Source: Planctomycetota bacterium (GTDB lineage Bacteria > Planctomycetota > UBA1135). Taken from it: DNA of 64,000 nt. Of this stretch, positions 1 to 64,000 are shown piece by piece. The notes beneath the pieces were generated by a model. The model was not told the DNA's origin. It searched no databases and was given only the letters and a program-made list of their open reading frames with translations. The first letter of the stretch is position 1; each line of letters begins with the position of its first letter. The stretch lies in the NCBI GenBank assembly GCA_004295085.1, contig SHNF01000009.1, positions 1 to 64,000 on the forward strand. Direction: 5' to 3'. The translations under genes were made by a program, and so were the position numbers.

Positions 1-133
1 TGCGCGGGATCACCCGCAGGGGGTGGCGGCTCAGCTCCGCCATGGTGCTCGGTATTGCTCGGCGCAAGCTCCCATGGAAGGACGTGCTGCGCTGGCGCGC
101 TCCCTTCTTCTCCCTCGCACTCTCTCGAACTTC

Positions 134-159
134 GACCCACTGAAGGGGGCCAGTATTGG
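134..159. repeat. Terminal-inverted-repeat-like sequence, copy 1
   Basis: This 26-bp stretch matches, almost base for base, the two outward ends of the 185-bp element at 10795-10979. The shared core is CCCACT, then AAGGGGGCCAGTATT. Its orientation is that of a right end, so the rest of an element would lie to the left, towards or past the window edge. Bases 1-133 contain no convincing gene. I read it as an IS or MITE end just upstream of apt; that reading is inference. Confidence 0.45.
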
Positions 160-184
160 CGCGCCGCGCCCTTATCCTGAACGC

Positions 185-721
185 ATGCATCCGGCGGCCT
201 CCCCTGCGGTGGACTTCCGCAAGTACATCCGGGACGTCCCCGACTTCCCCAAGCCCGGCATCCTGTTCAAGGACATCACGCCGCTGCTGGCCGATCCGCA
301 GGTCTTCCGCGCCGCGGTCGACGCGCTGGCCGCCGCCGTCGCGCACCACCGCCCCACGCACGTGGCCGCCATCGAGTCGCGCGGCTTCCTGTTCGGCGCG
401 CCCATCGCCGAGCGGCTGAATGCCGGCATCATCCCGCTGCGCAAGCCCGGCAAGCTGCCGTGGAAGACCATGTCCGAGTCCTACGACCTGGAGTACGGCT
501 CCGCGGCGCTGCAGCTGCACCAGGACTCCGGCGGCCCCGGCGACCGCGTGGTCCTGGTGGACGACCTGCTGGCCACCGGCGGCACGGCCGCGGCCGCCGT
601 CAACCTGATCCGCCGGCTGGGCGCCGAAGTCGTGTCCGCCGCCTTCGTGGTGGAGCTCGACGTCCTCAAGGGCCGCGACAGGCTGCACGGCCTGGACGTC
701 TTCAGCCTGATGCGCTGCTGA
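185..721 (+). CDS. apt: Adenine phosphoribosyltransferase
   Basis: Converts adenine and PRPP to AMP and PPi in cytosolic purine salvage. The 178-residue product has the usual family length. It starts with the typical FRKYIRDVPDFPKPGILFKD block and carries the PRPP-binding signature VLVDDLLATGGT at about residues 123-134. The reading frame is open further upstream, but the ATG at 185 is preferred because residues before it are non-homologous and lie over a repeat (134-159). It is the first gene of a compact run: birA begins 6 bp after its stop. The purine theme fits with rdgB in the same run. Confidence 0.95.
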   Translation: MHPAASPAVDFRKYIRDVPDFPKPGILFKDITPLLADPQVFRAAVDALAAAVAHHRPTHVAAIESRGFLFGAPIAERLNAGIIPLRKPGKLPWKTMSESYDLEYGSAALQLHQDSGGPGDRVVLVDDLLATGGTAAAAVNLIRRLGAEVVSAAFVVELDVLKGRDRLHGLDVFSLMRC

Positions 722-727
722 GCCGCC

Positions 728-1528
728 TTGGGCGCCGATCCGCTGCGCGCCGAGGAGCTGCAGCGCCGGCTGCCGGCGCGGCGCGCCCTGGCGCGGCGGA
801 TCGAGGTCCTCGCCGAATGCACCAGCACCAGCGACGCGCTGCGCGAGCGCCTGGCGCAGGACGGCTCCGTGGACGGCCTGCTGCTCGCCGCCGAGCACCA
901 GACCGGCGGCCGCGGCCGGCGCGAGCGCGACTGGTGGTCAGGCCCGCCGGCCGCCAACCTGGCCGTGAGCCTCGCCATCGCGCCGACGCGGCCGCCGGAG
1001 GCCCTGGGACTGCTGGCCGCCTGCGCGTTGTGCGCGGCGCTGGCGCCCTGGACCGCCGCGCCCGCCGCGATCAAGTGGCCCAACGACATCCTGATCCACG
1101 GCGCCAAGGTCGCCGGCTTGCTGGCGGAGCTGCCCGCGGCGCAGCCGCCGCTGGCGATCCTGGGCCTGGGCGTCAACGTGCACGCGGCGCCCCCGGCCGG
1201 GCGCGCCGCGTACGCCGCCACCTGCCTGGACGCGCACGCGCGCCGTCCGATCGCGCGCACCGACCTGCTGGCGCACTGGCTGCTGCAGCTCGAGCGGCGC
1301 CTGGCGGTCTTCGATCGCAGCGGCCCGGAGCCGCTGGAGGCCGAGTTCCTGCGGCGCCTGCGCGCCTGGGCGCCGCTGGGCGTGCGCGCGCATCCGCCCG
1401 GAACTCCCGCCGGGCCGCTGCTACAATTCTCTGTTTCCCGCGGGCTCACCTGGGGAACGCCGGACGCTCCGGCGACGCGCCCGCTGGGTCTCATTCCTGC
1501 CCTGGAACCTCTGCCGCCACCGCAATGA
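728..1528 (+). CDS. birA: Biotin--[acetyl-CoA carboxylase] ligase, short C-terminus
   Basis: Activates biotin as biotinyl-AMP and attaches it to carboxylase carrier proteins. The 266-residue product shows the biotin-loop motif GGRGRRERDW at about residue 59 and the KWPNDILI block near residue 117. There is no N-terminal DNA-binding domain, so this is a class I (enzyme-only) ligase. The start is a TTG, since no ATG is near. The last ~45 residues are Pro-rich and do not resemble the usual SH3-like C-terminal domain; neither other forward frame restores it. Translation appears to run through what looks like an untranslated region up to the rph start. The stop overlaps the rph ATG (ATGA), implying coupled translation. 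Confidence 0.88.
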   Translation: MGADPLRAEELQRRLPARRALARRIEVLAECTSTSDALRERLAQDGSVDGLLLAAEHQTGGRGRRERDWWSGPPAANLAVSLAIAPTRPPEALGLLAACALCAALAPWTAAPAAIKWPNDILIHGAKVAGLLAELPAAQPPLAILGLGVNVHAAPPAGRAAYAATCLDAHARRPIARTDLLAHWLLQLERRLAVFDRSGPEPLEAEFLRRLRAWAPLGVRAHPPGTPAGPLLQFSVSRGLTWGTPDAPATRPLGLIPALEPLPPPQ

Positions 1529-2250
1529 AACGCTTCGACGGCCGCGCCGCCGACCAGCTGCGCCCGACCCGCTTCCAGCGCCGCTTCACCGACAACGCCG
1601 AAGGCTCGGTGCTGGTGGAGTTCGGGCGCACGCGCGTGCTCTGCACCGTCTCCGCGGTGCCGGGCGTCCCCTCCTTCCAGTTGAACCGGCGCGAGGGCTG
1701 GCTGACCGCCGAGTACAGCATGCTGCCGGGCTCCGTGGAGGGCCGCAAGACCCGCGAGTTCGGCAAGCGCGACGGCCGCTCGGTGGAGATCCAGCGCCTG
1801 ATCGGCCGCTCGTTGCGCGCCGTCACCGACGTCAGCGCCTTCCCCAACTGGACCTTGTACGCCGACTGCGACGTGCTGCAGGCCGACGGCGGCACGCGCA
1901 CCGCCGCCATCACCGGCAGCTGCGTGGCCCTGTACGACGCGCTGCAGACCCTGAACAGCCGCGGCCAGCTCGCGCACTGGGCCATGCGCGACTGGATCGC
2001 CGCGGTCAGCGTCGGCATCGTGGCCGGCAAGCCGGCGCTGGACCTCAACTACGGCGAGGACTCCGAGGCCGACGTGGACATGAACGTGGTGGCCACCGGC
2101 AACGGCAAGATCGTGGAGGTCCAGGCCACGGCCGAGCGCCAGGTGTTCGACCGCCACGAATTCAACCAGATGCTGGACCTGGCGCTGGCCGGCATCTGGA
2201 AGCTGCACGCCCTGCAGAAGTCCGCGGTCGAGGGCGGCGTGCCCGTGTGA
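1525..2250 (+). CDS. rph: Ribonuclease PH
   Basis: Phosphorolytic 3'-5' exoribonuclease that trims the 3' ends of tRNA precursors. The 241-residue product matches RNase PH in length and throughout its sequence, including the RTRVLCTVS segment, the RKTREFGKRDGRS block and the DCDVLQADGGTRTAAITG core with phosphate and metal ligands. The ATG overlaps the birA stop by 4 bp and the stop overlaps the GTG start of the next gene. A TACAAT hexamer at 1422-1427, inside the 3' part of birA, could be an internal -10 for this gene but has no clear -35 partner. Confidence 0.96.
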   Translation: MKRFDGRAADQLRPTRFQRRFTDNAEGSVLVEFGRTRVLCTVSAVPGVPSFQLNRREGWLTAEYSMLPGSVEGRKTREFGKRDGRSVEIQRLIGRSLRAVTDVSAFPNWTLYADCDVLQADGGTRTAAITGSCVALYDALQTLNSRGQLAHWAMRDWIAAVSVGIVAGKPALDLNYGEDSEADVDMNVVATGNGKIVEVQATAERQVFDRHEFNQMLDLALAGIWKLHALQKSAVEGGVPV

Positions 2251-3458
2251 AGCGCGCCGTCAAGATCGCGCTCGCCGCAGGGGCGCTGGCCCTGGCCGGG
2301 CTGGGCGTCTACTCGCTGCAGCACGGCCTGCGCTATCCCCCGCTCCAGTTCGACCCCAGGCCGCTGCCGGCGGCCGGCTTCAGCGAGCTCGGCTGGCGCG
2401 TCGAGGCGCAGGGCGCGTATTACCGGGATTCCGCCGCAGGCCTGCTCTCGTTCCGCGCCTACGTGCCCATGCCGTCGTTCACCTTCGCTGGCACGCGCGG
2501 CGGCACCGTGAAGCTGATCGTGGAGAACATCCACCCGGAAGCCGAGCTGGTGTCCCTGGCCGGGCACGACCTTGCGGCCGTGCGCACGGGCGCACAGGGC
2601 CTGCAGCGGCAGGTCGAGTTCGAGCTGGCGTTCGGCGCGGTGGAGACGCTCAGCTTCCGCTTCCCCCGGCGCGAGGTCTACCGGTTCGCCGCCTTCGGCG
2701 ACGCCGGCGGCGGCGGCGAGCTGGACTGGTGCTTCCGGCGCGCCGGTGAGCTGGGCGCCGACTTCATCCTGCACCTGGGCGACATCGGCTACCGCAGCGT
2801 CGAGGACGGCTACGACCATGACGACATGGACGACGCGATCGACGCGTTCCTGAGCGCGCCGGTGCCGGTGTACGCCGCCGTCGGCAACCACGACTTCCAC
2901 GGCGGCCACCGCTACCGCTACCGCTTCTTCCAGGAGCACTTCGGGCCGCTGAATGCGCACTTCACGGTCGGTGGCGTGTGGTTCGTGAACCTGGACACCG
3001 CGGCGGACACCCTCCCGCCGGGCCGCGGGCAGCGCGGCGCCCTGCTGCGGCAGCTCGAGCGCGGCCAGGAAGTCAAGGCCGGCGATCCCGCGGTCGTCTT
3101 CACGCACCGTCCGCTGGAGGATCCGCGCGTCCTGGACGGAAGCCGCGCCAAGGCGCACGCGCTCAACCGCGCCGGCGAGAAGGAGTTCCTGTACGCGAGC
3201 CTGAGCGCCATCGGCGCGGACGTGCTGCTCGCGGGCCACATCCACGCCTCCTTCGACTTCACGCACAACGGGCTGCGCACCATCATCGCCGGCGAGGGGC
3301 TGGGGCAGCGCGGCGACACTGCGCAGATCCTGATCGGCGAGTACCGGGAAGGCACGCTGCCGCAGTTCCGCTGGGAGCCCCTCAACATGCCGGAGAACCT
3401 GCGCGGGCGCGACCTCCAGGCCGGGTACGAGGACGCGGGCGAGGGCGGCGGTCCGTGA
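2247..3458 (+). CDS. Calcineurin-like metallophosphoesterase, membrane-anchored or secreted
   Basis: Predicted binuclear-metal phosphohydrolase of unknown substrate. The 403-residue product has an N-terminal hydrophobic helix (about residues 6-24: signal peptide or anchor), a beta-rich N-terminal domain, then all phosphoesterase motifs in order: GDAGGGG, LGDIGY, GNHDFH, THRPLED and GHIH. The fold resembles purple acid phosphatase-like enzymes. Start is GTG, overlapping the rph stop; the end overlaps the GTG start of rdgB. Its place between two RNA/nucleotide genes looks like transcriptional convenience, since its signal sequence puts it outside the cytoplasm. Confidence 0.85.
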   Translation: MKRAVKIALAAGALALAGLGVYSLQHGLRYPPLQFDPRPLPAAGFSELGWRVEAQGAYYRDSAAGLLSFRAYVPMPSFTFAGTRGGTVKLIVENIHPEAELVSLAGHDLAAVRTGAQGLQRQVEFELAFGAVETLSFRFPRREVYRFAAFGDAGGGGELDWCFRRAGELGADFILHLGDIGYRSVEDGYDHDDMDDAIDAFLSAPVPVYAAVGNHDFHGGHRYRYRFFQEHFGPLNAHFTVGGVWFVNLDTAADTLPPGRGQRGALLRQLERGQEVKAGDPAVVFTHRPLEDPRVLDGSRAKAHALNRAGEKEFLYASLSAIGADVLLAGHIHASFDFTHNGLRTIIAGEGLGQRGDTAQILIGEYREGTLPQFRWEPLNMPENLRGRDLQAGYEDAGEGGGP

Positions 3459-4098
3459 GGCAGCGGCTGCTCGTGGCCTCGCACAATCTCAGGAAGCTGG
3501 AGGAGCTGCGCCGGCTGTGCGCAGAGCTGCCGCTGGAGGTGCTGGGGCCGGAGTCGCTGCCCGAGGGGCTGCCCGAGGTGGAGGAGACGGGCGTCAACTT
3601 CCTGCAGAACGCGGGCCTCAAGGCCTTCTCGGCCGCCGCGGCCGCCGCCAGCCAGCTCGGGCCCGACGCGTGGGCCCTGGCCGACGACTCGGGGCTGGAA
3701 GTGGACGCGCTGGACGGCGAGCCCGGGGTGCGTTCCGCCCGCTACGCCGGAGCGGACGGCAGCCGCGAGCAGCGCGACGCGGCCAACATCGCCCGGCTCC
3801 TGGCCCGGCTGCGGGACGTCCCTCCCGAGGCGCGCACAGCCCGCTTCATCTGCGTGATCGCGGTGGCGCGCCGCGACGAGATCCTGTTCGCGGTGGAGGG
3901 ACGCGTGGAAGGCCGGATCCTGCCGGAGCCGGAGGGATCCGGCGGCTTCGGCTACGACCCGGTTTTCTATCATGAAGCGTCCGGACGCAGCTTCGCCTCT
4001 CTCAGCGCGCAGGAGAAGGCCGCCGTCAGCCACCGCGGGCTGGCGGTGGCGCGCCTGCGCCGGGTGCTGGAGAGCGTGCTTCCCGCCGGGACCCACTG

Positions 4099-4099
<1 letters not shown>
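3455..4099 (+). CDS. rdgB: Non-canonical purine NTP pyrophosphatase (RdgB/HAM1)
   Basis: Hydrolyses dITP, XTP and related damaged purine nucleotides to monophosphates, keeping them out of DNA and RNA. The 214-residue product has the family signatures: [13 protein letters not shown] near the start (TGN-K-type substrate loop), [11 protein letters not shown] with catalytic acidic residues, SARYAG, and GFGYDPVF towards the end. The GTG start overlaps the preceding stop by 4 bp and the stop shares its last base with the lepA ATG, so it is embedded in the operon. Confidence 0.95.
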
Positions 4100-5905
<1,806 letters not shown>

Positions 5906-5907
<2 letters not shown>

Positions 5908-5925
5908 GGTCGGAGACACCCTTTT
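5906..5925 (+). terminator. Weak intrinsic terminator after lepA
   Basis: A 5-bp stem (AGGGT / ACCCT, 5906-5910 and 5918-5922) with a 7-nt loop runs into four Ts. It overlaps the lepA stop codon and sits where the operon should end. The stem is short, so efficiency is doubtful. Confidence 0.4.
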
Positions 5926-5936
5926 CCGCCCGCGAT

Positions 5937-5964
5937 CTGTGCACCTCTGCGCAAAGCTGCACAG
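5937..5964. repeat. Inverted repeat CTGTGCA...TGCACAG
   Basis: Perfect 7-bp arms separated by 14 bp, in the 245-bp non-coding gap between lepA and the next possible gene. It could be an operator or the upper part of a second terminator. No flanking promoter is obvious. Nothing else recognisable is seen in 5926-6140. Confidence 0.35.
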
Positions 5965-6152
5965 ATGCAGGGGACGTCAGTCATTCTCTCGGCACCGGGA
6001 GGGCTGCTTCCAGCTCTTCCTGCAGCTTGCCAATGTCAGCGCCGCCGGCGGCTGCTTCCGCCTCGCCATCCTATTCCACTGCGGCCGCCTCGACCTCTAC
6101 CCAACTTCATGCGGTTCTACCCACCCGAATCCGTGAAGCGCCAGGAAAGTAG

Positions 6153-6368
6153 ATGACGATCATCTCCACACCGGAGCCCGTGACTGCCACCCCGCCCGCC
6201 GCGGGGACGGTTTGGTCGGTGCTCGTCCAGGATTTCCTGGATCCGCTGGAACACCGGATCTTCCAGTGCGACCATCGGCCGCCTCTGAAGTCCGGGGACA
6301 CCATCGACGGGGTCTGGCTGGTCCGGCGGGTGTTCCCGCAGGGGACCGAGCCGCATCCGCGCGCCTGA
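6153..6368 (+). CDS. Possible small hypothetical protein
   Basis: A 71-codon frame preceded by AGGAAAG 6 nt before the ATG, an acceptable Shine-Dalgarno. The product has a Thr/Pro-rich start and then an ordinary mixed composition (WSVLVQDFLDP, DTIDGVWLVRRVF) that does not look like random antisense translation. I recognise no family. It ends just before the hairpin 6375-6406, which more likely serves the convergent gene. It may equally be non-coding. Confidence 0.3.
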   Translation: MTIISTPEPVTATPPAAGTVWSVLVQDFLDPLEHRIFQCDHRPPLKSGDTIDGVWLVRRVFPQGTEPHPRA

Positions 6369-6374
6369 AACGCC

Positions 6375-6406
6375 GGACGCGCGCGACCCGAAGGCTGCGC
6401 GCGTCC
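6375..6406. terminator. Hairpin downstream of the 244-aa secreted protein gene
   Basis: Perfect 10-bp inverted repeat (GGACGCGCGC / GCGCGCGTCC) with a 12-nt loop, about 50 bp past the end of the minus-strand gene 6455-7189. There is no T-run. The same hairpin, with the same arms, recurs at 7302-7333 behind the truncated second copy of that gene, so gene and hairpin were duplicated together. Confidence 0.5.
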
Positions 6407-6454
6407 AGTGCTGGCTGCGCCGCCGCCGGCGCGCCGCACCGCTGTGCGAACCGG

Positions 6455-7189
6455 CTACAGCCGGAAGGAACCCTCGGTGATCGTCTGATTCCCGCTCTCA
6501 TCGATCGCCAGCACCTCGAACTCGTGCTTACCGGGCGCGAGCGCGCCGACGTACTCCGGAGGAACCGTCAGGCTCAGCACCGAGGACGGAACCGTGACCT
6601 GGAAGTCCTCCTCGACGAGCACCTGGTACCCGACGATGTTGATGGGCAGGTTCGGGAAGCCCGGCGGCGGGCCCGTGACGGCGGTCCAGCTGATCTCGAG
6701 CAGGTTGCCGGGGCCGACGGTCGCGGTCACGTCGGGCCCGTCCGGAATGGCATGGCTGAACTCGCTCTCGCCCCGGATGACGGCGTCGTCCACGGTCCTG
6801 CCCTCGAACTCGTAGACGCCCTCCGGGAAGGCCGCGAGCAGCTTGTTCAGCGGAACCTCGTCCAGCGACGGCTCCGCGCCCTCGAAGAACAGCTCGGTCA
6901 TGCCGAGCGCCTTGTAGGGGCCAAAGCCGCTGACCACGAAGAGCAGGCGATCCTCGGAGTTCGTGATCCGCAGCGATTTCCAGTCCTCGCCGTCGAGGAA
7001 GACGTGGACGCCGAGATCATTGCCGCTGGAGTTGTACTCCCAGTAGATCATGGCTTCCTCGAGCGGAACCGCGGCCAGGCTCGTCGGCCGGGGCCCCGCC
7101 AGCTCTGCCGCGCCGCGCGGCGCGTGGATGCCGACAGCCGACCCGACGCCCGCCAGGCCGGCGAGAAGGAGGAGTTGCGCAGCGTTCAT
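6455..7189 (-). CDS. Secreted protein with C-terminal Fn3-like beta domain
   Basis: The 244-residue product begins with a short signal peptide (MNAAQLLLLAGLAGVGSAVG). The middle part is unrecognised. The last ~85 residues (DVTATVGPGNLLEISWTAV through FEVLAIDESGNQT) have the spacing of a fibronectin type III or similar Ig-like sandwich: a Trp in the early strand, a Tyr-rich middle strand and a conserved terminal strand. Function unknown; probably cell-surface or secreted. A truncated tandem copy of its C-terminal third lies 170 bp upstream (7358-7565), about 75 % identical in the overlap. Confidence 0.7.
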   Translation of the reverse strand: MNAAQLLLLAGLAGVGSAVGIHAPRGAAELAGPRPTSLAAVPLEEAMIYWEYNSSGNDLGVHVFLDGEDWKSLRITNSEDRLLFVVSGFGPYKALGMTELFFEGAEPSLDEVPLNKLLAAFPEGVYEFEGRTVDDAVIRGESEFSHAIPDGPDVTATVGPGNLLEISWTAVTGPPPGFPNLPINIVGYQVLVEEDFQVTVPSSVLSLTVPPEYVGALAPGKHEFEVLAIDESGNQTITEGSFRL

Positions 7190-7301
7190 GGTTCTGTCTC
7201 CTGAGGCAATGGTTGGCGCAGCCGACTCGATGGGAGCTGTGCTGCAGGCTCCATCCTGCCCGGTGAACCTGAACCGAGGCTGAACGCCCGGAGGAACCGG
7301 C

Positions 7302-7333
7302 GGACGCGCGCAAACCGAGGCTTGCGCGCGTCC
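7302..7333. terminator. Hairpin, second copy, downstream of the truncated duplicate
   Basis: Identical 10-bp arms and the same loop length as the hairpin at 6375-6406, placed 25 bp past the stop of the partial duplicate gene. Retention of both arms argues that the stem itself is selected or that the duplication is recent. Confidence 0.5.
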
Positions 7334-7357
7334 TGTGCCGTTCTCGACATCCGCCGG

Positions 7358-7565
7358 CTACAAGGTGAAGTAGCCCTCGGTCAGGGTCTGATTGCCGCTT
7401 TCCTCGATCGCGAGCACCTCGAACTGGTGCTTTCCAGGCGCGAGCGAGCCCACGAACTCCGGAGGAACGGTCATGCTGAGCACCGTGGAGGGGACCGTGG
7501 CCTGGAAGGACTCGACGATCACCTGGTAGGCGACCACGTTGACCAGCAGGTTCGGGAACCCCGGC
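7358..7565 (-). pseudogene. Truncated duplicate of the 6455-7189 gene (C-terminal third only)
   Basis: Minus-strand translation from about 7565 gives a GFPNL...VIVE...FEVLAIEESGNQT sequence that aligns without gaps, apart from one residue, to the last ~68 residues of the intact neighbour. Upstream of the GFPNL position the similarity stops abruptly and the strand instead carries the XRE gene fragment on the plus strand. No start codon or signal peptide remains. It is a remnant of a tandem duplication cut by a rearrangement. Confidence 0.75.
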
Positions 7566-7574
7566 GTGGCGCAG

Positions 7575-7781
7575 ATGATCCATGAGGCTCGCAGCGCCGC
7601 CTCGTTGACCCAGCGACAGCTCGCGGATCTGATCGGCACGACTCAGCCCGTCATCGCGCGGCTGGAGAACGCGGACTATGAAGGACACTCCCTGACGATG
7701 CTGCGCCGGATCGCCGAGGCCCTCCACCTGCGGCTGGAAGTCCGCTTCGTGGCTCGCGGTCGCGCGCCTCGTGCTGCTTGA
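7575..7781 (+). CDS. XRE-family HTH protein, N-terminally truncated antitoxin-like
   Basis: The 68-residue product is almost entirely an HTH_3 domain: LTQRQLADLIGTTQPVIARLE followed by DYEGHSLTMLRRIAEALHLRLEVRF, the form typical of HigA-type antitoxins. Such antitoxins normally have about 25-35 more N-terminal residues and a toxin gene alongside; here no toxin is seen and the homology begins exactly where the duplicated secreted-protein gene is cut. The ATG at 7575 may be fortuitous. It could still bind DNA, but a non-functional remnant is at least as likely. Confidence 0.5.
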   Translation: MIHEARSAASLTQRQLADLIGTTQPVIARLENADYEGHSLTMLRRIAEALHLRLEVRFVARGRAPRAA

Positions 7782-7967
7782 GGGTCCTCGAGCGGGGCGC
7801 GCACCGCCGCACGTGTGCTGTTGGCGCGTGGCGCCCAATGCAGGTTGCGGGACGTTCCTCAGCCTCCGCAGCGTCCAGCCCGCAGCACTGAGCCGCGGGA
7901 AGCTCGGCGTCGAGCAGCCGGAATTTTCCTTGTAGCCTGGAGGCCGGCGGCGGTGTTGGAGTGGAAG

Positions 7968-10781
7968 ATGATCGGCGATCCCTCTCCCGTGGGACTGGAC
8001 GAGCTGCTGGAGCAGTCGGAGCGCGTGCGCTCCCTGGCCCGGAGCCTGCTGGGGCGCGAAGAGGATGCCGATGACGTGGTCCAGGATGCCCTGGCGATGG
8101 CGCTGCAGCGCCCTCCGCGTGGTCCTGGCCCGAAGGGAGGCTGGTTCCGCCGGGTGGCACGCAACCTGTCCCTGAACCTGCGGCGCGCGCAGCGCCGCCG
8201 GAGCCGGCGGGAGGCCGAGGCGGCGCGGCCGGAGATGCTGGACGCGCCGGACGTGCTCGAGAAGGCGGAAATCCACCGCGAGCTGATCCAGGCCTTGATG
8301 GATCTTGGCGAGCCGTATCGCACGGTCCTCCTCCTGCACTACTTCGAAGGAAAGAGCGTCCGCCACGTCGCCCGGGCGCGCGGCATGCAGGAGTCCGCCG
8401 TCCGCACCCTGCTCAGCCGCGGGCGCGCGCGCCTGCGGGAAGCGCTGGAGGCGCGGCATGGCCGCGACGGGCTGCGCGCGCTGCTGCTCGCCCTGGTGGC
8501 CGATTGGCCTCACGCTCCGCCAGCCTTGCTGGCTCCGCCGCTCTCGCAGTGGCTGCGGATTGCCGCCCTGTTTCTCCTGATTGCCGGCGGTGGCGCTACG
8601 GCCTGGACGCTGTGGTCGGCCAGAGGCGACGACGCCGGCGTCACGGCGGTGCAGGGCGCCGTCTCTGCGACCGCCATCCTGGATGCCGGGGAGCAGCCGG
8701 CGGCAATCACCACGTCGACGCGCGCGCGAGAGACCCTGCCAGGGGTGGATTCCGTGGATCCGGAGCGGGACCTCCGCGGCGTGGTCGTGACCACCGCCGG
8801 CGATGCCATCGCCGGCGCTCGGTTGACGGTCGTCCTGCCGCTGGACCGGCAGGTCCCCGGGATGCTGGACTCCGATCAGCACGAGGAGCGGGCCGTTGCG
8901 GAGGCTGTCAGCGCCCCGGATGGCAGCTTCCGCTTCCGGCTGGAGCCTGGAAAGGTCTACGATCTCAGCGCCGAGGCGCGAGGCTTCGCGTTCACGCGGC
9001 TTCCCGGACTGTACGCGGGTGAGGAGCTGACCGTCGCGATGGCGCAGGCCGCCTCGGTCTACGGCCGCATCACGGACGCGCGCAGCGGCGCGCCGATCGC
9101 CGGCGCCACGGTGGAAGCCTGGAAAGCGCCGATATGGGTGCCCGGCGACCACCGGGCCGCGGCTGTCTCCGATGCCGGTGGTTTCTTCCACTTGCAGGCG
9201 CTGCGCCCGGACCTGTTCACGTTGAAGGTTGATGCAGCGGGTTACGCCAAGGACTGGGGCAGCCAATCCATCCTGCTCGCCGAAGGCGAGCAGCGGCGCA
9301 TGGACTTGACGCTCGATCCGGGCACGAGCATCCGCGGGCGCGTGGCCGACGGCCGGACCGGCGCGGCGATCGCAGGCGCCCTGGTGCGGCTGCGCACCGG
9401 AGGCGCGCACAACGTCGCCGGCACGGATGACGAGGGCCGCTACGTGCTGCGCGGCGTGCCGGCGGGCTATGACGACAACATGGTGGTCGAGGCACGGGGC
9501 TACGGCCAGTTCTCCTTCCGTGTCTACAAGGTGCCGGAAACCGGGCTGGATCAGGATGTCCTGCTGCAGCCCGGCCGGCGTGCGCACGGACGCGTCGTGA
9601 ATCGCGACGGCGTGGCCGTCGCCGGCGCGTACGTGACAGCCGGCGCTTACGCGCTGCGCGACGGCGACTCTCATGCCGATGCGCGGCGCGCGCGCACCGG
9701 CGCCGATGGCCGCTTCGAGCTTGCTGACCTGCGCGGCGACCTGCGGCACACGCTGATGGTCCATGCCGGCGGCCTGGCGACCACCGTGCACGACTTTCCG
9801 GCCGATGAGTGGGCCACGCTCGACCTGGATCTCGGCGAGATCGTCCTGGAGCGGCCCGCGGCCATCTCCGGCCGACTGGTCAACCCGCAGGGGCGTCCCC
9901 TTCCCGACTTGTGGGTGCTGCTCAGCGGCGAGCCGCGGCGCCGCGACGAGCTCGGCCCTGCGCTCGAGGGCAACCAGGGATACGTCACGCAGGAAGGGCT
10001 CGGCTTCGGGAGGATCCTTGCGCGCACCGATGCCCGCGGGCGTTTCGCCTTCGGCGCTCTTCCGTCCGGCAGCTACATCCTCGACGCCGGCAGCAAGGGC
10101 TTCGCCCGGCGCGCGGAGCTGGAGCTGCAACTCGAAGAGGGCGAGCAACGGACCGGCGTCGAGCTGGCCCTGGACGTCGGCCTGGTGATCGACGGTGTGG
10201 TGGTGGACCGGCAGGGTCGGCCGCTGCCGTCCGCGACGGTCGAGGTTTACCCGAGTGAGCAGCCCTTGCATCGACAGGCCTACAACCTCGCCGGAGCGGA
10301 TGGCCGGTTCCGGCTGAGCGGACTGGAGCCGGGCTCGTACACACTGTGTGCCACCCGCGGCTTCGGTCATTCCTACGATGCCGATGGTGGGCGCCGGCTG
10401 TTCGGCGCGGCCCGGTTGGCGGGCATCGCGGCCGGCGCGCACGACGTCATGCTGGTCCTGCCGGATGCGGCGGCGATCTCCGGCACGGTGCTCGGACCGG
10501 ATGGACAGCCACTCGTCGGGGCGAGCGTGCTCCTGCTCCTGGAGGAACAGCCGGGAAGCATGAGGATGATGTGCAGCACCGACCGCGACGGGCGCTTCGC
10601 GGTAGCGGCCGCCGAGGGCTCGCGGGTGAGCCTGGTGTTTCACCCGCCGTATGGACCCATCGGCGGCTACCTGCCCGTGCTCGACGCGAGCGGACAGTGG
10701 GACCCGAGCTATGACGTCACGCTGGAGAACGTGGCCGCGGGTACCGAAGGCCTTGTCGTGCGCCTGACGAGGCTGCCGTAG
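7968..10781 (+). CDS. ECF sigma factor fused to a membrane anchor and carboxypeptidase-regulatory-like repeats (copy A)
   Basis: The 937-residue protein joins three parts. Residues ~10-165 form an ECF sigma factor: region 2 (SLARSLLGREEDADDVVQDALAM) and region 4 (LGEPYRTVLLLHYFEGKSVRHVA, then SAVRTLLSRGRARL). Residues ~192-216 form one transmembrane helix. The rest, predicted outside, contains seven repeats of the CarboxypepD_reg/Ig-like type, each opening with a motif such as GRVxDxxGxPIAGA. The ATG at 7968 was chosen because upstream codons are not sigma-like; a TAGCCT hexamer lies 30 bp before it. No anti-sigma gene is adjacent, so the outer repeats or regulated proteolysis may control the sigma part (inference). 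Confidence 0.85.
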   Translation: MIGDPSPVGLDELLEQSERVRSLARSLLGREEDADDVVQDALAMALQRPPRGPGPKGGWFRRVARNLSLNLRRAQRRRSRREAEAARPEMLDAPDVLEKAEIHRELIQALMDLGEPYRTVLLLHYFEGKSVRHVARARGMQESAVRTLLSRGRARLREALEARHGRDGLRALLLALVADWPHAPPALLAPPLSQWLRIAALFLLIAGGGATAWTLWSARGDDAGVTAVQGAVSATAILDAGEQPAAITTSTRARETLPGVDSVDPERDLRGVVVTTAGDAIAGARLTVVLPLDRQVPGMLDSDQHEERAVAEAVSAPDGSFRFRLEPGKVYDLSAEARGFAFTRLPGLYAGEELTVAMAQAASVYGRITDARSGAPIAGATVEAWKAPIWVPGDHRAAAVSDAGGFFHLQALRPDLFTLKVDAAGYAKDWGSQSILLAEGEQRRMDLTLDPGTSIRGRVADGRTGAAIAGALVRLRTGGAHNVAGTDDEGRYVLRGVPAGYDDNMVVEARGYGQFSFRVYKVPETGLDQDVLLQPGRRAHGRVVNRDGVAVAGAYVTAGAYALRDGDSHADARRARTGADGRFELADLRGDLRHTLMVHAGGLATTVHDFPADEWATLDLDLGEIVLERPAAISGRLVNPQGRPLPDLWVLLSGEPRRRDELGPALEGNQGYVTQEGLGFGRILARTDARGRFAFGALPSGSYILDAGSKGFARRAELELQLEEGEQRTGVELALDVGLVIDGVVVDRQGRPLPSATVEVYPSEQPLHRQAYNLAGADGRFRLSGLEPGSYTLCATRGFGHSYDADGGRRLFGAARLAGIAAGAHDVMLVLPDAAAISGTVLGPDGQPLVGASVLLLLEEQPGSMRMMCSTDRDGRFAVAAAEGSRVSLVFHPPYGPIGGYLPVLDASGQWDPSYDVTLENVAAGTEGLVVRLTRLP

Positions 10782-10794
10782 GCGCAGCCGCCGG

Positions 10795-10979
10795 ATACTG
10801 GCCCCCTTGAGTGGGTCACGCAGAACGCCGCGCGTTGTGGCAGCTGGAGTTAGGCACGCTTCCATGCGTGCGGCTGGCCGCGAGGGCGGAAGCACCCTGG
10901 CGCAATGCCTAAGTGCATTTAGAAGCAGGCTTTGCGCGAGCACCTGTGCACATGATGCCCACCCAAGGGGGCCAGCATT
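10795..10979. mobile_element. Possible 185-bp MITE-like element with terminal inverted repeats
   Basis: The left end (10795-10817) and the reverse complement of the right end (10954-10979) match at 18 of 20 positions around the core TGGCCCCCTT. The interior has no gene and contains a smaller hairpin (GCACGC...GCGTGC). It fills nearly the whole gap between the convergent sigma genes A and B, and its right end abuts the stop codon of B. A third copy of the end sequence is at 134-159. No clear target-site duplication was seen. The alternative is a pair of shared 3'-end processing or termination signals. Confidence 0.45.
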
Positions 10980-13750
10980 CAGGGTTCCGTCCCGATTCTC
11001 AGCTCCTGCACGCCGCCGAGCGGCTGGCGCAGGTCGAGGGTGAACTCGCCCAGGAGCTCGTTCTCGAGGCCCAGCACGCGCAGCGCCAGCCGGCACGCAG
11101 GCACGTCCAGCAGGCTGGCGCGGCCGTTCTCGTCGGCCACCGCCTTGGGCGTGGTGCCGAGCGGCACGCGGAACGCAACCTCGCGCCCGTCTTCCGTGGT
11201 GGCGGTGATCCCGGACCAGGGCAGGGGCTTGCCCGCGGAATCCAGCACCAGCACCTCGACGGCGCGGGCCGGCCACAGGCGGATGTCCCACTCGCGCGGA
11301 AAGTCCTCCGCCGCGCGCTCCCAGCGCCATGCGGCGTAGCCATCGGCCCGCGCGGACAGCGCCGCGAACTCGCTTGCGTCCACGCCGCGCACCTCGAAGC
11401 GCCCGGCGGCGTCCTCCACGGTGGCGACGTCGCCGAGGATGTAAGGTCCGTCCAGGCGCGAAACGCCGATGTCGAAGCGCGGCAGCGGCGCGCCGGTGAC
11501 GGCGTCCAGCACGCGGCCGCGCAGGGACGTCATGGAGTCGAGCCCGTCCCCCAGGACCAGGACCAGGTCCTCGCTTCCCGCCTCGGCATCGAGCACGGCG
11601 GCCGCGCCCGGAGTCCCGGGTACGAGCACGCGGATGCGGTAGCGGCCCGGGTTCAGCCGGTCGAAGCGGAACCGGCCTGCGGGATCCGTGGTCCCCTGGC
11701 CGGCGCCGATGATCTCCTCCAGGCGCACGCCGGTCTGCGGGTCGGATTCACCGGGCGGCGGCACGCGCACGGCGCCGGCCAGGCGCAGTCTGGCTCCGGC
11801 CACCGGGGCGCCGCCCGCGTCCAGCACGCGTCCGGCCAGGACTCGCGCCGGCTCGAGGCGCACTTCCACCGGATCCATGCCGGGGGCGAGCCGCAGCGGG
11901 CGCAGCACCTGTGCGGCGAAGCCGGCGGCGTGCGCGATCAGCACCGCGTCCGAGTCGGGCTCGCGCGCGAGGAACTGGAATCCGCCGGTCTCGTCGGTGA
12001 TACCGGAATGGCCGTAGCTGTCGCTGCGCGTCTTGCAGTGCCAGGTGGCGCCGGCGATGGGCCGGCCCGCGGCGTCCAGCACCACGCCCCTGACCTCCAG
12101 GCCGTCGTCGAACACGATCTCGACCCAGTCCTGCGCGTCCGCTACCAGCACCTGCTGGTCGGGATGACCGTGCCAGCGCGCGTAAAGCGTGCGTTCGCCG
12201 GCGGGCAGGTCCAGCGCGAACCCGCCGTCGGCGCCGCTCGCGGCCTGGAGTTCCACGCCGCCGCCGTCGGCCACCTCGAAGCCGTCTCCGATCTGCAGCT
12301 TGCTGAACACGCGGTACGCGGAGACCGCGCGCAGCTCCACCCCGGCGATGGGCCGGCCGGCGCTGTCCACCACGCGCCCGCGCAGGCTGCGGGCGGGACA
12401 GACCCGCAGCTCGATGCCGGTGGCGCGCGCCAGCGAGCCGAGCTTGCCGGTGACGCAGCTCGCAGGCAGCGCCCCGGCGGCGCGCGCAGCCAGGTGGAAC
12501 TGTCCGCGCAGGCCTTCCAGCACGAAGCGGCCGGCGCCGTCGCTGAGCGCGCTGCGGTGCGGCGCGACCACCCAGCGCACCTGGCCGCGGTAAGGCCTGT
12601 GCCAGGCCAGGACCTCGGCGCCCGCAACGGGCCGGCCTTCCAGGTCCAGCACCACGCCCTCGGCGGCGCCCGGCTGCGGCACGGTGAGGTTGATCTCCAG
12701 GGTCTCACCGGCGGGCATGGGCCGCGGCGCTTCTTCGTACCAATCGAGCACCGGAACGTCGGGCCCGGGCATCGCGCTCAGGTAGGGAACCAGCGCCGCG
12801 CCGGACATCTCGAGCACCCAGTCGCCGCCGCCGTCGGTCGCGCCCTCGGCGAACTGCCATTCGTCGGTGCCGGCCAGGCTCCAGGTCGCATGGAAGGCGA
12901 TGCCGGCGAGCGGCAACCCAGTGTTCTCCTCCTGCACGTGCACCTTGAGCCGGCTGCGCGCCGGAGCGGCGACGGCGCCGCCGCCCGGCGCCGGCGCGGC
13001 GACTGCAACCGCGGGTGCGCGCGCCGCCTCCGCGCCCGGGAGCGCGGCCTCTTCCGCCGGCCGCTCCTTCCCGTGTGCGGCCGGCGCCGGCGCGACCGCG
13101 GCGACGCCGCCCGCTTCCGACTCGGCGCCCGCGCGCAGCCACCACAAGCCGAGGGCGGCCGCCACTACGGCGGCCGCGGCGATCTTCAAGCCGGTGCTCA
13201 CGAGCAGACCTCCGCTGAGGGCCAGGGCGGCCAGGCGCGCGCGGGCCTGTTCGGGCCCGTAGTCGCGCTCCAGGCGCAGCCGCAGTTGCTCGAGGCCACG
13301 GTGCAGTCGCTGGCGCACGGCTTCGGGCGTGATCTGCAGGCGCCGCGCGATCGCGCGCGGCGGCAGCCCGTCGAAGTAGTACAGCAGGACCGGAGTGCGG
13401 TGGATCTCACGCAGCTCCCAGACCGCCTCGACCAGGCGCCGCTGCAGCGCGGCGCGCTCCAGACTGTCTTCCACGGACGGCTGCGCTTCGCTGCGCGCCG
13501 CGCGCGCCTGGCGTGCGCGCCGGTGCGCCTCGCCGCGATGCAGCGCCGCGGCTGCGTTGCGCGCCACGCGCGCCAGCCAGCCGGCCGCAGCCTCGGAGGA
13601 GCGCGGCGGACGCCGCAGGGCCGCCACCCAGGTCTCCTGCACCAGGTCGTCGGCCGTGGCCTCGTCGGCCACCAGCCCGCGCGCCAGCGCCCGCACCCAG
13701 GCCGCGTGGCGGAGCAGGTGCTCCAGCTCGGTCGAGGGCGTGGAACTCAT
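10979..13750 (-). CDS. ECF sigma factor fused to a membrane anchor and carboxypeptidase-regulatory-like repeats (copy B)
   Basis: 923 residues. Sigma region 2 (RHAAWVRALARGLVADEATADDLVQETWVAAL) and region 4 (REIHRTPVLLYYFDGLPPRAIARRLQITPEAVRQRLHR) occupy the first ~165 residues. One hydrophobic helix at ~180-204 is followed by a Pro/Ala linker and about seven Gly-Arg-Val type beta repeats. Copy B and copy C share the same architecture and similar repeat order, so they are tandem paralogues; copy A is more divergent. The start (ATG at 13750) is the second in-frame Met and gives the normal sigma N-terminus. Genes B and C are co-oriented with a 90-bp gap and may be co-transcribed. Confidence 0.85.
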   Translation of the reverse strand: MSSTPSTELEHLLRHAAWVRALARGLVADEATADDLVQETWVAALRRPPRSSEAAAGWLARVARNAAAALHRGEAHRRARQARAARSEAQPSVEDSLERAALQRRLVEAVWELREIHRTPVLLYYFDGLPPRAIARRLQITPEAVRQRLHRGLEQLRLRLERDYGPEQARARLAALALSGGLLVSTGLKIAAAAVVAAALGLWWLRAGAESEAGGVAAVAPAPAAHGKERPAEEAALPGAEAARAPAVAVAAPAPGGGAVAAPARSRLKVHVQEENTGLPLAGIAFHATWSLAGTDEWQFAEGATDGGGDWVLEMSGAALVPYLSAMPGPDVPVLDWYEEAPRPMPAGETLEINLTVPQPGAAEGVVLDLEGRPVAGAEVLAWHRPYRGQVRWVVAPHRSALSDGAGRFVLEGLRGQFHLAARAAGALPASCVTGKLGSLARATGIELRVCPARSLRGRVVDSAGRPIAGVELRAVSAYRVFSKLQIGDGFEVADGGGVELQAASGADGGFALDLPAGERTLYARWHGHPDQQVLVADAQDWVEIVFDDGLEVRGVVLDAAGRPIAGATWHCKTRSDSYGHSGITDETGGFQFLAREPDSDAVLIAHAAGFAAQVLRPLRLAPGMDPVEVRLEPARVLAGRVLDAGGAPVAGARLRLAGAVRVPPPGESDPQTGVRLEEIIGAGQGTTDPAGRFRFDRLNPGRYRIRVLVPGTPGAAAVLDAEAGSEDLVLVLGDGLDSMTSLRGRVLDAVTGAPLPRFDIGVSRLDGPYILGDVATVEDAAGRFEVRGVDASEFAALSARADGYAAWRWERAAEDFPREWDIRLWPARAVEVLVLDSAGKPLPWSGITATTEDGREVAFRVPLGTTPKAVADENGRASLLDVPACRLALRVLGLENELLGEFTLDLRQPLGGVQELRIGTEP

Positions 13751-13840
13751 GGCCTCAGCCTGAAGATGCAGGGACCGCCCCAACGTGACCGCTGCAGTGA
13801 GACCATTCCGCGGAGGCCAGGGAGGCCGGAAAGGCCGGCG

Positions 13841-16594
13841 TCAGAGCCGCAGCTCCTGGATTCCTTCCAGGGGAAGCGTCAGGTCCAGCGGAAACTCCAG
13901 CGGGGGGCCGCCGTCCGGCGGCGACACGAGCAGCGTCACCACCGCATCGGGCAGGCCGCGCAGCAGGGCCTCGCCCTGCGCATCGGTGTCGACGGAGGTG
14001 CCCCAGCCGAAAACGTCGGGAACGCGCAGCCGCAGCGTGCGCCCATCGGCGTCGCGCGCGGCCACTTCCGCCGCGGCCAGCGGCGCGCCCGCGGGCGAGA
14101 GGACGCGCACGCGCGCCGATCGCTCGGCCAGCAGCTGCACCTCCAGATCCAGGAAGCCAGCCGCGGCGGTGTCCACGTCGCGGCGCCATTCCGCATACCC
14201 TTCCGCGCTGACCGTGATGCTGCGCACGCGCTCCGGATCCTGCCCGGGCAGCGTGAAGAATCCCTCGGAGTCCTGGAACTCCTCGAACGCGCCCCAGGAA
14301 CGCCGCAGCTCCACCATCACGGTGAAGCGGGGCACCGGGGTGCCGCCGCGGGCGTCCGTCACCCGCCCGCGCACGGTCAGGAGACGCTCCAGGCCGTCGC
14401 CGAGCACGATGTGCAGGTCTTCGGCGCCGGCGTGCACCTCGGTGAAGGCCTGCGGATGCTTGCTGCCGAGCGGAACCACCCACAGGCGATACACCGCGTC
14501 CTGGAGGCCGCCGATGCGGAACAAGCCGGCCTCATCGGTCTTCATGTCCTCGAAGCCGAACATGCCGCTCGCGCCGGCCAGCCAGGGATTGCCGGCGGAA
14601 TCGGCCGGGCTCGCCACATCCAGGCGCAGCCGGGCGAAGCCGGCGGGCGCGCCGGCAGCGTCCACGACCTTGCCGGCCAGCACGCGCTCCGGCGCCAGGC
14701 GCACCTGCAGCGGCGCGGCCGCCGGCTCCAGCGGCACCGATTCCAGCACGACCGGAGCGTAGCCGTCCCGGCGCACCGAGAGCGTCCCGCTGTCGGGAGC
14801 GTCCTGCAGGTGCAGCGTGAAGTTGCCGGCGGCGTCCGTGCGCGCCATCGGCGGCCACGAGCCGCGGGCATGCGGGAACAGTTGCACGTGCGCGCCCGCC
14901 ACCGCCGCGCCCTCCAGGTCCAGGACCTGCCCGCTCAGCGTGACGCCGTCCTCCAGCACGATGTCCGCCCAGTGTTGGTCCGGCGCCAGCCTGATGCTGG
15001 TGCCGCGCACGCTCAGCGTGACCTTGCGCGAGGCCGGCATGGACAGCGCGAAACGCCCATCCGCGTCGGTGCGCACGTGGAACGCGGGCGTGCCGCGGCT
15101 GCGCCACTGGTAGCCGTCGCCGGCCTGTTCCGGATCCCGGCGCTCGAAGGCGCTCACGGCCTCGATCTTGGCGTTCGCCACGGCCTCGCCCTGGGCGGTG
15201 CGCACACGGCCCGCGAGCGCGCGTGGCGCCTCCACGGACAGCTCCAGACCGCTCAGGGACGCGCCCGATTCGAGCCGCCCCTCGATGCTGCGCGTCGGCA
15301 GCAGCTCGCCCGCCCGCGCCGCCAGCCAGAATTCCCCGGCCAGGCCTTCCAGTCGGAAGCGGCCCTCCGCGTCGGCGACCGTGCGGCGATCCGCGCGGTC
15401 CTCCAGCCAGTCCGGGCGCGCCACGGCCATCCAGCCCAGGACCTCGGCACCTGGGACCGGCCGGCCTTCGAGGTCCTGCACCACTCCTTCCAGCACTCCC
15501 GGGCGCGGCAGGCGCAGGAGCAGGTCCTGGACGGCGCCCGGACTGAGGTCCTCGAACTCCATCTGGAAGTGGCCGGGCGTCACGGCGGTGGCCGACGCCC
15601 AGAGGGAATGCACCTCGGCCGGCGCAGACAGCTCCAGGTTCCACCGCCCTTCGTGGTCGCTGACGCCGGCGGTGCGCTCGATGGAGGACTCGCGCAGGGC
15701 CGTCCAGAACAACGCCAGCGGCACGCCCGGCACGGGCTCACCGGTGCCTTCCCAGAGCACCTGGATCCGCAACGTCGCCGTCGCCGGGGCAGCCGCTGGC
15801 GCGCTGACCGGCGCCGCCGCGCGCATATTCAGCCGTTGCGCGCTCGAGCTGCCGACCTCTTCCGCGCCCGGCGCCGGCTCCTCAGCCACCAGCGCCGCGC
15901 CCTGAAGCGGTGCCGCGGGCGCGGAGGCGGGCGCCGTGTGGCGCTCCCACCACACGATGCCGAAGACCACGAGCACGCCGGCGGCCAGTCCGGTCTTGAC
16001 CGCCGGACCCGCCAGGACTCCGGACTTCAGCAGCGTGGCGAGCCAGCCCGGCGGCGCCAGCGCCACGGCGGAAAGGCGCTTGCGCGTCTCCTCGCGCCCG
16101 AACTGGATCTCCAGGCGCTGGCGCAGCAGCGCGTGCGCGCGGTGCAGGCGGGTGCGCACGGTCGCTGCCGGGAGCCCGAGCTCGCGGGCGATCATCGTGG
16201 GCGTCAGATCCTCGAAGTAGCGCAGCATGACGGTGCTGCGGTACGGCTCCTCCAGCTCGATGACGGCCTGCACCACCTCTCGCAAGGTGACGGCGTGCTC
16301 GGCCAGCTCGGCCGCGGAGGGGCATTCGCCGGAGCGGGCGGCGCGTCCTTCCCGGCGCAGGCGGCGCACGTCGCCACGGTGGGAGCGCGCGGCCATGTGG
16401 CGCAGGACGCCGCCCAGCCAGCCGGAAACCGATGTCACCTGCTCGGGCTGGCGCTCCAGGGCCGCCAGGAAGGTGTCCTGGGCCAGGTCCTCGGCGGAAT
16501 CCGGGTCCGCGAGCAGGCTGTGCGCGACCGCACGCACCCATCCCGCGTGCGCCAGCAGCGCTTCGGTGTCCAGAACCGGCCGACTTTCCACCAT
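13841..16594 (-). CDS. ECF sigma factor fused to a membrane anchor and carboxypeptidase-regulatory-like repeats (copy C)
   Basis: 917 residues from the ATG at 16594. Sigma region 2 (AHSLLADPDSAEDLAQDTFLAALE) and region 4 (LEEPYRSTVMLRYFEDLTPTMIARELGLPAATVRTRLHRA) are well conserved. A hydrophobic helix at ~186-214 ends in WWERH, then comes an Ala/Pro-rich linker and about seven CarboxypepD_reg-like repeats. An in-frame ATG at 16681 would add 29 residues, but a TATGCT hexamer at 16677-16682 overlaps it and fits better as the -10 of this gene, with a ~75-nt leader. It is upstream of and parallel to copy B. Confidence 0.85.
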   Translation of the reverse strand: MVESRPVLDTEALLAHAGWVRAVAHSLLADPDSAEDLAQDTFLAALERQPEQVTSVSGWLGGVLRHMAARSHRGDVRRLRREGRAARSGECPSAAELAEHAVTLREVVQAVIELEEPYRSTVMLRYFEDLTPTMIARELGLPAATVRTRLHRAHALLRQRLEIQFGREETRKRLSAVALAPPGWLATLLKSGVLAGPAVKTGLAAGVLVVFGIVWWERHTAPASAPAAPLQGAALVAEEPAPGAEEVGSSSAQRLNMRAAAPVSAPAAAPATATLRIQVLWEGTGEPVPGVPLALFWTALRESSIERTAGVSDHEGRWNLELSAPAEVHSLWASATAVTPGHFQMEFEDLSPGAVQDLLLRLPRPGVLEGVVQDLEGRPVPGAEVLGWMAVARPDWLEDRADRRTVADAEGRFRLEGLAGEFWLAARAGELLPTRSIEGRLESGASLSGLELSVEAPRALAGRVRTAQGEAVANAKIEAVSAFERRDPEQAGDGYQWRSRGTPAFHVRTDADGRFALSMPASRKVTLSVRGTSIRLAPDQHWADIVLEDGVTLSGQVLDLEGAAVAGAHVQLFPHARGSWPPMARTDAAGNFTLHLQDAPDSGTLSVRRDGYAPVVLESVPLEPAAAPLQVRLAPERVLAGKVVDAAGAPAGFARLRLDVASPADSAGNPWLAGASGMFGFEDMKTDEAGLFRIGGLQDAVYRLWVVPLGSKHPQAFTEVHAGAEDLHIVLGDGLERLLTVRGRVTDARGGTPVPRFTVMVELRRSWGAFEEFQDSEGFFTLPGQDPERVRSITVSAEGYAEWRRDVDTAAAGFLDLEVQLLAERSARVRVLSPAGAPLAAAEVAARDADGRTLRLRVPDVFGWGTSVDTDAQGEALLRGLPDAVVTLLVSPPDGGPPLEFPLDLTLPLEGIQELRL

Positions 16595-16717
16595 TGACTC
16601 CGTGGCCGCGGCCGCTGTGCCCGTTTCAGGGCCTTTTTGGAGAGCTGCGAGAACGCAAGCCTCCGCCGCGGGCACCAGCATAACGGAGGCTCAAGTGCGT
16701 CCCACCGCGGGGGTAGC

Positions 16718-16732
16718 AATCCGAATCGGATT
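16718..16732. promoter_or_regulatory. Palindrome AATCCGA-A-TCGGATT upstream of sigma gene C
   Basis: A perfect 7-bp inverted repeat with a 1-bp spacer, 36 bp upstream of the proposed -10 (16677-16682) of sigma gene C. The position is right for an operator or activator site. No binding protein can be named. Confidence 0.35.
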
Positions 16733-16844
16733 CAGGGATGACTCGGGCCTCCTGTCCCTTGGCTGAGGTTCGGCGCCCGGTGCGCCGTTCCGGGACACAT
16801 CGACCTCCAGGATTCTCAAACGACCCCAGTGAGTGATTGGGCCG

Positions 16845-16873
16845 GCCGCCGGGTCCCCTCCCGGCGGCTTTTT
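16845..16873 (+). terminator. Strong intrinsic terminator on the plus strand without an obvious gene
   Basis: A perfect 9-bp GC stem (GCCGCCGGG / CCCGGCGGC, loop TCCCCT) followed directly by TTTTT. Read on the plus strand it is a textbook Rho-independent terminator, yet both flanking genes run on the minus strand. It may end a plus-strand small RNA from 16690-16844, or serve the HAF gene as a hairpin without U-tract. Confidence 0.65.
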
Positions 16874-16888
16874 CAGGTCCGCAGCAGG

Positions 16889-18310
16889 TCAGCGCACGTC
16901 CACGCGCAGCGGGTTGCTGACCGTGGCGCCCGAGGAAGCGCCGGGATCGCGGAGCGCGGCCTGCAGGTTGTAGATTCCGGGCGCCAGTCCGGCCGGGAGG
17001 CGCAGGCGCAGCAGGGCCGATCCGGCGGAGTCCAGGCCCAGCGGCGCGCGCCGGTCGAGCAGCGGCAGGATCTGCAGATCGCAGCCGGGGGCGATGCTGT
17101 GGACGCCGGTCCCGATGCCGGCGAGCAGCAGGCCTGATTGCCCGGCGGCGCCGAGGGTCAAGGCCAGGCTCACGATCCCGCCGGGCTCGGGACAACCGGA
17201 GCCGGTGAGGTACGGCGTGTAGCCGCCGCCGCCGGCGCAGCCGGCGCCATACACCTGGAAGGCTCCGTCGCACTCCGGAATCAGCACGAACGGGCGCAGC
17301 GCGCCGAGATAACTGCCTTCGCCGATGATGCGGCCGGAATTGTCCACGTCGTTGGCGATCAGCAGGTGCCAGCCGGAGCCCGCCGGAATGCGCGTGTTCA
17401 GATCCACCAGCGCGCCATCCTGCCACATCACGGCGACGTTCTCGAACGAGCCGTTGAGCGCGCCGCCCACGATCAAGCCGTGGTCGTTGATGCCGCGGGC
17501 CCAGGACTCGTTTCCCGCCAGCAGACCCAGGTTGAGGATGGCGCCGTTGTCCCACAGGGTCGCGACCTCGTAGTCGAGGAAGTCCGCGCCGTAGTCGCCT
17601 CCGCCCACGATCTGGCCGCGGTCGTTGATGTCCCAGGCCGAGCTGACGCGTCCCAGAAGGATGGCGGGATCGTGCAGGTCCTCCATCACGCCGTTCTCCC
17701 ACAGGAAGGCGTGGCGGAAGAACAGCGGGCCGTCCGAGGTGCCGACGACCTGCCCGCGCTCGTTCATGGCGCCGGGGGACGAGCCGCCGTCCGGTCCCGG
17801 GTGCAGGTCGTCCAGGTCGGTGACGATGCCGTTCTCCAGCAGGAAGGTGCGCAGGAAGCTGCCGGCGGCGTAGCGGCCGTACCCGAGGATCTGGCCGCGG
17901 TCGTTGATGGCGTAGGCATTGAGGGGCTCGATCGGATCGCCGCCGCTGATCAGGCTGGTCAGCGGCGTCACCTGCCCCTGGATCCATACGACCGCGTGCG
18001 GATAGATGCGGAGCTGGTGGCCGATCGGCACCACATCGTCGCTTTCGCCCACCGCGGTGCCGGCGGCGTTGACGTCGTACGCGCTTCCTACCTCGTCTCC
18101 GGGCAGGTTCGGCAGGAACTGGGTGCCGGCCGCGCTGTAGATCACGCCCTGCCAATCGGGCGCGCCGATGGCCAGGGCACTGCCGGCCACCTGACCCGAG
18201 TCATGGACGCGCCACGCCACCCCGCCCAGGGCGCTGGCGTCGCGGTCCAGATCGGCGACGCGGTAGGCCTGAGGGATGGCGGCCAGGCACAGGAAGGCGG
18301 AAAGGATCAT
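16889..18310 (-). CDS. Exported HAF-repeat protein
   Basis: The 473-residue product has a signal peptide (MILSAFLCLAAIPQA) and about seven repeats of the HAF type, each with a core such as AYAINDRGQILGYG or AWDINDRGQIVGGG followed by an L/W-EN-G strand; these probably form a beta-propeller-like fold. The C-terminal ~125 residues (YGAGCAGGGGYTP, GSGCPEPGGIVSL) form a separate beta domain with four Cys that I associate with exported planctomycete proteins. Function unknown, extracytoplasmic. The gene is divergent from the lipoprotein gene at 18383; the 72-bp gap holds overlapping -10-like hexamers (TATGCT on minus, CATAAT on plus, 18353-18360). Confidence 0.8.
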   Translation of the reverse strand: MILSAFLCLAAIPQAYRVADLDRDASALGGVAWRVHDSGQVAGSALAIGAPDWQGVIYSAAGTQFLPNLPGDEVGSAYDVNAAGTAVGESDDVVPIGHQLRIYPHAVVWIQGQVTPLTSLISGGDPIEPLNAYAINDRGQILGYGRYAAGSFLRTFLLENGIVTDLDDLHPGPDGGSSPGAMNERGQVVGTSDGPLFFRHAFLWENGVMEDLHDPAILLGRVSSAWDINDRGQIVGGGDYGADFLDYEVATLWDNGAILNLGLLAGNESWARGINDHGLIVGGALNGSFENVAVMWQDGALVDLNTRIPAGSGWHLLIANDVDNSGRIIGEGSYLGALRPFVLIPECDGAFQVYGAGCAGGGGYTPYLTGSGCPEPGGIVSLALTLGAAGQSGLLLAGIGTGVHSIAPGCDLQILPLLDRRAPLGLDSAGSALLRLRLPAGLAPGIYNLQAALRDPGASSGATVSNPLRVDVR

Positions 18311-18382
18311 GGCGTTCTCGGACGTTTCCCAGGAGAGTAGAGGGGTTCCATCAGCATAATGGCCGGAGACACCAGGCCTCGC

Positions 18383-18847
18383 ATGCGCTTGTCCCCCCAC
18401 GATCGCCATGCCTTCCTGCTGGCGGGATGCCTCGTTGCAGGCTGCCAGGGGCCGCCGCAGCCGCCCGCGGTCGCTCCTTCGCCCTTGCTGGTGCTCCAGG
18501 CCCAGGAAGCGGCATGGAACCGCGGGGACCTGGACGCCTTCATGAGCCTGGGGTACTGGCGCTCGCCGGAGCTCTGCTTCTTCTCCGGCGGCAGCGCGCG
18601 CCGCGGCTACGAGGAGGTTCTGGCGCGCTACCGGGCCAGCTACCAGGGCGAAGGCCGGGAGATGGGCCGCCTGAGCTTCAGCGAGGCCGAAGTCCTGCCG
18701 GTGGGGCTCGACCACGCCCTGGTGCGCGGGCGCTGGAACCTGCGCTTCAACGACGGCACCGAAGCCGGCGGCTTGTTCACCGTGCTGCTCCGGCGCTTTC
18801 CCGACGGATGGCGCATCGTGCACGACCACACCAGCGCCAGCGGCTGA
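18383..18847 (+). CDS. Lipoprotein with SnoaL/DUF4440-like (NTF2 fold) domain
   Basis: 154 residues from the ATG at 18383. The N-terminus (RHAFLLAGCLVAGC) is a lipoprotein signal with a lipobox ending in Cys21. The rest (QAQEAAWNRGDLDAFMSLGYWRSPELCFFSGG ... DGWRIVHDHTS) is a typical SnoaL-like / DUF4440 domain, a cone-shaped fold used by small ligand-binding proteins and some enzymes. Its substrate cannot be told. An in-frame ATG at 18359 is rejected as start because it overlaps the likely -10 (CATAAT, 18355-18360). Confidence 0.75.
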   Translation: MRLSPHDRHAFLLAGCLVAGCQGPPQPPAVAPSPLLVLQAQEAAWNRGDLDAFMSLGYWRSPELCFFSGGSARRGYEEVLARYRASYQGEGREMGRLSFSEAEVLPVGLDHALVRGRWNLRFNDGTEAGGLFTVLLRRFPDGWRIVHDHTSASG

Positions 18848-18871
18848 TCGGGCGCTCCGCGTCGCGCTATA

Positions 18872-20398
18872 GTGAGTGGACGGAATCTCGTGCCTGGTCC
18901 TCCGCCGCTTGCCTCGCCCCCCACTTCTGCAGAGCGCGCGACGGCCCTCGACGCGCCGCGCACCGACCTGAGCCCGGGGCCGCGAGCCGCATCCAAGCAC
19001 AAGTCCGCGCACCCTCTCCGCGACACGGTGGAGGTGATCGTCTTCGCCATCGTCATGGCCCTGGGCCTCAAGGTCTTCGCGCTCGAGGCCTATCAGATCC
19101 CCACCGGCTCCATGCAGCCGAATCTGATGGGGATGACCAAGGGCTCCGACGGCAGCGCGGTGTCCATCCACGACCGGGTGCTCGTGGACAAGGTCTGTTT
19201 CCTGGTGCGGGATCCCGTGCGCTGGGAGGTCGTCGTCTTCCGCTATCCGCTGGCCACCAGCAACAACTACGTGAAGCGGCTGGTCGGCATGCCGGGCGAG
19301 GAGCTGCAGATCCGCTACGGTGACCTGTACGCGCGCCCGCTGGGCACTTCCGAGGACTTCGCGATCCTGCGCAAGCCGCCGCGCCTGCAGGCATCGCTCT
19401 GGAAGAAGGTCTGGCCGGTGCCCGGCGCGGAACCGGACGCGCACGGCTTCTGGGACTTGAACGCCGGCGCGCGCTGGGCGAGCGGGGAGTTCCGTCTGGA
19501 GCCGCAGGGCGCCATCGCGGTCAGGGGGAACATCCGCGACGTGTACAACCACGGCTACCCCGCAGGCTTGTGGCACCGCGTGAAGCAGGGTGACGGGAAC
19601 GAGGCCGTCAACGACCTCGAGATCGCCGGCACGGCGACGCCCGAGTCCGGTGCTGGCGCGCTGCGCGTGGAGATCGTGAGCGGCCAGCGCCAATTCGCCT
19701 TGATCCTGGACGTGGCGCGCGGCCGCATCGTGCTGGAAGGCTCCGGCGGCGCGGCCTTCGAGCAGTCCATGCGCCTGCAGGCCGGGGAGCCGGTGCGCTT
19801 CGAGCTCGGCTTCTGGGACCACCAGGTGCGGCTGCGGGTGAAAGCGGACGCCGGCAAGGCGGAGCACGTGCAGGCGCTGGACCTGGAGCCGGAACCGGCG
19901 CTGAGCAATCGCGTGCGCTGCGCGGCGGAAGGCGGCGCGTGGCGCCTGGAGCCCCCGACCGTGTCCCGGGACATCTACTACCTGCAACCGCGCGAGGCGC
20001 GCAGCGGCAGGGAGGAGTCGGAGCCCTTCTCGATTCCGGCGGGCCATTATTTCATGATGGGCGACAACACGGAGAACTCACTGGACAGCCGCGACTGGGT
20101 GGCGCGGGTGATCCAGACGACGCAGCCCGTCGGGGGACGGACGCAGTTCCGCGGCGACCAGCTGGACGGGGGATCCGACCCGTTCTTCAACAATCCGCGC
20201 TGGAACCGCATGCGCACGACGATGACCCTCCGGGACGAGTGGGGCAACCTGCACGCCATCCCGAGCTCGCAGATCGCGTCGAATCTCCCGGAGCCGGCTC
20301 CGCTGGTGCCGCGCGCCTACATCCTGGGCAAGGCCATGGCCGTGTTCCTGCCGATCCCGCCGCTGTCGCCGGTGTTCCGGCTGAAACTGGTCCGCTGA
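18872..20398 (+). CDS. lepB: Signal peptidase I with a large insertion
   Basis: Removes signal peptides from exported proteins at the outer face of the inner membrane. One transmembrane helix (about residues 52-70) precedes box B with the nucleophile Ser80 (IPTGSMQPN) and box D with the general base Lys135 (NNYVKRLVGMPGE). Box E (MMGDNTENSLDSRDW) follows only at ~395, so about 230 residues are inserted, in part resembling a beta-sandwich. At 508 residues it is far longer than common enzymes (~250-330). Start is GTG at 18872; a TATAGT hexamer overlaps it, so the in-frame GTG at 18890 may be the true start. Confidence 0.9.
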   Translation: MSGRNLVPGPPPLASPPTSAERATALDAPRTDLSPGPRAASKHKSAHPLRDTVEVIVFAIVMALGLKVFALEAYQIPTGSMQPNLMGMTKGSDGSAVSIHDRVLVDKVCFLVRDPVRWEVVVFRYPLATSNNYVKRLVGMPGEELQIRYGDLYARPLGTSEDFAILRKPPRLQASLWKKVWPVPGAEPDAHGFWDLNAGARWASGEFRLEPQGAIAVRGNIRDVYNHGYPAGLWHRVKQGDGNEAVNDLEIAGTATPESGAGALRVEIVSGQRQFALILDVARGRIVLEGSGGAAFEQSMRLQAGEPVRFELGFWDHQVRLRVKADAGKAEHVQALDLEPEPALSNRVRCAAEGGAWRLEPPTVSRDIYYLQPREARSGREESEPFSIPAGHYFMMGDNTENSLDSRDWVARVIQTTQPVGGRTQFRGDQLDGGSDPFFNNPRWNRMRTTMTLRDEWGNLHAIPSSQIASNLPEPAPLVPRAYILGKAMAVFLPIPPLSPVFRLKLVR

Positions 20399-20455
20399 GC
20401 CGGTTTCCGCCGCTTCTCCCCGCTTCCTGGCCGTTCCCAACCGCCTTTCCACCGG

Positions 20456-21193
20456 ATGTCCACACCCGACGCCCTGCTGCGCACGGAAGGACTGGTCAAG
20501 GCCTACCGCGGGCGGCGCGTGGTGGATCACGTGGACCTGGCGGTCGGGCGCGGCGAGATCGTCGGCCTGCTGGGTCCCAATGGCGCCGGGAAAACCACCA
20601 CCTTCCGCATGTGCATGGGGATGGTGCGTCCGGACGAGGGGCGGCTGTGGTTCCGTGGCACCGACATCAGCGGGCTGCCCATCTACCGCCGGGCGCGGCT
20701 GGGGCTGGGATACCTGGCCCAGGAGCCCTCGGTCTTCCGCAAGCTCACGGTCGAGCAGAACCTGCTCGCCATCCTGGAAGTCGCCCGCGTCGCCCGTGAC
20801 AGCCGCGAAGCCCGTGCCGGCGCCTTGCTGCACGAGTTCGGCCTGTCCCACCTGCGCGCCAGCCGCGGGGAGGTGCTCAGCGGCGGCGAGCGCCGGCGCC
20901 TGGAGATCGCCCGCTGCCTGGCCACCGAGCCCAGCCTGATCCTCCTGGACGAGCCCTTCAGCGGCATCGATCCGATCGCGGTGGAGGAGATCCAGGGCAT
21001 CCTGGCCGGACTGCGGCGCAAGGGCATCGCCATCCTGCTCACCGACCACAACGTGAGGGAGACCCTGCACATCACCGACCGGGCCTACATCCTGGCGAGC
21101 GGCAAGGTCCTGGCCGAGGGCGCCGCGGCGGACCTGGTGGGCAACCCGGAGGTGCGCAAGGTGTACCTGGGCTCCCGCTTCGAGCTGGCCTGA
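20456..21193 (+). CDS. lptB: LPS export ABC transporter ATP-binding protein LptB
   Basis: Cytoplasmic ATPase powering lipopolysaccharide extraction and export with LptFG. The 245-residue product has Walker A (GPNGAGKTTT, 40-49), signature LSGGERRRLEIAR, Walker B LILLDEPF and the LptB hallmark block GIDPIAVEEIQGIL with LLTDHNVRETL. It fits LptB better than generic LivG/LivF proteins. It lies 57 bp after lepB; no lptA, lptC or lptFG is in the window. It implies an outer membrane with LPS, in line with the glycosyltransferase and TonB genes here. Confidence 0.93.
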   Translation: MSTPDALLRTEGLVKAYRGRRVVDHVDLAVGRGEIVGLLGPNGAGKTTTFRMCMGMVRPDEGRLWFRGTDISGLPIYRRARLGLGYLAQEPSVFRKLTVEQNLLAILEVARVARDSREARAGALLHEFGLSHLRASRGEVLSGGERRRLEIARCLATEPSLILLDEPFSGIDPIAVEEIQGILAGLRRKGIAILLTDHNVRETLHITDRAYILASGKVLAEGAAADLVGNPEVRKVYLGSRFELA

Positions 21194-21249
21194 CGCGCTC
21201 GGCGACCCTATCCTGTTCCGCCCGTTTTTTCCCTCCGCGGAGCCTCGGA

Positions 21250-22005
21250 ATGGACGTCATCGTGTGCGTGAAAAGGGTCCCCTCCACCACCACGCGGGTG
21301 GTGATCGGGGGCGACCGCAAGAGCATCGACCCGACCGGGGTCGAGTTCCTCCTCAATCCCTATGACGAATTCGCCGTGGAGGAGGCGCTCAAGCAGCGCG
21401 ACGCTGCCGGCGGCGGCACCGTCACCGCCGTCAGCTTCGGCACGGCCGAGGCCCAGAAGGAGCTGCGCACCGTGCTGGCCATGGGCGCCGACGCGGCCCT
21501 GCTGCTGCAGAGCGCCCAGGCGCCGCTGTGCGACGGCGCCACCACCGCCAGGGCGCTGGCCGACGCCATCCGCGGGCGGAAGTTCGACCTGTTGTTCTTC
21601 GGGAAGCAGGCCGTGGACATGGACCAGCACGGCGTCGGCCCCGCGGTGGCCACGCTGCTCGGCGTTCCCTGCATCAGCGAAGTGGTTCATCTCGAGGTGA
21701 AGGACGGCAAGGTCACGGCCCACCGCGAGGTCGAAGGCGCGCACGAAATCGTGGAGGCACCGCTGCCGTGCGCAGTCACGGCGCAGAAGGGGCTCAATGA
21801 GCCGCGCTACGCCACCTTGAAGGGCATCATGGCGGCCAAGAAGAAGCCGCTGGACGTGGTGGATGCCAGTGTGGGCGAGCCGCTGGTCGAGATCGTGGAG
21901 ATGAAGATGCCGCCACCCCGCGCGGCCGGAAAGATGGTGGGCGAGGGACCGGAGGCGGTGCCCGCCCTGGTCCAGCTCCTCAAGCATGAGGCGAAGGTGC
22001 TGTGA
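21250..22005 (+). CDS. etfB: Electron transfer flavoprotein subunit beta
   Basis: Small subunit of the heterodimeric ETF that carries electrons from acyl-CoA and other dehydrogenases to ETF-quinone oxidoreductase. The 251-residue product starts IVCVKRVPST, has NPYDEFAVEEAL and the AMP-binding loop region KQAVDMDQHGVGPAVA. Its stop shares one base with the etfA ATG, as expected for the obligate pair. A TATCCT hexamer about 40 bp before the ATG could be the -10. Confidence 0.95.
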   Translation: MDVIVCVKRVPSTTTRVVIGGDRKSIDPTGVEFLLNPYDEFAVEEALKQRDAAGGGTVTAVSFGTAEAQKELRTVLAMGADAALLLQSAQAPLCDGATTARALADAIRGRKFDLLFFGKQAVDMDQHGVGPAVATLLGVPCISEVVHLEVKDGKVTAHREVEGAHEIVEAPLPCAVTAQKGLNEPRYATLKGIMAAKKKPLDVVDASVGEPLVEIVEMKMPPPRAAGKMVGEGPEAVPALVQLLKHEAKVL

Positions 22006-22964
22006 TGGGCAGCGTCCTCGTCGTACTCGAAGTCCGCGGCGGCAAGGTCCGTCCCGCGTCCATGGAGGCCCTGGGCGCCGCCCGCACCGCCGCCGAGCTC
22101 ACGGGCGGCGGCACGGTGACGGCCCTGGCCACGGACGCGGCCGAAGTGGACGCCTCCGCGCTCGGCGCCGCCGGCGCCGACCAGGTGCTGGTCGCGAACA
22201 CGGAACAGCACAGTTCAGACGGCGCCGCTGCCACGGCGGCGCGCGTGGCCCGCGAGATCGGCGCCGGCGCCGTGTTCCTCACCGCCACGATCCGCGGCCG
22301 CGACCTGCTGGGCCGGATCGCGGCGCTCCTGAACACGGGCTTCGTGCCGGACTGCATCGAGCTGGGCGCCGAGGGCGGCAAACTGCACTTCGTGCGCCCG
22401 GTGTTCGCCGGCAAGGCCCTGATCCGCGTGCGCATCAACGGGCCGGTGGCGGTCGCGTCATTCCGGCCCAACTTCTTCCGCGGCGCGGGACGCTCCGCGA
22501 CTGCGGCCATCCAGAAAACGACTGCGGAGCCCGGCAAGGCGGTCGTGACCGGCCTGAGCGGCGAGCGCAAGGGGCGACCGGACGTGGCCGAAGCCACCAA
22601 GATCATCAGCGGCGGCCGCGGCATGGGCGGGCCCGAGAACTGGCACCTGATCGAGGCGGTGGCCGACGCGGTGCCCGGCATGGCCACGGGCGCCTCGCGC
22701 GCGGTGGTGGACGCGGGTTGGCGCCCGCACGAGGAGCAGGTGGGCCAGACCGGCAAGACCGTCAGCCCGGAGCTGTACATCGCCGCCGGCATCAGCGGCG
22801 CGATCCAGCACCTGGCCGGCATGAGCACCAGTAAGGTGATCGTGGCCATCAACAAGGACAAGGAAGCGCCGATCTTCCAGCACGCCACCTACGGCGTCGT
22901 CGGCGACGTGCACCAGGTGCTGCCCAAGCTGGCCGATGAGCTGAAGAAAGCCTCGAGCCCCTGA
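22005..22964 (+). CDS. etfA: Electron transfer flavoprotein subunit alpha
   Basis: FAD-binding large subunit of ETF. The 319-residue product ends with the ETF-alpha signature: RAVVDAGW, GQTGKTVSPELYIAAGISG, QHLAGM, then AINKDKEAPIFQHATYGVVGD. The ATG at 22005 overlaps the etfB stop by one base (TGATG); a GTG three bases earlier is a possible alternative. Partner dehydrogenases are not nearby. Confidence 0.96.
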   Translation: MGSVLVVLEVRGGKVRPASMEALGAARTAAELTGGGTVTALATDAAEVDASALGAAGADQVLVANTEQHSSDGAAATAARVAREIGAGAVFLTATIRGRDLLGRIAALLNTGFVPDCIELGAEGGKLHFVRPVFAGKALIRVRINGPVAVASFRPNFFRGAGRSATAAIQKTTAEPGKAVVTGLSGERKGRPDVAEATKIISGGRGMGGPENWHLIEAVADAVPGMATGASRAVVDAGWRPHEEQVGQTGKTVSPELYIAAGISGAIQHLAGMSTSKVIVAINKDKEAPIFQHATYGVVGDVHQVLPKLADELKKASSP

Positions 22965-22997
22965 GGCGCCCAGGATGATCCCCCGGAAGGACCCGAC

Positions 22998-24056
22998 ATG
23001 AGCATCAACGAAGCCAAACTGCACGATTTCATGGGCAAGGCGGTGACCGACATGGGCGCCGCCCTGCACGCCGGGCTGGTCGTCATCGGCGACAAGCTCG
23101 GCCTGTACAAGGCCATGGCCGGGGCCGGGCCGCTCAGCTCGGCCGAGCTGGCGCAGCGCACCGGCACGGCCGAGCGCTACGTGCGCGAGTGGCTGGCGGC
23201 GCAGGCCGCCGGCGGCTACGTCGCCTACGACGCCGCCACGCAGCGCTACTCGCTGCCCGAGGAGCAGGCGCTGGCCCTGGCGGTGGACGACAGCCCCGTG
23301 TTCCTTCCTGGAGCCTTCCAGCTCATCACCTCCGCCCTCAAGGACGAGCCGAAGATCGCGGACGCCTTCCGCAGCGGCCAGGGCGTCGGCTGGCACGAGC
23401 ACGACCCGGGCCTCTTCGAAGGCACGGAGCGCTTCTTCCGCCCCAACTACGCCGCCAATCTCGTCAGCGCCTGGATCCCGGCGTTGGACGGCATGGAAGC
23501 CAGATTGCGCAAGGGCGCCCGTGTCGCCGACGTCGGCTGCGGCCACGGTGCCTCCACCATCCTCATGGCGAAGTCCTACCCCAACTCGAGCTTCACGGGC
23601 TTCGATTACCACAAGCCCTCGATCGAATGGGCGCGCAAGGCTGCGGCGCGGCAAGGCCTGGGCGAGCGCGTGCGCTTCGAGGCGGCTGCGGCCAAGGACT
23701 ATCCCGGGCAGGGCTACGACTTCGTCACCTTCTTCGACTGCCTGCACGACATGGGAGATCCCGTGGGCGCCTCGCGCCACGTCCTGCAATCCCTGGCGAA
23801 GGACGGCACCTGGATGATCGTCGAGCCCTTCGCCAACGACCGAGTCGAGGACAACCTGAATCCGGTCGGGCGCGTCTTCTACTGCGCCAGCACCATGGTC
23901 TGCACTCCCGCCTCCCTGTCGCAGGAAGTCGGCCTCGGCCTCGGCGCCCAGGCCGGCGAGGCGCGCTTGCGCGACGTCGTCACCTCCGGCGGCTTCACCC
24001 GCTTCCGCCGCGCCACCGAGACGCCTTTCAACCTGGTCTTCGAAGCGCGGCCGTAG
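22998..24056 (+). CDS. Class I SAM-dependent methyltransferase with N-terminal winged-helix domain
   Basis: The 352-residue product has an N-terminal helical/winged-helix part (~1-100: LSSAELAQRTGTAERYVREWLAAQAAGGYVAYD) and then a Rossmann methyltransferase domain with motif I VADVGCGHGAS at ~177-187 and the acidic FTGFDYH motif. This layout matches O-methyltransferase-like and UbiE-like fusions whose substrates vary. It starts 33 bp after etfA behind a good GGAAGGA Shine-Dalgarno (12 nt upstream) and may be co-transcribed with etfBA. Substrate unknown. Confidence 0.85.
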   Translation: MSINEAKLHDFMGKAVTDMGAALHAGLVVIGDKLGLYKAMAGAGPLSSAELAQRTGTAERYVREWLAAQAAGGYVAYDAATQRYSLPEEQALALAVDDSPVFLPGAFQLITSALKDEPKIADAFRSGQGVGWHEHDPGLFEGTERFFRPNYAANLVSAWIPALDGMEARLRKGARVADVGCGHGASTILMAKSYPNSSFTGFDYHKPSIEWARKAAARQGLGERVRFEAAAAKDYPGQGYDFVTFFDCLHDMGDPVGASRHVLQSLAKDGTWMIVEPFANDRVEDNLNPVGRVFYCASTMVCTPASLSQEVGLGLGAQAGEARLRDVVTSGGFTRFRRATETPFNLVFEARP

Positions 24057-24156
24057 CCTGTCGACGCAAGGGCGATCCCTGAAGTTCGTGATCACTTCGG
24101 CGGCTTCCAGCGCTGCCTTCAGGCCACCCGAGCGCTCTTCGACCTGGCGCCCAGGA

Positions 24157-24229
24157 CACAACCTCGGTCTCGAGGTTGTGCTTCGCGCGAGCGTGGAGGT
24201 TAGAGTCCTTTCTGGACACCAACCTCCAC
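24157..24229. repeat. Two strong hairpins in the 227-bp gap before dsbB
   Basis: Arms 24157-24166 and 24171-24180 (CACAACCTCG) pair perfectly around a GTCT loop. Arms 24193-24201 and 24221-24229 (GTGGAGGTT) pair perfectly and enclose a nested GTCC/GGAC stem. They lie between the convergent ends of the methyltransferase and dsbB genes, so a bidirectional termination or RNA-stability role is possible. They lack T-runs. The rest of 24057-24283 shows no recognisable gene, though a minus-strand peptide over it has a protein-like look. Confidence 0.5.
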
Positions 24230-24283
24230 ACTCTCACAGGCATGGGGTGTCAACCAGATCGTTGAAAGCGCCACGACATTGGT

Positions 24284-24853
24284 TCAGCGTCCCATCGTCT
24301 CGTTCCAGTGCGGCTCGCAGATCATCAGGATCCGCTGGCCCTGCTCGTCGAATTTCGGGGCCGGTGTGCGGTTCATCGGGCCGTTGCCGGTGCAGGACAG
24401 CAGCGCAAACAGGAGCCCCATCACGCCGCTGGTGACGACCACGCTCGAATACAGGCGCTCGGCGCGCGCCGCGAGCAGCAGCAGCGCCACGATCAACGCG
24501 AACATGACGAAGCTCTGATCCGGCGCGCTGCCGGCGCTGAACAGCCCCGGCGGGCAGTCCAGAACCCTCGTGTGCACGAGGAACACGTGGTAGCTCGCGA
24601 CACCCAGCCCGGCCACCGCCGGTGCCAGCGCCATGCCGGTCACGGCAGCCGAGGGCACGCGCAGCATGCGTCCCAGCATCACGATGGCGAGCACCGCCAT
24701 GGCGAAGCTGCGCTGGTAGAAGCACAGCGGGCAGGGCTTCAGGCCGAGCGCATACGTCAGCGCGAAGGACCCGGCCACCGCCACCAGCGCGACACTCTGC
24801 GCCAGGGCCAGCCAGGAGAAGGCGCTGCGCAGCGGATTCGGCGTGACGGACAT
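24284..24853 (-). CDS. dsbB: DsbB-family disulfide bond formation protein
   Basis: Inner-membrane protein that reoxidises DsbA with quinone. The 189-residue product has about four to five hydrophobic helices and the active-site pair Cys41-Pro-Leu-Cys44 in LKPCPLCFYQR. Further periplasmic Cys lie at 99 (VLDCPPG) and near the C-terminus (LSCTGNG, MICEPHW). The C-terminal tail is longer than in E. coli DsbB. The start is the ATG at 24853 (TAGCAT -10-like hexamer 30 bp upstream). No dsbA is in the window. An active disulfide system fits the many Cys-rich exported proteins nearby. Confidence 0.85.
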   Translation of the reverse strand: MSVTPNPLRSAFSWLALAQSVALVAVAGSFALTYALGLKPCPLCFYQRSFAMAVLAIVMLGRMLRVPSAAVTGMALAPAVAGLGVASYHVFLVHTRVLDCPPGLFSAGSAPDQSFVMFALIVALLLLAARAERLYSSVVVTSGVMGLLFALLSCTGNGPMNRTPAPKFDEQGQRILMICEPHWNETMGR

Positions 24854-24952
24854 GGACGGCAACCCCCGTCCCTCGATGCTAGCGCGGCCCGTCGCGCCAA
24901 TCGACACCCGCTTCCTGCCGGCAGACTCTTCGGCGTCGCGATCCTGCATCGC

Positions 24953-25270
24953 ATGGCACGGTCCGAGCAGCGACAGGACTTCCAGGGCCGCGGGGTGGAG
25001 GGTAACGAGGCCGGCACCTACTTCCGCGGCAGCGCGCAGCTGCGCGACGGCGTGGCGGTGATCGAAGTGCCGGAGGAATTCCGCCTGGTCACAGAAGCGG
25101 AGGGACTGACCGTGCAGTTGACGCCCATGGGCCGCAACGCCGGCCTCTGGGTGGAAGCACAGGACCTGGACCGGATCGTCGTGCGCGGCGAGCGCGACGC
25201 AGCCTTCCATTACTTCGTCAACGGCGTCCGCAGCGGCTACGCCGGCTTCCAGGCAATCCGCCCGCGCTGA
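24953..25270 (+). CDS. Small protein of unknown function, beta-rich
   Basis: 105 residues. The core NEAGTYFRGSAQLRDGVAVI, PEEFRLVTEAEGLTVQLTP and AAFHYFVNGVR resembles a short beta domain found at the ends of large exported or phage-tail-like proteins in other bacteria. It has no signal peptide from the ATG at 24953. It could therefore be a domain remnant or a stand-alone protein. It is divergent from dsbB and followed 20 bp later by a perfect 44-bp palindrome. Confidence 0.6.
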   Translation: MARSEQRQDFQGRGVEGNEAGTYFRGSAQLRDGVAVIEVPEEFRLVTEAEGLTVQLTPMGRNAGLWVEAQDLDRIVVRGERDAAFHYFVNGVRSGYAGFQAIRPR

Positions 25271-25289
25271 GCTGGCACGGGCCCTTGTC

Positions 25290-25333
25290 GCGGATTCGAT
25301 TGCGTGATTGCGCAATCACGCAATCGAATCCGC
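25290..25333. repeat. Perfect 44-bp palindrome without spacer
   Basis: The sequence is identical to its own reverse complement over 44 bp, centred between 25311 and 25312, and is built from repeated GATTGC/GCAATC units. It lies between the convergent genes ending at 25270 and 25375. No T-run follows on either side. The likely role is a bidirectional terminator-like cruciform or a binding site for a dimeric protein. Confidence 0.8.
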
Positions 25334-25374
25334 CGATCCAGCGGGCGTACGCGAGCACAGAAGGGTCACGAAGA

Positions 25375-26148
25375 TCAGCGCGGGGCGGCCAGGCGGTCCT
25401 GTTCGCGCCGCACCCAGTGCTCGCAGCGGCGGCGCAGGTCGCGCGGCAGCTCCTGCCAGAGGTCTTCGAGCGGTGCCGGAGGCCGGCCGTAGCCGCGCTG
25501 GAAGGCCGGCCAGGCGCCGGGCGGCAGGAAGGGCTGGAGCGGGATGAGGAAGACGGCGAGGTCGGCGGCGGCGCGGCTGGAGTCGAGAGGCGCGCGCAAC
25601 CACTGCGACTTGCCGGGGTCGATCCAGTGCAGCGCGAGCTCGGGCGTGAGCAGAAGGTTGCGGGCTGCCAGGTTGCGGTACCAACAGCCGACGTCGTGCA
25701 CGCGCCGCACCTCGGCGCCGAGCGTGCTCCAGAAAGCCTCCGGGAGCGTGGTGTGCGCGCGCAGCACTTGTTCCAGGGTGCGCGCTCCGTCCAGGTAAGG
25801 CAGCAGCAGCCAGCCGTCGCGGACGATGCCGAGCGGACTGGTCTTGACCGCCCAGGCCATGGGCTCGAGCGCCGGGACGCCGGCGGCAGACAGGCGCAGG
25901 AGGTTGCGGGCCTCGTTGACCGGCTTGGGCAGGCCCAGCCAGGCATGGCGGTGCAGGGCGCGCATGCGCTGGCTCCAGTACGGGAAGAAGTAGCGCTTGA
26001 GAACCCCACGGCGGCCGTCGGCGAGGTCCAGTTGCTGCACGCGCACGGTGGGCCGGTCCACCAGGGTCGCGCGCACCGTGCCGTCGGGAAAGCCGTCGCG
26101 CAGCTGTGGCAGCGTCCCGTGGGGCGCGGCGTGGTGCTTCCAGCCCAT
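25375..26148 (-). CDS. Kdo/WaaP-type kinase-like protein, catalytic Asp replaced
   Basis: 257 residues related to lipopolysaccharide core kinases. Recognisable parts are GVLKRYFFPYW near residue 49, NEARNLLRLSAAGVPALEPMA, and the catalytic-loop region HDVGCWYRNLAARNLLL followed by LHWIDPGKSQW. In active family members the loop reads H-x-D-L, whereas here the Asp is Asn (YRNL); the metal-binding Asp of the following strand is kept. It may be a pseudokinase or use another base. The ATG overlaps the stop of the methyltransferase gene, making it the last gene of the operon. Confidence 0.7.
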   Translation of the reverse strand: MGWKHHAAPHGTLPQLRDGFPDGTVRATLVDRPTVRVQQLDLADGRRGVLKRYFFPYWSQRMRALHRHAWLGLPKPVNEARNLLRLSAAGVPALEPMAWAVKTSPLGIVRDGWLLLPYLDGARTLEQVLRAHTTLPEAFWSTLGAEVRRVHDVGCWYRNLAARNLLLTPELALHWIDPGKSQWLRAPLDSSRAAADLAVFLIPLQPFLPPGAWPAFQRGYGRPPAPLEDLWQELPRDLRRRCEHWVRREQDRLAAPR

Positions 26149-26756
26149 CAGGATCGTTCTAGCAGAGCGATCACCTGCTCGCTGAGTCCGCGCGCCAGGT
26201 AACGCTGGGCGATGACGCGCCAGCCGGCGGTCTGCGCCTCGCGCTCGAACTGGCGGCGCGCGATGGGAAAGCGCGCGCGCGCGCGGCCGCGCACGCGCTG
26301 GCGCCAGGCCGGGAGCGAGGCCCGGTCGTACCAGGAGGCGATGGCGTGGCGCCGGCTGACGCGCGCCAGCTCGCGCAGCACGGCGATGCGCAGTTGCGGC
26401 TGTTGCAGGTGGTGCAGCAGGCGCATGCAGAACGCGAGGTCCACCGCGGAATCGCGCAGCGGCAGGCGCTCGGCGGCCGCCTGCAGGCGCCGGGAGGCCG
26501 GCGCCAGGCGCAGCATGGCCGCGGTCCGGTCGCAGGCCAGGCACAGGGGCGCGGCGCGGGAGAGCAGCGGCTGGAAGCGTCCGGTGCCGCAGGGAACGTC
26601 GAGGATCGCGCGCATGCACCCGCAGCGGGACAGCAGTCCGGCAACGATGGACTGCTCGCGCCGGTCGGCGCGGCGCGCGTGCGCGCGCTCGCTCCAGCGC
26701 CGCTGCTGATAGCGCTCCGCCGCGCCCGGCGCCTGGTACGCGCGCTCCAGGCTCAC
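26148..26756 (-). CDS. Class I SAM-dependent methyltransferase
   Basis: 202 residues. Motif I AILDVPCGTGRFQPLLS lies at about residues 48-64, followed by the acidic CDRTAAML strand, AAERLPLRDSAVDLAFCMRLLHHL (post-I/motif II region) and a basic, Arg-rich C-terminal part. The GTG start overlaps the stop of the radical SAM gene (GTGA) and the stop overlaps the next ATG. Substrate unknown; the operon suggests an envelope sugar, lipid or similar metabolite. Confidence 0.8.
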   Translation of the reverse strand: MSLERAYQAPGAAERYQQRRWSERAHARRADRREQSIVAGLLSRCGCMRAILDVPCGTGRFQPLLSRAAPLCLACDRTAAMLRLAPASRRLQAAAERLPLRDSAVDLAFCMRLLHHLQQPQLRIAVLRELARVSRRHAIASWYDRASLPAWRQRVRGRARARFPIARRQFEREAQTAGWRVIAQRYLARGLSEQVIALLERS

Positions 26757-27988
26757 AGGAAGCTGTCGCCGAGGCCGCCGGCCTGCTCCAGCGCCGCCTC
26801 CAGGTCGCCGCCGCCGGAGACGAGCTCCTCCAGGTACCGATTGACCGGGTTGTACAGGCAGGTGACCTGCGCGCACTCGCGGTGGGCGTCGAACTCGCGC
26901 ACGAGGCGCTGCGTTCCGGCGGCCGCGGCGGTGCCGCCGCGCGCCCAGGCCTCCGGATCGCCCACGCGCGCCCGGGCGACGCCGCGGTGCGCCGGGCAGT
27001 TGTAGACGCCGAGCGGGCTCAGGACCTGGCGCAGGGCCTGCATGTGGCATTCGCGCGGCTGATCGGTGTAGCGGCGCCAGGAGCCGTCCAGCAGCACGCG
27101 CAGGTTCAGGCTCTCGATCACGCGGAAGCCGCCGCCCTGGTGGGCGCGCGCCGCTTCCAGTCCGGCGCGCAGGCGCGCGGAGTCGAGGCCATGCGGGTCC
27201 AGCACCTCCGCGCCGTCGGCGGCGCGCGCCAGGCACGGCTTGAACGAGATGTAGTCGAATCCGGCGGCGCGCGCGCGGTGCGCCGCCAGCGCCATCTCGT
27301 GCACGTTCTCGACCAGGGCGACGTCGTCGCGGCGCGCGCCGCGCCACACGATCACGAAGGAGAAGCCCAGGGTCAGCGCCGGATTGCGCCGCTTGATCGC
27401 GCCGGCGCTCGTGCAGATCTGATCGAGCGTGATGGGTCTCTTGGGCCGGTGCATGGCCTGGAAGGTGGCGTCGCTGCCGGCGTCCAGGCTCAGGCGCACC
27501 CAGTCCCCCTCCTCCAGGCAGTCGGCCGCGGCGGCGATGCGCTCGTTGCGGCCGCCGTTGCTCACCACCGCCACCTGCAGGCGCAGCTCCTTCAGGTAGC
27601 GCAGCATGTCCTCGAAGCCGGGATAGACCGTGGGCTCGCCGCCGCCGATGAGGATGACCGAGCGCAGGCCGCGGCGCGCCAGCTCGCGCATGGACTCGCG
27701 CAGCAGCTTCTCCTCGTGGCGGGCCGGGGAGTTCAGCGATTCCCAGTCGATGCAGTGGTCGCAGGCGTAGTTGCAGGCCGTGGTGAGATCCAGGTTGACG
27801 CTCAGCGGGCCGATGTCCGGAAACGGCGGCGCCGGCCTGCCTGCCGTCTCGGCCGCGCGCGCGGCGCGCCGCCAGCGCAGGTAGTCCAGCACCAGCGGGC
27901 GCGTGTCCGGCTGGCGCAGCTTGGCGGCGAAGTCGTGGTACGGATGCGGCGCCGGCGGCGCGCTTGCGGGCGGCGGCGCCGGATTCAT
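26753..27988 (-). CDS. Radical SAM enzyme with Cys-containing C-terminal region
   Basis: 411 residues. The [4Fe-4S]-binding motif is CNYACDHC (CxxxCxxC, about residues 71-78), followed by GGGEPTVYPGF (the radical SAM GGE motif) and SLDAGSDATF. The C-terminal third has further Cys (CLARAAD, CHMQ, CPAHRG, CAQVTCLYN), suggesting a SPASM-like auxiliary cluster. The strong link to a Gfo/Idh oxidoreductase, a methyltransferase and a kinase-like protein by 4-bp overlaps points to one pathway. The substrate could be a sugar or a peptide; no short precursor-peptide gene was seen next to it. Confidence 0.85.
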   Translation of the reverse strand: MNPAPPPASAPPAPHPYHDFAAKLRQPDTRPLVLDYLRWRRAARAAETAGRPAPPFPDIGPLSVNLDLTTACNYACDHCIDWESLNSPARHEEKLLRESMRELARRGLRSVILIGGGEPTVYPGFEDMLRYLKELRLQVAVVSNGGRNERIAAAADCLEEGDWVRLSLDAGSDATFQAMHRPKRPITLDQICTSAGAIKRRNPALTLGFSFVIVWRGARRDDVALVENVHEMALAAHRARAAGFDYISFKPCLARAADGAEVLDPHGLDSARLRAGLEAARAHQGGGFRVIESLNLRVLLDGSWRRYTDQPRECHMQALRQVLSPLGVYNCPAHRGVARARVGDPEAWARGGTAAAAGTQRLVREFDAHRECAQVTCLYNPVNRYLEELVSGGGDLEAALEQAGGLGDSFL

Positions 27989-29019
27989 GCGACGGGACAG
28001 GCTGCGAGCAGCGCCGCCAGCAGCTCCTGGCGCTGCACCAGGGCCGCGTCGGCCAGGGCCGGCTCGCCGCAGTGCAGGGCCGCGACGCGCGCCAGGAAGG
28101 CGCGCACGGCGATCTTCATCGGGTCCACCGTGCGCCAGCTCCGGTCCACGGGCGGACCGGTCTCGTAGGTGACGGCCTGGCCGGAGGGGTCGACACGGCG
28201 GTGCAGCCAGCGCCCGTCCAGGGCGTACTCGGCACGCCGCGGCGTCTCCGCGCGCGGCCGGATCTCAACGCTGGCGCGGATGCGGCGCGTGCCGCCGGCG
28301 AAGGTGAACGACAAGATCTCGCCGCCGCCGGAGCGCTCGTGACGCGGATCCTCCACGCGCGCGGAACCCGGCGCCACCGCCTGCAGCAGGCTGAGCGGAT
28401 GCGGCAGGCTCTCCAGCCAGCCGCGGCGGGCGGGCTCGACCGGCTGCAGCACCATCTCGAAGCGCCGCACGCCGTCCAGGTCCCTGCTCCCGTGGAGCAG
28501 CCAGAACACAGGCAGCGTGTGCGTCCACTGGCAGGTCTCGGACAGCGCCAGGGAGCGGGCGGCGAAGGCTTCGGCCAGCGCGGCGGCCTCGCGTGCCCCG
28601 GCGCGCAGGGCCGCGTCGCTGTCGCCGGGGCCGGCCAGCAGCGGCTTCTCGCACAGCACGTGCAGTCCGGCGCGCAAAGCCGCGTGCAGCCAGGGGGCGT
28701 GCGTGCCCGCCGGGGAAGCGACGATCAGAACGTCCAGCGGTTCGTTCCGGAGCAGGCCCTCCAGGCGGGTGTCGGCGCGCGGCGACAGTCCCAGCGGCGC
28801 CAGCTCCGCGCGCGCGGCTTCGGCGCTGGCGAGGCTGGTGCCGATGACGCCGCGCACCTCGGCGCCGCAGGCGCGGGCATGGCGGGCCAGGAAGGGGCCC
28901 GTGCCCTGGCGCACCCGGCGCGCGCCGACCACGGCCACACGCAGCGGCCGCGTCTCCAGGACGCCGCTGCGCGCGCGCTCGGACGCGGCCGCGGGGGTCG
29001 TCGCTTCCACGGGCCGCAT
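27985..29019 (-). CDS. Gfo/Idh/MocA-family oxidoreductase
   Basis: NAD(P)-dependent sugar-type dehydrogenase. The 344-residue product has an N-terminal Rossmann fold (LRVAVVGARRVRQGTG, about residues 26-41), VLIVASPAGTHAPWLHAALRAGLHVLCEKPL (the EKP motif with the catalytic Lys), then the C-terminal alpha/beta domain. The nucleotide loop is atypical (GARRVRQGTG rather than GxGxxG). It overlaps the radical SAM gene by 4 bp and follows the Nudix gene by one base. Confidence 0.8.
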   Translation of the reverse strand: MRPVEATTPAAASERARSGVLETRPLRVAVVGARRVRQGTGPFLARHARACGAEVRGVIGTSLASAEAARAELAPLGLSPRADTRLEGLLRNEPLDVLIVASPAGTHAPWLHAALRAGLHVLCEKPLLAGPGDSDAALRAGAREAAALAEAFAARSLALSETCQWTHTLPVFWLLHGSRDLDGVRRFEMVLQPVEPARRGWLESLPHPLSLLQAVAPGSARVEDPRHERSGGGEILSFTFAGGTRRIRASVEIRPRAETPRRAEYALDGRWLHRRVDPSGQAVTYETGPPVDRSWRTVDPMKIAVRAFLARVAALHCGEPALADAALVQRQELLAALLAACPVA

Positions 29020-29020
29020 C

Positions 29021-29695
29021 CTAACGGGCGCCGCGCAACGCCTCGGACAGGCGGCACAGGGCCACCTCCGTCTTCATGTCCGGAATGCTGCCGTCGCGGC
29101 AGCGCTGGATCGCCTCGTCGAGGTCGAGCACGAGCAGGCGCGTGCCGTGCTCCATGCCGGATCCGTCGCCCAGGGCCGGCGATTCGCGGTCGGGCAGCGT
29201 GTCCAGCTCGGCGTGGTAGTAGTCCACGCGCTCGTCGGTGATGCCCGGCGACGGGAACGAGTGCCCGCCCAGGGGCTGGAATGCTGCCAGCGGCAGATCC
29301 ACGCCCGCCTCCTCGCGGCACTCGATCCGCGCGCGCCGGCGCATGGCGTCGCCGCCGGCGTCCTCCGGCTCCAGCATGCCGGCAACGATCTCGGCCAGGA
29401 CCAGCGGCGCCTCCGGGTCCGGCCGCACCAGCTCCTTGTGTCGCCGCAGCCAGATGGGCGGGCGCACTCCCTCCTTGAGCAGCACCTGCACGCGGCCGTC
29501 CGCGGCGCGCCGCCACAGGACCACGGCCACGGCGTCCACGGAGCGCCGCGACACCAGGTCGCAGTCGTAGGGCGGCGAGGCGCTGCCGTCGTCGTAGCGG
29601 TGGCGCAGGCGCAGGCGGCGCAGGCGCAGGAAGCCCTCGTCGCAGCGCGCCTGAGCGCTGCGGTCCTCCAGGATCTCCAGGGTCAGCGGACGCAT
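29021..29695 (-). CDS. Nudix hydrolase (ADP-sugar-pyrophosphatase-like)
   Basis: 224 residues. The Nudix box is recognisable as GMLEPED...ARIECREEAGV (about residues 104-133); the expected Arg of REUxEExGU is Ile, while the metal-binding EE pair is kept. The N-terminal beta extension (RLRHRYDDGSASPPYDCDLVSRRSVDAVAVVLW) is that of ADP-sugar diphosphatases. It is the first gene of the five-gene minus-strand operon. A TAGCCT hexamer ends 7 nt before the ATG, so the mRNA is predicted leaderless. Confidence 0.8.
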   Translation of the reverse strand: MRPLTLEILEDRSAQARCDEGFLRLRRLRLRHRYDDGSASPPYDCDLVSRRSVDAVAVVLWRRAADGRVQVLLKEGVRPPIWLRRHKELVRPDPEAPLVLAEIVAGMLEPEDAGGDAMRRRARIECREEAGVDLPLAAFQPLGGHSFPSPGITDERVDYYHAELDTLPDRESPALGDGSGMEHGTRLLVLDLDEAIQRCRDGSIPDMKTEVALCRLSEALRGAR

Positions 29696-29701
29696 CGCCG
29701 C

Positions 29702-29708
29702 TAGGCTA
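29702..29708. promoter_or_regulatory. Overlapping divergent -10 elements between the Nudix operon and the hldE-like gene
   Basis: The sequence CTAGGCTAG contains TAGGCT on the plus strand (29702-29707) and TAGCCT on the minus strand (29708-29703). They sit 8 nt before the TTG at 29716 and 7 nt before the ATG at 29695. Both promoters share nearly the same bases in a 20-bp gap, so they should exclude each other. Confidence 0.55.
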
Positions 29709-29715
29709 GTGCTGC

Positions 29716-30201
29716 TTGGACGCCCCGCGAAAGGTCCTGCCGCGCGAGGAGCTGGCCGCGCGGCTGCGCGCGGCGCGCGCCGCCGGCCGCAGCGCCGTCC
29801 TGTGCAACGGCGTATTCGACCTGCTGCACGTGGGCCACGTGCGGGCCCTGGCGGAGGCCCGTGCGCTCGGCGACCTGCTGGTGGTGGCCGTCAACGACGA
29901 CGCCTCCGCCGCCCGGCTGAAAGGCCCGGACCGCCCCCTGGTGCCGGCCGCCGAGCGCTCCGAGGTGCTGGCGGCCCTGGCCTGCGTGGACTTCGTGACC
30001 GTCTACGGCGAAGACACGGCGGCGGAAACGCTGCGCCTGCTGCAGCCGGCTGTGCACGCCAAGGGCCGCGACTACGACGCGGGCCGCATTCCGGCCGAGG
30101 AACAGCGCGTGGCCGCGGAACTGCACATCCGCCTGGCCCTGGTCGGCGACGAGAAGCGCCGCAGCAGCAGCGAGCTGGCGCGCCGCCTGCGCTGCCGATG
30201 A
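29716..30201 (+). CDS. HldE C-terminal-type nucleotidyltransferase (heptose-1-phosphate adenylyltransferase-like)
   Basis: 161 residues, the length of stand-alone RfaE2/HldE domain II proteins that make ADP-heptose for LPS core. Motifs: CNGVFDLLHVGHVRALAEA (HxGH nucleotide loop), VAVNDDASAARLKGPDRPLVP and KGRDY. The start is TTG at 29716, close behind a -10-like TAGGCT. The stop overlaps the ATG of the glycosyltransferase family 9 gene, a common pairing with heptosyltransferases. A CDP-type sugar or alcohol activation is a possible alternative role. Confidence 0.85.
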   Translation: MDAPRKVLPREELAARLRAARAAGRSAVLCNGVFDLLHVGHVRALAEARALGDLLVVAVNDDASAARLKGPDRPLVPAAERSEVLAALACVDFVTVYGEDTAAETLRLLQPAVHAKGRDYDAGRIPAEEQRVAAELHIRLALVGDEKRRSSSELARRLRCR

Positions 30202-31217
30202 CGCGGCCTTCGGTGCTGGCGGTGCGCCTCCCCAATCCGGTGGGCGACGTCGTGGCGGCGACGCCGCTGCTGCGCGCGCTCCGGCAGGCGCAGGCCGCGG
30301 AGGCGATCATCCTGGCCGGAAGCAGCGGCGCCGCGGAGCTGCTGGCCGGCCTGGACAGCTACGACCGCTTCGAGGTCCTCCCGGCGGGACGCGGTGTCGC
30401 CGCCGAAGCGCGGCTCCTGCGCCGCTCCCGCGCCGAGGCGGTCCTGCTGCTGCCGAACTCGTGGTCCTCGGCCCTGGCGGCGCGGCTCGCGGGCATCGGC
30501 CGCCGCATCGGCCGGCGCGCCGCCGGCCGCGGCCCGCTGCTCAGCGAGACGCTGCCGCCGGTGGGCGCGCCGCGCGCGATGAGCGCTCTGTACTTCGAGC
30601 TGGGCGCGCCTCTGGGAGTCTCCGGAGCTGTTCCGGGGCCCGAGCTTGCGATCACACCTGGTGAGGAGGCGCTGGCAGCGAACCGGCTGGCGGGTTCCCC
30701 GACTTCGGCGCCGCTGCTCGCCGTCGCTCCCGGCGCAACCTTTGGCGCGTCCAAGATCTATCCCGTGCCGCTGCTGGCGGAAGTTCTGCACGCGCTGCAC
30801 GCCCGCCTGGGGCTGCGGCCGCTGCTGCTCGGCTCGCCCGCCGAGGCGCCGCTGCTGCGCGATCTGGCGCAGCGGCTCGGCGCGGCCGCCATCAGCACGC
30901 ACGCGGCTCCGGCCGGCCTGGGCGAGATGAAGGCGCTGCTGCGCCGCTGCACCGCCCTGCTGTGCATGGACAACGGCGCGCGGGCCATGGCGGCGGCGCT
31001 GCGGGTGCCGGCCGCCGTCCTGTACGGCCCTACCGATCCGCGCTGGAGCGGTCCCGGCAGCGGAGGCGCCGTCCACCTGCGGCGTGCGGACCTGCCGTGC
31101 AGTCCCTGCCACCTCAAGCACTGCCCGATCGGGCACGCCTGCCTGCGCGGCGTGCCGCCGGCGCGCGTCGTGGAAGCGCTGCAGGGCCTGCTCGGGGCGG
31201 CGGGGGCGCCGGCCTGA
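30198..31217 (+). CDS. Glycosyltransferase family 9 (heptosyltransferase-like)
   Basis: Transfers a heptose (by family) to the LPS inner core. The 339-residue product has the N-terminal VRLPNPVGDVVAATPLLRAL block and the GT9 donor-site region CMDNGARAMAAALRVPAAVLYGPTDPRW. A Cys-rich segment near the C-terminus (CSPCHLKHCPIGHACL) is frequent in this family and may bind metal. It is translationally coupled to the preceding nucleotidyltransferase gene, supporting a shared role in ADP-heptose use. Confidence 0.88.
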   Translation: MTRPSVLAVRLPNPVGDVVAATPLLRALRQAQAAEAIILAGSSGAAELLAGLDSYDRFEVLPAGRGVAAEARLLRRSRAEAVLLLPNSWSSALAARLAGIGRRIGRRAAGRGPLLSETLPPVGAPRAMSALYFELGAPLGVSGAVPGPELAITPGEEALAANRLAGSPTSAPLLAVAPGATFGASKIYPVPLLAEVLHALHARLGLRPLLLGSPAEAPLLRDLAQRLGAAAISTHAAPAGLGEMKALLRRCTALLCMDNGARAMAAALRVPAAVLYGPTDPRWSGPGSGGAVHLRRADLPCSPCHLKHCPIGHACLRGVPPARVVEALQGLLGAAGAPA

Positions 31218-31305
31218 GGCCAGGGCAGCGCAGGCCGCCGCTGCTCAGCAATCCCCCGCAGGACCCCGCAGTCCCCGGGCCATGAGCGGCGCGCCCGGGG
31301 TGTAC

Positions 31306-31381
31306 TGGTGGGCCATGCTGGATTCGAACCAGCGACTTCCACCTTGTGAAGATGGCACTCTAGCCGCTGAGTTAATGGCCC
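31306..31381 (-). tRNA. tRNA-Val (anticodon CAC)
   Basis: A full cloverleaf reads on the minus strand: acceptor GGGCCAT/ATGGCCC, anticodon stem CCATC/GGTGG with loop TTCACAA (anticodon CAC), T-arm GCTGG-TTCGAAT-CCAGC, and an encoded CCA end. The 76-nt length is standard. It lies alone between the GT9 and EEP genes. Confidence 0.95.
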
Positions 31382-31430
31382 GATGGGGGAAAGATTTTAC
31401 GCTTCCCGGCCATCCCGACTAGTCCTCTGC

Positions 31431-32162
31431 ATGCGCGTCCGCCTGATGACCTGGAACATCCACCGCGCCATCGGCGTGGACCGGAGGTTCCGCCCGGAGC
31501 GGGTGGCGGCCGTCATCCAGCACCACCAGCCGGACGTCCTCCTCCTCCAGGAGGTGGACCGCTTCGTGCCCCGCTCCGGCCGCCTGCACCTGGCCGAGTT
31601 CCTGGCGGAGGCCTGCGGTTATCCCTACCACTCCTGGGCGCAGGCCCACGTCCTGGCGGAGGGCAGCTACGGCAACGCCACCTTGTCCCGCTTTCCCATC
31701 CGCCGCCGCCGGCACTTCGACCTGACCCTTAACGGCCGCAAGCAGCGCGGGTGCTTGTACACGGTCCTGGACCCCCCCGGGCCGGTCCGCGACCTGTACC
31801 TGTTCAACATGCACCTGGGGCTGGGCTCGGCCGAGCGGGCCGAGCAGATGCGCCGCTTCCTCAGCTTCGACGTCATCCGCCACCTGCCGGCCAGCGCCCG
31901 CATCATCGTCGCCGGGGACACCAACGACTGGCGCAACCGCCTGTACCACTACGGCGGCCTGGCCAAGGCCGGCTTCCGCACCTGGGGCGGCCACGGCCGC
32001 CGCCAGAGCCATCTCACGTTTCCCAGCCTCGCTCCCATCACCGCCCTCGACAAGTTCTTCTGGCGCGGGCCGCTGGGCGAGCCCCACGTGCACATCAGCC
32101 GGCTGCGCGCGACGCGCGTGGCCAGCGACCACTTGCCGCTGCTCGCGGAGTTCGACCTTTGA
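31431..32162 (+). CDS. Endonuclease/exonuclease/phosphatase (EEP) family protein
   Basis: 243 residues from the ATG at 31431. All EEP motifs are present: TWNIHRAIG at the start, LLLQEVDR (metal-binding Glu), NMHLGLG, VAGDTNDW and the terminal SDHLPLLAEF with the catalytic Asp-His. There is no signal peptide, so it acts in the cytoplasm on a nucleic acid or phosphoester of unknown identity. The start follows a TAGTCC hexamer by 5 nt; longer translations would run into the tRNA gene region. Confidence 0.85.
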   Translation: MRVRLMTWNIHRAIGVDRRFRPERVAAVIQHHQPDVLLLQEVDRFVPRSGRLHLAEFLAEACGYPYHSWAQAHVLAEGSYGNATLSRFPIRRRRHFDLTLNGRKQRGCLYTVLDPPGPVRDLYLFNMHLGLGSAERAEQMRRFLSFDVIRHLPASARIIVAGDTNDWRNRLYHYGGLAKAGFRTWGGHGRRQSHLTFPSLAPITALDKFFWRGPLGEPHVHISRLRATRVASDHLPLLAEFDL

Positions 32163-32188
32163 CGCCGGTGTAACCGTGGCGATCGTCC

Positions 32189-34596
<2,408 letters not shown>

Positions 34597-34642
34597 GCCT
34601 CGGTGCCCTTTCCGGGCACAGGATAGCGGGTGCGCAGCCCGT

Positions 34643-35068
34643 CTACGCCTTCGGGTCCGCGGCGGCGGCGCCGTTGTGCAAGGGGCGGTAGCCGGTGAAC
34701 GGCACCCGGTTCAGGAGCCGGCGGAGCCCGGTCGCCGCATCCTCCCGCTCCTCGCTGCTGCAGGTCACCAGCGCTTCACGTCCTTCCAGGTCGCTCGCTT
34801 CGACCTCCAACGGCTCGCTGACGTCGAAACCAAGGACCTTGAGCACGAACTTGGCCCTGGGCAGGCCACGCTCGGTCCAGTGCAGCGAATCCCAGCAGGC
34901 GGTGCGCCCGATGAACGGCCCCTGGCTGACCTCCCATCGGATCCCCCAGCGGGTGTGCCCTGCCGGGCTCTGGCTGACGCGCACCTCCACCACCCTGCAG
35001 GGATACTCGCCTTCCGGCACGGCACGCAGGTCTTCCACGTCGTCCACCTTGGTGAAGTCCAACCGCAT
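34643..35068 (-). CDS. DUF669-like protein
   Basis: 141 residues, beginning MRLDFTKVDDVEDLRAVPEG, with GEYPCRVVEVRVSQ, WGIRWEVSQGPFIGRTACWDSLHW and a C-terminal LNRVPFTGYRPL. This matches the DUF669 pattern, known from phage single-strand-annealing modules but also as stand-alone chromosomal genes. Function unknown; cytoplasmic. Unlike many neighbours it has a strong Shine-Dalgarno (AAAGGAGG, 35076-35083). Confidence 0.65.
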   Translation of the reverse strand: MRLDFTKVDDVEDLRAVPEGEYPCRVVEVRVSQSPAGHTRWGIRWEVSQGPFIGRTACWDSLHWTERGLPRAKFVLKVLGFDVSEPLEVEASDLEGREALVTCSSEEREDAATGLRRLLNRVPFTGYRPLHNGAAAADPKA

Positions 35069-35075
35069 CGTTCAT

Positions 35076-35083
35076 CCTCCTTT
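35076..35083 (-). promoter_or_regulatory. Strong Shine-Dalgarno site of the DUF669-like gene
   Basis: AAAGGAGG on the minus strand, 7 nt before the ATG at 35068. It stands out because most genes here lack one, and shows that the organism uses both initiation modes. Confidence 0.7.
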
Positions 35084-35170
35084 CGGTGCCTGGATGAACG
35101 GAGATGACCCGCGCCGGTTACACCGGATTTGCGCCGGCCGGGCGCCGGCCCGTACAACACCCGTGACGCC

Positions 35171-35398
35171 GTGCTCGCCGTCCTTCTCCTGCTGCCCTGG
35201 CTGGCTCCGGAAGGCCCATTGGGTCTCACCGGGGAAGCAACCCGCCCCAACGAGCCGGCGGTCGCGCTGAATCCCTTCGGCTCGCTGTTCACCGTCCTGA
35301 GCTGGTCCCTGCTCCTGGGAGTCAACCTGTATTGCTTCTGGCGCGTCCTGCACCCGCCGTCGCGCGGGGACGCCGCCGCGCATCCGCCGGATCCCTAG
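35171..35398 (+). CDS. Small membrane protein
   Basis: 75 residues from a GTG at 35171. Two hydrophobic stretches (VLAVLLLLPWLAP and LFTVLSWSLLLGVNLYCFWRVL) suggest a signal-anchor plus one transmembrane helix. No family recognised. A TACAAC hexamer ends 12 nt before the start. Its stop overlaps, tail to tail, with the stop of the DegT gene. A TTG at 35129 is an alternative start. Confidence 0.5.
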   Translation: MLAVLLLLPWLAPEGPLGLTGEATRPNEPAVALNPFGSLFTVLSWSLLLGVNLYCFWRVLHPPSRGDAAAHPPDP

Positions 35399-36543
35399 GA
35401 GCGGCCCCGGGCAACCGCGCTGTGGCTGCGGAAGTGCGCGGCGATGCCGGCGACCACTTCCTGGCGCTGCTGCGGCGTGACGCCCGGATGGATCGGCAGG
35501 GCCAGCACTTCCTGGGACGCGCGCTCGGCTTCCGGCAGGTCGCCGGGTCTGCCGCCGAGCGGCGCGAAACACGGCTGCAGGTGCAGGGGCAGCGGGTAAT
35601 AGACCGCGGTGCCGATGCCGGCGGCGCTCAGGGAGGCCCGCAGCGCGTCGCGCTGGCGCACGCGCACCACGTACTGGTGGAACACGTGGCCGGGCACGAT
35701 CTGCGGCGCAGTCACGACGTCCTCCAGCCCGTGCTCGCGGATCAGGTCACGGTAGTGGCGCGCCGAGACCACGCGCGCCGCGTTCCACTCCAGCAGGTGC
35801 GGCAGCCGCTCCAGCAGCGCCGCCGCCTGCAGTGCGTCCATGCGGAAGTTGTAGCCCACCTCGTCGTGGAAGTAGGTCCGGGCGCCGCCGTGCTCGCGCA
35901 GCGCGCGCACGCGCGCGGCCACGGCTGCGTCCGGCGTGCTGACGAAGCCGGCGTCGCCCAGCGCTCCCAGGTTCTTGGTGGGAAAGCAGGACCAGGCGGA
36001 CACGCGGCCCAGGCCGCCGATGGGGCCCTCCGGGCTGGCCGTGCCGATGGCCTGGGCTGCGTCCTCGATGACGGCGACGTCGCGGCCCGCTGCCCGGGCC
36101 AGCGCCTCGCGCAGGGGCTCGATCGGCGCCGGATGCCCGAACAGGTGCACCGGGATCACGGCCGCGGTGCGCCGGGTGGCGCGCCGCGCGGCGTCCGCCA
36201 CGGAGAGGCAGAACGTGCGCGGATCGATGTCGGCGAACACCGGCGTGGCGCCGACCCGGGCCACGGCCCCGGCCGTGGCGAAGAAGGTGAAGGACGGCAC
36301 GATGACCTCGTCCCCGGGGCGGACGTCCATGGCGCGCAGCGCCAGCACCAGGGCGTCGGAGCCGTTGCTGCAGCCGATGACGTGGCGCACGTCGAGGAAC
36401 GCGGCCAGATTCTGCTCCAGCTCCGCCACTTCCGGCCCCAGGATGAACTTGCCGTGCTCGAGCACACCCTGCCAGCGGCGCAGGATCGCGGCGCGCTGCG
36501 CCGGGCCCAGGTTGTAGTGGATGTCGAAGAAGGGGACGGCCAT
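35395..36543 (-). CDS. DegT/DnrJ/EryC1-family PLP-dependent sugar aminotransferase
   Basis: Transaminates keto-sugars bound to nucleotides in surface polysaccharide or glycan pathways. The 382-residue product has the family length, GCSNGSDALVLALRA (PLP phosphate site), FADIDPRTFCL, EDAAQAIGT and the Schiff-base Lys in CFPTKNLGALGDAG, then GYNFRMDALQAA. The start ATG at 36543 follows a TACAAT hexamer by 7 nt, so a leaderless mRNA is predicted. Its sugar cannot be told from sequence alone. Confidence 0.92.
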   Translation of the reverse strand: MAVPFFDIHYNLGPAQRAAILRRWQGVLEHGKFILGPEVAELEQNLAAFLDVRHVIGCSNGSDALVLALRAMDVRPGDEVIVPSFTFFATAGAVARVGATPVFADIDPRTFCLSVADAARRATRRTAAVIPVHLFGHPAPIEPLREALARAAGRDVAVIEDAAQAIGTASPEGPIGGLGRVSAWSCFPTKNLGALGDAGFVSTPDAAVAARVRALREHGGARTYFHDEVGYNFRMDALQAAALLERLPHLLEWNAARVVSARHYRDLIREHGLEDVVTAPQIVPGHVFHQYVVRVRQRDALRASLSAAGIGTAVYYPLPLHLQPCFAPLGGRPGDLPEAERASQEVLALPIHPGVTPQQRQEVVAGIAAHFRSHSAVARGRS

Positions 36544-36550
36544 CGGGCGG

Positions 36551-36556
36551 ATTGTA
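36551..36556 (-). promoter_or_regulatory. -10 element of the DegT gene (leaderless)
   Basis: TACAAT on the minus strand, 7 nt before the ATG at 36543. There is no purine-rich ribosome-binding site between them. The expected transcription start coincides with the start codon. Confidence 0.55.
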
Positions 36557-36573
36557 GGCCGATCCCCCGGCAC

Positions 36574-36579
36574 TAGACT
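36574..36579 (+). promoter_or_regulatory. -10 element of the lipoprotein gene (leaderless)
   Basis: TAGACT on the plus strand, 6 nt before the ATG at 36586. It is divergent from, and 18 bp away from, the DegT -10. Confidence 0.5.
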
Positions 36580-36585
36580 GAGGGC

Positions 36586-37197
36586 ATGCGGCACTGGCTC
36601 CTCATGGGCCTGGCGGCGGCCCTTCCAGCCTGTTCGGTCTACGACTCGCGATATCGCTTCGAGCCGCGGCCCTTGGAAGCCACCGCCACGACCACGGACG
36701 GCGCGGTCGTGGCGCGCGCCCTGGCGTCCGTGGTGGGCGTGCGCCGCGCCGACAGCGATGCCGGCAGGCCGGCGGAGGTGGAGGTGCGCATGCGCGTGGA
36801 GAACCCCGGCAGCGAGCCGCTGACCTTCCTCGCCGGCGCGACGCAGCTCTTCAGCGGCAGCCTGCAGCCGTTCGGAGCGCCGCGCGTGGAGCCTCCGGGA
36901 GGAGATCGGGAAGCCCCGCCCGGCGACGCCGCGGACGCGACTCTCTACTTCCCGCTGCCGGACGGAATGTCCCTGCGCGATATGGACCTGGAAGGCCTGG
37001 ACCTCCGCTGGGGCATCCGGCGTCCTGCCGGAGAGGTGGTCGCCCACGCCAGTTTCCAGCGCGTGCGCCACGATCCCTACGCCCACCACTATGGCTACTG
37101 GGGATTTGGCTCCTGGTCCAACCACGCCTACTGCGACCCGTGGTGCGCGCCCCGGCCGCCGCCGCCGCAGCACAGCAACGCCGGCGGAAAGCGCTAG
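36586..37197 (+). CDS. Predicted lipoprotein of unknown function
   Basis: 203 residues. The N-terminus (MRHWLLMGLAAALPAC) is a lipoprotein-type signal with Cys16. The middle (RPAEVEVRMRVENPGSEPLTF) has the look of an Ig-like/DUF1425-type domain, and the C-terminus is rich in Tyr, His, Trp and Pro (YAHHYGYWGFGSWSNHAYC). No family recognised with confidence. Its stop overlaps, tail to tail, with the end of the TGA-interrupted gene on the other strand. Confidence 0.7.
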   Translation: MRHWLLMGLAAALPACSVYDSRYRFEPRPLEATATTTDGAVVARALASVVGVRRADSDAGRPAEVEVRMRVENPGSEPLTFLAGATQLFSGSLQPFGAPRVEPPGGDREAPPGDAADATLYFPLPDGMSLRDMDLEGLDLRWGIRRPAGEVVAHASFQRVRHDPYAHHYGYWGFGSWSNHAYCDPWCAPRPPPPQHSNAGGKR

Positions 37198-38426
37198 GGC
37201 GGAGCAAGGAACCAGCGGAATCCGCCCACGTCGCTGAAGAACAGCCGCGCGCGGTTGCGCTCCAGCCAGGCGGCGTAGCCGGCGGCGGAGCGCGGAGCCT
37301 CCGCCGGGAGGTACTGCCGGAACAGCCGCAGGACCACGGCGTCGTCCGGGCCGCGCTCCTCCAGCAGGGTCGCCAGGCGCTCCAGGAGCTCGGGACGCCG
37401 GTTCGAGACCTGCAGGGCTGCGAGATCCGGGTCCGCCACGAAACCGAAGCCGCGCTCGGCCGGTTGCAGGTACTCCAGGTTCTGCTGGTAGTACTCCGCG
37501 AGCGGCGCGGCCTCCACTCCCAGCCGCGACAGGACCGCGTCCGGAAAGTACTTGCGCAGGGCACCGAGCTGGCTCGAGTCCGCGACGCCCTCGCCTTGCT
37601 GCGCCCGGCGCACGTAGGACACGTAGATCCCGGCCCATTCGCGCGAGCGGGCTTCGCGCCGCACCAGTGGCCGCGCGCCCTGGAAGCCGCGCATGTACAC
37701 CAGGACGTTCAGGAACACCGTGCGGCCGCTGGCCGTCATGTGCGCGGGATCCGCGGAAAACCCCCAGTAGAAGAAGTTGCCGTGCCGTCCCAGCGCCAGC
37801 GAGCGGTAGCTCTTGGAATTGATGCCGCTGGAGATCCATTCCGCGTCGGGCGAATCTTCGAAGCCGTACGGGTCGGCGATGGTGCCGCGGCTCACGATCG
37901 GCGACAGATCGGCCGCCTGCACGCGCCACACCGGCAGCCGTGCCGGCAGCCCGGCGCCGCCGGGCCAGTCGCGGTAATGCGCCGGAGTCTCGATCTCCGC
38001 GAGCTCGAGCTCCACGGGCAGCGGTCCCTGGAAGATCGGGTGGTCGAGGCGCATACCATGCGCCTCATTCAGCAGGCAGTTTCACAAGTACTCGAACTTC
38101 GCGCGCTGCGCCAGGGACGGCGCGACGCTGCCGAGCAGGACCAGCGGCTTGGCGAAATCCTCGCTCAGGGCGATCGCGGGCAGCTCTTCGAAGTCCTCCT
38201 CCACCTCCCAGTCCGCGATCGCGACGTCGTAGTCCGCGGCCGGCACCGCGCTGAGCTTGCGCAGGCCCACGCTGGACACGCTGTGGAAGTGGCCGCGGAG
38301 GAACTCGAGGAATGCGCCCGCGCGCGCGGAATCCGGCCGTCCCGCGTACAGGACGCGCAGCTCGTGCCAGTCCGCCGGCCCCGGAGCCTGCATCCCCGCA
38401 ACCACGCACAGCAACGCACTCAGCAT
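37194..38426 (-). CDS. Exported protein with one in-frame TGA; candidate selenoprotein
   Basis: Two frames, 38426-38082 and 38081-37194, are the same reading frame separated by a single TGA at codon 115. Together they encode 410 residues: a signal peptide (MLSALLCVVAGMQA), an N-terminal flavodoxin/ThuA-like half (RVLYAGRPDSARAGAFLEFL ... YDVAIADWEV), the sequence KFEYL-[TGA]-NCLLNEAHG, and then a C-terminal half (LDHPIFQGPL, GFEDSPDAEW, LALGRHGNFFYWGFS). The two halves read as one protein. A 9-bp hairpin with loop GGU starts 15 nt after the TGA. A GATAAT hexamer precedes the first ATG by 6 nt, while the second half has no promoter and only a weak Shine-Dalgarno. Alternatives are a nonsense mutation, a sequencing error or two coupled genes. 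Confidence 0.6.
38046..38066 (-). promoter_or_regulatory. SECIS-like hairpin downstream of in-frame TGA
   Basis: On the mRNA, nine perfect base pairs (GAGGCGCAU / AUGCGCCUC) enclose the loop GGU. The stem begins 15 nt and the loop 24 nt after the UGA. This meets the bacterial SECIS criteria of a small apical loop with an early G placed about 16-37 nt after the UGA. The hairpin lies within coding sequence. Confidence 0.55.
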
Positions 38427-38432
38427 GAACGC

Positions 38433-38438
38433 ATTATC
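38433..38438 (-). promoter_or_regulatory. -10 element of the TGA-containing gene (leaderless)
   Basis: GATAAT on the minus strand, 6 nt before the ATG at 38426. It overlaps the last codons of the upstream tonB gene. Confidence 0.45.
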
Positions 38439-39186
38439 CGCGATCCAGGCGGAAGCGGATCGGGACCACGATGTCGCCGGCGACGGCTTGGCCGTCGCGA
38501 TGCGCCGGCTCGAAACGCCAGCGCCGCACGGCTTCCAGCGCCGCCTGGTCGAGGACCGCGTGGCCCGAGGAGACCTCGATCTCGATCTCCTCAGGGGCGC
38601 CGGCGGCGGAAACAGAGACGAGCAGCTTCACCAGGCCTTCCTGGCCGCTACGCAGCGCCCTGGCCGGATAGTCCGGCGCCGGGCTGGAGCCTTGGAGCGG
38701 CCTTGGAGGCATGTATCCCGCCGCGCTCAGAGAGGCAAGAACGGGGCTGGCGGAAGCGGCCTGCAGCGGCGGCGCCTCGGCCAGGACGGCCTGGGCTGGG
38801 GGAGCGGCGGCCGCCGGCCGCGGCGGCAGCGCGCGGAAGCCTTCCGGGCGCGTGCTGCGCCGCGGCATCCAGCTCCAGGTGAGCGGAACCTCCACCTCGG
38901 CTTCCGGCTCGTACGCCAGCTCTGCCAGCACCGGCTCCGGCGCCAGCGAGGCTACGGTTTCCAGGCGGGCGGGGGCTTGCGGCGCAGCCAGGGCCACGGG
39001 CGCGGACAGGAGCGCCAGCTCCGGCGGAAGCCGGGAGCCGCCGCCACGCAGGTCGAAGCCGATCCAGAGCCCCGCCGCCACCAGGACGCCGTGCAGCGCA
39101 AGCGAGGCCGCCAGCGCCAGGGACCGCGTCCCCCACGGCCGCCTACAGGCGGGCCTGGACCGCGGGGCGGAGGCTGCGGCGGGCAT
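38434..39186 (-). CDS. tonB: TonB-family energy transducer
   Basis: Couples the proton-motive force to outer-membrane receptors. The 250-residue product has one N-terminal transmembrane helix (~22-46, SLALAASLALHGVLVAAGLW), a Pro/Ala-rich periplasmic linker and the C-terminal TonB domain (PDYPARALRSGQEGLVKLLVSVSAAG ... ALEAVRRWRFEPAHRDGQAV). It lies 20 bp after the receptor gene and is surely in the same operon. exbB/exbD are not in the window. Confidence 0.9.
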   Translation of the reverse strand: MPAAASAPRSRPACRRPWGTRSLALAASLALHGVLVAAGLWIGFDLRGGGSRLPPELALLSAPVALAAPQAPARLETVASLAPEPVLAELAYEPEAEVEVPLTWSWMPRRSTRPEGFRALPPRPAAAAPPAQAVLAEAPPLQAASASPVLASLSAAGYMPPRPLQGSSPAPDYPARALRSGQEGLVKLLVSVSAAGAPEEIEIEVSSGHAVLDQAALEAVRRWRFEPAHRDGQAVAGDIVVPIRFRLDRG

Positions 39187-39206
39187 GGACGGCTGCGGCG
39201 GCACTC

Positions 39207-41324
39207 TCAGAAGCTGATCTCTACGGTAGCAACGACGTTCCGGCCCGGGGCATTGAGGCCGGAGCCATGCACCCGGTAGTCCATGTCGGTCAGATTCTCT
39301 ACCGTCAGAGTAGCCCGCAGGTTCTCCCGAATATCCCATCCGCCGGTGATGCCGACCGAATAGAAGCCCGGGGTCCCCGTTGGCGGGATGCGCTGGGTGT
39401 CCACCTGGTCGCGCAGCGCCAGGTCGTCCTGGTTGTCCATGGCCCAGACCCAGCCCTCGACCCACTGCCGCGAGGCCGGCGGCTGCCAGTGCAGGGCGAA
39501 CGTGGCCTGCGCCGGCATCAGGCGGCTGACCGGCGCTTCCACGATCTGTCCGCCAGGCACGCTGAGGTCGAGCTGCTCCACCTCCCCGTCCATCCAGCTC
39601 GCGAAGATGTACGACGACCACACTTCGTTCCAGGGCCAGCGCAGCTCGCCTTCGATGCCGTGGATCCACCCGTCGCCGACGTTGGACTTCTCCACCACCG
39701 GGGTGCCGCCGACAAAGCCGCCGGTGGGCGACTGCACGATCATGTCCCGGATCCAGGTGCGGTACACCGCCGCCTGCCACTCGATGCCGCGCATGCGCCC
39801 CTTGTAACCGGCCTCGACCTGGACATAGTACTCGGGGTCCAGGCCGGTGGTCGGGACCTCGAAGGCGCTGGTCTCGTCGAACGTGGAGACGTCGGCCAGG
39901 CTGGGCGCGCGGAAACCCTGGGAGACGCCCGCGTACACGCTGGAGGCTTCGCCGAGGTGGTACAAGCCGCGCAGGCTGCCCACGGCGGCAGTCCAGTCAT
40001 CCTCGATCTGGATCACGCGCGGCCCGCCGGGATCGGGATTCTGCACGCGCCCGGCATCCACGGCGATGCTGGTGACGCGCACGCCCGGGATGACGCGGAA
40101 GCGCTCCAGGTCCAGCTCGTTCTGCACGTACGCGGCCAGGGTGGTGTACTCGGAGTCGTCGCCCACCGGGCCCTGGACCTGCGTCTGCGTCAGCACGCCG
40201 TCGACGTAGTCGTTGCGGAACGAGCTGATGGTCTCCTGATGCGCCTCGACGCCCCAGGACCACAGCCCCAGGCCCTCGCTCTGGAAGCGCGCGGTGAGCC
40301 CGAGATCGGAATCGGAAAAGCCTTCCAGGTCGCGGCGGCCGCCCGTGCGCAGCCGGTCGCGCTCCTCGTCGTGGCGCTGGAAGCTCAACGTGATCTCGCC
40401 GCCGTGGAACAGCCCGCCGGCCTCGTCCCAGCTCAGCCGGCCGTACACCAGGTCGCGGATCTGGTCCAGCTCGCGCCGCAGCTCGGTGCCGGCCACGGTG
40501 CCGTGGAAGGGCACGCTGAACACCGTGCTGTGCGTGCGCGGGACGTCCTGCTGGCGCACGGTCTGCCACGCGAACGTGAGCTGCATGCCGTTGGCCAGGT
40601 AGCCGTCGAAGCGCAGGTCGCCATCGCGCTCCTCGTAGGCGGTGTACGGCAGCGTCCCGTAGTCGCGGCCGGCCTCCAGGTCGTTGAAGTCCTTGACCGA
40701 CACTCCGCCCAGCAGGCCCCAGTCGGAGCCGGACGTCATCTCGAGCTCGGCGCGGCCGATCCAGCTGTCCTCGGCGCTGGCGTAGCGGCCGAACACGCCC
40801 CCGCCGACGCTGAGCGCGCCGCCCGCGGCGCCCGGTGCCGCGCGCCGCGTCACGGCGTTGACCGTGCCGCCGATGGCGTCGCTGCCGTACAGCACCGAGC
40901 TGGGGCCGCGCACCAGCTCCAGGCGGTCCACGCTCAGGGAGTCCACCGTGCTCCAGTACTGGTTGGGCCCCGAGCGCATGGCGGCGTGGTTGAGGCGCAC
41001 GCCGTCCACCAGCATGAGCGTGCTGTAGCCGGTGAAACCGCGGATGAACGGCGAAGCCTGGCCATGGCCCGTGCGCTGCACCATGACCGAGGGCAGGCCT
41101 TCCAGCGCGTCCGGCAGGGTGCGCGCGCGGCCGCGCAGCCGCTCTTCGCCGACCACGTCGATCGAGAACGGCAGGTCCAGCGGGTCCTCCTCCACCGTGG
41201 TGGCGGTGACCACCGTCTCCGGGATCTCCTGCGGCGCGGGACGCACGGCCGCGCCCGCATCCTGCGCCGGGACCGGTGCGCCCAGGAGCAGGACCGACAG
41301 AGTCGCGACCTCGGATCGGGCCAT
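39207..41324 (-). CDS. TonB-dependent outer-membrane receptor
   Basis: Outer-membrane active transporter for a siderophore, metal complex, vitamin or similar ligand. The 705-residue product has a signal peptide (VATLSVLLLGAPVPAQDA), a TonB box-like ETVVTATT, the plug domain (TLPDALEGLPSVMVQ, FIRGFTGYSTLMLVDGVRLN, VELVRGPSSVLYGSDAIGGTVN-type block) and a 22-strand barrel ending in the aromatic C-terminus VATVEISF. It is closest in layout to BtuB/FhuE-type receptors; the ligand is unknown. The downstream tonB gene is specific to it. Confidence 0.92.
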   Translation of the reverse strand: MARSEVATLSVLLLGAPVPAQDAGAAVRPAPQEIPETVVTATTVEEDPLDLPFSIDVVGEERLRGRARTLPDALEGLPSVMVQRTGHGQASPFIRGFTGYSTLMLVDGVRLNHAAMRSGPNQYWSTVDSLSVDRLELVRGPSSVLYGSDAIGGTVNAVTRRAAPGAAGGALSVGGGVFGRYASAEDSWIGRAELEMTSGSDWGLLGGVSVKDFNDLEAGRDYGTLPYTAYEERDGDLRFDGYLANGMQLTFAWQTVRQQDVPRTHSTVFSVPFHGTVAGTELRRELDQIRDLVYGRLSWDEAGGLFHGGEITLSFQRHDEERDRLRTGGRRDLEGFSDSDLGLTARFQSEGLGLWSWGVEAHQETISSFRNDYVDGVLTQTQVQGPVGDDSEYTTLAAYVQNELDLERFRVIPGVRVTSIAVDAGRVQNPDPGGPRVIQIEDDWTAAVGSLRGLYHLGEASSVYAGVSQGFRAPSLADVSTFDETSAFEVPTTGLDPEYYVQVEAGYKGRMRGIEWQAAVYRTWIRDMIVQSPTGGFVGGTPVVEKSNVGDGWIHGIEGELRWPWNEVWSSYIFASWMDGEVEQLDLSVPGGQIVEAPVSRLMPAQATFALHWQPPASRQWVEGWVWAMDNQDDLALRDQVDTQRIPPTGTPGFYSVGITGGWDIRENLRATLTVENLTDMDYRVHGSGLNAPGRNVVATVEISF

Positions 41325-41389
41325 GGGATGACGCACAACGGACGCTGCGCGCGCCGCGTTCACGAAAAAGCGGGGGCGTCCGGAACGTC

Positions 41390-42091
41390 TCAGTCCGGGC
41401 GCTGCGCCAGCAGCAGCGCCACGCCGCCGCGTCGCGGCGGCAGGCGGCGCTCCAGCCACTCGTAGCAGCCCGGACTGGGCAGCGGCAGCGGCGGGAAGCC
41501 CACCGCGTGCTCGCTGGCGAGCGCGCGCCAGCCGGCCTGGGCGGCCGCCTCCGTGAGCTCCTCCACGCTGAGGAAGCGACCGCGGTAATACGGCGCACGC
41601 GACAGCGGCCGCCGCCACCGGCGGCTGGTCTCCCAGAAGCCGGCGCGGTTCATGACGCCGAGCACGGCGCTGGCGCCCGGCGCGCTCACGCGGTGCAGCT
41701 CGCGCAGCGCCCGCGCACGGTCCGCGACAAACTCGAGGCAGTTCATGCACAGCACCAGGTCGGCGCAGCCGGACTGCAGCGGCAGTTGCTCGATCGAGCC
41801 GACCAGCACCCGCCCCGCCGGCCGGATCTCCTCCATCCTCCGGCGCGCCCACAGCGCCATGCTGGCGCTGCAGTCCACCGCCACGACTTCGCAGGCCGCC
41901 GGGATGAGGTCCAGGTAGTTCAGAGCCGGACCGCAGCCGATGTCGACAACCCGGCCGCGGGCGGCGCCCAGCCACGGCGCCAGCCGGCGGCGCACGCTGT
42001 GCACGAAAGCCCGCCCGAGCGGGCGCTGGCACCAGCGCAGGTAGGCCGGCTGGTCGGTCCAGCGCGAAGGAGTGGCGATCTCCGGGGTCAT
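41390..42091 (-). CDS. Class I SAM-dependent methyltransferase
   Basis: 233 residues. Motif I VVDIGCGPALNYLDLI is followed by VVAVDCSASMALWARRR, IEQLPLQSGCADLVLCMNCLEFV (UbiE/Methyltransf_11 type) and a long C-terminal part. No signal peptide. It lies 65 bp beyond the receptor start and 17 bp after the next gene, so it is probably co-transcribed with the latter. Substrate unknown. Confidence 0.82.
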   Translation of the reverse strand: MTPEIATPSRWTDQPAYLRWCQRPLGRAFVHSVRRRLAPWLGAARGRVVDIGCGPALNYLDLIPAACEVVAVDCSASMALWARRRMEEIRPAGRVLVGSIEQLPLQSGCADLVLCMNCLEFVADRARALRELHRVSAPGASAVLGVMNRAGFWETSRRWRRPLSRAPYYRGRFLSVEELTEAAAQAGWRALASEHAVGFPPLPLPSPGCYEWLERRLPPRRGGVALLLAQRPD

Positions 42092-42107
42092 CAGGTCACC
42101 AAGGTCA

Positions 42108-42815
42108 TCAGAGCGAGGCGCCGCAGGGACCGTCCAAGGTCCAGCATGCCAGGCGGAACAAGCCGGACAGTCGCAGCAGATCCTCCATGACTTGCTCTTC
42201 CAGGGCGGCGCCGGCGGCTTCCGCGGCGGCCGGAGGCAGGCGCCGGATCACGTCGAGCCCGCTCTTCCCCGGCTGCAGGATCCCGGCGAGATCGCGCCAG
42301 TCGCGCGAGCTCATGTGTTCCAGCGCGCGCGGGCCGCGCCCGTCCACGAGCAGCTGGAAGCCGGAGACGCCGCGGCAAGCCGCCAGGATCTGCGCGCGGC
42401 CGGGCTCGTCCTCGGCACGCTTGAGCAGGCTGTTCAGGTCGTACCAGGCACCAGGATCGATGCGCAGGCCCCAGAACACTCCGTCGGCGTCCAGGCCGGC
42501 CTGCAGGTGCGCGTTGTTCTGGGACGAGTCCAGATCCTTGCCCAGCTCCTTGCCCAGGAAGGACTGCAAGGCCTTGCGCGCCTTGCGGTCGCGGAACAGC
42601 TGGGTGCGCTGGCGGCGCACGCGGTTCTGGTTGACCGCGTGCGGGTTGTGGATGCTCTCGCGCCGCTCCAGCCCGATGCCGAGCTGCGCATAGGCCGCCT
42701 GCACCCGCTCCCCGAGCTCCTGCAGGCGCCGGCGCACGTCCAGGCGCCGGCCGTTCCACTCCGGATCGGACTGGAAGCGCGGCTGGTACAGGTCGAAGTC
42801 GGCGCGCGTGAACAT
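42108..42815 (-). CDS. Hypothetical protein, weakly DUF1054-like
   Basis: 235 residues from the ATG at 42815. The start MFTRADFDLYQPRF with later RRRLQELGERVQAAYAQLG recalls the opening of DUF1054 (UPF0637) proteins, but the match is weak. The rest is soluble and mixed, with NAHLQAGLDADGVFWGLRIDPGAWYDLNSLL as the most structured part. No catalytic motif recognised. A CATACT hexamer lies 10 nt before the start. Confidence 0.55.
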   Translation of the reverse strand: MFTRADFDLYQPRFQSDPEWNGRRLDVRRRLQELGERVQAAYAQLGIGLERRESIHNPHAVNQNRVRRQRTQLFRDRKARKALQSFLGKELGKDLDSSQNNAHLQAGLDADGVFWGLRIDPGAWYDLNSLLKRAEDEPGRAQILAACRGVSGFQLLVDGRGPRALEHMSSRDWRDLAGILQPGKSGLDVIRRLPPAAAEAAGAALEEQVMEDLLRLSGLFRLACWTLDGPCGASL

Positions 42816-42925
42816 GCCGCGCTCAAGTATGCAGTCCCGCGCATCGCGTGCCGGGCCGGCACGGCCGGCGAACGGCCTGATTCCAGGATCGGGTCTGGAA
42901 TGGTAGGATTCGCGCGAGGCCAAGA

Positions 42926-43423
42926 ATGGCTTGCCAGTGCAAGAGGAGGCGTGCGGCCGGTGCCGCTCCGAAGCGAGCGATGCCCTTGGCCGTCTTTTTG
43001 CCCGTGCTGCTGCTCGGGCCGGCCTTCGGGGACCGGACAGTATGGTTCCATTCGCATGGCGCGTCAGGCGAGCACATCCATGTCCTGTCCGCCGCAGAGA
43101 CACCCGGCCATCAAGTGCCCGCCGGCGTGCACGACGCCTTGCATGCCAGAACTGGTGCCGGGGACCACGGTCACGACCAGAATGCGCCGCGTGGGCTGCT
43201 CGTCGCAGTGCCATTGTTGCCCGTTGCAGCTCCTCAGCACGCGCGCGCTGCCTCCGAACTGATTCCGCAGGCGGAGCTGCCTGCACCGGTGCTCCCGTGG
43301 CACGCGGATGCTGCCGGCGCCACATGCCGGCCCGAGCCCCGTCGGTCGCGCTGGCCACCTGGGCGCGGAAAGTTGTCGGGCATTGCAGCGCTGCTGCGCT
43401 CCAGCCACGCGATCCTGATCTAG
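42926..43423 (+). CDS. Small exported His-rich protein of the metal-efflux cassette
   Basis: 165 residues with a basic N-terminus and hydrophobic signal (MPLAVFLPVLLLGPAFG). The mature part is rich in His, with HSHGASGEHIHVL, HQVPAGVHDALHA and GDHGHDQN clusters suited to binding copper, zinc or similar ions. It opens a co-directional four-gene cassette with an RND efflux system, so a periplasmic metal-sensing or buffering role is likely. A TAGGAT hexamer at 42904-42909 may be the -10. ATG 42980 is an alternative start. Confidence 0.65.
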   Translation: MACQCKRRRAAGAAPKRAMPLAVFLPVLLLGPAFGDRTVWFHSHGASGEHIHVLSAAETPGHQVPAGVHDALHARTGAGDHGHDQNAPRGLLVAVPLLPVAAPQHARAASELIPQAELPAPVLPWHADAAGATCRPEPRRSRWPPGRGKLSGIAALLRSSHAILI

Positions 43424-43528
43424 CGCTCCTCGGTGCGCCTGGCCGGCAGGTCGGGCTATGCCATGGCGCGGACGCATCCAGATGCGCCTGCCGCCGTCCC
43501 TGGAGTTCCAGAGTCCCGAGGAGCGCAC

Positions 43529-45151
43529 ATGCATCGGCAATTCCGTCTCAGCTTCGTTCTTTCGATCACTGCCCTTGCCGCCAGCACAAGTTGCGACCAG
43601 GGCCCGGCCGGTGCTGGGGGTGAGTCGGCGACATCGGTCGAGACAACGAGCGTGACCGTCTTTGGCGAGCGGCTGCTCCTCTACATGGAGTATCCGCACC
43701 TCGTTCGGGGCCAGCCAGGCCGTTTCCTCGCGCATCTCACGGTGCTCGCGACTGGGGAACCGGTCCGCTCCGGCTCGGTCACCCTGGAGATTGGATCCGC
43801 GACGGTCGGTGTCGATGCGCCGAAGCGCGAGGGTCTCTTCATTCCCGAGGGAAGCTTCCCGGAGCCAGGGAGATTCCCCGCGCGTCTCATCGTGCAGAGC
43901 GGGCAGGCGGAGGAGACGCTGGATCTCGGGGAGGTCGTCGTGCATGAGACGGCAGCGGCGGCGGCCAAGGCAGCCGAGTCGAGGGGCGAAGGCGAGCCGC
44001 CCGATGCCGTCCCGTTCCTCATGGAGCAGCAGTGGAAGCTGAGGCTGCTCCTGGCCAGAGCGGAGGCGCAAACCCTGAGCAGACGACTCATCGTTCCCGC
44101 GCGCGCCTTGGCTCCCGAAGGCGCTTCGGCCGTGGTGTCTTCGCCGGTAGGAGGCCGCCTGGTGGCGCCGCCCTCTGGCGCGCTTCCCCGGACCGGCGAG
44201 GAGGTCGAAGCCGGGCAGGTGTTGGGTCTCGTCGAGCCGCCGCTCGGCGCATCCGAGCTCGGGCAGCTCCGAGCACTCGACCTCGAGTTCGATCTCAAGG
44301 CGCTCGACGTGATCCGAACGCTCGGCGAGTCCGATGCGCGGCTCCGCTACGCCGAGCGGGAGCGCGAAAGGATCGGAAAGCTGCGCGCGGAGGGTCTGAG
44401 CACCCAGCAGCAGCTCGACCAGGCTGAGCAGAACCTGGCCGTGGCACGGAATGAGTCCGAGGCTGCCGCCCGCATGAAAGACTCGCTCGACTCACTCCTG
44501 GAGAGCCGAAGGAGTGGGACTGGAGAAACCTTTGCCGCGGTGCGCCAGTTGCCCTTGGCCGCCCCCATCACGGGGAGGGTGGTCGAGGTCCGGCGCGTGC
44601 AGGGCGAATCCGTCGGACCGAACGATGCGGTCTTCCGGATCCTCGATTCCTCGCAGGTCTGGATCGAAGGGCGGGTCCTGGAGTTCGACCTGCCGCTCAT
44701 CCGCGAAGCTCCGGATGCCGTGGCGAACTTCGCCGCGATTCCCGGACGGCGGTTCGATCTGCTCGGGGCTTCCGGCGGCCGCCCGTACGTCGGACAGGAA
44801 GTGGACGCTTCCTCGCGGACGCTTCTCATCCGCTACGCGATGCAGAACGCGGACGGCGCCGTGCGTCCGGGCATGCTGGCAGAGCTCGAGATCGCGACGG
44901 GCCGCGTTGAGGCGGCAGTCGTGATCCCGAAGGCGGCCGTGGTCATGGACCAGGGTCTTCCAGCCGCCTACGTGATGCTCGAAGGGGAGCTCTTCCAGAA
45001 GCGGGAGCTCGAGCTCGGCATCCAGGACGGCGATCTGGTCGAGGTTCGCCGGGGTCTCGAGCCCGGCGAGCACGTGGCGACTCGGGGCGCGTACGTCATC
45101 AAGCTCGCCGCGCTGTCGCCGGCGTCCTTCGGCGCGGGCCACGTGCACTGA
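43529..45151 (+). CDS. RND efflux periplasmic adaptor (CusB/CzcB-like)
   Basis: Bridges the inner-membrane pump and outer-membrane channel. The 540-residue product starts with a signal ending in a possible lipobox Cys (LAASTSC). It has an extra N-terminal beta domain (~40-140, LLYMEYPHLVRGQPGRFLAHLTV), as in heavy-metal adaptors, then a lipoyl half (SSPVGGRLVAPPSGALPRTGEEVEAGQVLG), a coiled-coil hairpin (about 235-330) and a second lipoyl/beta-barrel part (LAAPITGRVVEVRRVQGESV). The ATG at 43529 gives the signal peptide. Confidence 0.88.
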   Translation: MHRQFRLSFVLSITALAASTSCDQGPAGAGGESATSVETTSVTVFGERLLLYMEYPHLVRGQPGRFLAHLTVLATGEPVRSGSVTLEIGSATVGVDAPKREGLFIPEGSFPEPGRFPARLIVQSGQAEETLDLGEVVVHETAAAAAKAAESRGEGEPPDAVPFLMEQQWKLRLLLARAEAQTLSRRLIVPARALAPEGASAVVSSPVGGRLVAPPSGALPRTGEEVEAGQVLGLVEPPLGASELGQLRALDLEFDLKALDVIRTLGESDARLRYAERERERIGKLRAEGLSTQQQLDQAEQNLAVARNESEAAARMKDSLDSLLESRRSGTGETFAAVRQLPLAAPITGRVVEVRRVQGESVGPNDAVFRILDSSQVWIEGRVLEFDLPLIREAPDAVANFAAIPGRRFDLLGASGGRPYVGQEVDASSRTLLIRYAMQNADGAVRPGMLAELEIATGRVEAAVVIPKAAVVMDQGLPAAYVMLEGELFQKRELELGIQDGDLVEVRRGLEPGEHVATRGAYVIKLAALSPASFGAGHVH

Positions 45152-45168
45152 GGCAGGGGGAAGACGCC

Positions 45169-48100
45169 ATGATCAACCTTCTCATCCGCTGGTCCCTCGC
45201 GAACCGCGTGCCGGTCCTCGTGATGGCCGCCTTGCTGATCGTCGCGGGCGGGTACGTGGCCTTGCGCATGCCGGTCGACGTGTTCCCCGACCTCACGGCT
45301 CCGACCGTGACCGTGATCGTCGAGGGCCACGGGATGGCGCCGACGGAGATGGAGACGCAGGTGACCTTCCCGATCGAGACCACGATGAACGGGGCGGCGG
45401 ACGTGCGGAGGGTGCGATCCGCCACGGCCGTCGGCATCGCCGTCGTCTGGGTCGAGTTCGAATGGGGGACCGACATCTACCGGGCGCGGCAGACCGTGGC
45501 GGAGCGGCTCAGCGCCATCGCGGGAAGCCTGCCGGCGCAGGTCGAGCCGCCCAAGCTCGCGCCAGCATCCTCGATCATGGGCGAGATCCTCTTCATCTCG
45601 CTCACCTCGGACCGGCACAGCCTGCTCGAGCTGAGAACCGTGGCAACGACTCAGGTGCGCCGGCGGCTGCTCGCGGTCGCCGGGGTCTCGCAGGTCACGC
45701 CCATCGGAGGCGACACGAAGCAGTACCAGGTCCTCCTTTCCGCGGAGCGCCTCCGGGCCTTCGGCATCGCCCCCTCCGAGGTCGCCGGGGCCCTGGAACA
45801 GACGAATGAGAACGTCACCGCAGGGATCCTTGCCAGCGGGCCGCAGGAGACGATCGTCGAGGGCATCGGGCGGGTCCGTTCGGTGGAGGACATCGGGAAG
45901 ACCGTGGTCGCGTTGCGCGGGGAGGTCCCGGTCCGCGTTTCCGATCTCGGGGAAGTGACGGTCGGAGCCGCCTTCAAGAGAGGTGTGGGCTCCGCCTCGC
46001 GCCGTGGTCCGGACTGGGAACCCATCATCGAGCCCGGAGTCATCATCGCCATCCAGAAGCAGCCAGGGGCGAACACGCTGGAGCTGACCAAGCGGCTCGA
46101 TGACGCCCTGGAAGAGATCCAGGCCAGCCTGCCGGCCGGCATGCACGTCAACAAAGACCTATTCCGGCAGGCGACTTTCATCGAGAATTCGGTCCAGAAC
46201 ACGACCACGGCGCTGCTGGAAGGCGCGCTGGTCGTGGCGCTGGTTGTCGTTGCGTTCCTCGCCAGCGGTCGCGCCACGCTGATCACGCTGCTCGCGCTGC
46301 CCCTCTCCCTGCTCACGGCGGTTCTTGCGCTCAAGGTACTTGGAGGGACGATCAACACGATGACGCTGGGCGGCATGGCGATCGCCATCGGAGCGCTCGT
46401 CGACGACGCCATCATCGACGTGGAGAACGTGGTCCGGCGGTTGCGCGAGAACAATCGGGCCCCGGCTGAGCGCAGGAGGCCTGTCCTTGCAATGGTCTAC
46501 GACGCGAGCATCGAGGTGCGCGGATCGATCGTGCTCGCCACATTCATCATCCTGCTCGTGTTTACGCCACTCTTCCTACTTTCTGGCGTCGAGGGCAGGC
46601 TTCTCCAGCCGCTTGGCCTGGCCTTCTCGGTAGCGTTGGCGGCATCCCTTCTTGTCGCGCTCACCTTGACGCCCGCGCTGTGTTTGCTGCTCTTGCCCGC
46701 GAGCCGGACCGTCCGAACCAGCAAGGACCCGCGGCTGGTTGCCTGGCTCAAGCGCGCCTACTCGCGCCCCTTGGATTGGGCTCTCCGCCATCCATGGAAG
46801 ATGGCCGGGCCGAGCGCCGGGTTGCTTGCCGCCAGCGTGGTCGCGGTATTCACGATGGGCCGCAACTTCCTCCCGGAGTTCAACGAGGGAGCGCTGGTCG
46901 TCGGACTCGTCACCGTGCCGGGGACGTCTCTCGGCCAGAGCGACGAGCTGGCGCACCTGGTCGAGGAGACCTTGATGCGCCATCCGGAGATCGCCGCCAT
47001 CGGCCGCCGGACCGGGCGGGCCGAGGAGGACGAGCACGTCCAGGGCGTGGAAGCGAGCGAGGTCGATCTGACCCTCGACATGGACGCCCCGCGCCGCCTG
47101 GGCCTTCCCGGGCGGAGCAAGGAGGAGCTGATCGAGGCGCTTCGGGCCGATGTCGCGGCCATCCCCGGAGTGCAGGCCACCTTCGGGCAGCCGATCAGCC
47201 ACCGCATCGATCACATGCTCTCCGGCACGCGCGCCAGCATCGCCGTCAAGGTGTTCGGCGAGAACCTCGAGACCCTGCGGACGCTGGGGACGCAGGTTGA
47301 GGGCCTGATGCGAGGGGTTGCCGGCGTCGTCGACCTCTCCACCGAGCAGCAGGCGCAGGTGGCAACGTTCCGGGTCGAGTTCGACCGGGACGCGATCGCA
47401 AGACATGGGTTGCAGGTGTCCGATGTGGCGCGCGCTCTCGAGCTTGCGACCAGCGGCCAGGTGGTTGGGCAAGTGCTCGAAGGCTTGAATGCCTTCGATC
47501 TCCTCGTGCGCCTCGGCGGCGTGAATTCAGCCTCCGCAGAGACGATCGCGGAGATGCTGGTCGACACGCCAGGCGGCGCAAGGATCCCGCTCAAGGCGCT
47601 GGCGGCACTGCGCGAGGAGCGCTCGCCGAACCTCATCAGCCGTGAGAACGTGCAGCGGAAGATCGTGGTGACCTGCAACGTCGCCGGGCGGGACGTGCGC
47701 GGCGTGGTCGAGGACATCCGGCAGGCCTTAACTTCGCGGATCGAGCTGCCAGCCGGCTACTACGTGGAATACGGCGGCCAGTTCGAGAGCGCCGAGGCGA
47801 CGACGCGGCTGCTGTCCTTCCTTGCCGTGGTCATCGTTGCCGGGATCGCGGGGCTGCTCTACTTCATGTTCCGTTCGGGGCGGGACACCGTGCTGATCAT
47901 GGTGAACCTCCCGCTGGCCCTGATCGGCGGAGTGGTGGGGGTCTACCTCACGGGCGGGACGCTCTCGGTCGCATCGATCATCGGCTTCATCAGCGTGTTC
48001 GGCGTCGCCGCGCGCAACGGCATCATGCTGGTCTCGCACATCCGCCACCTGCAGCGGGTCGAGGGCGTGAGCGGCTTCCAGGAGGCCGTGCGCCGGGGCG

Positions 48101-48351
48101 CGATGGAACGACTCGCGCCGATCCTGATGACGGCCCTCGCAGCGGGACTGGCGCTGGCCCCACTCGCCCTACGGGGCGATCGCCCCGGAAACGAGATCCT
48201 GACTCCCATGGCGGTGGTGATCCTCTTCGGGCTCCTCTCATCGACCCTCCTCAACATGCTCGTCGTCCCGGCGCTCTTTCTTCGATTCGGAGAAGCAGCG
48301 TCGCAAGCGGAGCTCGTCGAGGCGCGGACGGAGGTGATGAAACATGGCTAG
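45169..48351 (+). CDS. Heavy-metal efflux RND permease (CusA/CzcA family)
   Basis: Proton-driven inner-membrane pump. The 1060-residue length and twelve predicted helices are standard. Recognisable are LRMPVDVFPDLTAPTVTVIVEGHGMAPTE after the first helix, the helix-4 region AIAIGALVDDAIIDVENVVRRL with proton-relay Asp/Glu, and FGVAARNGIMLVSHIRHLQ near the C-terminus. The first helix-4 acidic residue of zinc-type CzcA is absent, leaning towards the CusA (Cu/Ag) side, but the metal is unproven. It begins 17 bp after the adaptor and overlaps the next ATG by 8 bp. Confidence 0.9.
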   Translation: MINLLIRWSLANRVPVLVMAALLIVAGGYVALRMPVDVFPDLTAPTVTVIVEGHGMAPTEMETQVTFPIETTMNGAADVRRVRSATAVGIAVVWVEFEWGTDIYRARQTVAERLSAIAGSLPAQVEPPKLAPASSIMGEILFISLTSDRHSLLELRTVATTQVRRRLLAVAGVSQVTPIGGDTKQYQVLLSAERLRAFGIAPSEVAGALEQTNENVTAGILASGPQETIVEGIGRVRSVEDIGKTVVALRGEVPVRVSDLGEVTVGAAFKRGVGSASRRGPDWEPIIEPGVIIAIQKQPGANTLELTKRLDDALEEIQASLPAGMHVNKDLFRQATFIENSVQNTTTALLEGALVVALVVVAFLASGRATLITLLALPLSLLTAVLALKVLGGTINTMTLGGMAIAIGALVDDAIIDVENVVRRLRENNRAPAERRRPVLAMVYDASIEVRGSIVLATFIILLVFTPLFLLSGVEGRLLQPLGLAFSVALAASLLVALTLTPALCLLLLPASRTVRTSKDPRLVAWLKRAYSRPLDWALRHPWKMAGPSAGLLAASVVAVFTMGRNFLPEFNEGALVVGLVTVPGTSLGQSDELAHLVEETLMRHPEIAAIGRRTGRAEEDEHVQGVEASEVDLTLDMDAPRRLGLPGRSKEELIEALRADVAAIPGVQATFGQPISHRIDHMLSGTRASIAVKVFGENLETLRTLGTQVEGLMRGVAGVVDLSTEQQAQVATFRVEFDRDAIARHGLQVSDVARALELATSGQVVGQVLEGLNAFDLLVRLGGVNSASAETIAEMLVDTPGGARIPLKALAALREERSPNLISRENVQRKIVVTCNVAGRDVRGVVEDIRQALTSRIELPAGYYVEYGGQFESAEATTRLLSFLAVVIVAGIAGLLYFMFRSGRDTVLIMVNLPLALIGGVVGVYLTGGTLSVASIIGFISVFGVAARNGIMLVSHIRHLQRVEGVSGFQEAVRRGAMERLAPILMTALAAGLALAPLALRGDRPGNEILTPMAVVILFGLLSSTLLNMLVVPALFLRFGEAASQAELVEARTEVMKHG

Positions 48352-49729
48352 CTGGAAGCTGCACTTCGGCGGTCTTTGTCCTCTCCTGAGCCTATCGCTC
48401 GCCGGCTGCGCCACGGTGGACCCGGGCCCGGACTATGAGAAGGCTCGAGAGGAGATCCACGCCACGACGGGCGTGGAGTCCATCTACCACCCCGAGGGCC
48501 CGGCACTCTCGGCGGAAGAGATCCAGCTCATGGTCTCGGACGGGCTTGGGCTCGACGAGGCCGCGCGGCTTGCGCTGCTCAACAACCGCCGGCTCCAGGC
48601 CGGGTTCATGGGGCTCGGCGTGGCACGTGCGGAGTACGTCCAGGCCGGCCTGCTGAGCAACCCCAGCCTGAGCCTCGCGTTCCTCTTCCCCGAGGGCGGG
48701 GGCCGCGTGAAGTGGACGGCGGATCTCGTCGGCAGCGTGGCCGACCTCTGGCAGATCCCCTCGCGGAAGGCGGTGGCGGCCGCCGGGCTCGAGCAGCGCA
48801 TCCTCGAGGTCTCACGCTTCGCCGGCGAGCTGGTCGCCGCGACGAGAGCGGCCTACTTCGAGAGCGTCGCCGCGGGCGCGGAGCGGTCGGTGGCTCGAGA
48901 GAGCGTGGAGCTGGCTCGACGCCTGCTGGAGGCCGTGCGCCGGCAGGCTGAGCACGGCGTGGCAACGAGGACGGAAGAGAACCTTGCCGAGAGCCTTTCC
49001 TTGGGCGCGGAGCTGTCTCTCCGGCGCGCCGAGCGTGAGGAGGTTACGGCCAAGCGCAGGCTGGCGGCCTTGCTGTCCCTGGAAGCGGACGTGTTCGAAG
49101 TCGAGCTTGCCGACCCCCTGCCGGAGCCGGCGCTGCTCGAGCTGGAGCGCGAGTCGCTCGTGGACCGGAGCCTGGAGGTTCGCCCTGACGTTCGCGCGGC
49201 CGGGAAGGCGGTTGCCGCGGCCGAAGGACAAGCCGACCTGGAACGGCGGCGGATTATTCCGGAGCTGTCGGCGGGCCTCTCGGCCGAACGACCCGAGGGC
49301 GGAAGCTCGACGGACTTCCTGATCGGACCAACCGCGACGATCGAGATCCCCCTCTTCGATCAGAACCAGGCGCAGGTGAGCCGCGCCGAGTTCCACCTGG
49401 CGGAGCTGAGAATGGAGTACGCGGCCCTCGTGGCCGAGGTCAGCCAGGAAGTCCGCGCGAAAGCGGACAAGGCCGCCAGTGCGGCACGGGCGGCCACCTT
49501 CGTCCAGGAAGACCTGCTCCCGCAGGCGGAACAGAGCGCGGCCCTGGCCAAGAAAGCCTACGAGCTCGGCGATACGACGGTGCTTGCATTGCTCGAGGCC
49601 CAGCGGACGGTCCTCGAAGCGCGGCGAACCCTGGTCGACGCTCTCCTGGAGGCTGCCCGGTCTCGCATCGAGCTGGAGCGAGCCGTTGGCGCTCCGCTGG
49701 GTGCAGCCACGGGTGCGAAGGCGCCCTGA
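48344..49729 (+). CDS. TolC-family outer-membrane efflux lipoprotein (CusC-like)
   Basis: Trimeric outer-membrane channel of the pump. The 461-residue product has a lipoprotein signal (LCPLLSLSLAGC, Cys21) and two OEP repeats rich in long helices (LDEAARLALLNNRRLQAGFMGLGVARAEYVQAGLLSNP; VDRSLEVRPDVRAAGKAVAAAEGQADLERRRIIPELSAGL). It completes the tripartite efflux operon. The whole cassette (42.9-49.7 kb) uses CTC-GAG and GAT-CGAG-type codons more than its surroundings, in keeping with a later arrival. Confidence 0.88.
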   Translation: MASWKLHFGGLCPLLSLSLAGCATVDPGPDYEKAREEIHATTGVESIYHPEGPALSAEEIQLMVSDGLGLDEAARLALLNNRRLQAGFMGLGVARAEYVQAGLLSNPSLSLAFLFPEGGGRVKWTADLVGSVADLWQIPSRKAVAAAGLEQRILEVSRFAGELVAATRAAYFESVAAGAERSVARESVELARRLLEAVRRQAEHGVATRTEENLAESLSLGAELSLRRAEREEVTAKRRLAALLSLEADVFEVELADPLPEPALLELERESLVDRSLEVRPDVRAAGKAVAAAEGQADLERRRIIPELSAGLSAERPEGGSSTDFLIGPTATIEIPLFDQNQAQVSRAEFHLAELRMEYAALVAEVSQEVRAKADKAASAARAATFVQEDLLPQAEQSAALAKKAYELGDTTVLALLEAQRTVLEARRTLVDALLEAARSRIELERAVGAPLGAATGAKAP

Positions 49730-49891
49730 CATGCATGCGCCTAGACCCGGAGCCGCAGCTTCGGCCGTGATTTGAGCGCCACCTTCGTCCCGGCGCAAAA
49801 CTGGAGCCTGCTCGGCCTGCGGCGCGTAGACGACTGGAACTGCATGCCAGGCCGTCAGCGTGTTCCCAGGCGTAGAGTGGTCCTTCTCCAC

Positions 49892-51271
49892 ATGAGCATC
49901 TTCCCCCTCCTGTCCGCGTTGCTCGCGTTCCCCGCGGCGCCGCAGGGCGGCAGCTTCGGCTTCGGTGAAGCCGTGGAGCTGCCGAGCAGCAGTCCGCAGG
50001 ACGCCGACCATGCCGCCGTGGCCATCAACTCCGACGGCGACCTGCTGGCGGTGTTCTCGTCCGAGCGCTTCGACCTGTCGCCGCGCGCCTTCCAGGTCGA
50101 AGCCTTCTACCTGAGCCACCTCGGCTCCGGCGCCTGGTCCGCGCCCGACGCCGCCGTGAACCGCTGCCTGCTGGGCAGCGCCAAGTCCCAGGCATTCGGC
50201 CTGGCCTATGAAGCCTGCCGCAAGCCCGACGTCGTGGCTGTGGGCCGCGACTTCTACGTGGTGTGGCCACGCAGCAGCGAGGACCGCCTCCTGCACCGGC
50301 TGGAGATGGCGCGCGTCGCGCCGGACGGCCTCGGCGGCTTCCGGGTGGACGCGCCCGGGCCCGGCGTCGGCTACGTCGTGGATGCGCAGATCGACGGCCA
50401 GGTGGCCGGCATCATGCCGGACCTGGTCGAAGTGCCCGGCCAGGCCGCCAGCGTGGCCGTGGTGTACGTGGACGACGAGCTGCAGGCCGAGCCGCTGCGC
50501 GAGTTCGACCTGCGCTTCCTGCGCGCCGACTTCGGCTCGCTGCCGCCGGCGGTGGACGGGCCGCACGTGCTGGTGGACAGCGCCACCCTGGACGACACGG
50601 CCCTGACGACCGCGCCCTTCGGGGGCAAGGTGCTGCCGGACGTGGTGCGCGACGACTCCGGCAACCTGGTGCTCGCCTACGAGAGTTATGTGCGCAGCGG
50701 CCACCTGGGCGCGCCGGCCGACATCGGCCGGGTGTGGCTCACCTGGTTCGCCGACTCCGGCTCCGGCGTTCCGGTGCCGCTGCAGAGCCACGAGTTCCGC
50801 GGCCAGCGCCGCAGCGATCCCGTGCGCCGGCCCAAGCTGGCCACGAGCCGCATGGACGCGACCAACTCGGTCAGCATCGCCATGATGCACCTGCCCGACC
50901 AGCAGCAGGAGACCGACACGGGCTATTACGAGGCGACCTGGGACGGCACCACCATCACCAGCGTGGACCTGCTGTACCCGAATTCGGGCGCGCTGCCGGA
51001 TTCCATGCCGACCCCCGTGCATGGCGCGACGCTGCGCGCCTGCCTGGGCACGCGCGGCAACGAGGGACACACGCATCTCGTCGCGTTCCTGCAGAGCCTC
51101 ACCGGCGGCCTCATCTCCATCCCGGCCACGCGCGAGCCCTGGCGCCCGGCCTCGGATTTGATGGAGCCCGGTCCGTCAGGCTCGGGCGCCTCCACTTGCG
51201 TGCCCATCACCTACGAGGCGGTCTCGGCGGCCGGGCCGGTGCGCGTGTTCCTCCGGGTGGACCGGCGCTAG
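49892..51271 (+). CDS. Exported protein of unknown function
   Basis: 459 residues from the ATG at 49892 with a clear signal peptide (MSIFPLLSALLAFPAAPQG). The mature part has recurring short blocks (AVAINSDGDLLAVFSS, PDVVAVGRDFYVVW, LVEVPGQAASVAVVYV, DVVRDDSGNLVLAYESY) with the rhythm of a sialidase-like or other beta-propeller. No catalytic residue assigned. A TAGAGT hexamer ends 13 nt before the start. The longer frame from 49772 lacks a signal and is not preferred. Confidence 0.7.
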   Translation: MSIFPLLSALLAFPAAPQGGSFGFGEAVELPSSSPQDADHAAVAINSDGDLLAVFSSERFDLSPRAFQVEAFYLSHLGSGAWSAPDAAVNRCLLGSAKSQAFGLAYEACRKPDVVAVGRDFYVVWPRSSEDRLLHRLEMARVAPDGLGGFRVDAPGPGVGYVVDAQIDGQVAGIMPDLVEVPGQAASVAVVYVDDELQAEPLREFDLRFLRADFGSLPPAVDGPHVLVDSATLDDTALTTAPFGGKVLPDVVRDDSGNLVLAYESYVRSGHLGAPADIGRVWLTWFADSGSGVPVPLQSHEFRGQRRSDPVRRPKLATSRMDATNSVSIAMMHLPDQQQETDTGYYEATWDGTTITSVDLLYPNSGALPDSMPTPVHGATLRACLGTRGNEGHTHLVAFLQSLTGGLISIPATREPWRPASDLMEPGPSGSGASTCVPITYEAVSAAGPVRVFLRVDRR

Positions 51272-51714
51272 CCGCAAGAAAAATGCGACCTCGACGTCAA
51301 GCGACGCCGAGGCCGCAACTCCATCCCCTCAGATGGGACCACAAATAAGCGGTCAGGACTTAGACTTCGGATGGGATCCGGAGCCTGGTCTGCGCCGCGC
51401 GAGCAAAGCCTTTGGGGGGTCAGGCTGCGCGTCACGACGCGACCCGGAGGGGGAGGAGGGAACAAAGAGCCTGCCGAGGGGCCGATCACCCACAAAGTGG
51501 CTGTTTGCCAGTGAAACTCCCGGAAAATCCGGAGAGTTTTCGCGAGTGATTCTCTAAGTGATTTTCTCATCAATACTTACGGCATCCATTCCGGAACCGT
51601 GCGGTGGCCGGCTCACGGGCGGGAGTGAGCGTCGGTGCGGCCGCCGCTAGAATCATGAAATCCGTTTGCCCGGGCAGGCGCGCGTTCGACCCTGCGGCCC
51701 CAAACCATCCCACC
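51272..51714. other. 443-bp intergenic region with hairpins, lower G+C
   Basis: This gap before pckA has a visibly lower G+C than its surroundings and no recognisable gene. It contains an 11-bp hairpin with a 1-nt bulge (AAACTC-CCGGA, 51514-51539, loop AAA) followed by a T-rich stretch. At the left end is an imperfect 12-bp hairpin that, on the minus strand, runs into ATTTTTC, like an intrinsic terminator of a minus-strand transcript. A TAGAAT hexamer at 51648-51653 may be the pckA -10. Confidence 0.5.
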
Positions 51715-53394
<1,680 letters not shown>

Positions 53395-53400
53395 CCGGGG

Positions 53401-53898
53401 TCAGAGCGGGCGCTCGGCGCGCGCCAGCCGCTCCAGTGCCTCGCCGGTGAGGCGCTCGATCGTCCATTCCGGCATGCTGCGGGCGCCGATCGAGCGGTAG
53501 AAGCGCAGCGCCGGCTCGTTCCAGTCGAGCACGGCCCATTCCAGGCGCCCGCAGCCGCGCAGCAGGGCGATGCGCGCCAGCTCGGACAGCAATGCGCGGC
53601 CGATGCCGTGGCCGCGCATCTCCGGCGTCACGAACAGGTCCTCCAGGTAGATCCCGGGCCTGGCCAGGAACGTGGAGAAGTTGTGGAAGAAGAGCGCGAA
53701 GCCGGCGGGCTTGCCGTCCCATTCGGCCAGCAGCGCCTCCGCGTACGGCCGCGGGCCGAACAGGGCCGCGTGCAGGCGCTCTTCCGTCGCCTCGACCTCC
53801 GCAGCGAGGCGCTCGTACTCCGCCAGCGCGCGGATGAACTGCAGCACCGCAGGGACGTCGTCCGGCCCGGCGGCGCGGATGCGAAGGATCCCCGCCAC
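53401..53898 (-). CDS. GNAT-family N-acetyltransferase
   Basis: 165 residues, spermidine/diamine acetyltransferase-like: RIRAAGPDDVPAVLQFIRALAEYERLA at the start, FHNFSTFLARPGIYLEDLFVTPEMRGHGIGRALL with the acetyl-CoA-binding RGxGIG, then LDWNEPALRFYRSIGA. The substrate is an amine by family. The start is a GTG at 53898 preceded 7 nt upstream by TAGCGT, so leaderless. It is convergent with pckA, 6 bp apart. Confidence 0.85.
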   Translation of the reverse strand: MAGILRIRAAGPDDVPAVLQFIRALAEYERLAAEVEATEERLHAALFGPRPYAEALLAEWDGKPAGFALFFHNFSTFLARPGIYLEDLFVTPEMRGHGIGRALLSELARIALLRGCGRLEWAVLDWNEPALRFYRSIGARSMPEWTIERLTGEALERLARAERPL

Positions 53899-53905
53899 CC
53901 GGGAA

Positions 53906-53911
53906 ACGCTA
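53906..53911 (-). promoter_or_regulatory. -10 element of the GNAT gene (leaderless)
   Basis: TAGCGT on the minus strand, 7 nt before the GTG at 53898, with no ribosome-binding site between. Confidence 0.45.
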
Positions 53912-53974
53912 GCGCCGGCAGCGGTTGCCGGCTAGCCCGGCGCGGACGCGGGCCTAGGATCCTGCTCTGTTCCC

Positions 53975-55642
53975 ATGCTGCCCGTGCTCCTGCTGCTGCT
54001 CCCCCAGTCCGGCGCGACCTTGCCGGAGCTCATCGCCCAGTACGACGCCGACCAGCGCGCCGTCCGCAGGCTGTATTCCGCGCCGCTGGACCCGGCGCGC
54101 TGGGAGCGAGCGGACCGCTTCCTGGCCGACTGGCTGGCGCGCGTGGACGCGGTCGACTTCGAGGCCCTGGACCCCGCGTCGCGCGTGGACTGGCTGCTGC
54201 TGCGCGGCGAGCTGCTGCACCAGCAGCGTGCGCTGCCGCAGCAGCGCGGGCGCGAAGAGGAAGTGGCGCCGCTGCTGCCGTTCGCGCCGCCGCTGGTGGA
54301 GCTGTGCACGATCCGGGCGCGCCGTGAGCCGGTGGACGCGGCGGCGGCGGCGGGCGTGCTGGCGTCGGCCGTCAAGGCGGTGGCCGACGCCCGCAAGGGC
54401 TTCGAGAGCGAAAAGCCGGTGGTCACCGCCGCTCTGGCCGGGCGCGCCGCGGAGCGCGCGGAGGGGCTGCGCGGCGCCCTGGAGGACTGGTACGAGTTCT
54501 CCGCCGAATACGACCCGCAGTTCACCTGGTGGGTGCGGCAGCCTTGGGAGCAGCTGGCGAAGTCGCTGGCGGAGTACGCCCGCTTCCTGCGCGAGACGAT
54601 CGGCGGGCTGAAGCCCGACGATGCGGACCAGCTCGTCGGCGATCCGATCGGCCGTGAGGCCCTGCTGGAAGCGCTGGCGCACGAGCGTATCCCGTACACG
54701 CCCGAGGAGCTGGTCCAGATCGCCGAGCGCGAGCACGAGTGGTGCCTGGTGGAGCTGCGCAAGGCGGCGGCGGACATGGGACTCGGCCAGGACTGGCACG
54801 AGGCCCTGGAACGGGTCAAGGGGGACTTCGTCGCGCCGGGCGAGCAGCCGCAGTTGATCCGGCGCCTGGCGGAGGAGGCGACGCGCTACGTCACCGAGCA
54901 TGACCTGGTCACCGTTCCGCCCCTGTGCGCGGAGGCCTGGCGCATGCAGATGATGTCGGCGGAGCGCCAGAAGCTGAATCCGTACTTCACCGGCGGCGAG
55001 GTCATCAGCATCTCGTTTCCGACGGCCGGGATGGAGCACGAGGACAAGCTCATGAGCCTGCGCGGCAACAACGTGCACTTCTGCCGGGCCACGGTGCACC
55101 ACGAGTTGATTCCCGGGCATCACCTGCAGGGGTTCCAGGCGGATCGCTGGCGCCCGTGGCGGCAGACCTTCGGCACCGCCTTCCTGGTGGAAGGCTGGGC
55201 CCTGTACTGGGAGATGCTGCTGTGGGACCGCGGCTTCTTCCAGTCGCCGGAGGACCGCGTGGGCGCGCTGTTCTGGCGCAATCACCGCACCGCCCGCATC
55301 GTGTTCTCGCTGAACTTCCATCTCGGCAACTGGACCCCGCAGCAGTGCGTGGATTACCTGGTGGACGAGGTCGGACACGAGCGCCGCGGCGCCGAGGCGG
55401 AGGTGCGCCGCTCCATCCAGGGCGGCTACGGGCCGCTGTACCAGTGCGCGTACATGCTGGGCGGGCTGCAGCTGCGCTCCCTGCGCGGCGAGCTGGTGGA
55501 GGGCGGAGGCATGGGCGAGCGCGAGTTCCACGACGCCGTGCTGCGCGAGAACGCCATCCCGGTCGAGCTGATCCGGGCCGCGCTCTCGGGCCTGCCGCTG
55601 GAGCGCGAGCTTCCCGTGGCCTGGCGCTTCTATCCGCTCTGA
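53975..55642 (+). CDS. DUF885-family exported metallopeptidase-like protein
   Basis: 555 residues with an N-terminal signal (MLPVLLLLLPQSGAT). The zinc motif HHELIPGHHLQ is at about residue 376-386, followed by FLVEGWALYWEMLLWDRGF, which supplies the third (Glu) ligand. Family members are M3/M32-like helical peptidases whose substrates are poorly known. TAGGAT lies 14 nt upstream of the ATG. It follows the GNAT gene divergently and precedes lemA tail to tail. Confidence 0.85.
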   Translation: MLPVLLLLLPQSGATLPELIAQYDADQRAVRRLYSAPLDPARWERADRFLADWLARVDAVDFEALDPASRVDWLLLRGELLHQQRALPQQRGREEEVAPLLPFAPPLVELCTIRARREPVDAAAAAGVLASAVKAVADARKGFESEKPVVTAALAGRAAERAEGLRGALEDWYEFSAEYDPQFTWWVRQPWEQLAKSLAEYARFLRETIGGLKPDDADQLVGDPIGREALLEALAHERIPYTPEELVQIAEREHEWCLVELRKAAADMGLGQDWHEALERVKGDFVAPGEQPQLIRRLAEEATRYVTEHDLVTVPPLCAEAWRMQMMSAERQKLNPYFTGGEVISISFPTAGMEHEDKLMSLRGNNVHFCRATVHHELIPGHHLQGFQADRWRPWRQTFGTAFLVEGWALYWEMLLWDRGFFQSPEDRVGALFWRNHRTARIVFSLNFHLGNWTPQQCVDYLVDEVGHERRGAEAEVRRSIQGGYGPLYQCAYMLGGLQLRSLRGELVEGGGMGEREFHDAVLRENAIPVELIRAALSGLPLERELPVAWRFYPL

Positions 55643-55669
55643 CCGGCGCGCCGCGCCGGCGCGCGCGGC

Positions 55670-56221
55670 CTAGAACTCGACCTTGGGAGCCTGGCGGGCC
55701 TCCGGCACTTCCAGGTCGAAGAACTCCTTCGGTCCGAACTGGAACAGGCCGGCGACCACGTTGCCGGGGAACTGCTGGATCTTGGTGTTGTTCTCGCGCA
55801 CGTTGCCGTTGTAGAAGCGCAGCGCGGCCTGGATGCGGTCCTCGGTGTTGCCCAGCTCCTTCTGCAGCTCCAGGAAGTTGCTGCTGGCCTTCAGCTCCGG
55901 GTACGCCTCCATGCGCACCATGAGCTGGCCCAGGACGCGCTGCAGCTCGCTCTCGTCGCGCGCCTGCGCGCTGGGCGGCCCGGTGTTGGCGGCCGCGCGC
56001 TCGCGCAGGAGGACCAGCTTCTCCAGCAGCTCGCGCTCGTGCTTGGCGTAGCCCTTGACCGTGTTCACGAGGTTGGGGATCAGGTCGTAACGCCGCTTCA
56101 GCTCGGTCTGCACGTTCGACCAGGCCTCGTCCACGTGCTGGCGGACGGCGACCAGGCTGTTGTACATCGCGATGCACCAGGCGACGAGCAGGGCGACGGC
56201 GGCGAGCAGGATCCAGATCAT
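55670..56221 (-). CDS. lemA: LemA family membrane protein
   Basis: 183 residues from the ATG at 56221. One N-terminal transmembrane helix (MIWILLAAVALLVAWCIAMYNSLV) precedes the LemA helical domain (VRQHVDEAWSNVQTELKRRYDLIPNLVNTVKGYAKHE, GNTEDRIQAALRFYNGNVRENNTKIQQFPGN) ending in VEF. The next upstream ATG (56230) overlaps a TAGGAT hexamer that stands exactly 7 nt before the preferred start, so 56221 is chosen. Role unclear; often found beside a TPM or other membrane partner, here beside a second transmembrane gene. Confidence 0.9.
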   Translation of the reverse strand: MIWILLAAVALLVAWCIAMYNSLVAVRQHVDEAWSNVQTELKRRYDLIPNLVNTVKGYAKHERELLEKLVLLRERAAANTGPPSAQARDESELQRVLGQLMVRMEAYPELKASSNFLELQKELGNTEDRIQAALRFYNGNVRENNTKIQQFPGNVVAGLFQFGPKEFFDLEVPEARQAPKVEF

Positions 56222-56228
56222 GGATGGC

Positions 56229-56234
56229 ATCCTA
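56229..56234 (-). promoter_or_regulatory. -10 element of lemA (decides its start)
   Basis: TAGGAT on the minus strand, 7 nt before ATG 56221. The alternative ATG at 56230 lies within the hexamer itself and cannot be on the transcript. Confidence 0.5.
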
Positions 56235-56245
56235 GTTGAGGGGGC

Positions 56246-56920
56246 TCAGTGTGACGGCGCGGCCAGGCTCGCGTCCCGCAGCAGGTACGCCGGGATGAGC
56301 GCGCGGATCGCGTCCACGCGCTCCAGCTTGCCCTCCACGTCCCGCAGCGCGAGCTTGCCGCCGTCCAGCAGGGCCAGGACGTCGCCATCCACTTCGAGGG
56401 CGACGTCGCGGTGCGCCAGCAGGTACTCCATCATGCGCGGGTGGCAGAAGTCGTAAGCGAACCTCTTGTTCCGGCTGCGTACGCGGAAGGCGCGCGAGAA
56501 TTCGACGGACTCGAAGTCGATGTCGTCGGAGAGCGCCTGGAAGAAGCGCTCCAGGAAGCCCTCCGGGGCCAGCAGCAGCTCGGGAAAGGGACGCTCCAGC
56601 GCCACGGTAACCACGTTCAGGTGGTGATGGCAGGTGTGCTTGCCGTCGCTGGTCTCGTAGTGGAAGCTGAACGCCGTGGCGCGCCCGCCGTTCCACGGAC
56701 CTTCCAGCAGGTCGAAGGCGTAGCGGTTGCCACCCTGGCGCAGGCGCTCCAGGAACGCGTGGCGCGCCGCCCACGCCCGGTCCTTCCCGGGGCGGTAGCT
56801 CCAGCCGCGCGCCGCCGCCCAGCGGCGGAAGGCCTCCCGGCGCGCCTGCTCGGCCCTCCACGCCAGGTAGATCAGGCCGCCGGCGGCGAGCGCGAAGCCC
56901 AGGACCCAGAGCGCTTCCAC
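56246..56920 (-). CDS. Membrane-anchored protein of unknown function
   Basis: 224 residues from a GTG at 56920. One N-terminal transmembrane helix (VEALWVLGFALAAGGLIYLAW) is followed by a soluble domain with RAFRRWAAARGWSYRPGKDRAW-like start (AFRRWAAARGWSYRPG), NRYAFDLLEGPWNGGRATAFSFHYET, and FESVEFSRAFRVRSRNKRFAYDFCHPRMMEYLL. This resembles a small family of bacterial membrane proteins often near lemA; no function is known. Its start lies 3 bp past the CobW stop, suggesting co-transcription. Confidence 0.65.
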   Translation of the reverse strand: MEALWVLGFALAAGGLIYLAWRAEQARREAFRRWAAARGWSYRPGKDRAWAARHAFLERLRQGGNRYAFDLLEGPWNGGRATAFSFHYETSDGKHTCHHHLNVVTVALERPFPELLLAPEGFLERFFQALSDDIDFESVEFSRAFRVRSRNKRFAYDFCHPRMMEYLLAHRDVALEVDGDVLALLDGGKLALRDVEGKLERVDAIRALIPAYLLRDASLAAPSH

Positions 56921-56922
56921 GC

Positions 56923-57882
56923 TCAGAGGATGCGGTCCAGCATCCGGCCGCCGGGGCGGCAGCGCTCCAGATCGCGCAGGATCCGGGCCTCGTGACGGCG
57001 CCCGTCGCGGCCGATGAAGACGCCCTGGTTGGCCGGCGGCTCGCCGGCTGCCGGCAGCGGGAACGGCTGGATGTCGGCGCGCCCGCACACCGAGCTGAAC
57101 AGCACCGGGTCGGCCTCGCCGGCGAAGCGCACGATGCCCTTGGCGCGGATCAGGTCGCGCGGCAGGCGCCGCAGCAGGCGCTCGAAACGGGAGCGCAGCA
57201 GCACTTCGCCGGGCGCGCCCCGGAACGTGAAGGCCTCGATCCGGTCCGCTTCCAGGTGGCCGTGCCCGCCGGCGTGGACCTGGCTGCGGATGCGTCCGAC
57301 GCTGGTCGCGAACAGCAGGTCGGTGTCCACCTGGCCGTAGCGCGTGCGCCGGCGCTGCGCCCGGCCGTTCAAGCGGTCCAGCGCCGCCTCGACCCGCGCC
57401 AGCTCCTGTTCCGTCACCAGGTCGGTCTTGTTGATCACCAGGAAATCGGCCTCCTCCACCTGGTGCACCGCCGCCGCGCTCTCCTCCAGGGAGCGCAGCA
57501 CGTTGGCGGCGTCCACCACGGTGATGATCGCGTCCAGGTTCAGGCCCGCGTCCCGCACCTGGCCGGCCACCGGCCCCGGATCGGCCAGGCCCGTGGTCTC
57601 GATGATGATGAGGTGCGGCCGCGAGGTCTGCACGATCTCGCGCACGGCCAGCGAGAACTGGCCCGAGATGGAGCAGCAGATGCAGCCGGAGCTGAGCTCC
57701 ACCATCCTCTCGACCGACTTCAGGCCGGTGATCACCTTGCCGTCGATGCCGACGTCGCCGATCTCGTTCATGACGATGGCGACGCGCCGGCCGTCCAGGC
57801 CGTGCTGCAGCACGTGGCGCAGCAGCGTGGTCTTGCCGCTGCCCAGGAAGCCGGTGAGGACGTCCACCGCGACGCCGGTCAT
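56923..57882 (-). CDS. CobW/P47K-family GTPase (metallochaperone-like)
   Basis: 319 residues. Walker A GFLGSGKTT (11-19), the metal-binding GCICCSI (Cys67, 69, 70), ETTGLADPGPV and NKTDLVTE (G4), then the C-terminal CobW_C domain with DIQPFPL. Such proteins load zinc, cobalt or nickel into clients using GTP; here the client is unknown. The ATG at 57882 follows TAGAAT by 7 nt. It is divergent from the DUF454 gene. Confidence 0.9.
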   Translation of the reverse strand: MTGVAVDVLTGFLGSGKTTLLRHVLQHGLDGRRVAIVMNEIGDVGIDGKVITGLKSVERMVELSSGCICCSISGQFSLAVREIVQTSRPHLIIIETTGLADPGPVAGQVRDAGLNLDAIITVVDAANVLRSLEESAAAVHQVEEADFLVINKTDLVTEQELARVEAALDRLNGRAQRRRTRYGQVDTDLLFATSVGRIRSQVHAGGHGHLEADRIEAFTFRGAPGEVLLRSRFERLLRRLPRDLIRAKGIVRFAGEADPVLFSSVCGRADIQPFPLPAAGEPPANQGVFIGRDGRRHEARILRDLERCRPGGRMLDRIL

Positions 57883-57889
57883 TCCCCGG

Positions 57890-57895
57890 ATTCTA
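57890..57895 (-). promoter_or_regulatory. -10 element of the CobW gene (leaderless)
   Basis: TAGAAT on the minus strand, 7 nt before the ATG at 57882. A CACAAT hexamer on the plus strand (57916-57921) serves the divergent gene. Confidence 0.55.
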
Positions 57896-57930
57896 GTCGC
57901 ACAGGCCGACGCGGGCACAATCCTCCGGCC

Positions 57931-58332
57931 TTGCGCCTCCACCGACCGCTCCTGCTGGCGTGCGGAATCGCCTGCGTGCTCCTGGCCGTCCTTGGCGTGT
58001 TCGTGCCGCTGCTGCCGACCACGCCCTTCCTGCTGCTCGCCGCCTGGTGCTTCGCCCGCAGCTCGGAGCGCCTGCACCGCTGGCTGCTGGCGCAGCCGAC
58101 CTTCGGGCCGCTGATCCGCGACTGGGAGCAGCACCACGCCATCCGCCTGCGCGTGAAGCTGACGGCGACGCTGCTGATCGTGGTCCTGCTGTCCTACCCC
58201 CTGCTGTTCCTGGACTTCGCTCCGGCGCTGAAGGCCGCCGCCGCCGGGTCGGTGGCCGCGGTCCTGCTGTTCCTCTGGACCCGCCCCTCCGCGCCGCCGG
58301 GACCGGACGCCTCCGGGCCCGGGAGCTCCTAG
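57931..58332 (+). CDS. DUF454 (YbaN-type) inner-membrane protein
   Basis: 133 residues from a TTG at 57931. Hydrophobic helices (LLACGIACVLLAVLGVFVPLLPTTPFLLLAAWCFARSS, LTATLLIVVLLSYPLLFL and AGSVAAVLLFLW) with the LPTTPF-AAWCFARSS motif define the family. Function unknown. CACAAT ends 9 nt before the start. Confidence 0.85.
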   Translation: MRLHRPLLLACGIACVLLAVLGVFVPLLPTTPFLLLAAWCFARSSERLHRWLLAQPTFGPLIRDWEQHHAIRLRVKLTATLLIVVLLSYPLLFLDFAPALKAAAAGSVAAVLLFLWTRPSAPPGPDASGPGSS

Positions 58333-58424
58333 GATGGGCGCTTCCTCACGCGCAGGAGTCTCCTCCACGTGAGCCACCTGCCGCCTGCAAGCGTGCGCGT
58401 CCGCATCCTTCCCGAGAGAAAACC

Positions 58425-58907
58425 ATGGCCACCAAGAAACGCGCCTCCGACAGCGCCGGGCCGGATCAATCCGCCGTGCAGTCCCACCTCAACTCCATCC
58501 TCGAGATGGAGCTGGCCGGCGTCGTGCGTTACACGCACTACTCGCTGATGATCTACGGCTACAACCGGATCCCGATCGTTTCGTGGCTGCGGAAGCGCGC
58601 CGAGGAGTCGCTGCAGCACGCGCAGCAGGCCGGCGAGCTGATCACGCACCTCGGCGGACACCCCTCGCTCGCGATCGGGCCGCTGCTCGAGACCCACCGC
58701 CACGACATCGGCGACATCCTGCGCGAGATCCTGGAGCACGAGCGCGCGGCCACGCAGCACTACCGCGAGTTGCTGGCGCTGGTCCAGGGCAAGTCCGTGC
58801 TGCTGGAGGAGTACGCGCGCAACATGGTCCACACCGAGGAGCTCGACCTGGGCGAGGTGGACAAGATGCTGCGCCGCCCCGGCGCCCTGGGCAGCGCCGC
58901 CGAGTAA
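58425..58907 (+). CDS. Bacterioferritin-like / ferritin-fold protein
   Basis: 160 residues forming a four-helix bundle: HLNSILEMELAGVVRYTHYSLMIYG, RAEESLQHAQQAGELITHLGG and ILEHERAATQHYRELL provide the Glu/His iron ligands (E-xx-H spacing) of bacterioferritins. The ATG at 58425 follows GAGAGAA. It stores or detoxifies iron, or protects DNA as some relatives do. The CobW and RND metal genes in the window suggest metal stress handling, but no operon link is seen. Confidence 0.85.
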   Translation: MATKKRASDSAGPDQSAVQSHLNSILEMELAGVVRYTHYSLMIYGYNRIPIVSWLRKRAEESLQHAQQAGELITHLGGHPSLAIGPLLETHRHDIGDILREILEHERAATQHYRELLALVQGKSVLLEEYARNMVHTEELDLGEVDKMLRRPGALGSAAE

Positions 58908-58981
58908 GGCGATCCCGATCCCGTGCGCCGCCGGCCCGGAGGCGCGCGTGTTGCCGGTTTCCTGGTATTCTGGCCCTCCTC

Positions 58982-61105
58982 ATGCATCTGCTATCCCTTT
59001 GCATCTGGATGCTTGCAACTCAGGACCGCGGAACGGGGGAGTTTCGTGCCGGATTGGAGGAAGTGCACACGCTGATGGAGCGCGAGCGCTATGCCGACGC
59101 TCACGAGCGCCTGATGCTGTTGCTGGCCGCACATACGGACCAGCCCTATGCCCGGGCGCAGCGGGCGGAGATCGAGGAAGACTTGCGACGTATCCTGTTC
59201 TGGCAGGAGTATGAGCCTCCGAAGGCGCAGGACCTGGTGTCCGGAAAGCTATTGAAGTACGACGAGCGCCAGGGCGACTTCCAGATCCGCTACGGGCCCG
59301 AGCAGCTGGACGACTTCCTGAGCGAAGGCGACGTCATGGTGCATCCTGTCGCATTCACCGGCTACTACCGCGTGGAGATCGAGCTGACCAGTTATCCCGC
59401 CGTTCCGCCGGCGTTCTTCCTGGACCTGGGCAATGCTTCCACGTACGCGCTGTCCTTCGGGCGCGAGTCCGACAGCCGTGGCTACTACCGGGCGCAGCTC
59501 AGCAGCGTCTCGGGCCAGGTCAACCGGCTCCTGGACGAGCAGGAGAGCGTGCCCATCGAAGCCGGCAAGCCTTGTCGGCTGGAGATCCGCGTAGGCGATG
59601 GCCTGATCACCGGCCACGCCAACGGCAAGCGTATCCTGCAAGGTGCGCGCACGGGCGAGCACGGGCGATTCGGCTTCAGCGCCTTCGCGCGGGGCGAGCT
59701 GCGCCGGATCGAGATCGAGGGCCAAGTCTCTCCAACGTGGATGCAGAACCTGCGCGACGCCGCGCTGCAGGAGGCCCGGCTGGAGTTCGACCGGGATTTC
59801 CAGCCTGAGCGGCACCTGCCTGCGTGGCTGCTCGTGGCGTCCGGCTCGGAGGCGCCGGGGGAAGCGGCGGGCGTGCTGCTCCCCGGCTCCGATCAGAGCG
59901 ATCCCGGAACGGCGTGGCGGGCAGTCCTGCACATGCTGGAAGAGGGAGCGCGCGAGGCAGCGCTGAGCTACCTCCAGACGCTCTCGGCTCAGGATCTGCG
60001 GCCTGTCCTGCGCGACCTGCTCCTGGCGCGCGTGTACCGCGACCTTGGCAAGCCCGCGCTGGCGCTACAGTGCTGCCGGCGGGTGTGCCAAGCGGATCCG
60101 AGCTTCCTCGAGACCCGGTTGATGGAGGCTGCGCTGTTGTGGGAGCTGGATCAACCGGACGAAGCGCGCGGCCGGATGGAGAGCGCGGCGCGCGACTTCC
60201 CGGCCAGCGTCGAAGCGGCCACTGCGCACGTCGCCGCACTGCTGCGTGCCGGGCGCATGGACGAAGCACGCCGCTTCGTGGACGCCGCCGGCGGCGACCC
60301 GCAACGGGCGGCGGCCGTGCTGGACCTGCAGCGGATGCTCGCGCACACCGACAAGGGCCCGGCCTGGACCAAGCCGTACCGCCACCAGACCAAACACTAC
60401 CTCGTCAGCTCGGACATCGACCTGAATCTGTGCCGGGAAGCGGGCAAGGTGCTCGAAGACAGCTATCTGGCGTTCACGCGCCACCTGCGGCCCGTGCCGG
60501 ACGCGGATCAGCGCCGGTTCCGCGCCTATCTGTTCAGCGGCCAGGACGGCTACTTGCGCTACTCGCGGGACGCGCTGGGTGGCGCCCATGGCGGCAGCGC
60601 CGGATTGTACAGCCCGGTCTTCAAGCAGTTGCTGATCTGGAATCTGCCCGATCGAGACGCCATGTTCCGGACCATCCGCCACGAGGCCTTCCACCAGTAC
60701 CTGGACCGTCTGGCGCCGGACGCGCCTATCTGGCTGAACGAAGGCTTGGCGGAGTACTACGAGATCGCGGACTACGTCGACGGGCAATGGCGCGAGGGCC
60801 AAGTGCACTTCGCGTACCGCGAGCGGCTGCTCGGCTCTCCCATGCTCGAGCTGCAGCACTTCGTAGCTCTCGATCGCGGCAGCTTCTATGCGCCGGCGGA
60901 CGTCGAGCAGAACTACGCCCAGGCCTGGGGCTTCGTGCACTTTCTGCGCCACGGCGGCAAGGCGCAGCAACAGTTGTTCGATCGTCTGTTCGACAGCCTG
61001 GTTGCCGGAAGTCCAGCCCGCGGCGCCGTCCAGGCGCAGTTCGCCGGAACGGACTTCGCGCGCATGCAGAAGGACCTGGAGCTGCACTTGCTGCGCATGC
61101 GCTGA
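58982..61105 (+). CDS. DUF1570-type metallopeptidase-like protein with TPR repeats
   Basis: 707 residues with a short N-terminal signal (MHLLSLCIWMLATQ). An N-terminal beta domain is followed by tetratricopeptide-like helices (residues ~340-470, LLARVYRDLGKPALALQCCRRVCQADPSFLETRLMEAALL) and a zincin-like C-terminal domain with HEAFHQYL (about residues 566-573) and NEGLAEYYE, the glutamate ligand. This layout is typical of planctomycete DUF1570 proteins. Start chosen at 58982; TATTCT ends 10 nt upstream. Substrate unknown. Confidence 0.85.
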   Translation: MHLLSLCIWMLATQDRGTGEFRAGLEEVHTLMERERYADAHERLMLLLAAHTDQPYARAQRAEIEEDLRRILFWQEYEPPKAQDLVSGKLLKYDERQGDFQIRYGPEQLDDFLSEGDVMVHPVAFTGYYRVEIELTSYPAVPPAFFLDLGNASTYALSFGRESDSRGYYRAQLSSVSGQVNRLLDEQESVPIEAGKPCRLEIRVGDGLITGHANGKRILQGARTGEHGRFGFSAFARGELRRIEIEGQVSPTWMQNLRDAALQEARLEFDRDFQPERHLPAWLLVASGSEAPGEAAGVLLPGSDQSDPGTAWRAVLHMLEEGAREAALSYLQTLSAQDLRPVLRDLLLARVYRDLGKPALALQCCRRVCQADPSFLETRLMEAALLWELDQPDEARGRMESAARDFPASVEAATAHVAALLRAGRMDEARRFVDAAGGDPQRAAAVLDLQRMLAHTDKGPAWTKPYRHQTKHYLVSSDIDLNLCREAGKVLEDSYLAFTRHLRPVPDADQRRFRAYLFSGQDGYLRYSRDALGGAHGGSAGLYSPVFKQLLIWNLPDRDAMFRTIRHEAFHQYLDRLAPDAPIWLNEGLAEYYEIADYVDGQWREGQVHFAYRERLLGSPMLELQHFVALDRGSFYAPADVEQNYAQAWGFVHFLRHGGKAQQQLFDRLFDSLVAGSPARGAVQAQFAGTDFARMQKDLELHLLRMR

Positions 61106-61264
61106 CGGCGGGCGTCCAGACCGAATCCGCGCAGTACGGGGCGGGCGGCGCGCCGCTCGTGCAGGATCCCGGCCTGGCTGGACGTTGTGCTATGCTGGCG
61201 CTGGGTCGGTCCCTGCGCCGTCTCATTGCCCTTTTCCCATCCTGGTTTGAAAGAGGCTCCTTCC

Positions 61265-62122
61265 ATGCATGCCCAACAATGGATGATTCGAGCGGCGCTC
61301 GCCAGCGGTGTCGCGGTTCTCGCTGCAGCCCTCGTCCCGGCCGGCGGCAGCGCCGCGCAGGCGTCGTACCAGCCAGCAGCGCCTGCCGCCTTTGCCAGTT
61401 ATCTGCAGCAGCCCTCCGAGGCGCCCTGGTCATCGAGCACCGGAGGCGGCAGTGGCCGCAACCACCTGCCTACCTCGGTGATGCCCAATGGCATCATCGG
61501 CCTGCGCTGCTCGGTGGATCCTTCGGATATCGGCACCCCGCCCACCTGCTCCACCGCCACCACCGGCATCCAGTGCTCGGCGCACTGCGACAACCTCCAG
61601 TTCTGCTCGGCCTTCCCCTTCGCGGCCGGCACCGCGGCGGCGTGCTCCACACTGGGCGGCAGCCAGCTCCGCTGCTCTGTGCTGCAGCCGAACATCAACT
61701 TCGCCGGGCCTTCCATGTGCAGCGTCTTCGGCGACGCCACCGGTGTGGCCGTGAACTGCTCGGTCCTGGGCAACGGCTTCAAGCAGGGGTGTTCGGCGCA
61801 GAACGGGGCGACGGTGGCCGGCAACCAGTGCTCGACCAACAACCTCACTGGCCTCACGGGCGGCGTCATGCGATGCTCCGTGCTCGGTGGTGGACCGACT
61901 ATCCGGAAGCGCTGCTCGGTGGCCGACCCGGTCCTTGCGGGTCAGGTGCCCAAGCAGTGTTCGGTGTTCATCGCCGCCAGCAGCTGCTCTGTGCGGGCGC
62001 CAAACCGGAGCTTCTGCACCAACTTCTTGCCGGCCCCGGCCGGCACCTGCAGCGCCTTCGTGGCCGGCTCCACCTGCAGCGTCATCAACGGCACCAGCGG
62101 CAGCTTCTGCAAGTGGCCCTAA
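61265..62122 (+). CDS. Exported cysteine-rich protein with Cys-Ser repeat
   Basis: 285 residues. A signal peptide (~1-33, RAALASGVAVLAAALVPAGGSAAQA) precedes a linker and then 19 Cys in about 200 residues, 16 of which are followed by Ser and then Val, Thr or Ala (CSV, CST, CSA). Spacing is about 8-15 residues, with Phe, Leu or Asn-Gly patches between. I recognise no family. Even spacing of paired Cys suggests a disulfide-rich, fibrous or wall-type extracellular protein. TATGCT at 61191-61196 could be the -10, giving a ~65-nt leader. The next gene is a tRNA. Confidence 0.75.
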   Translation: MHAQQWMIRAALASGVAVLAAALVPAGGSAAQASYQPAAPAAFASYLQQPSEAPWSSSTGGGSGRNHLPTSVMPNGIIGLRCSVDPSDIGTPPTCSTATTGIQCSAHCDNLQFCSAFPFAAGTAAACSTLGGSQLRCSVLQPNINFAGPSMCSVFGDATGVAVNCSVLGNGFKQGCSAQNGATVAGNQCSTNNLTGLTGGVMRCSVLGGGPTIRKRCSVADPVLAGQVPKQCSVFIAASSCSVRAPNRSFCTNFLPAPAGTCSAFVAGSTCSVINGTSGSFCKWP

Positions 62123-62150
62123 GCTTGGGTTGACGGGCCAGGACTTGCGA

Positions 62151-62226
62151 TGGAGCGGGCGACGGGATTCGAACCCGCGACATGCAGCATGGGAAGCTGC
62201 CACTCTACCAACTGAGTTACGCCCGC
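62151..62226 (-). tRNA. tRNA-Gly (anticodon CCC)
   Basis: Minus-strand cloverleaf: acceptor GCGGGCG/CGCCCGC, anticodon stem GCAGC/GCTGC with loop TTCCCAT, T-arm GCGGG-TTCGAAT-CCCGT, encoded CCA end, 76 nt. The plus-strand translations across it are artefacts. Confidence 0.95.
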
Positions 62227-62248
62227 CCGGCGCAGCGGCGGATTCTAG

Positions 62249-62551
62249 CTAGCGCCAGCGGTCGTCCAGGGGGGCGTCAGGGCCGGATTCGCCGCCGCCG
62301 TCCTGCTTCACCTTGTCCTGGGCCTTGCGGAACAGGTCTTCCAGCTCCTGCTTGCGCTTGCGCTCCGCCTCCAAGGCGGCCGAGAAGCTGTCGGCGGCCT
62401 TGGAGCTGCGTTCCTGGACGCGGCTGACCACCTCTGACAGGTCCTTGGCCCTGGGCTTGTCGCTGGAGGCAAAGACCTTGCCGCTGCGGGCGTCCACTCG
62501 CAGGTGGGCGCCGCAGCAAGGGCATTGGACCTGGAGTTCCTTGGCGGTCAT
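62249..62551 (-). CDS. Zinc-ribbon coiled-coil protein
   Basis: 100 residues. VQCPCCGAHLRVDARSGKVF is a zinc-ribbon half with a C-x-C-C pattern, then a long helical region (SEVVSRVQERSSKAADSFSAALEAERKRKQELEDLFRKAQDKVKQ) predicted as a coiled coil. Function unknown. TAACCT ends 6 nt before the ATG. Confidence 0.7.
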   Translation of the reverse strand: MTAKELQVQCPCCGAHLRVDARSGKVFASSDKPRAKDLSEVVSRVQERSSKAADSFSAALEAERKRKQELEDLFRKAQDKVKQDGGGESGPDAPLDDRWR

Positions 62552-62557
62552 CCCGGC

Positions 62558-62563
62558 AGGTTA
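62558..62563 (-). promoter_or_regulatory. -10 element of the Zn-ribbon gene (leaderless)
   Basis: TAACCT on the minus strand, 6 nt before the ATG at 62551, with no Shine-Dalgarno. Confidence 0.45.
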
Positions 62564-62722
62564 ACACGTGGAAAAAGCTGTGGAGAAGCGGGAACAAACG
62601 GGGGATTAGCCCCATCGCACGATGATCAGCAACACAGGGGCGGCGCCGGAGCAGCCGGCGATCGCTCCCAGGGGTAGCTCAGGTCGCCTTTGAGGATTCA
62701 TCCAGGGGGCAGGCGGCAGGAG

Positions 62723-63079
62723 TTACCCCGTTTTGTTCCTGCGCAAGACTTTCTTCTGCCTGGGTTTTGCGCCGGGATCCGGGCACGCGCAGGGAGTTGC
62801 GTGGCAGTAAGGACAGCCCTTGCCGTACTTGCGGCGCGCGGCGCGCTCCAGGTCGACGCCCTGGATCGAGGCCAGGGTAGACAGCCAGGCCAGAACGTCC
62901 GCGAATTCCTCCTCCTGCCGGCCGCGCTCGCCCCGGCGCAGCGCCCGGGTCAGCTCGCCGACCTCTTCAGCGAACCAGAAATACGTGCCGTGCAAGCCCC
63001 TCGCCTTGTCCTTGCGATAGTAGATGGACTCGATGAGGCGTTGGAACTCACGCAGGCCCATCGGTTTGCGGTTGTTCAT
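62723..63079 (-). CDS. MazG-like nucleotide pyrophosphohydrolase with Cys-rich tail
   Basis: 118 residues. The MazG-like metal core is FWFAEEVGELTRALRR ... EEEFADVLAWLSTLAS (ExxE and ExxD), which hydrolyses nucleoside triphosphates to monophosphates by family. The C-terminus adds a small cysteine motif (KGCPYCHATPCACPDP), probably a zinc knuckle. Its ATG overlaps the stop of the upstream phosphatase gene. Single-domain MazG proteins often limit aberrant nucleotides. Confidence 0.8.
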   Translation of the reverse strand: MNNRKPMGLREFQRLIESIYYRKDKARGLHGTYFWFAEEVGELTRALRRGERGRQEEEFADVLAWLSTLASIQGVDLERAARRKYGKGCPYCHATPCACPDPGAKPRQKKVLRRNKTG

Positions 63080-64000
63080 GCGGACTCCCGGCGCAGCAGG
63101 GCGAAGGCCAGATCGGTGCGCGGCGGCGCGCCCAGGAAGGAGTGCAGCTTGCCTTCCATGGACGCCAGCCCCTCCTGGACCGCCAGCTTGGCCAGGGTGT
63201 AGACGCCGTTCTCGCCGAGAGGGCGCCCGTCCGCGCTGGTGCAGTCGAAGGCATCGGGACTGAACAGGAACAGGGCGTCGCCGGGCTTGAGCTGGAGGCC
63301 GGTGGTCTCCAGGGAGCGGCGGAACACCGGCCCCTGGTCGAAGCCGAGCGCGATGCCGTTGGGCTGGATCTTGCGCAGCTGGCCGGAAGCGGCGTCGTAG
63401 CGGATGGCGGGAGCCTTGTGGCCGGGCGAAACCAGCTCGACTTGTCCGCTTTCCGGCTCCAGGCGGGCCACGACGGCGGAGGCATAGAGGCCGCGGGCCA
63501 GGTCGCGGTTCAGGGAGGCATTGGTGGAGTCGCAGGCGGCCGCCAGCGGCTGGCCTTGCAGGATGGCCCCGCGCAGGTAGGCGCGCGTCATGGCCATGAG
63601 CAGGGCGCCGGGCGTGCCGCGCGCCGCGGTGGCGCCGACCACCACGGTCAGGCGGCCACGATCGTCGGCCAGCGCGTCCACGAAGTCGCCGCTGCCGGCG
63701 TCCTCGGCTTCCAAGAGACGCGTCTCGATGGTGTATCCGGAAGGTGCGGCCACCGTCATGGGCAGGAGATTGCGGCGCAGCTCGCGCAGGAGCTCGCTCT
63801 CACGCTGGCTCTTGGCCAGGGCGCGCTGCGCCGCCTCCTTGGCCACGAGGTCGCGCACCATGCGGTCGACGGCCCGGCCGAGCTGTGCCACTTCGCCGCT
63901 CGCGGACTGGACGTGGACCAGGTGGTCGATCCGGCCGCGGCTGACGGCCATGACGTCCTCGATCATGGCCTGCACCGGCGTCACGGCGCGCCGCGCCACC
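63076..64000 (-). CDS. SpoIIE/PP2C-type phosphatase with HAMP domain (partial)
   Basis: The visible ~307 residues run off the right edge, so the N-terminus (probably a transmembrane sensor) is missing. A HAMP-like segment (ARRAVTPVQAMIEDVMAVSRG ... VAQLGRAVDRMVRDL) is followed by a short coiled coil and the SpoIIE domain (DSGDFVDALADDRGRLTVVVGATAARGTPGALLMAMTRAYLR ... FLFSPDAFDC). Some canonical Asp are replaced (VVVGA for VVGDV-type), so activity is uncertain. It probably belongs to a partner-switching regulatory circuit. Confidence 0.8.
   Translation of the reverse strand, partial: VARRAVTPVQAMIEDVMAVSRGRIDHLVHVQSASGEVAQLGRAVDRMVRDLVAKEAAQRALAKSQRESELLRELRRNLLPMTVAAPSGYTIETRLLEAEDAGSGDFVDALADDRGRLTVVVGATAARGTPGALLMAMTRAYLRGAILQGQPLAAACDSTNASLNRDLARGLYASAVVARLEPESGQVELVSPGHKAPAIRYDAASGQLRKIQPNGIALGFDQGPVFRRSLETTGLQLKPGDALFLFSPDAFDCTSADGRPLGENGVYTLAKLAVQEGLASMEGKLHSFLGAPPRTDLAFALLRRESA

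Follow-up and report, generated by a model that had tools for sequence, protein, structure and literature searches.

The window analyzed here is a stretch of 64,000 nucleotides from a bacterium of the Planctomycetota (contig SHNF01000009.1). On its minus strand lies a gene whose frame is open except for a single internal TGA at codon 115, and the question raised by this locus is whether that codon breaks the gene or is read as selenocysteine (Sec). The best explanation, to which we give a probability of roughly 0.85, is that this locus specifies an exported selenoprotein belonging to an unnamed, widespread family, likely a Sec-x-Cys oxidoreductase with DsbD/thioredoxin-like partners. Its parts are not equally firm. 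Sec insertion at the UGA is, on comparative evidence and without any experiment, very nearly certain, and a thiol/selenol redox role together with DsbD or thioredoxin-like partners is inferred and rather probable. The features of the locus are collected in Table 1.

Table 1. Coordinates of the putative selenoprotein gene, its elements, and the adjoining open reading frames within the window.
Feature	Position	Strand	Remarks
Predicted selenoprotein gene	37194..38426	(-)	410 aa with UGA read through; TAG stop
In-frame UGA, codon 115, predicted selenocysteine	38082..38084	(-)	TGA or Cys in homologues
Cys117, predicted Sec partner in U-x-C motif	38076..38078	(-)	invariant, 70/70 alignment rows
Putative bacterial SECIS hairpin, 9 bp, GGU loop	38046..38066	(-)	loop 24 nt past UGA
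Probable signal peptide, about residues 1-18	38373..38426	(-)	hydrophobic N terminus in window protein and homologues
Predicted GATase1-like core domain, about residues 23-250	37677..38360	(-)	carries UxC and most invariant residues
Predicted C-terminal, mostly helical domain, about residues 251-410	37197..37676	(-)	judged from the modelled secondary structure
ORF with TonB C-terminal domain	38434..39780	(-)	PF03544, 6.8e-24; immediately upstream on this strand; actual start likely more internal
ORF with TonB-dependent receptor	39207..42032	(-)	PF00593, 6e-37; PF07715, 9.4e-24; true start further in

An earlier note made from the sequence had described the gene as uninterrupted save for this TGA, in the local context KFEYL-[TGA]-N-C, and both statements are correct. 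Its view that the two halves form one protein is borne out by the Cys-containing homologues, which are continuous single proteins, and by a confident single-chain AlphaFold2 model. The assignment of a signal peptide is only probable, as it rests on the hydrophobic N terminus and on low pLDDT values rather than on a predictor. The stop codon of tonB (38434-38436) is followed after 7 nt by the ATG of the gene, and tonB itself comes after the ORF of the TonB-dependent receptor. The GATAAT that had been taken for a -10 element belonging to the 5' part is in fact the stop-codon region of tonB. Because this motif overlaps the end of tonB, 7 nt before the ATG, co-transcription is the simpler reading; an operon with tonB accounts better for the arrangement, and no separate promoter is needed.

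With the read-through product as query, matches occur in 31 of the 154 genomes of the class. Each of these class homologues that spans codon 115 carries TGA there, among them a paralogue encoded by the same genome (C1:813674-814915, 49% identity). The motif around Sec in the class is W-L-U-x-C-L in most members (W-L-U-x-C-[LM] overall), and subfamilies exhibit H-H-G-U-L-C-L, G-Y-I-U-I-C-M, or G-U-T-C-L. Searching the whole phylum brought in further TGA forms together with a single natural Cys form (locus L071, R-D-F-C-V-C-L). In the contigs of named public genomes, a single-protein query found no relatives; an alignment query found 135, of which 80 loci were kept, 15 with TGA, 64 with Cys, and 1 not covering the site. 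Herein, none of the 79 covering loci has a residue other than Sec or Cys, which settles the alignment check proposed in the earlier note: the position is TGA or Cys and nothing else. The Cys forms come from Bacteroidota, from Isosphaeraceae and other Planctomycetota, from a gammaproteobacterial metagenome-assembled genome (MAG), and from a MAG labelled Paenibacillus. The last of these (L163) shows a Bacteroidota-type SusC-SusD operon, and its protein is placed among Prevotella/Odoribacter sequences, so that this genome is, as judged from its sequence, probably mis-binned or mislabelled. A tree built by a quick method, from an alignment without the Sec column, requires Sec and Cys to have interchanged at least four times, and one planctomycete TGA clade is nested among Bacteroidota Cys forms. 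Distant homologues of the core without UxC were also seen, at the N-terminal end of open frames of ~900-1100 aa (L078 and L079, genomes G066 and G005).

Downstream of the UGA, the nine-pair hairpin with a GGU loop is present as had been described, starting 15 nt after the TGA with a free energy of -15.8 kcal/mol. Compared with dinucleotide shuffles, its stability corresponds to z = -3.4, and none of 200 shuffles is as stable. The bacterial SECIS model demands a loop of 3-9 nt with a G in the first two positions, a spacing of 16-37 nt, and a minimum free energy of -7.5 or below (PMC13188914), and the window hairpin fulfills it with its GGU loop, its spacing of 24 nt, and its energy. This hairpin alone, however, is only mildly unusual in such a GC-rich gene as the present one: when its synonymous codons were randomized, about 5% of draws had a hairpin of at least 9 bp within the SECIS zone. 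Hence, the lone hairpin was dropped as proof of a SECIS, and the comparative signal was used instead. For this, 32 TGA genes were aligned, with shuffling and sliding of the pairing partners by 1-3 columns as controls. The nine-pair stem is paired in 78% of cells (60% when shuffled), the covariation score is 0.384 (0.127 when shuffled and at most 0.148 with slid partners), and changes on both sides occur at seven of the nine pairs. Independently, RNAalifold recovers five pairs of this stem, four of them with compensatory changes. The central pairs are formed at 6.0 of 7 in the 42 Sec forms as opposed to 2.8 of 7 in the 64 Cys forms; the four Cys forms from planctomycetes, within this very phylum, keep 2, 4, 5, and 3 of 7. 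In the region of the hairpin, -7.5 kcal/mol is attained by 40 of the 42 Sec forms, and some TGA forms have bulged or weaker hairpins (e.g., L070, L082, L069, and L092). The conservation of the hairpin, a second check that had been proposed, is thus met by compensatory changes in TGA forms and by loss of the stem in Cys forms. Taken on this comparative basis, the data lift the putative SECIS above chance, which the lone hairpin does not.

The absence of visible sel genes from the window had been conceded as a weakness, and it is removed by what the genome encodes elsewhere, namely SelA (C6:259411-260496, 2.8e-114), a tRNA-Sec near selA (C6:261729-261821, 71 bits), SelB above cut-off (C5:372676-373743), and SelD (C6:260731 onward; L043:6732). 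SelD itself has an in-frame TGA (..YASCAG-U-AAKVPQ..) and a hairpin GGCGCAG-GUU-CUGCGCC, which shares GGCGCA/UGCGCC with the window hairpin. Within the window, the sole other GGCGCA-N5-TGCGCC stem lies at 34395-34411. SelA is found in 144 of the 154 genomes of the class; in a further check, it is present in all 12 genomes except G135 (73% complete), these including the Cys-form genome G494. The genome of the TGA form L092 also has SelA. Among 32 Bacteroidota genomes with Cys forms, there is no strong SelA match and one weak, partial match of 37 bits.

The AlphaFold2 model of the read-through product has a pLDDT of 92.6 and a pTM of 0.91, with low pLDDT at residues 1-20. In a Foldseek search against the PDB, the matches are GATase1-type domains of GMP synthases, the best being 2a9v (E 1.8e-6; TM 0.57 by target and 0.31 by query). 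These two TM values indicate that about half of the protein is GATase1-like and that the C-terminal helical part is unmatched; the protein is hence predicted to consist of a GATase1-like domain and a helical domain. All fold matches shown are of GATase type, and no thioredoxin fold is among them. Residues invariant over 70 rows include U115, C117, W167, and W221, as well as the polar residues K110, H129, E196, K205, R214, N217, and N240. As to the nucleophile-elbow Cys with a His-Glu triad that marks class I glutamine amidotransferases, the residues after the expected elbow strand (about 95-103) lie outside the conserved columns, as judged without residue-level superposition. The earlier assignment to a ThuA/flavodoxin-like type stands only in part: the predicted fold is GATase1-like, and ThuA identity by Pfam is rejected, since no Pfam family matches the window protein at E <= 1, ThuA (PF06283) and DsbD_N (PF11412) included. 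Among the Pfam and NCBIfam models (June 2026), none exceeds its cut-off for the core domain, whether the window protein or selected Sec and Cys representatives are scanned; five Sec-type members gave no NCBIfam family at all, and Cys members gave only weak matches below cut-off. Likewise, sequence-profile comparison with PDB chains gives no convincing match for the core.

A redox function is suggested by the partners of the family. The N-terminal (alpha) domain of DsbD is fused C-terminally, fused N-terminally, or encoded nearby in homologues. Pfam DsbD_N (PF11412) is detected in several members (1.5e-6, 1.7e-12, 1.9e-6, and 1.8e-6), and with a profile built here, a DsbD-alpha-like domain is found in the same protein or locus at 96 of 123 loci, some of them duplicate records of a single gene. 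The DsbD_N cysteines C617 and C622 are invariant in a 40-row alignment. A second AlphaFold2 model, that of a DsbD-fused homologue, shows both domains joined by a low-confidence linker (pLDDT 89.6, pTM 0.72). The window protein and its subclade lack this domain in cis; a DsbD with DsbD_N and DsbD_TM is encoded elsewhere in the same genome (C2:127773-128114, L166) and is a candidate electron donor. The same DsbD shows an apparent second DsbD-alpha-like copy (GWHLYHP...CTESLCNP). In one planctomycete gene (L047:5030-7484 (+), the same gene as L018), the UxC core, DsbD-alpha, and a redoxin domain form one protein, and the redoxin domain has a second in-frame TGA (FWGDW-U-PPC), making it a candidate double selenoprotein. 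In Bacteroidota, the Cys-form gene (L096-L165) typically stands after SusC and SusD and before genes for a TlpA/AhpC-type protein, a thioredoxin, or an M16 peptidase, often with FecR/ECF regulators nearby. Some of these loci contain tandem copies (e.g., L099), and L097 also contains a full DsbD. No conserved neighbours were found in the Planctomycetota loci inspected, in a look that was not systematic.

At the level of sequence, the comparisons demonstrate Sec at position 115, a conserved, putatively resolving Cys117, a SECIS that looks functional, and a partnership with DsbD/thioredoxin that recurs across the family. In the mechanism proposed, SelB and tRNA-Sec decode the UGA at codon 115 as Sec under the guidance of the downstream hairpin, for which the evidence is comparative and not experimental. 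By inference, the protein would be exported to the periplasm, where Sec would attack an oxidized substrate, as yet unknown, and Cys117 would resolve the intermediate by forming a Se-S bridge. This bridge may then be reduced by a DsbD-alpha-type domain or by a TlpA/redoxin-type thioredoxin fed through DsbD. That the substrate is imported by the neighbouring TonB-dependent receptor is a weak inference.

A narrower proposal, which refines this explanation rather than opposing it, is that of a selenoenzyme acting on a specific TonB-imported small molecule, such as an oxidized sulfur or selenium compound, with DsbD and thioredoxins merely recharging it. The many invariant polar residues besides UxC argue for a specific substrate and suggest a chemistry more specific than generic disulfide exchange, and the Bacteroidota genes lie after SusC/SusD in company with TlpA and M16 peptidase genes. 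Against this, no substrate or ligand is known, and the window receptor stays below the cut-off of every specific NCBIfam receptor model, the nearest being TIGR01785 (heme/hemoglobin receptor); the proposal remains tentative. Alternatively, the protein could be a selenoprotein in which the Sec-x-Cys pair coordinates a metal or metalloid, assisted by conserved His, Glu, or Lys, and does not undergo redox cycling. A short UxC/CxC motif accompanied by several invariant polar residues would suit such a role, as would the adjoining TonB-dependent receptor in the window. The repeated occurrence of DsbD-alpha, full DsbD, TlpA, and thioredoxin as fused or adjacent partners, and the redoxin-domain fusion with its second in-frame TGA, point instead to electron transfer, and the transporters in Bacteroidota are of the SusC/SusD type, usually for organic substrates. 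Metal binding is therefore unlikely and, set against a redox role, the less likely of the two but still open.

Decoding of the UGA as something other than Sec, be it as Cys via a dedicated tRNA, as Trp, or by simple readthrough, cannot be formally refuted in that the amino acid is unprovable from sequence alone. It is nonetheless highly improbable in view of the full Sec machinery in the genome, the covarying SECIS that is lost in Cys forms, Cys as the only alternative residue, and the TGA at the homologous position of SelD in the same genome. A sequencing error, a pseudogene, or two separate proteins, the second initiated anew at ATG 38054 (an ATG-started ORF 37194-38054 does exist), can be rejected with near certainty, because the TGA is kept by the paralogue and across dozens of independent genomes, over identities from 49% down to about 26%, and because the Cys homologues are continuous and the single-chain model is confident.

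An Sec-decoding reading of the gene places it beside known selenoproteins, of which 119 prokaryotic families and subfamilies were catalogued in 2026; no entry matches the window family by domain or motif context (PMC13188914). With the catalogued bacterial selenoproteins it shares the UGA, the hairpin whose loop has a G within its first two positions, the 16-37 nt spacing, the SelA/SelB/SelD/tRNA-Sec set, and the occurrence of Sec/Cys pairs, and it differs by a core that is not thioredoxin-like in the fold search. The new families found by Deep-Sep include a glutamine amidotransferase related to CTP synthase (PMC12013277), whose motif is GxUxG (PMC13188914). This CTP synthase C-terminal region-related selenoprotein (NF004836) has a related GATase1-type fold, whereas the window protein carries W-L-U-x-C-L on a strand and has no NCBIfam match. 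ThuA-like and class I glutamine amidotransferase-like proteins share the predicted fold; the window protein adds the C-terminal helical domain and the UxC pair, without a Pfam match. The selenoproteins TsoA (NF045695, LULAXC), with its L-U-L motif, and TsoB (NF045694, rhodanese/DsbD fusion), with its DsbD-like part, come close in single features, and neither model matches any core-domain member scanned. The identities TsoA, TsoB, and Sec glutamine amidotransferase were thus rejected. In open-access full text, with subscription papers and preprints not covered, no description of selenoproteins with DsbD or of a matching planctomycete selenoprotein was found. The earlier statement that no described selenoprotein family of this type is known agrees with the catalogue, NCBIfam, and Pfam, and we regard the system as ordinary Sec decoding that operates in a protein family which is new and whose fold and set of partners are unusual.

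For the prokaryotic selenoproteins, the finding means a well-supported additional family, in Planctomycetota, whose TGA genes standard gene calling truncates or splits. For a domain that lacks a Pfam or NCBIfam model, a clear pair of active-site residues now emerges, together with a probable source of electrons. It is possible, if rather doubtful at present, that the family founds a class of envelope selenoenzymes with a GATase1-like fold, in which a DsbD-recharged Sec-x-Cys pair acts on a specific compound imported via TonB-dependent or SusCD systems; if true, this would be a redox step in nutrient processing that was not previously known. Since SusC/SusD operons of Bacteroidota from gut, soil, and sea repeatedly include the Cys form, the function may be tested in ordinary laboratory strains without selenium machinery.
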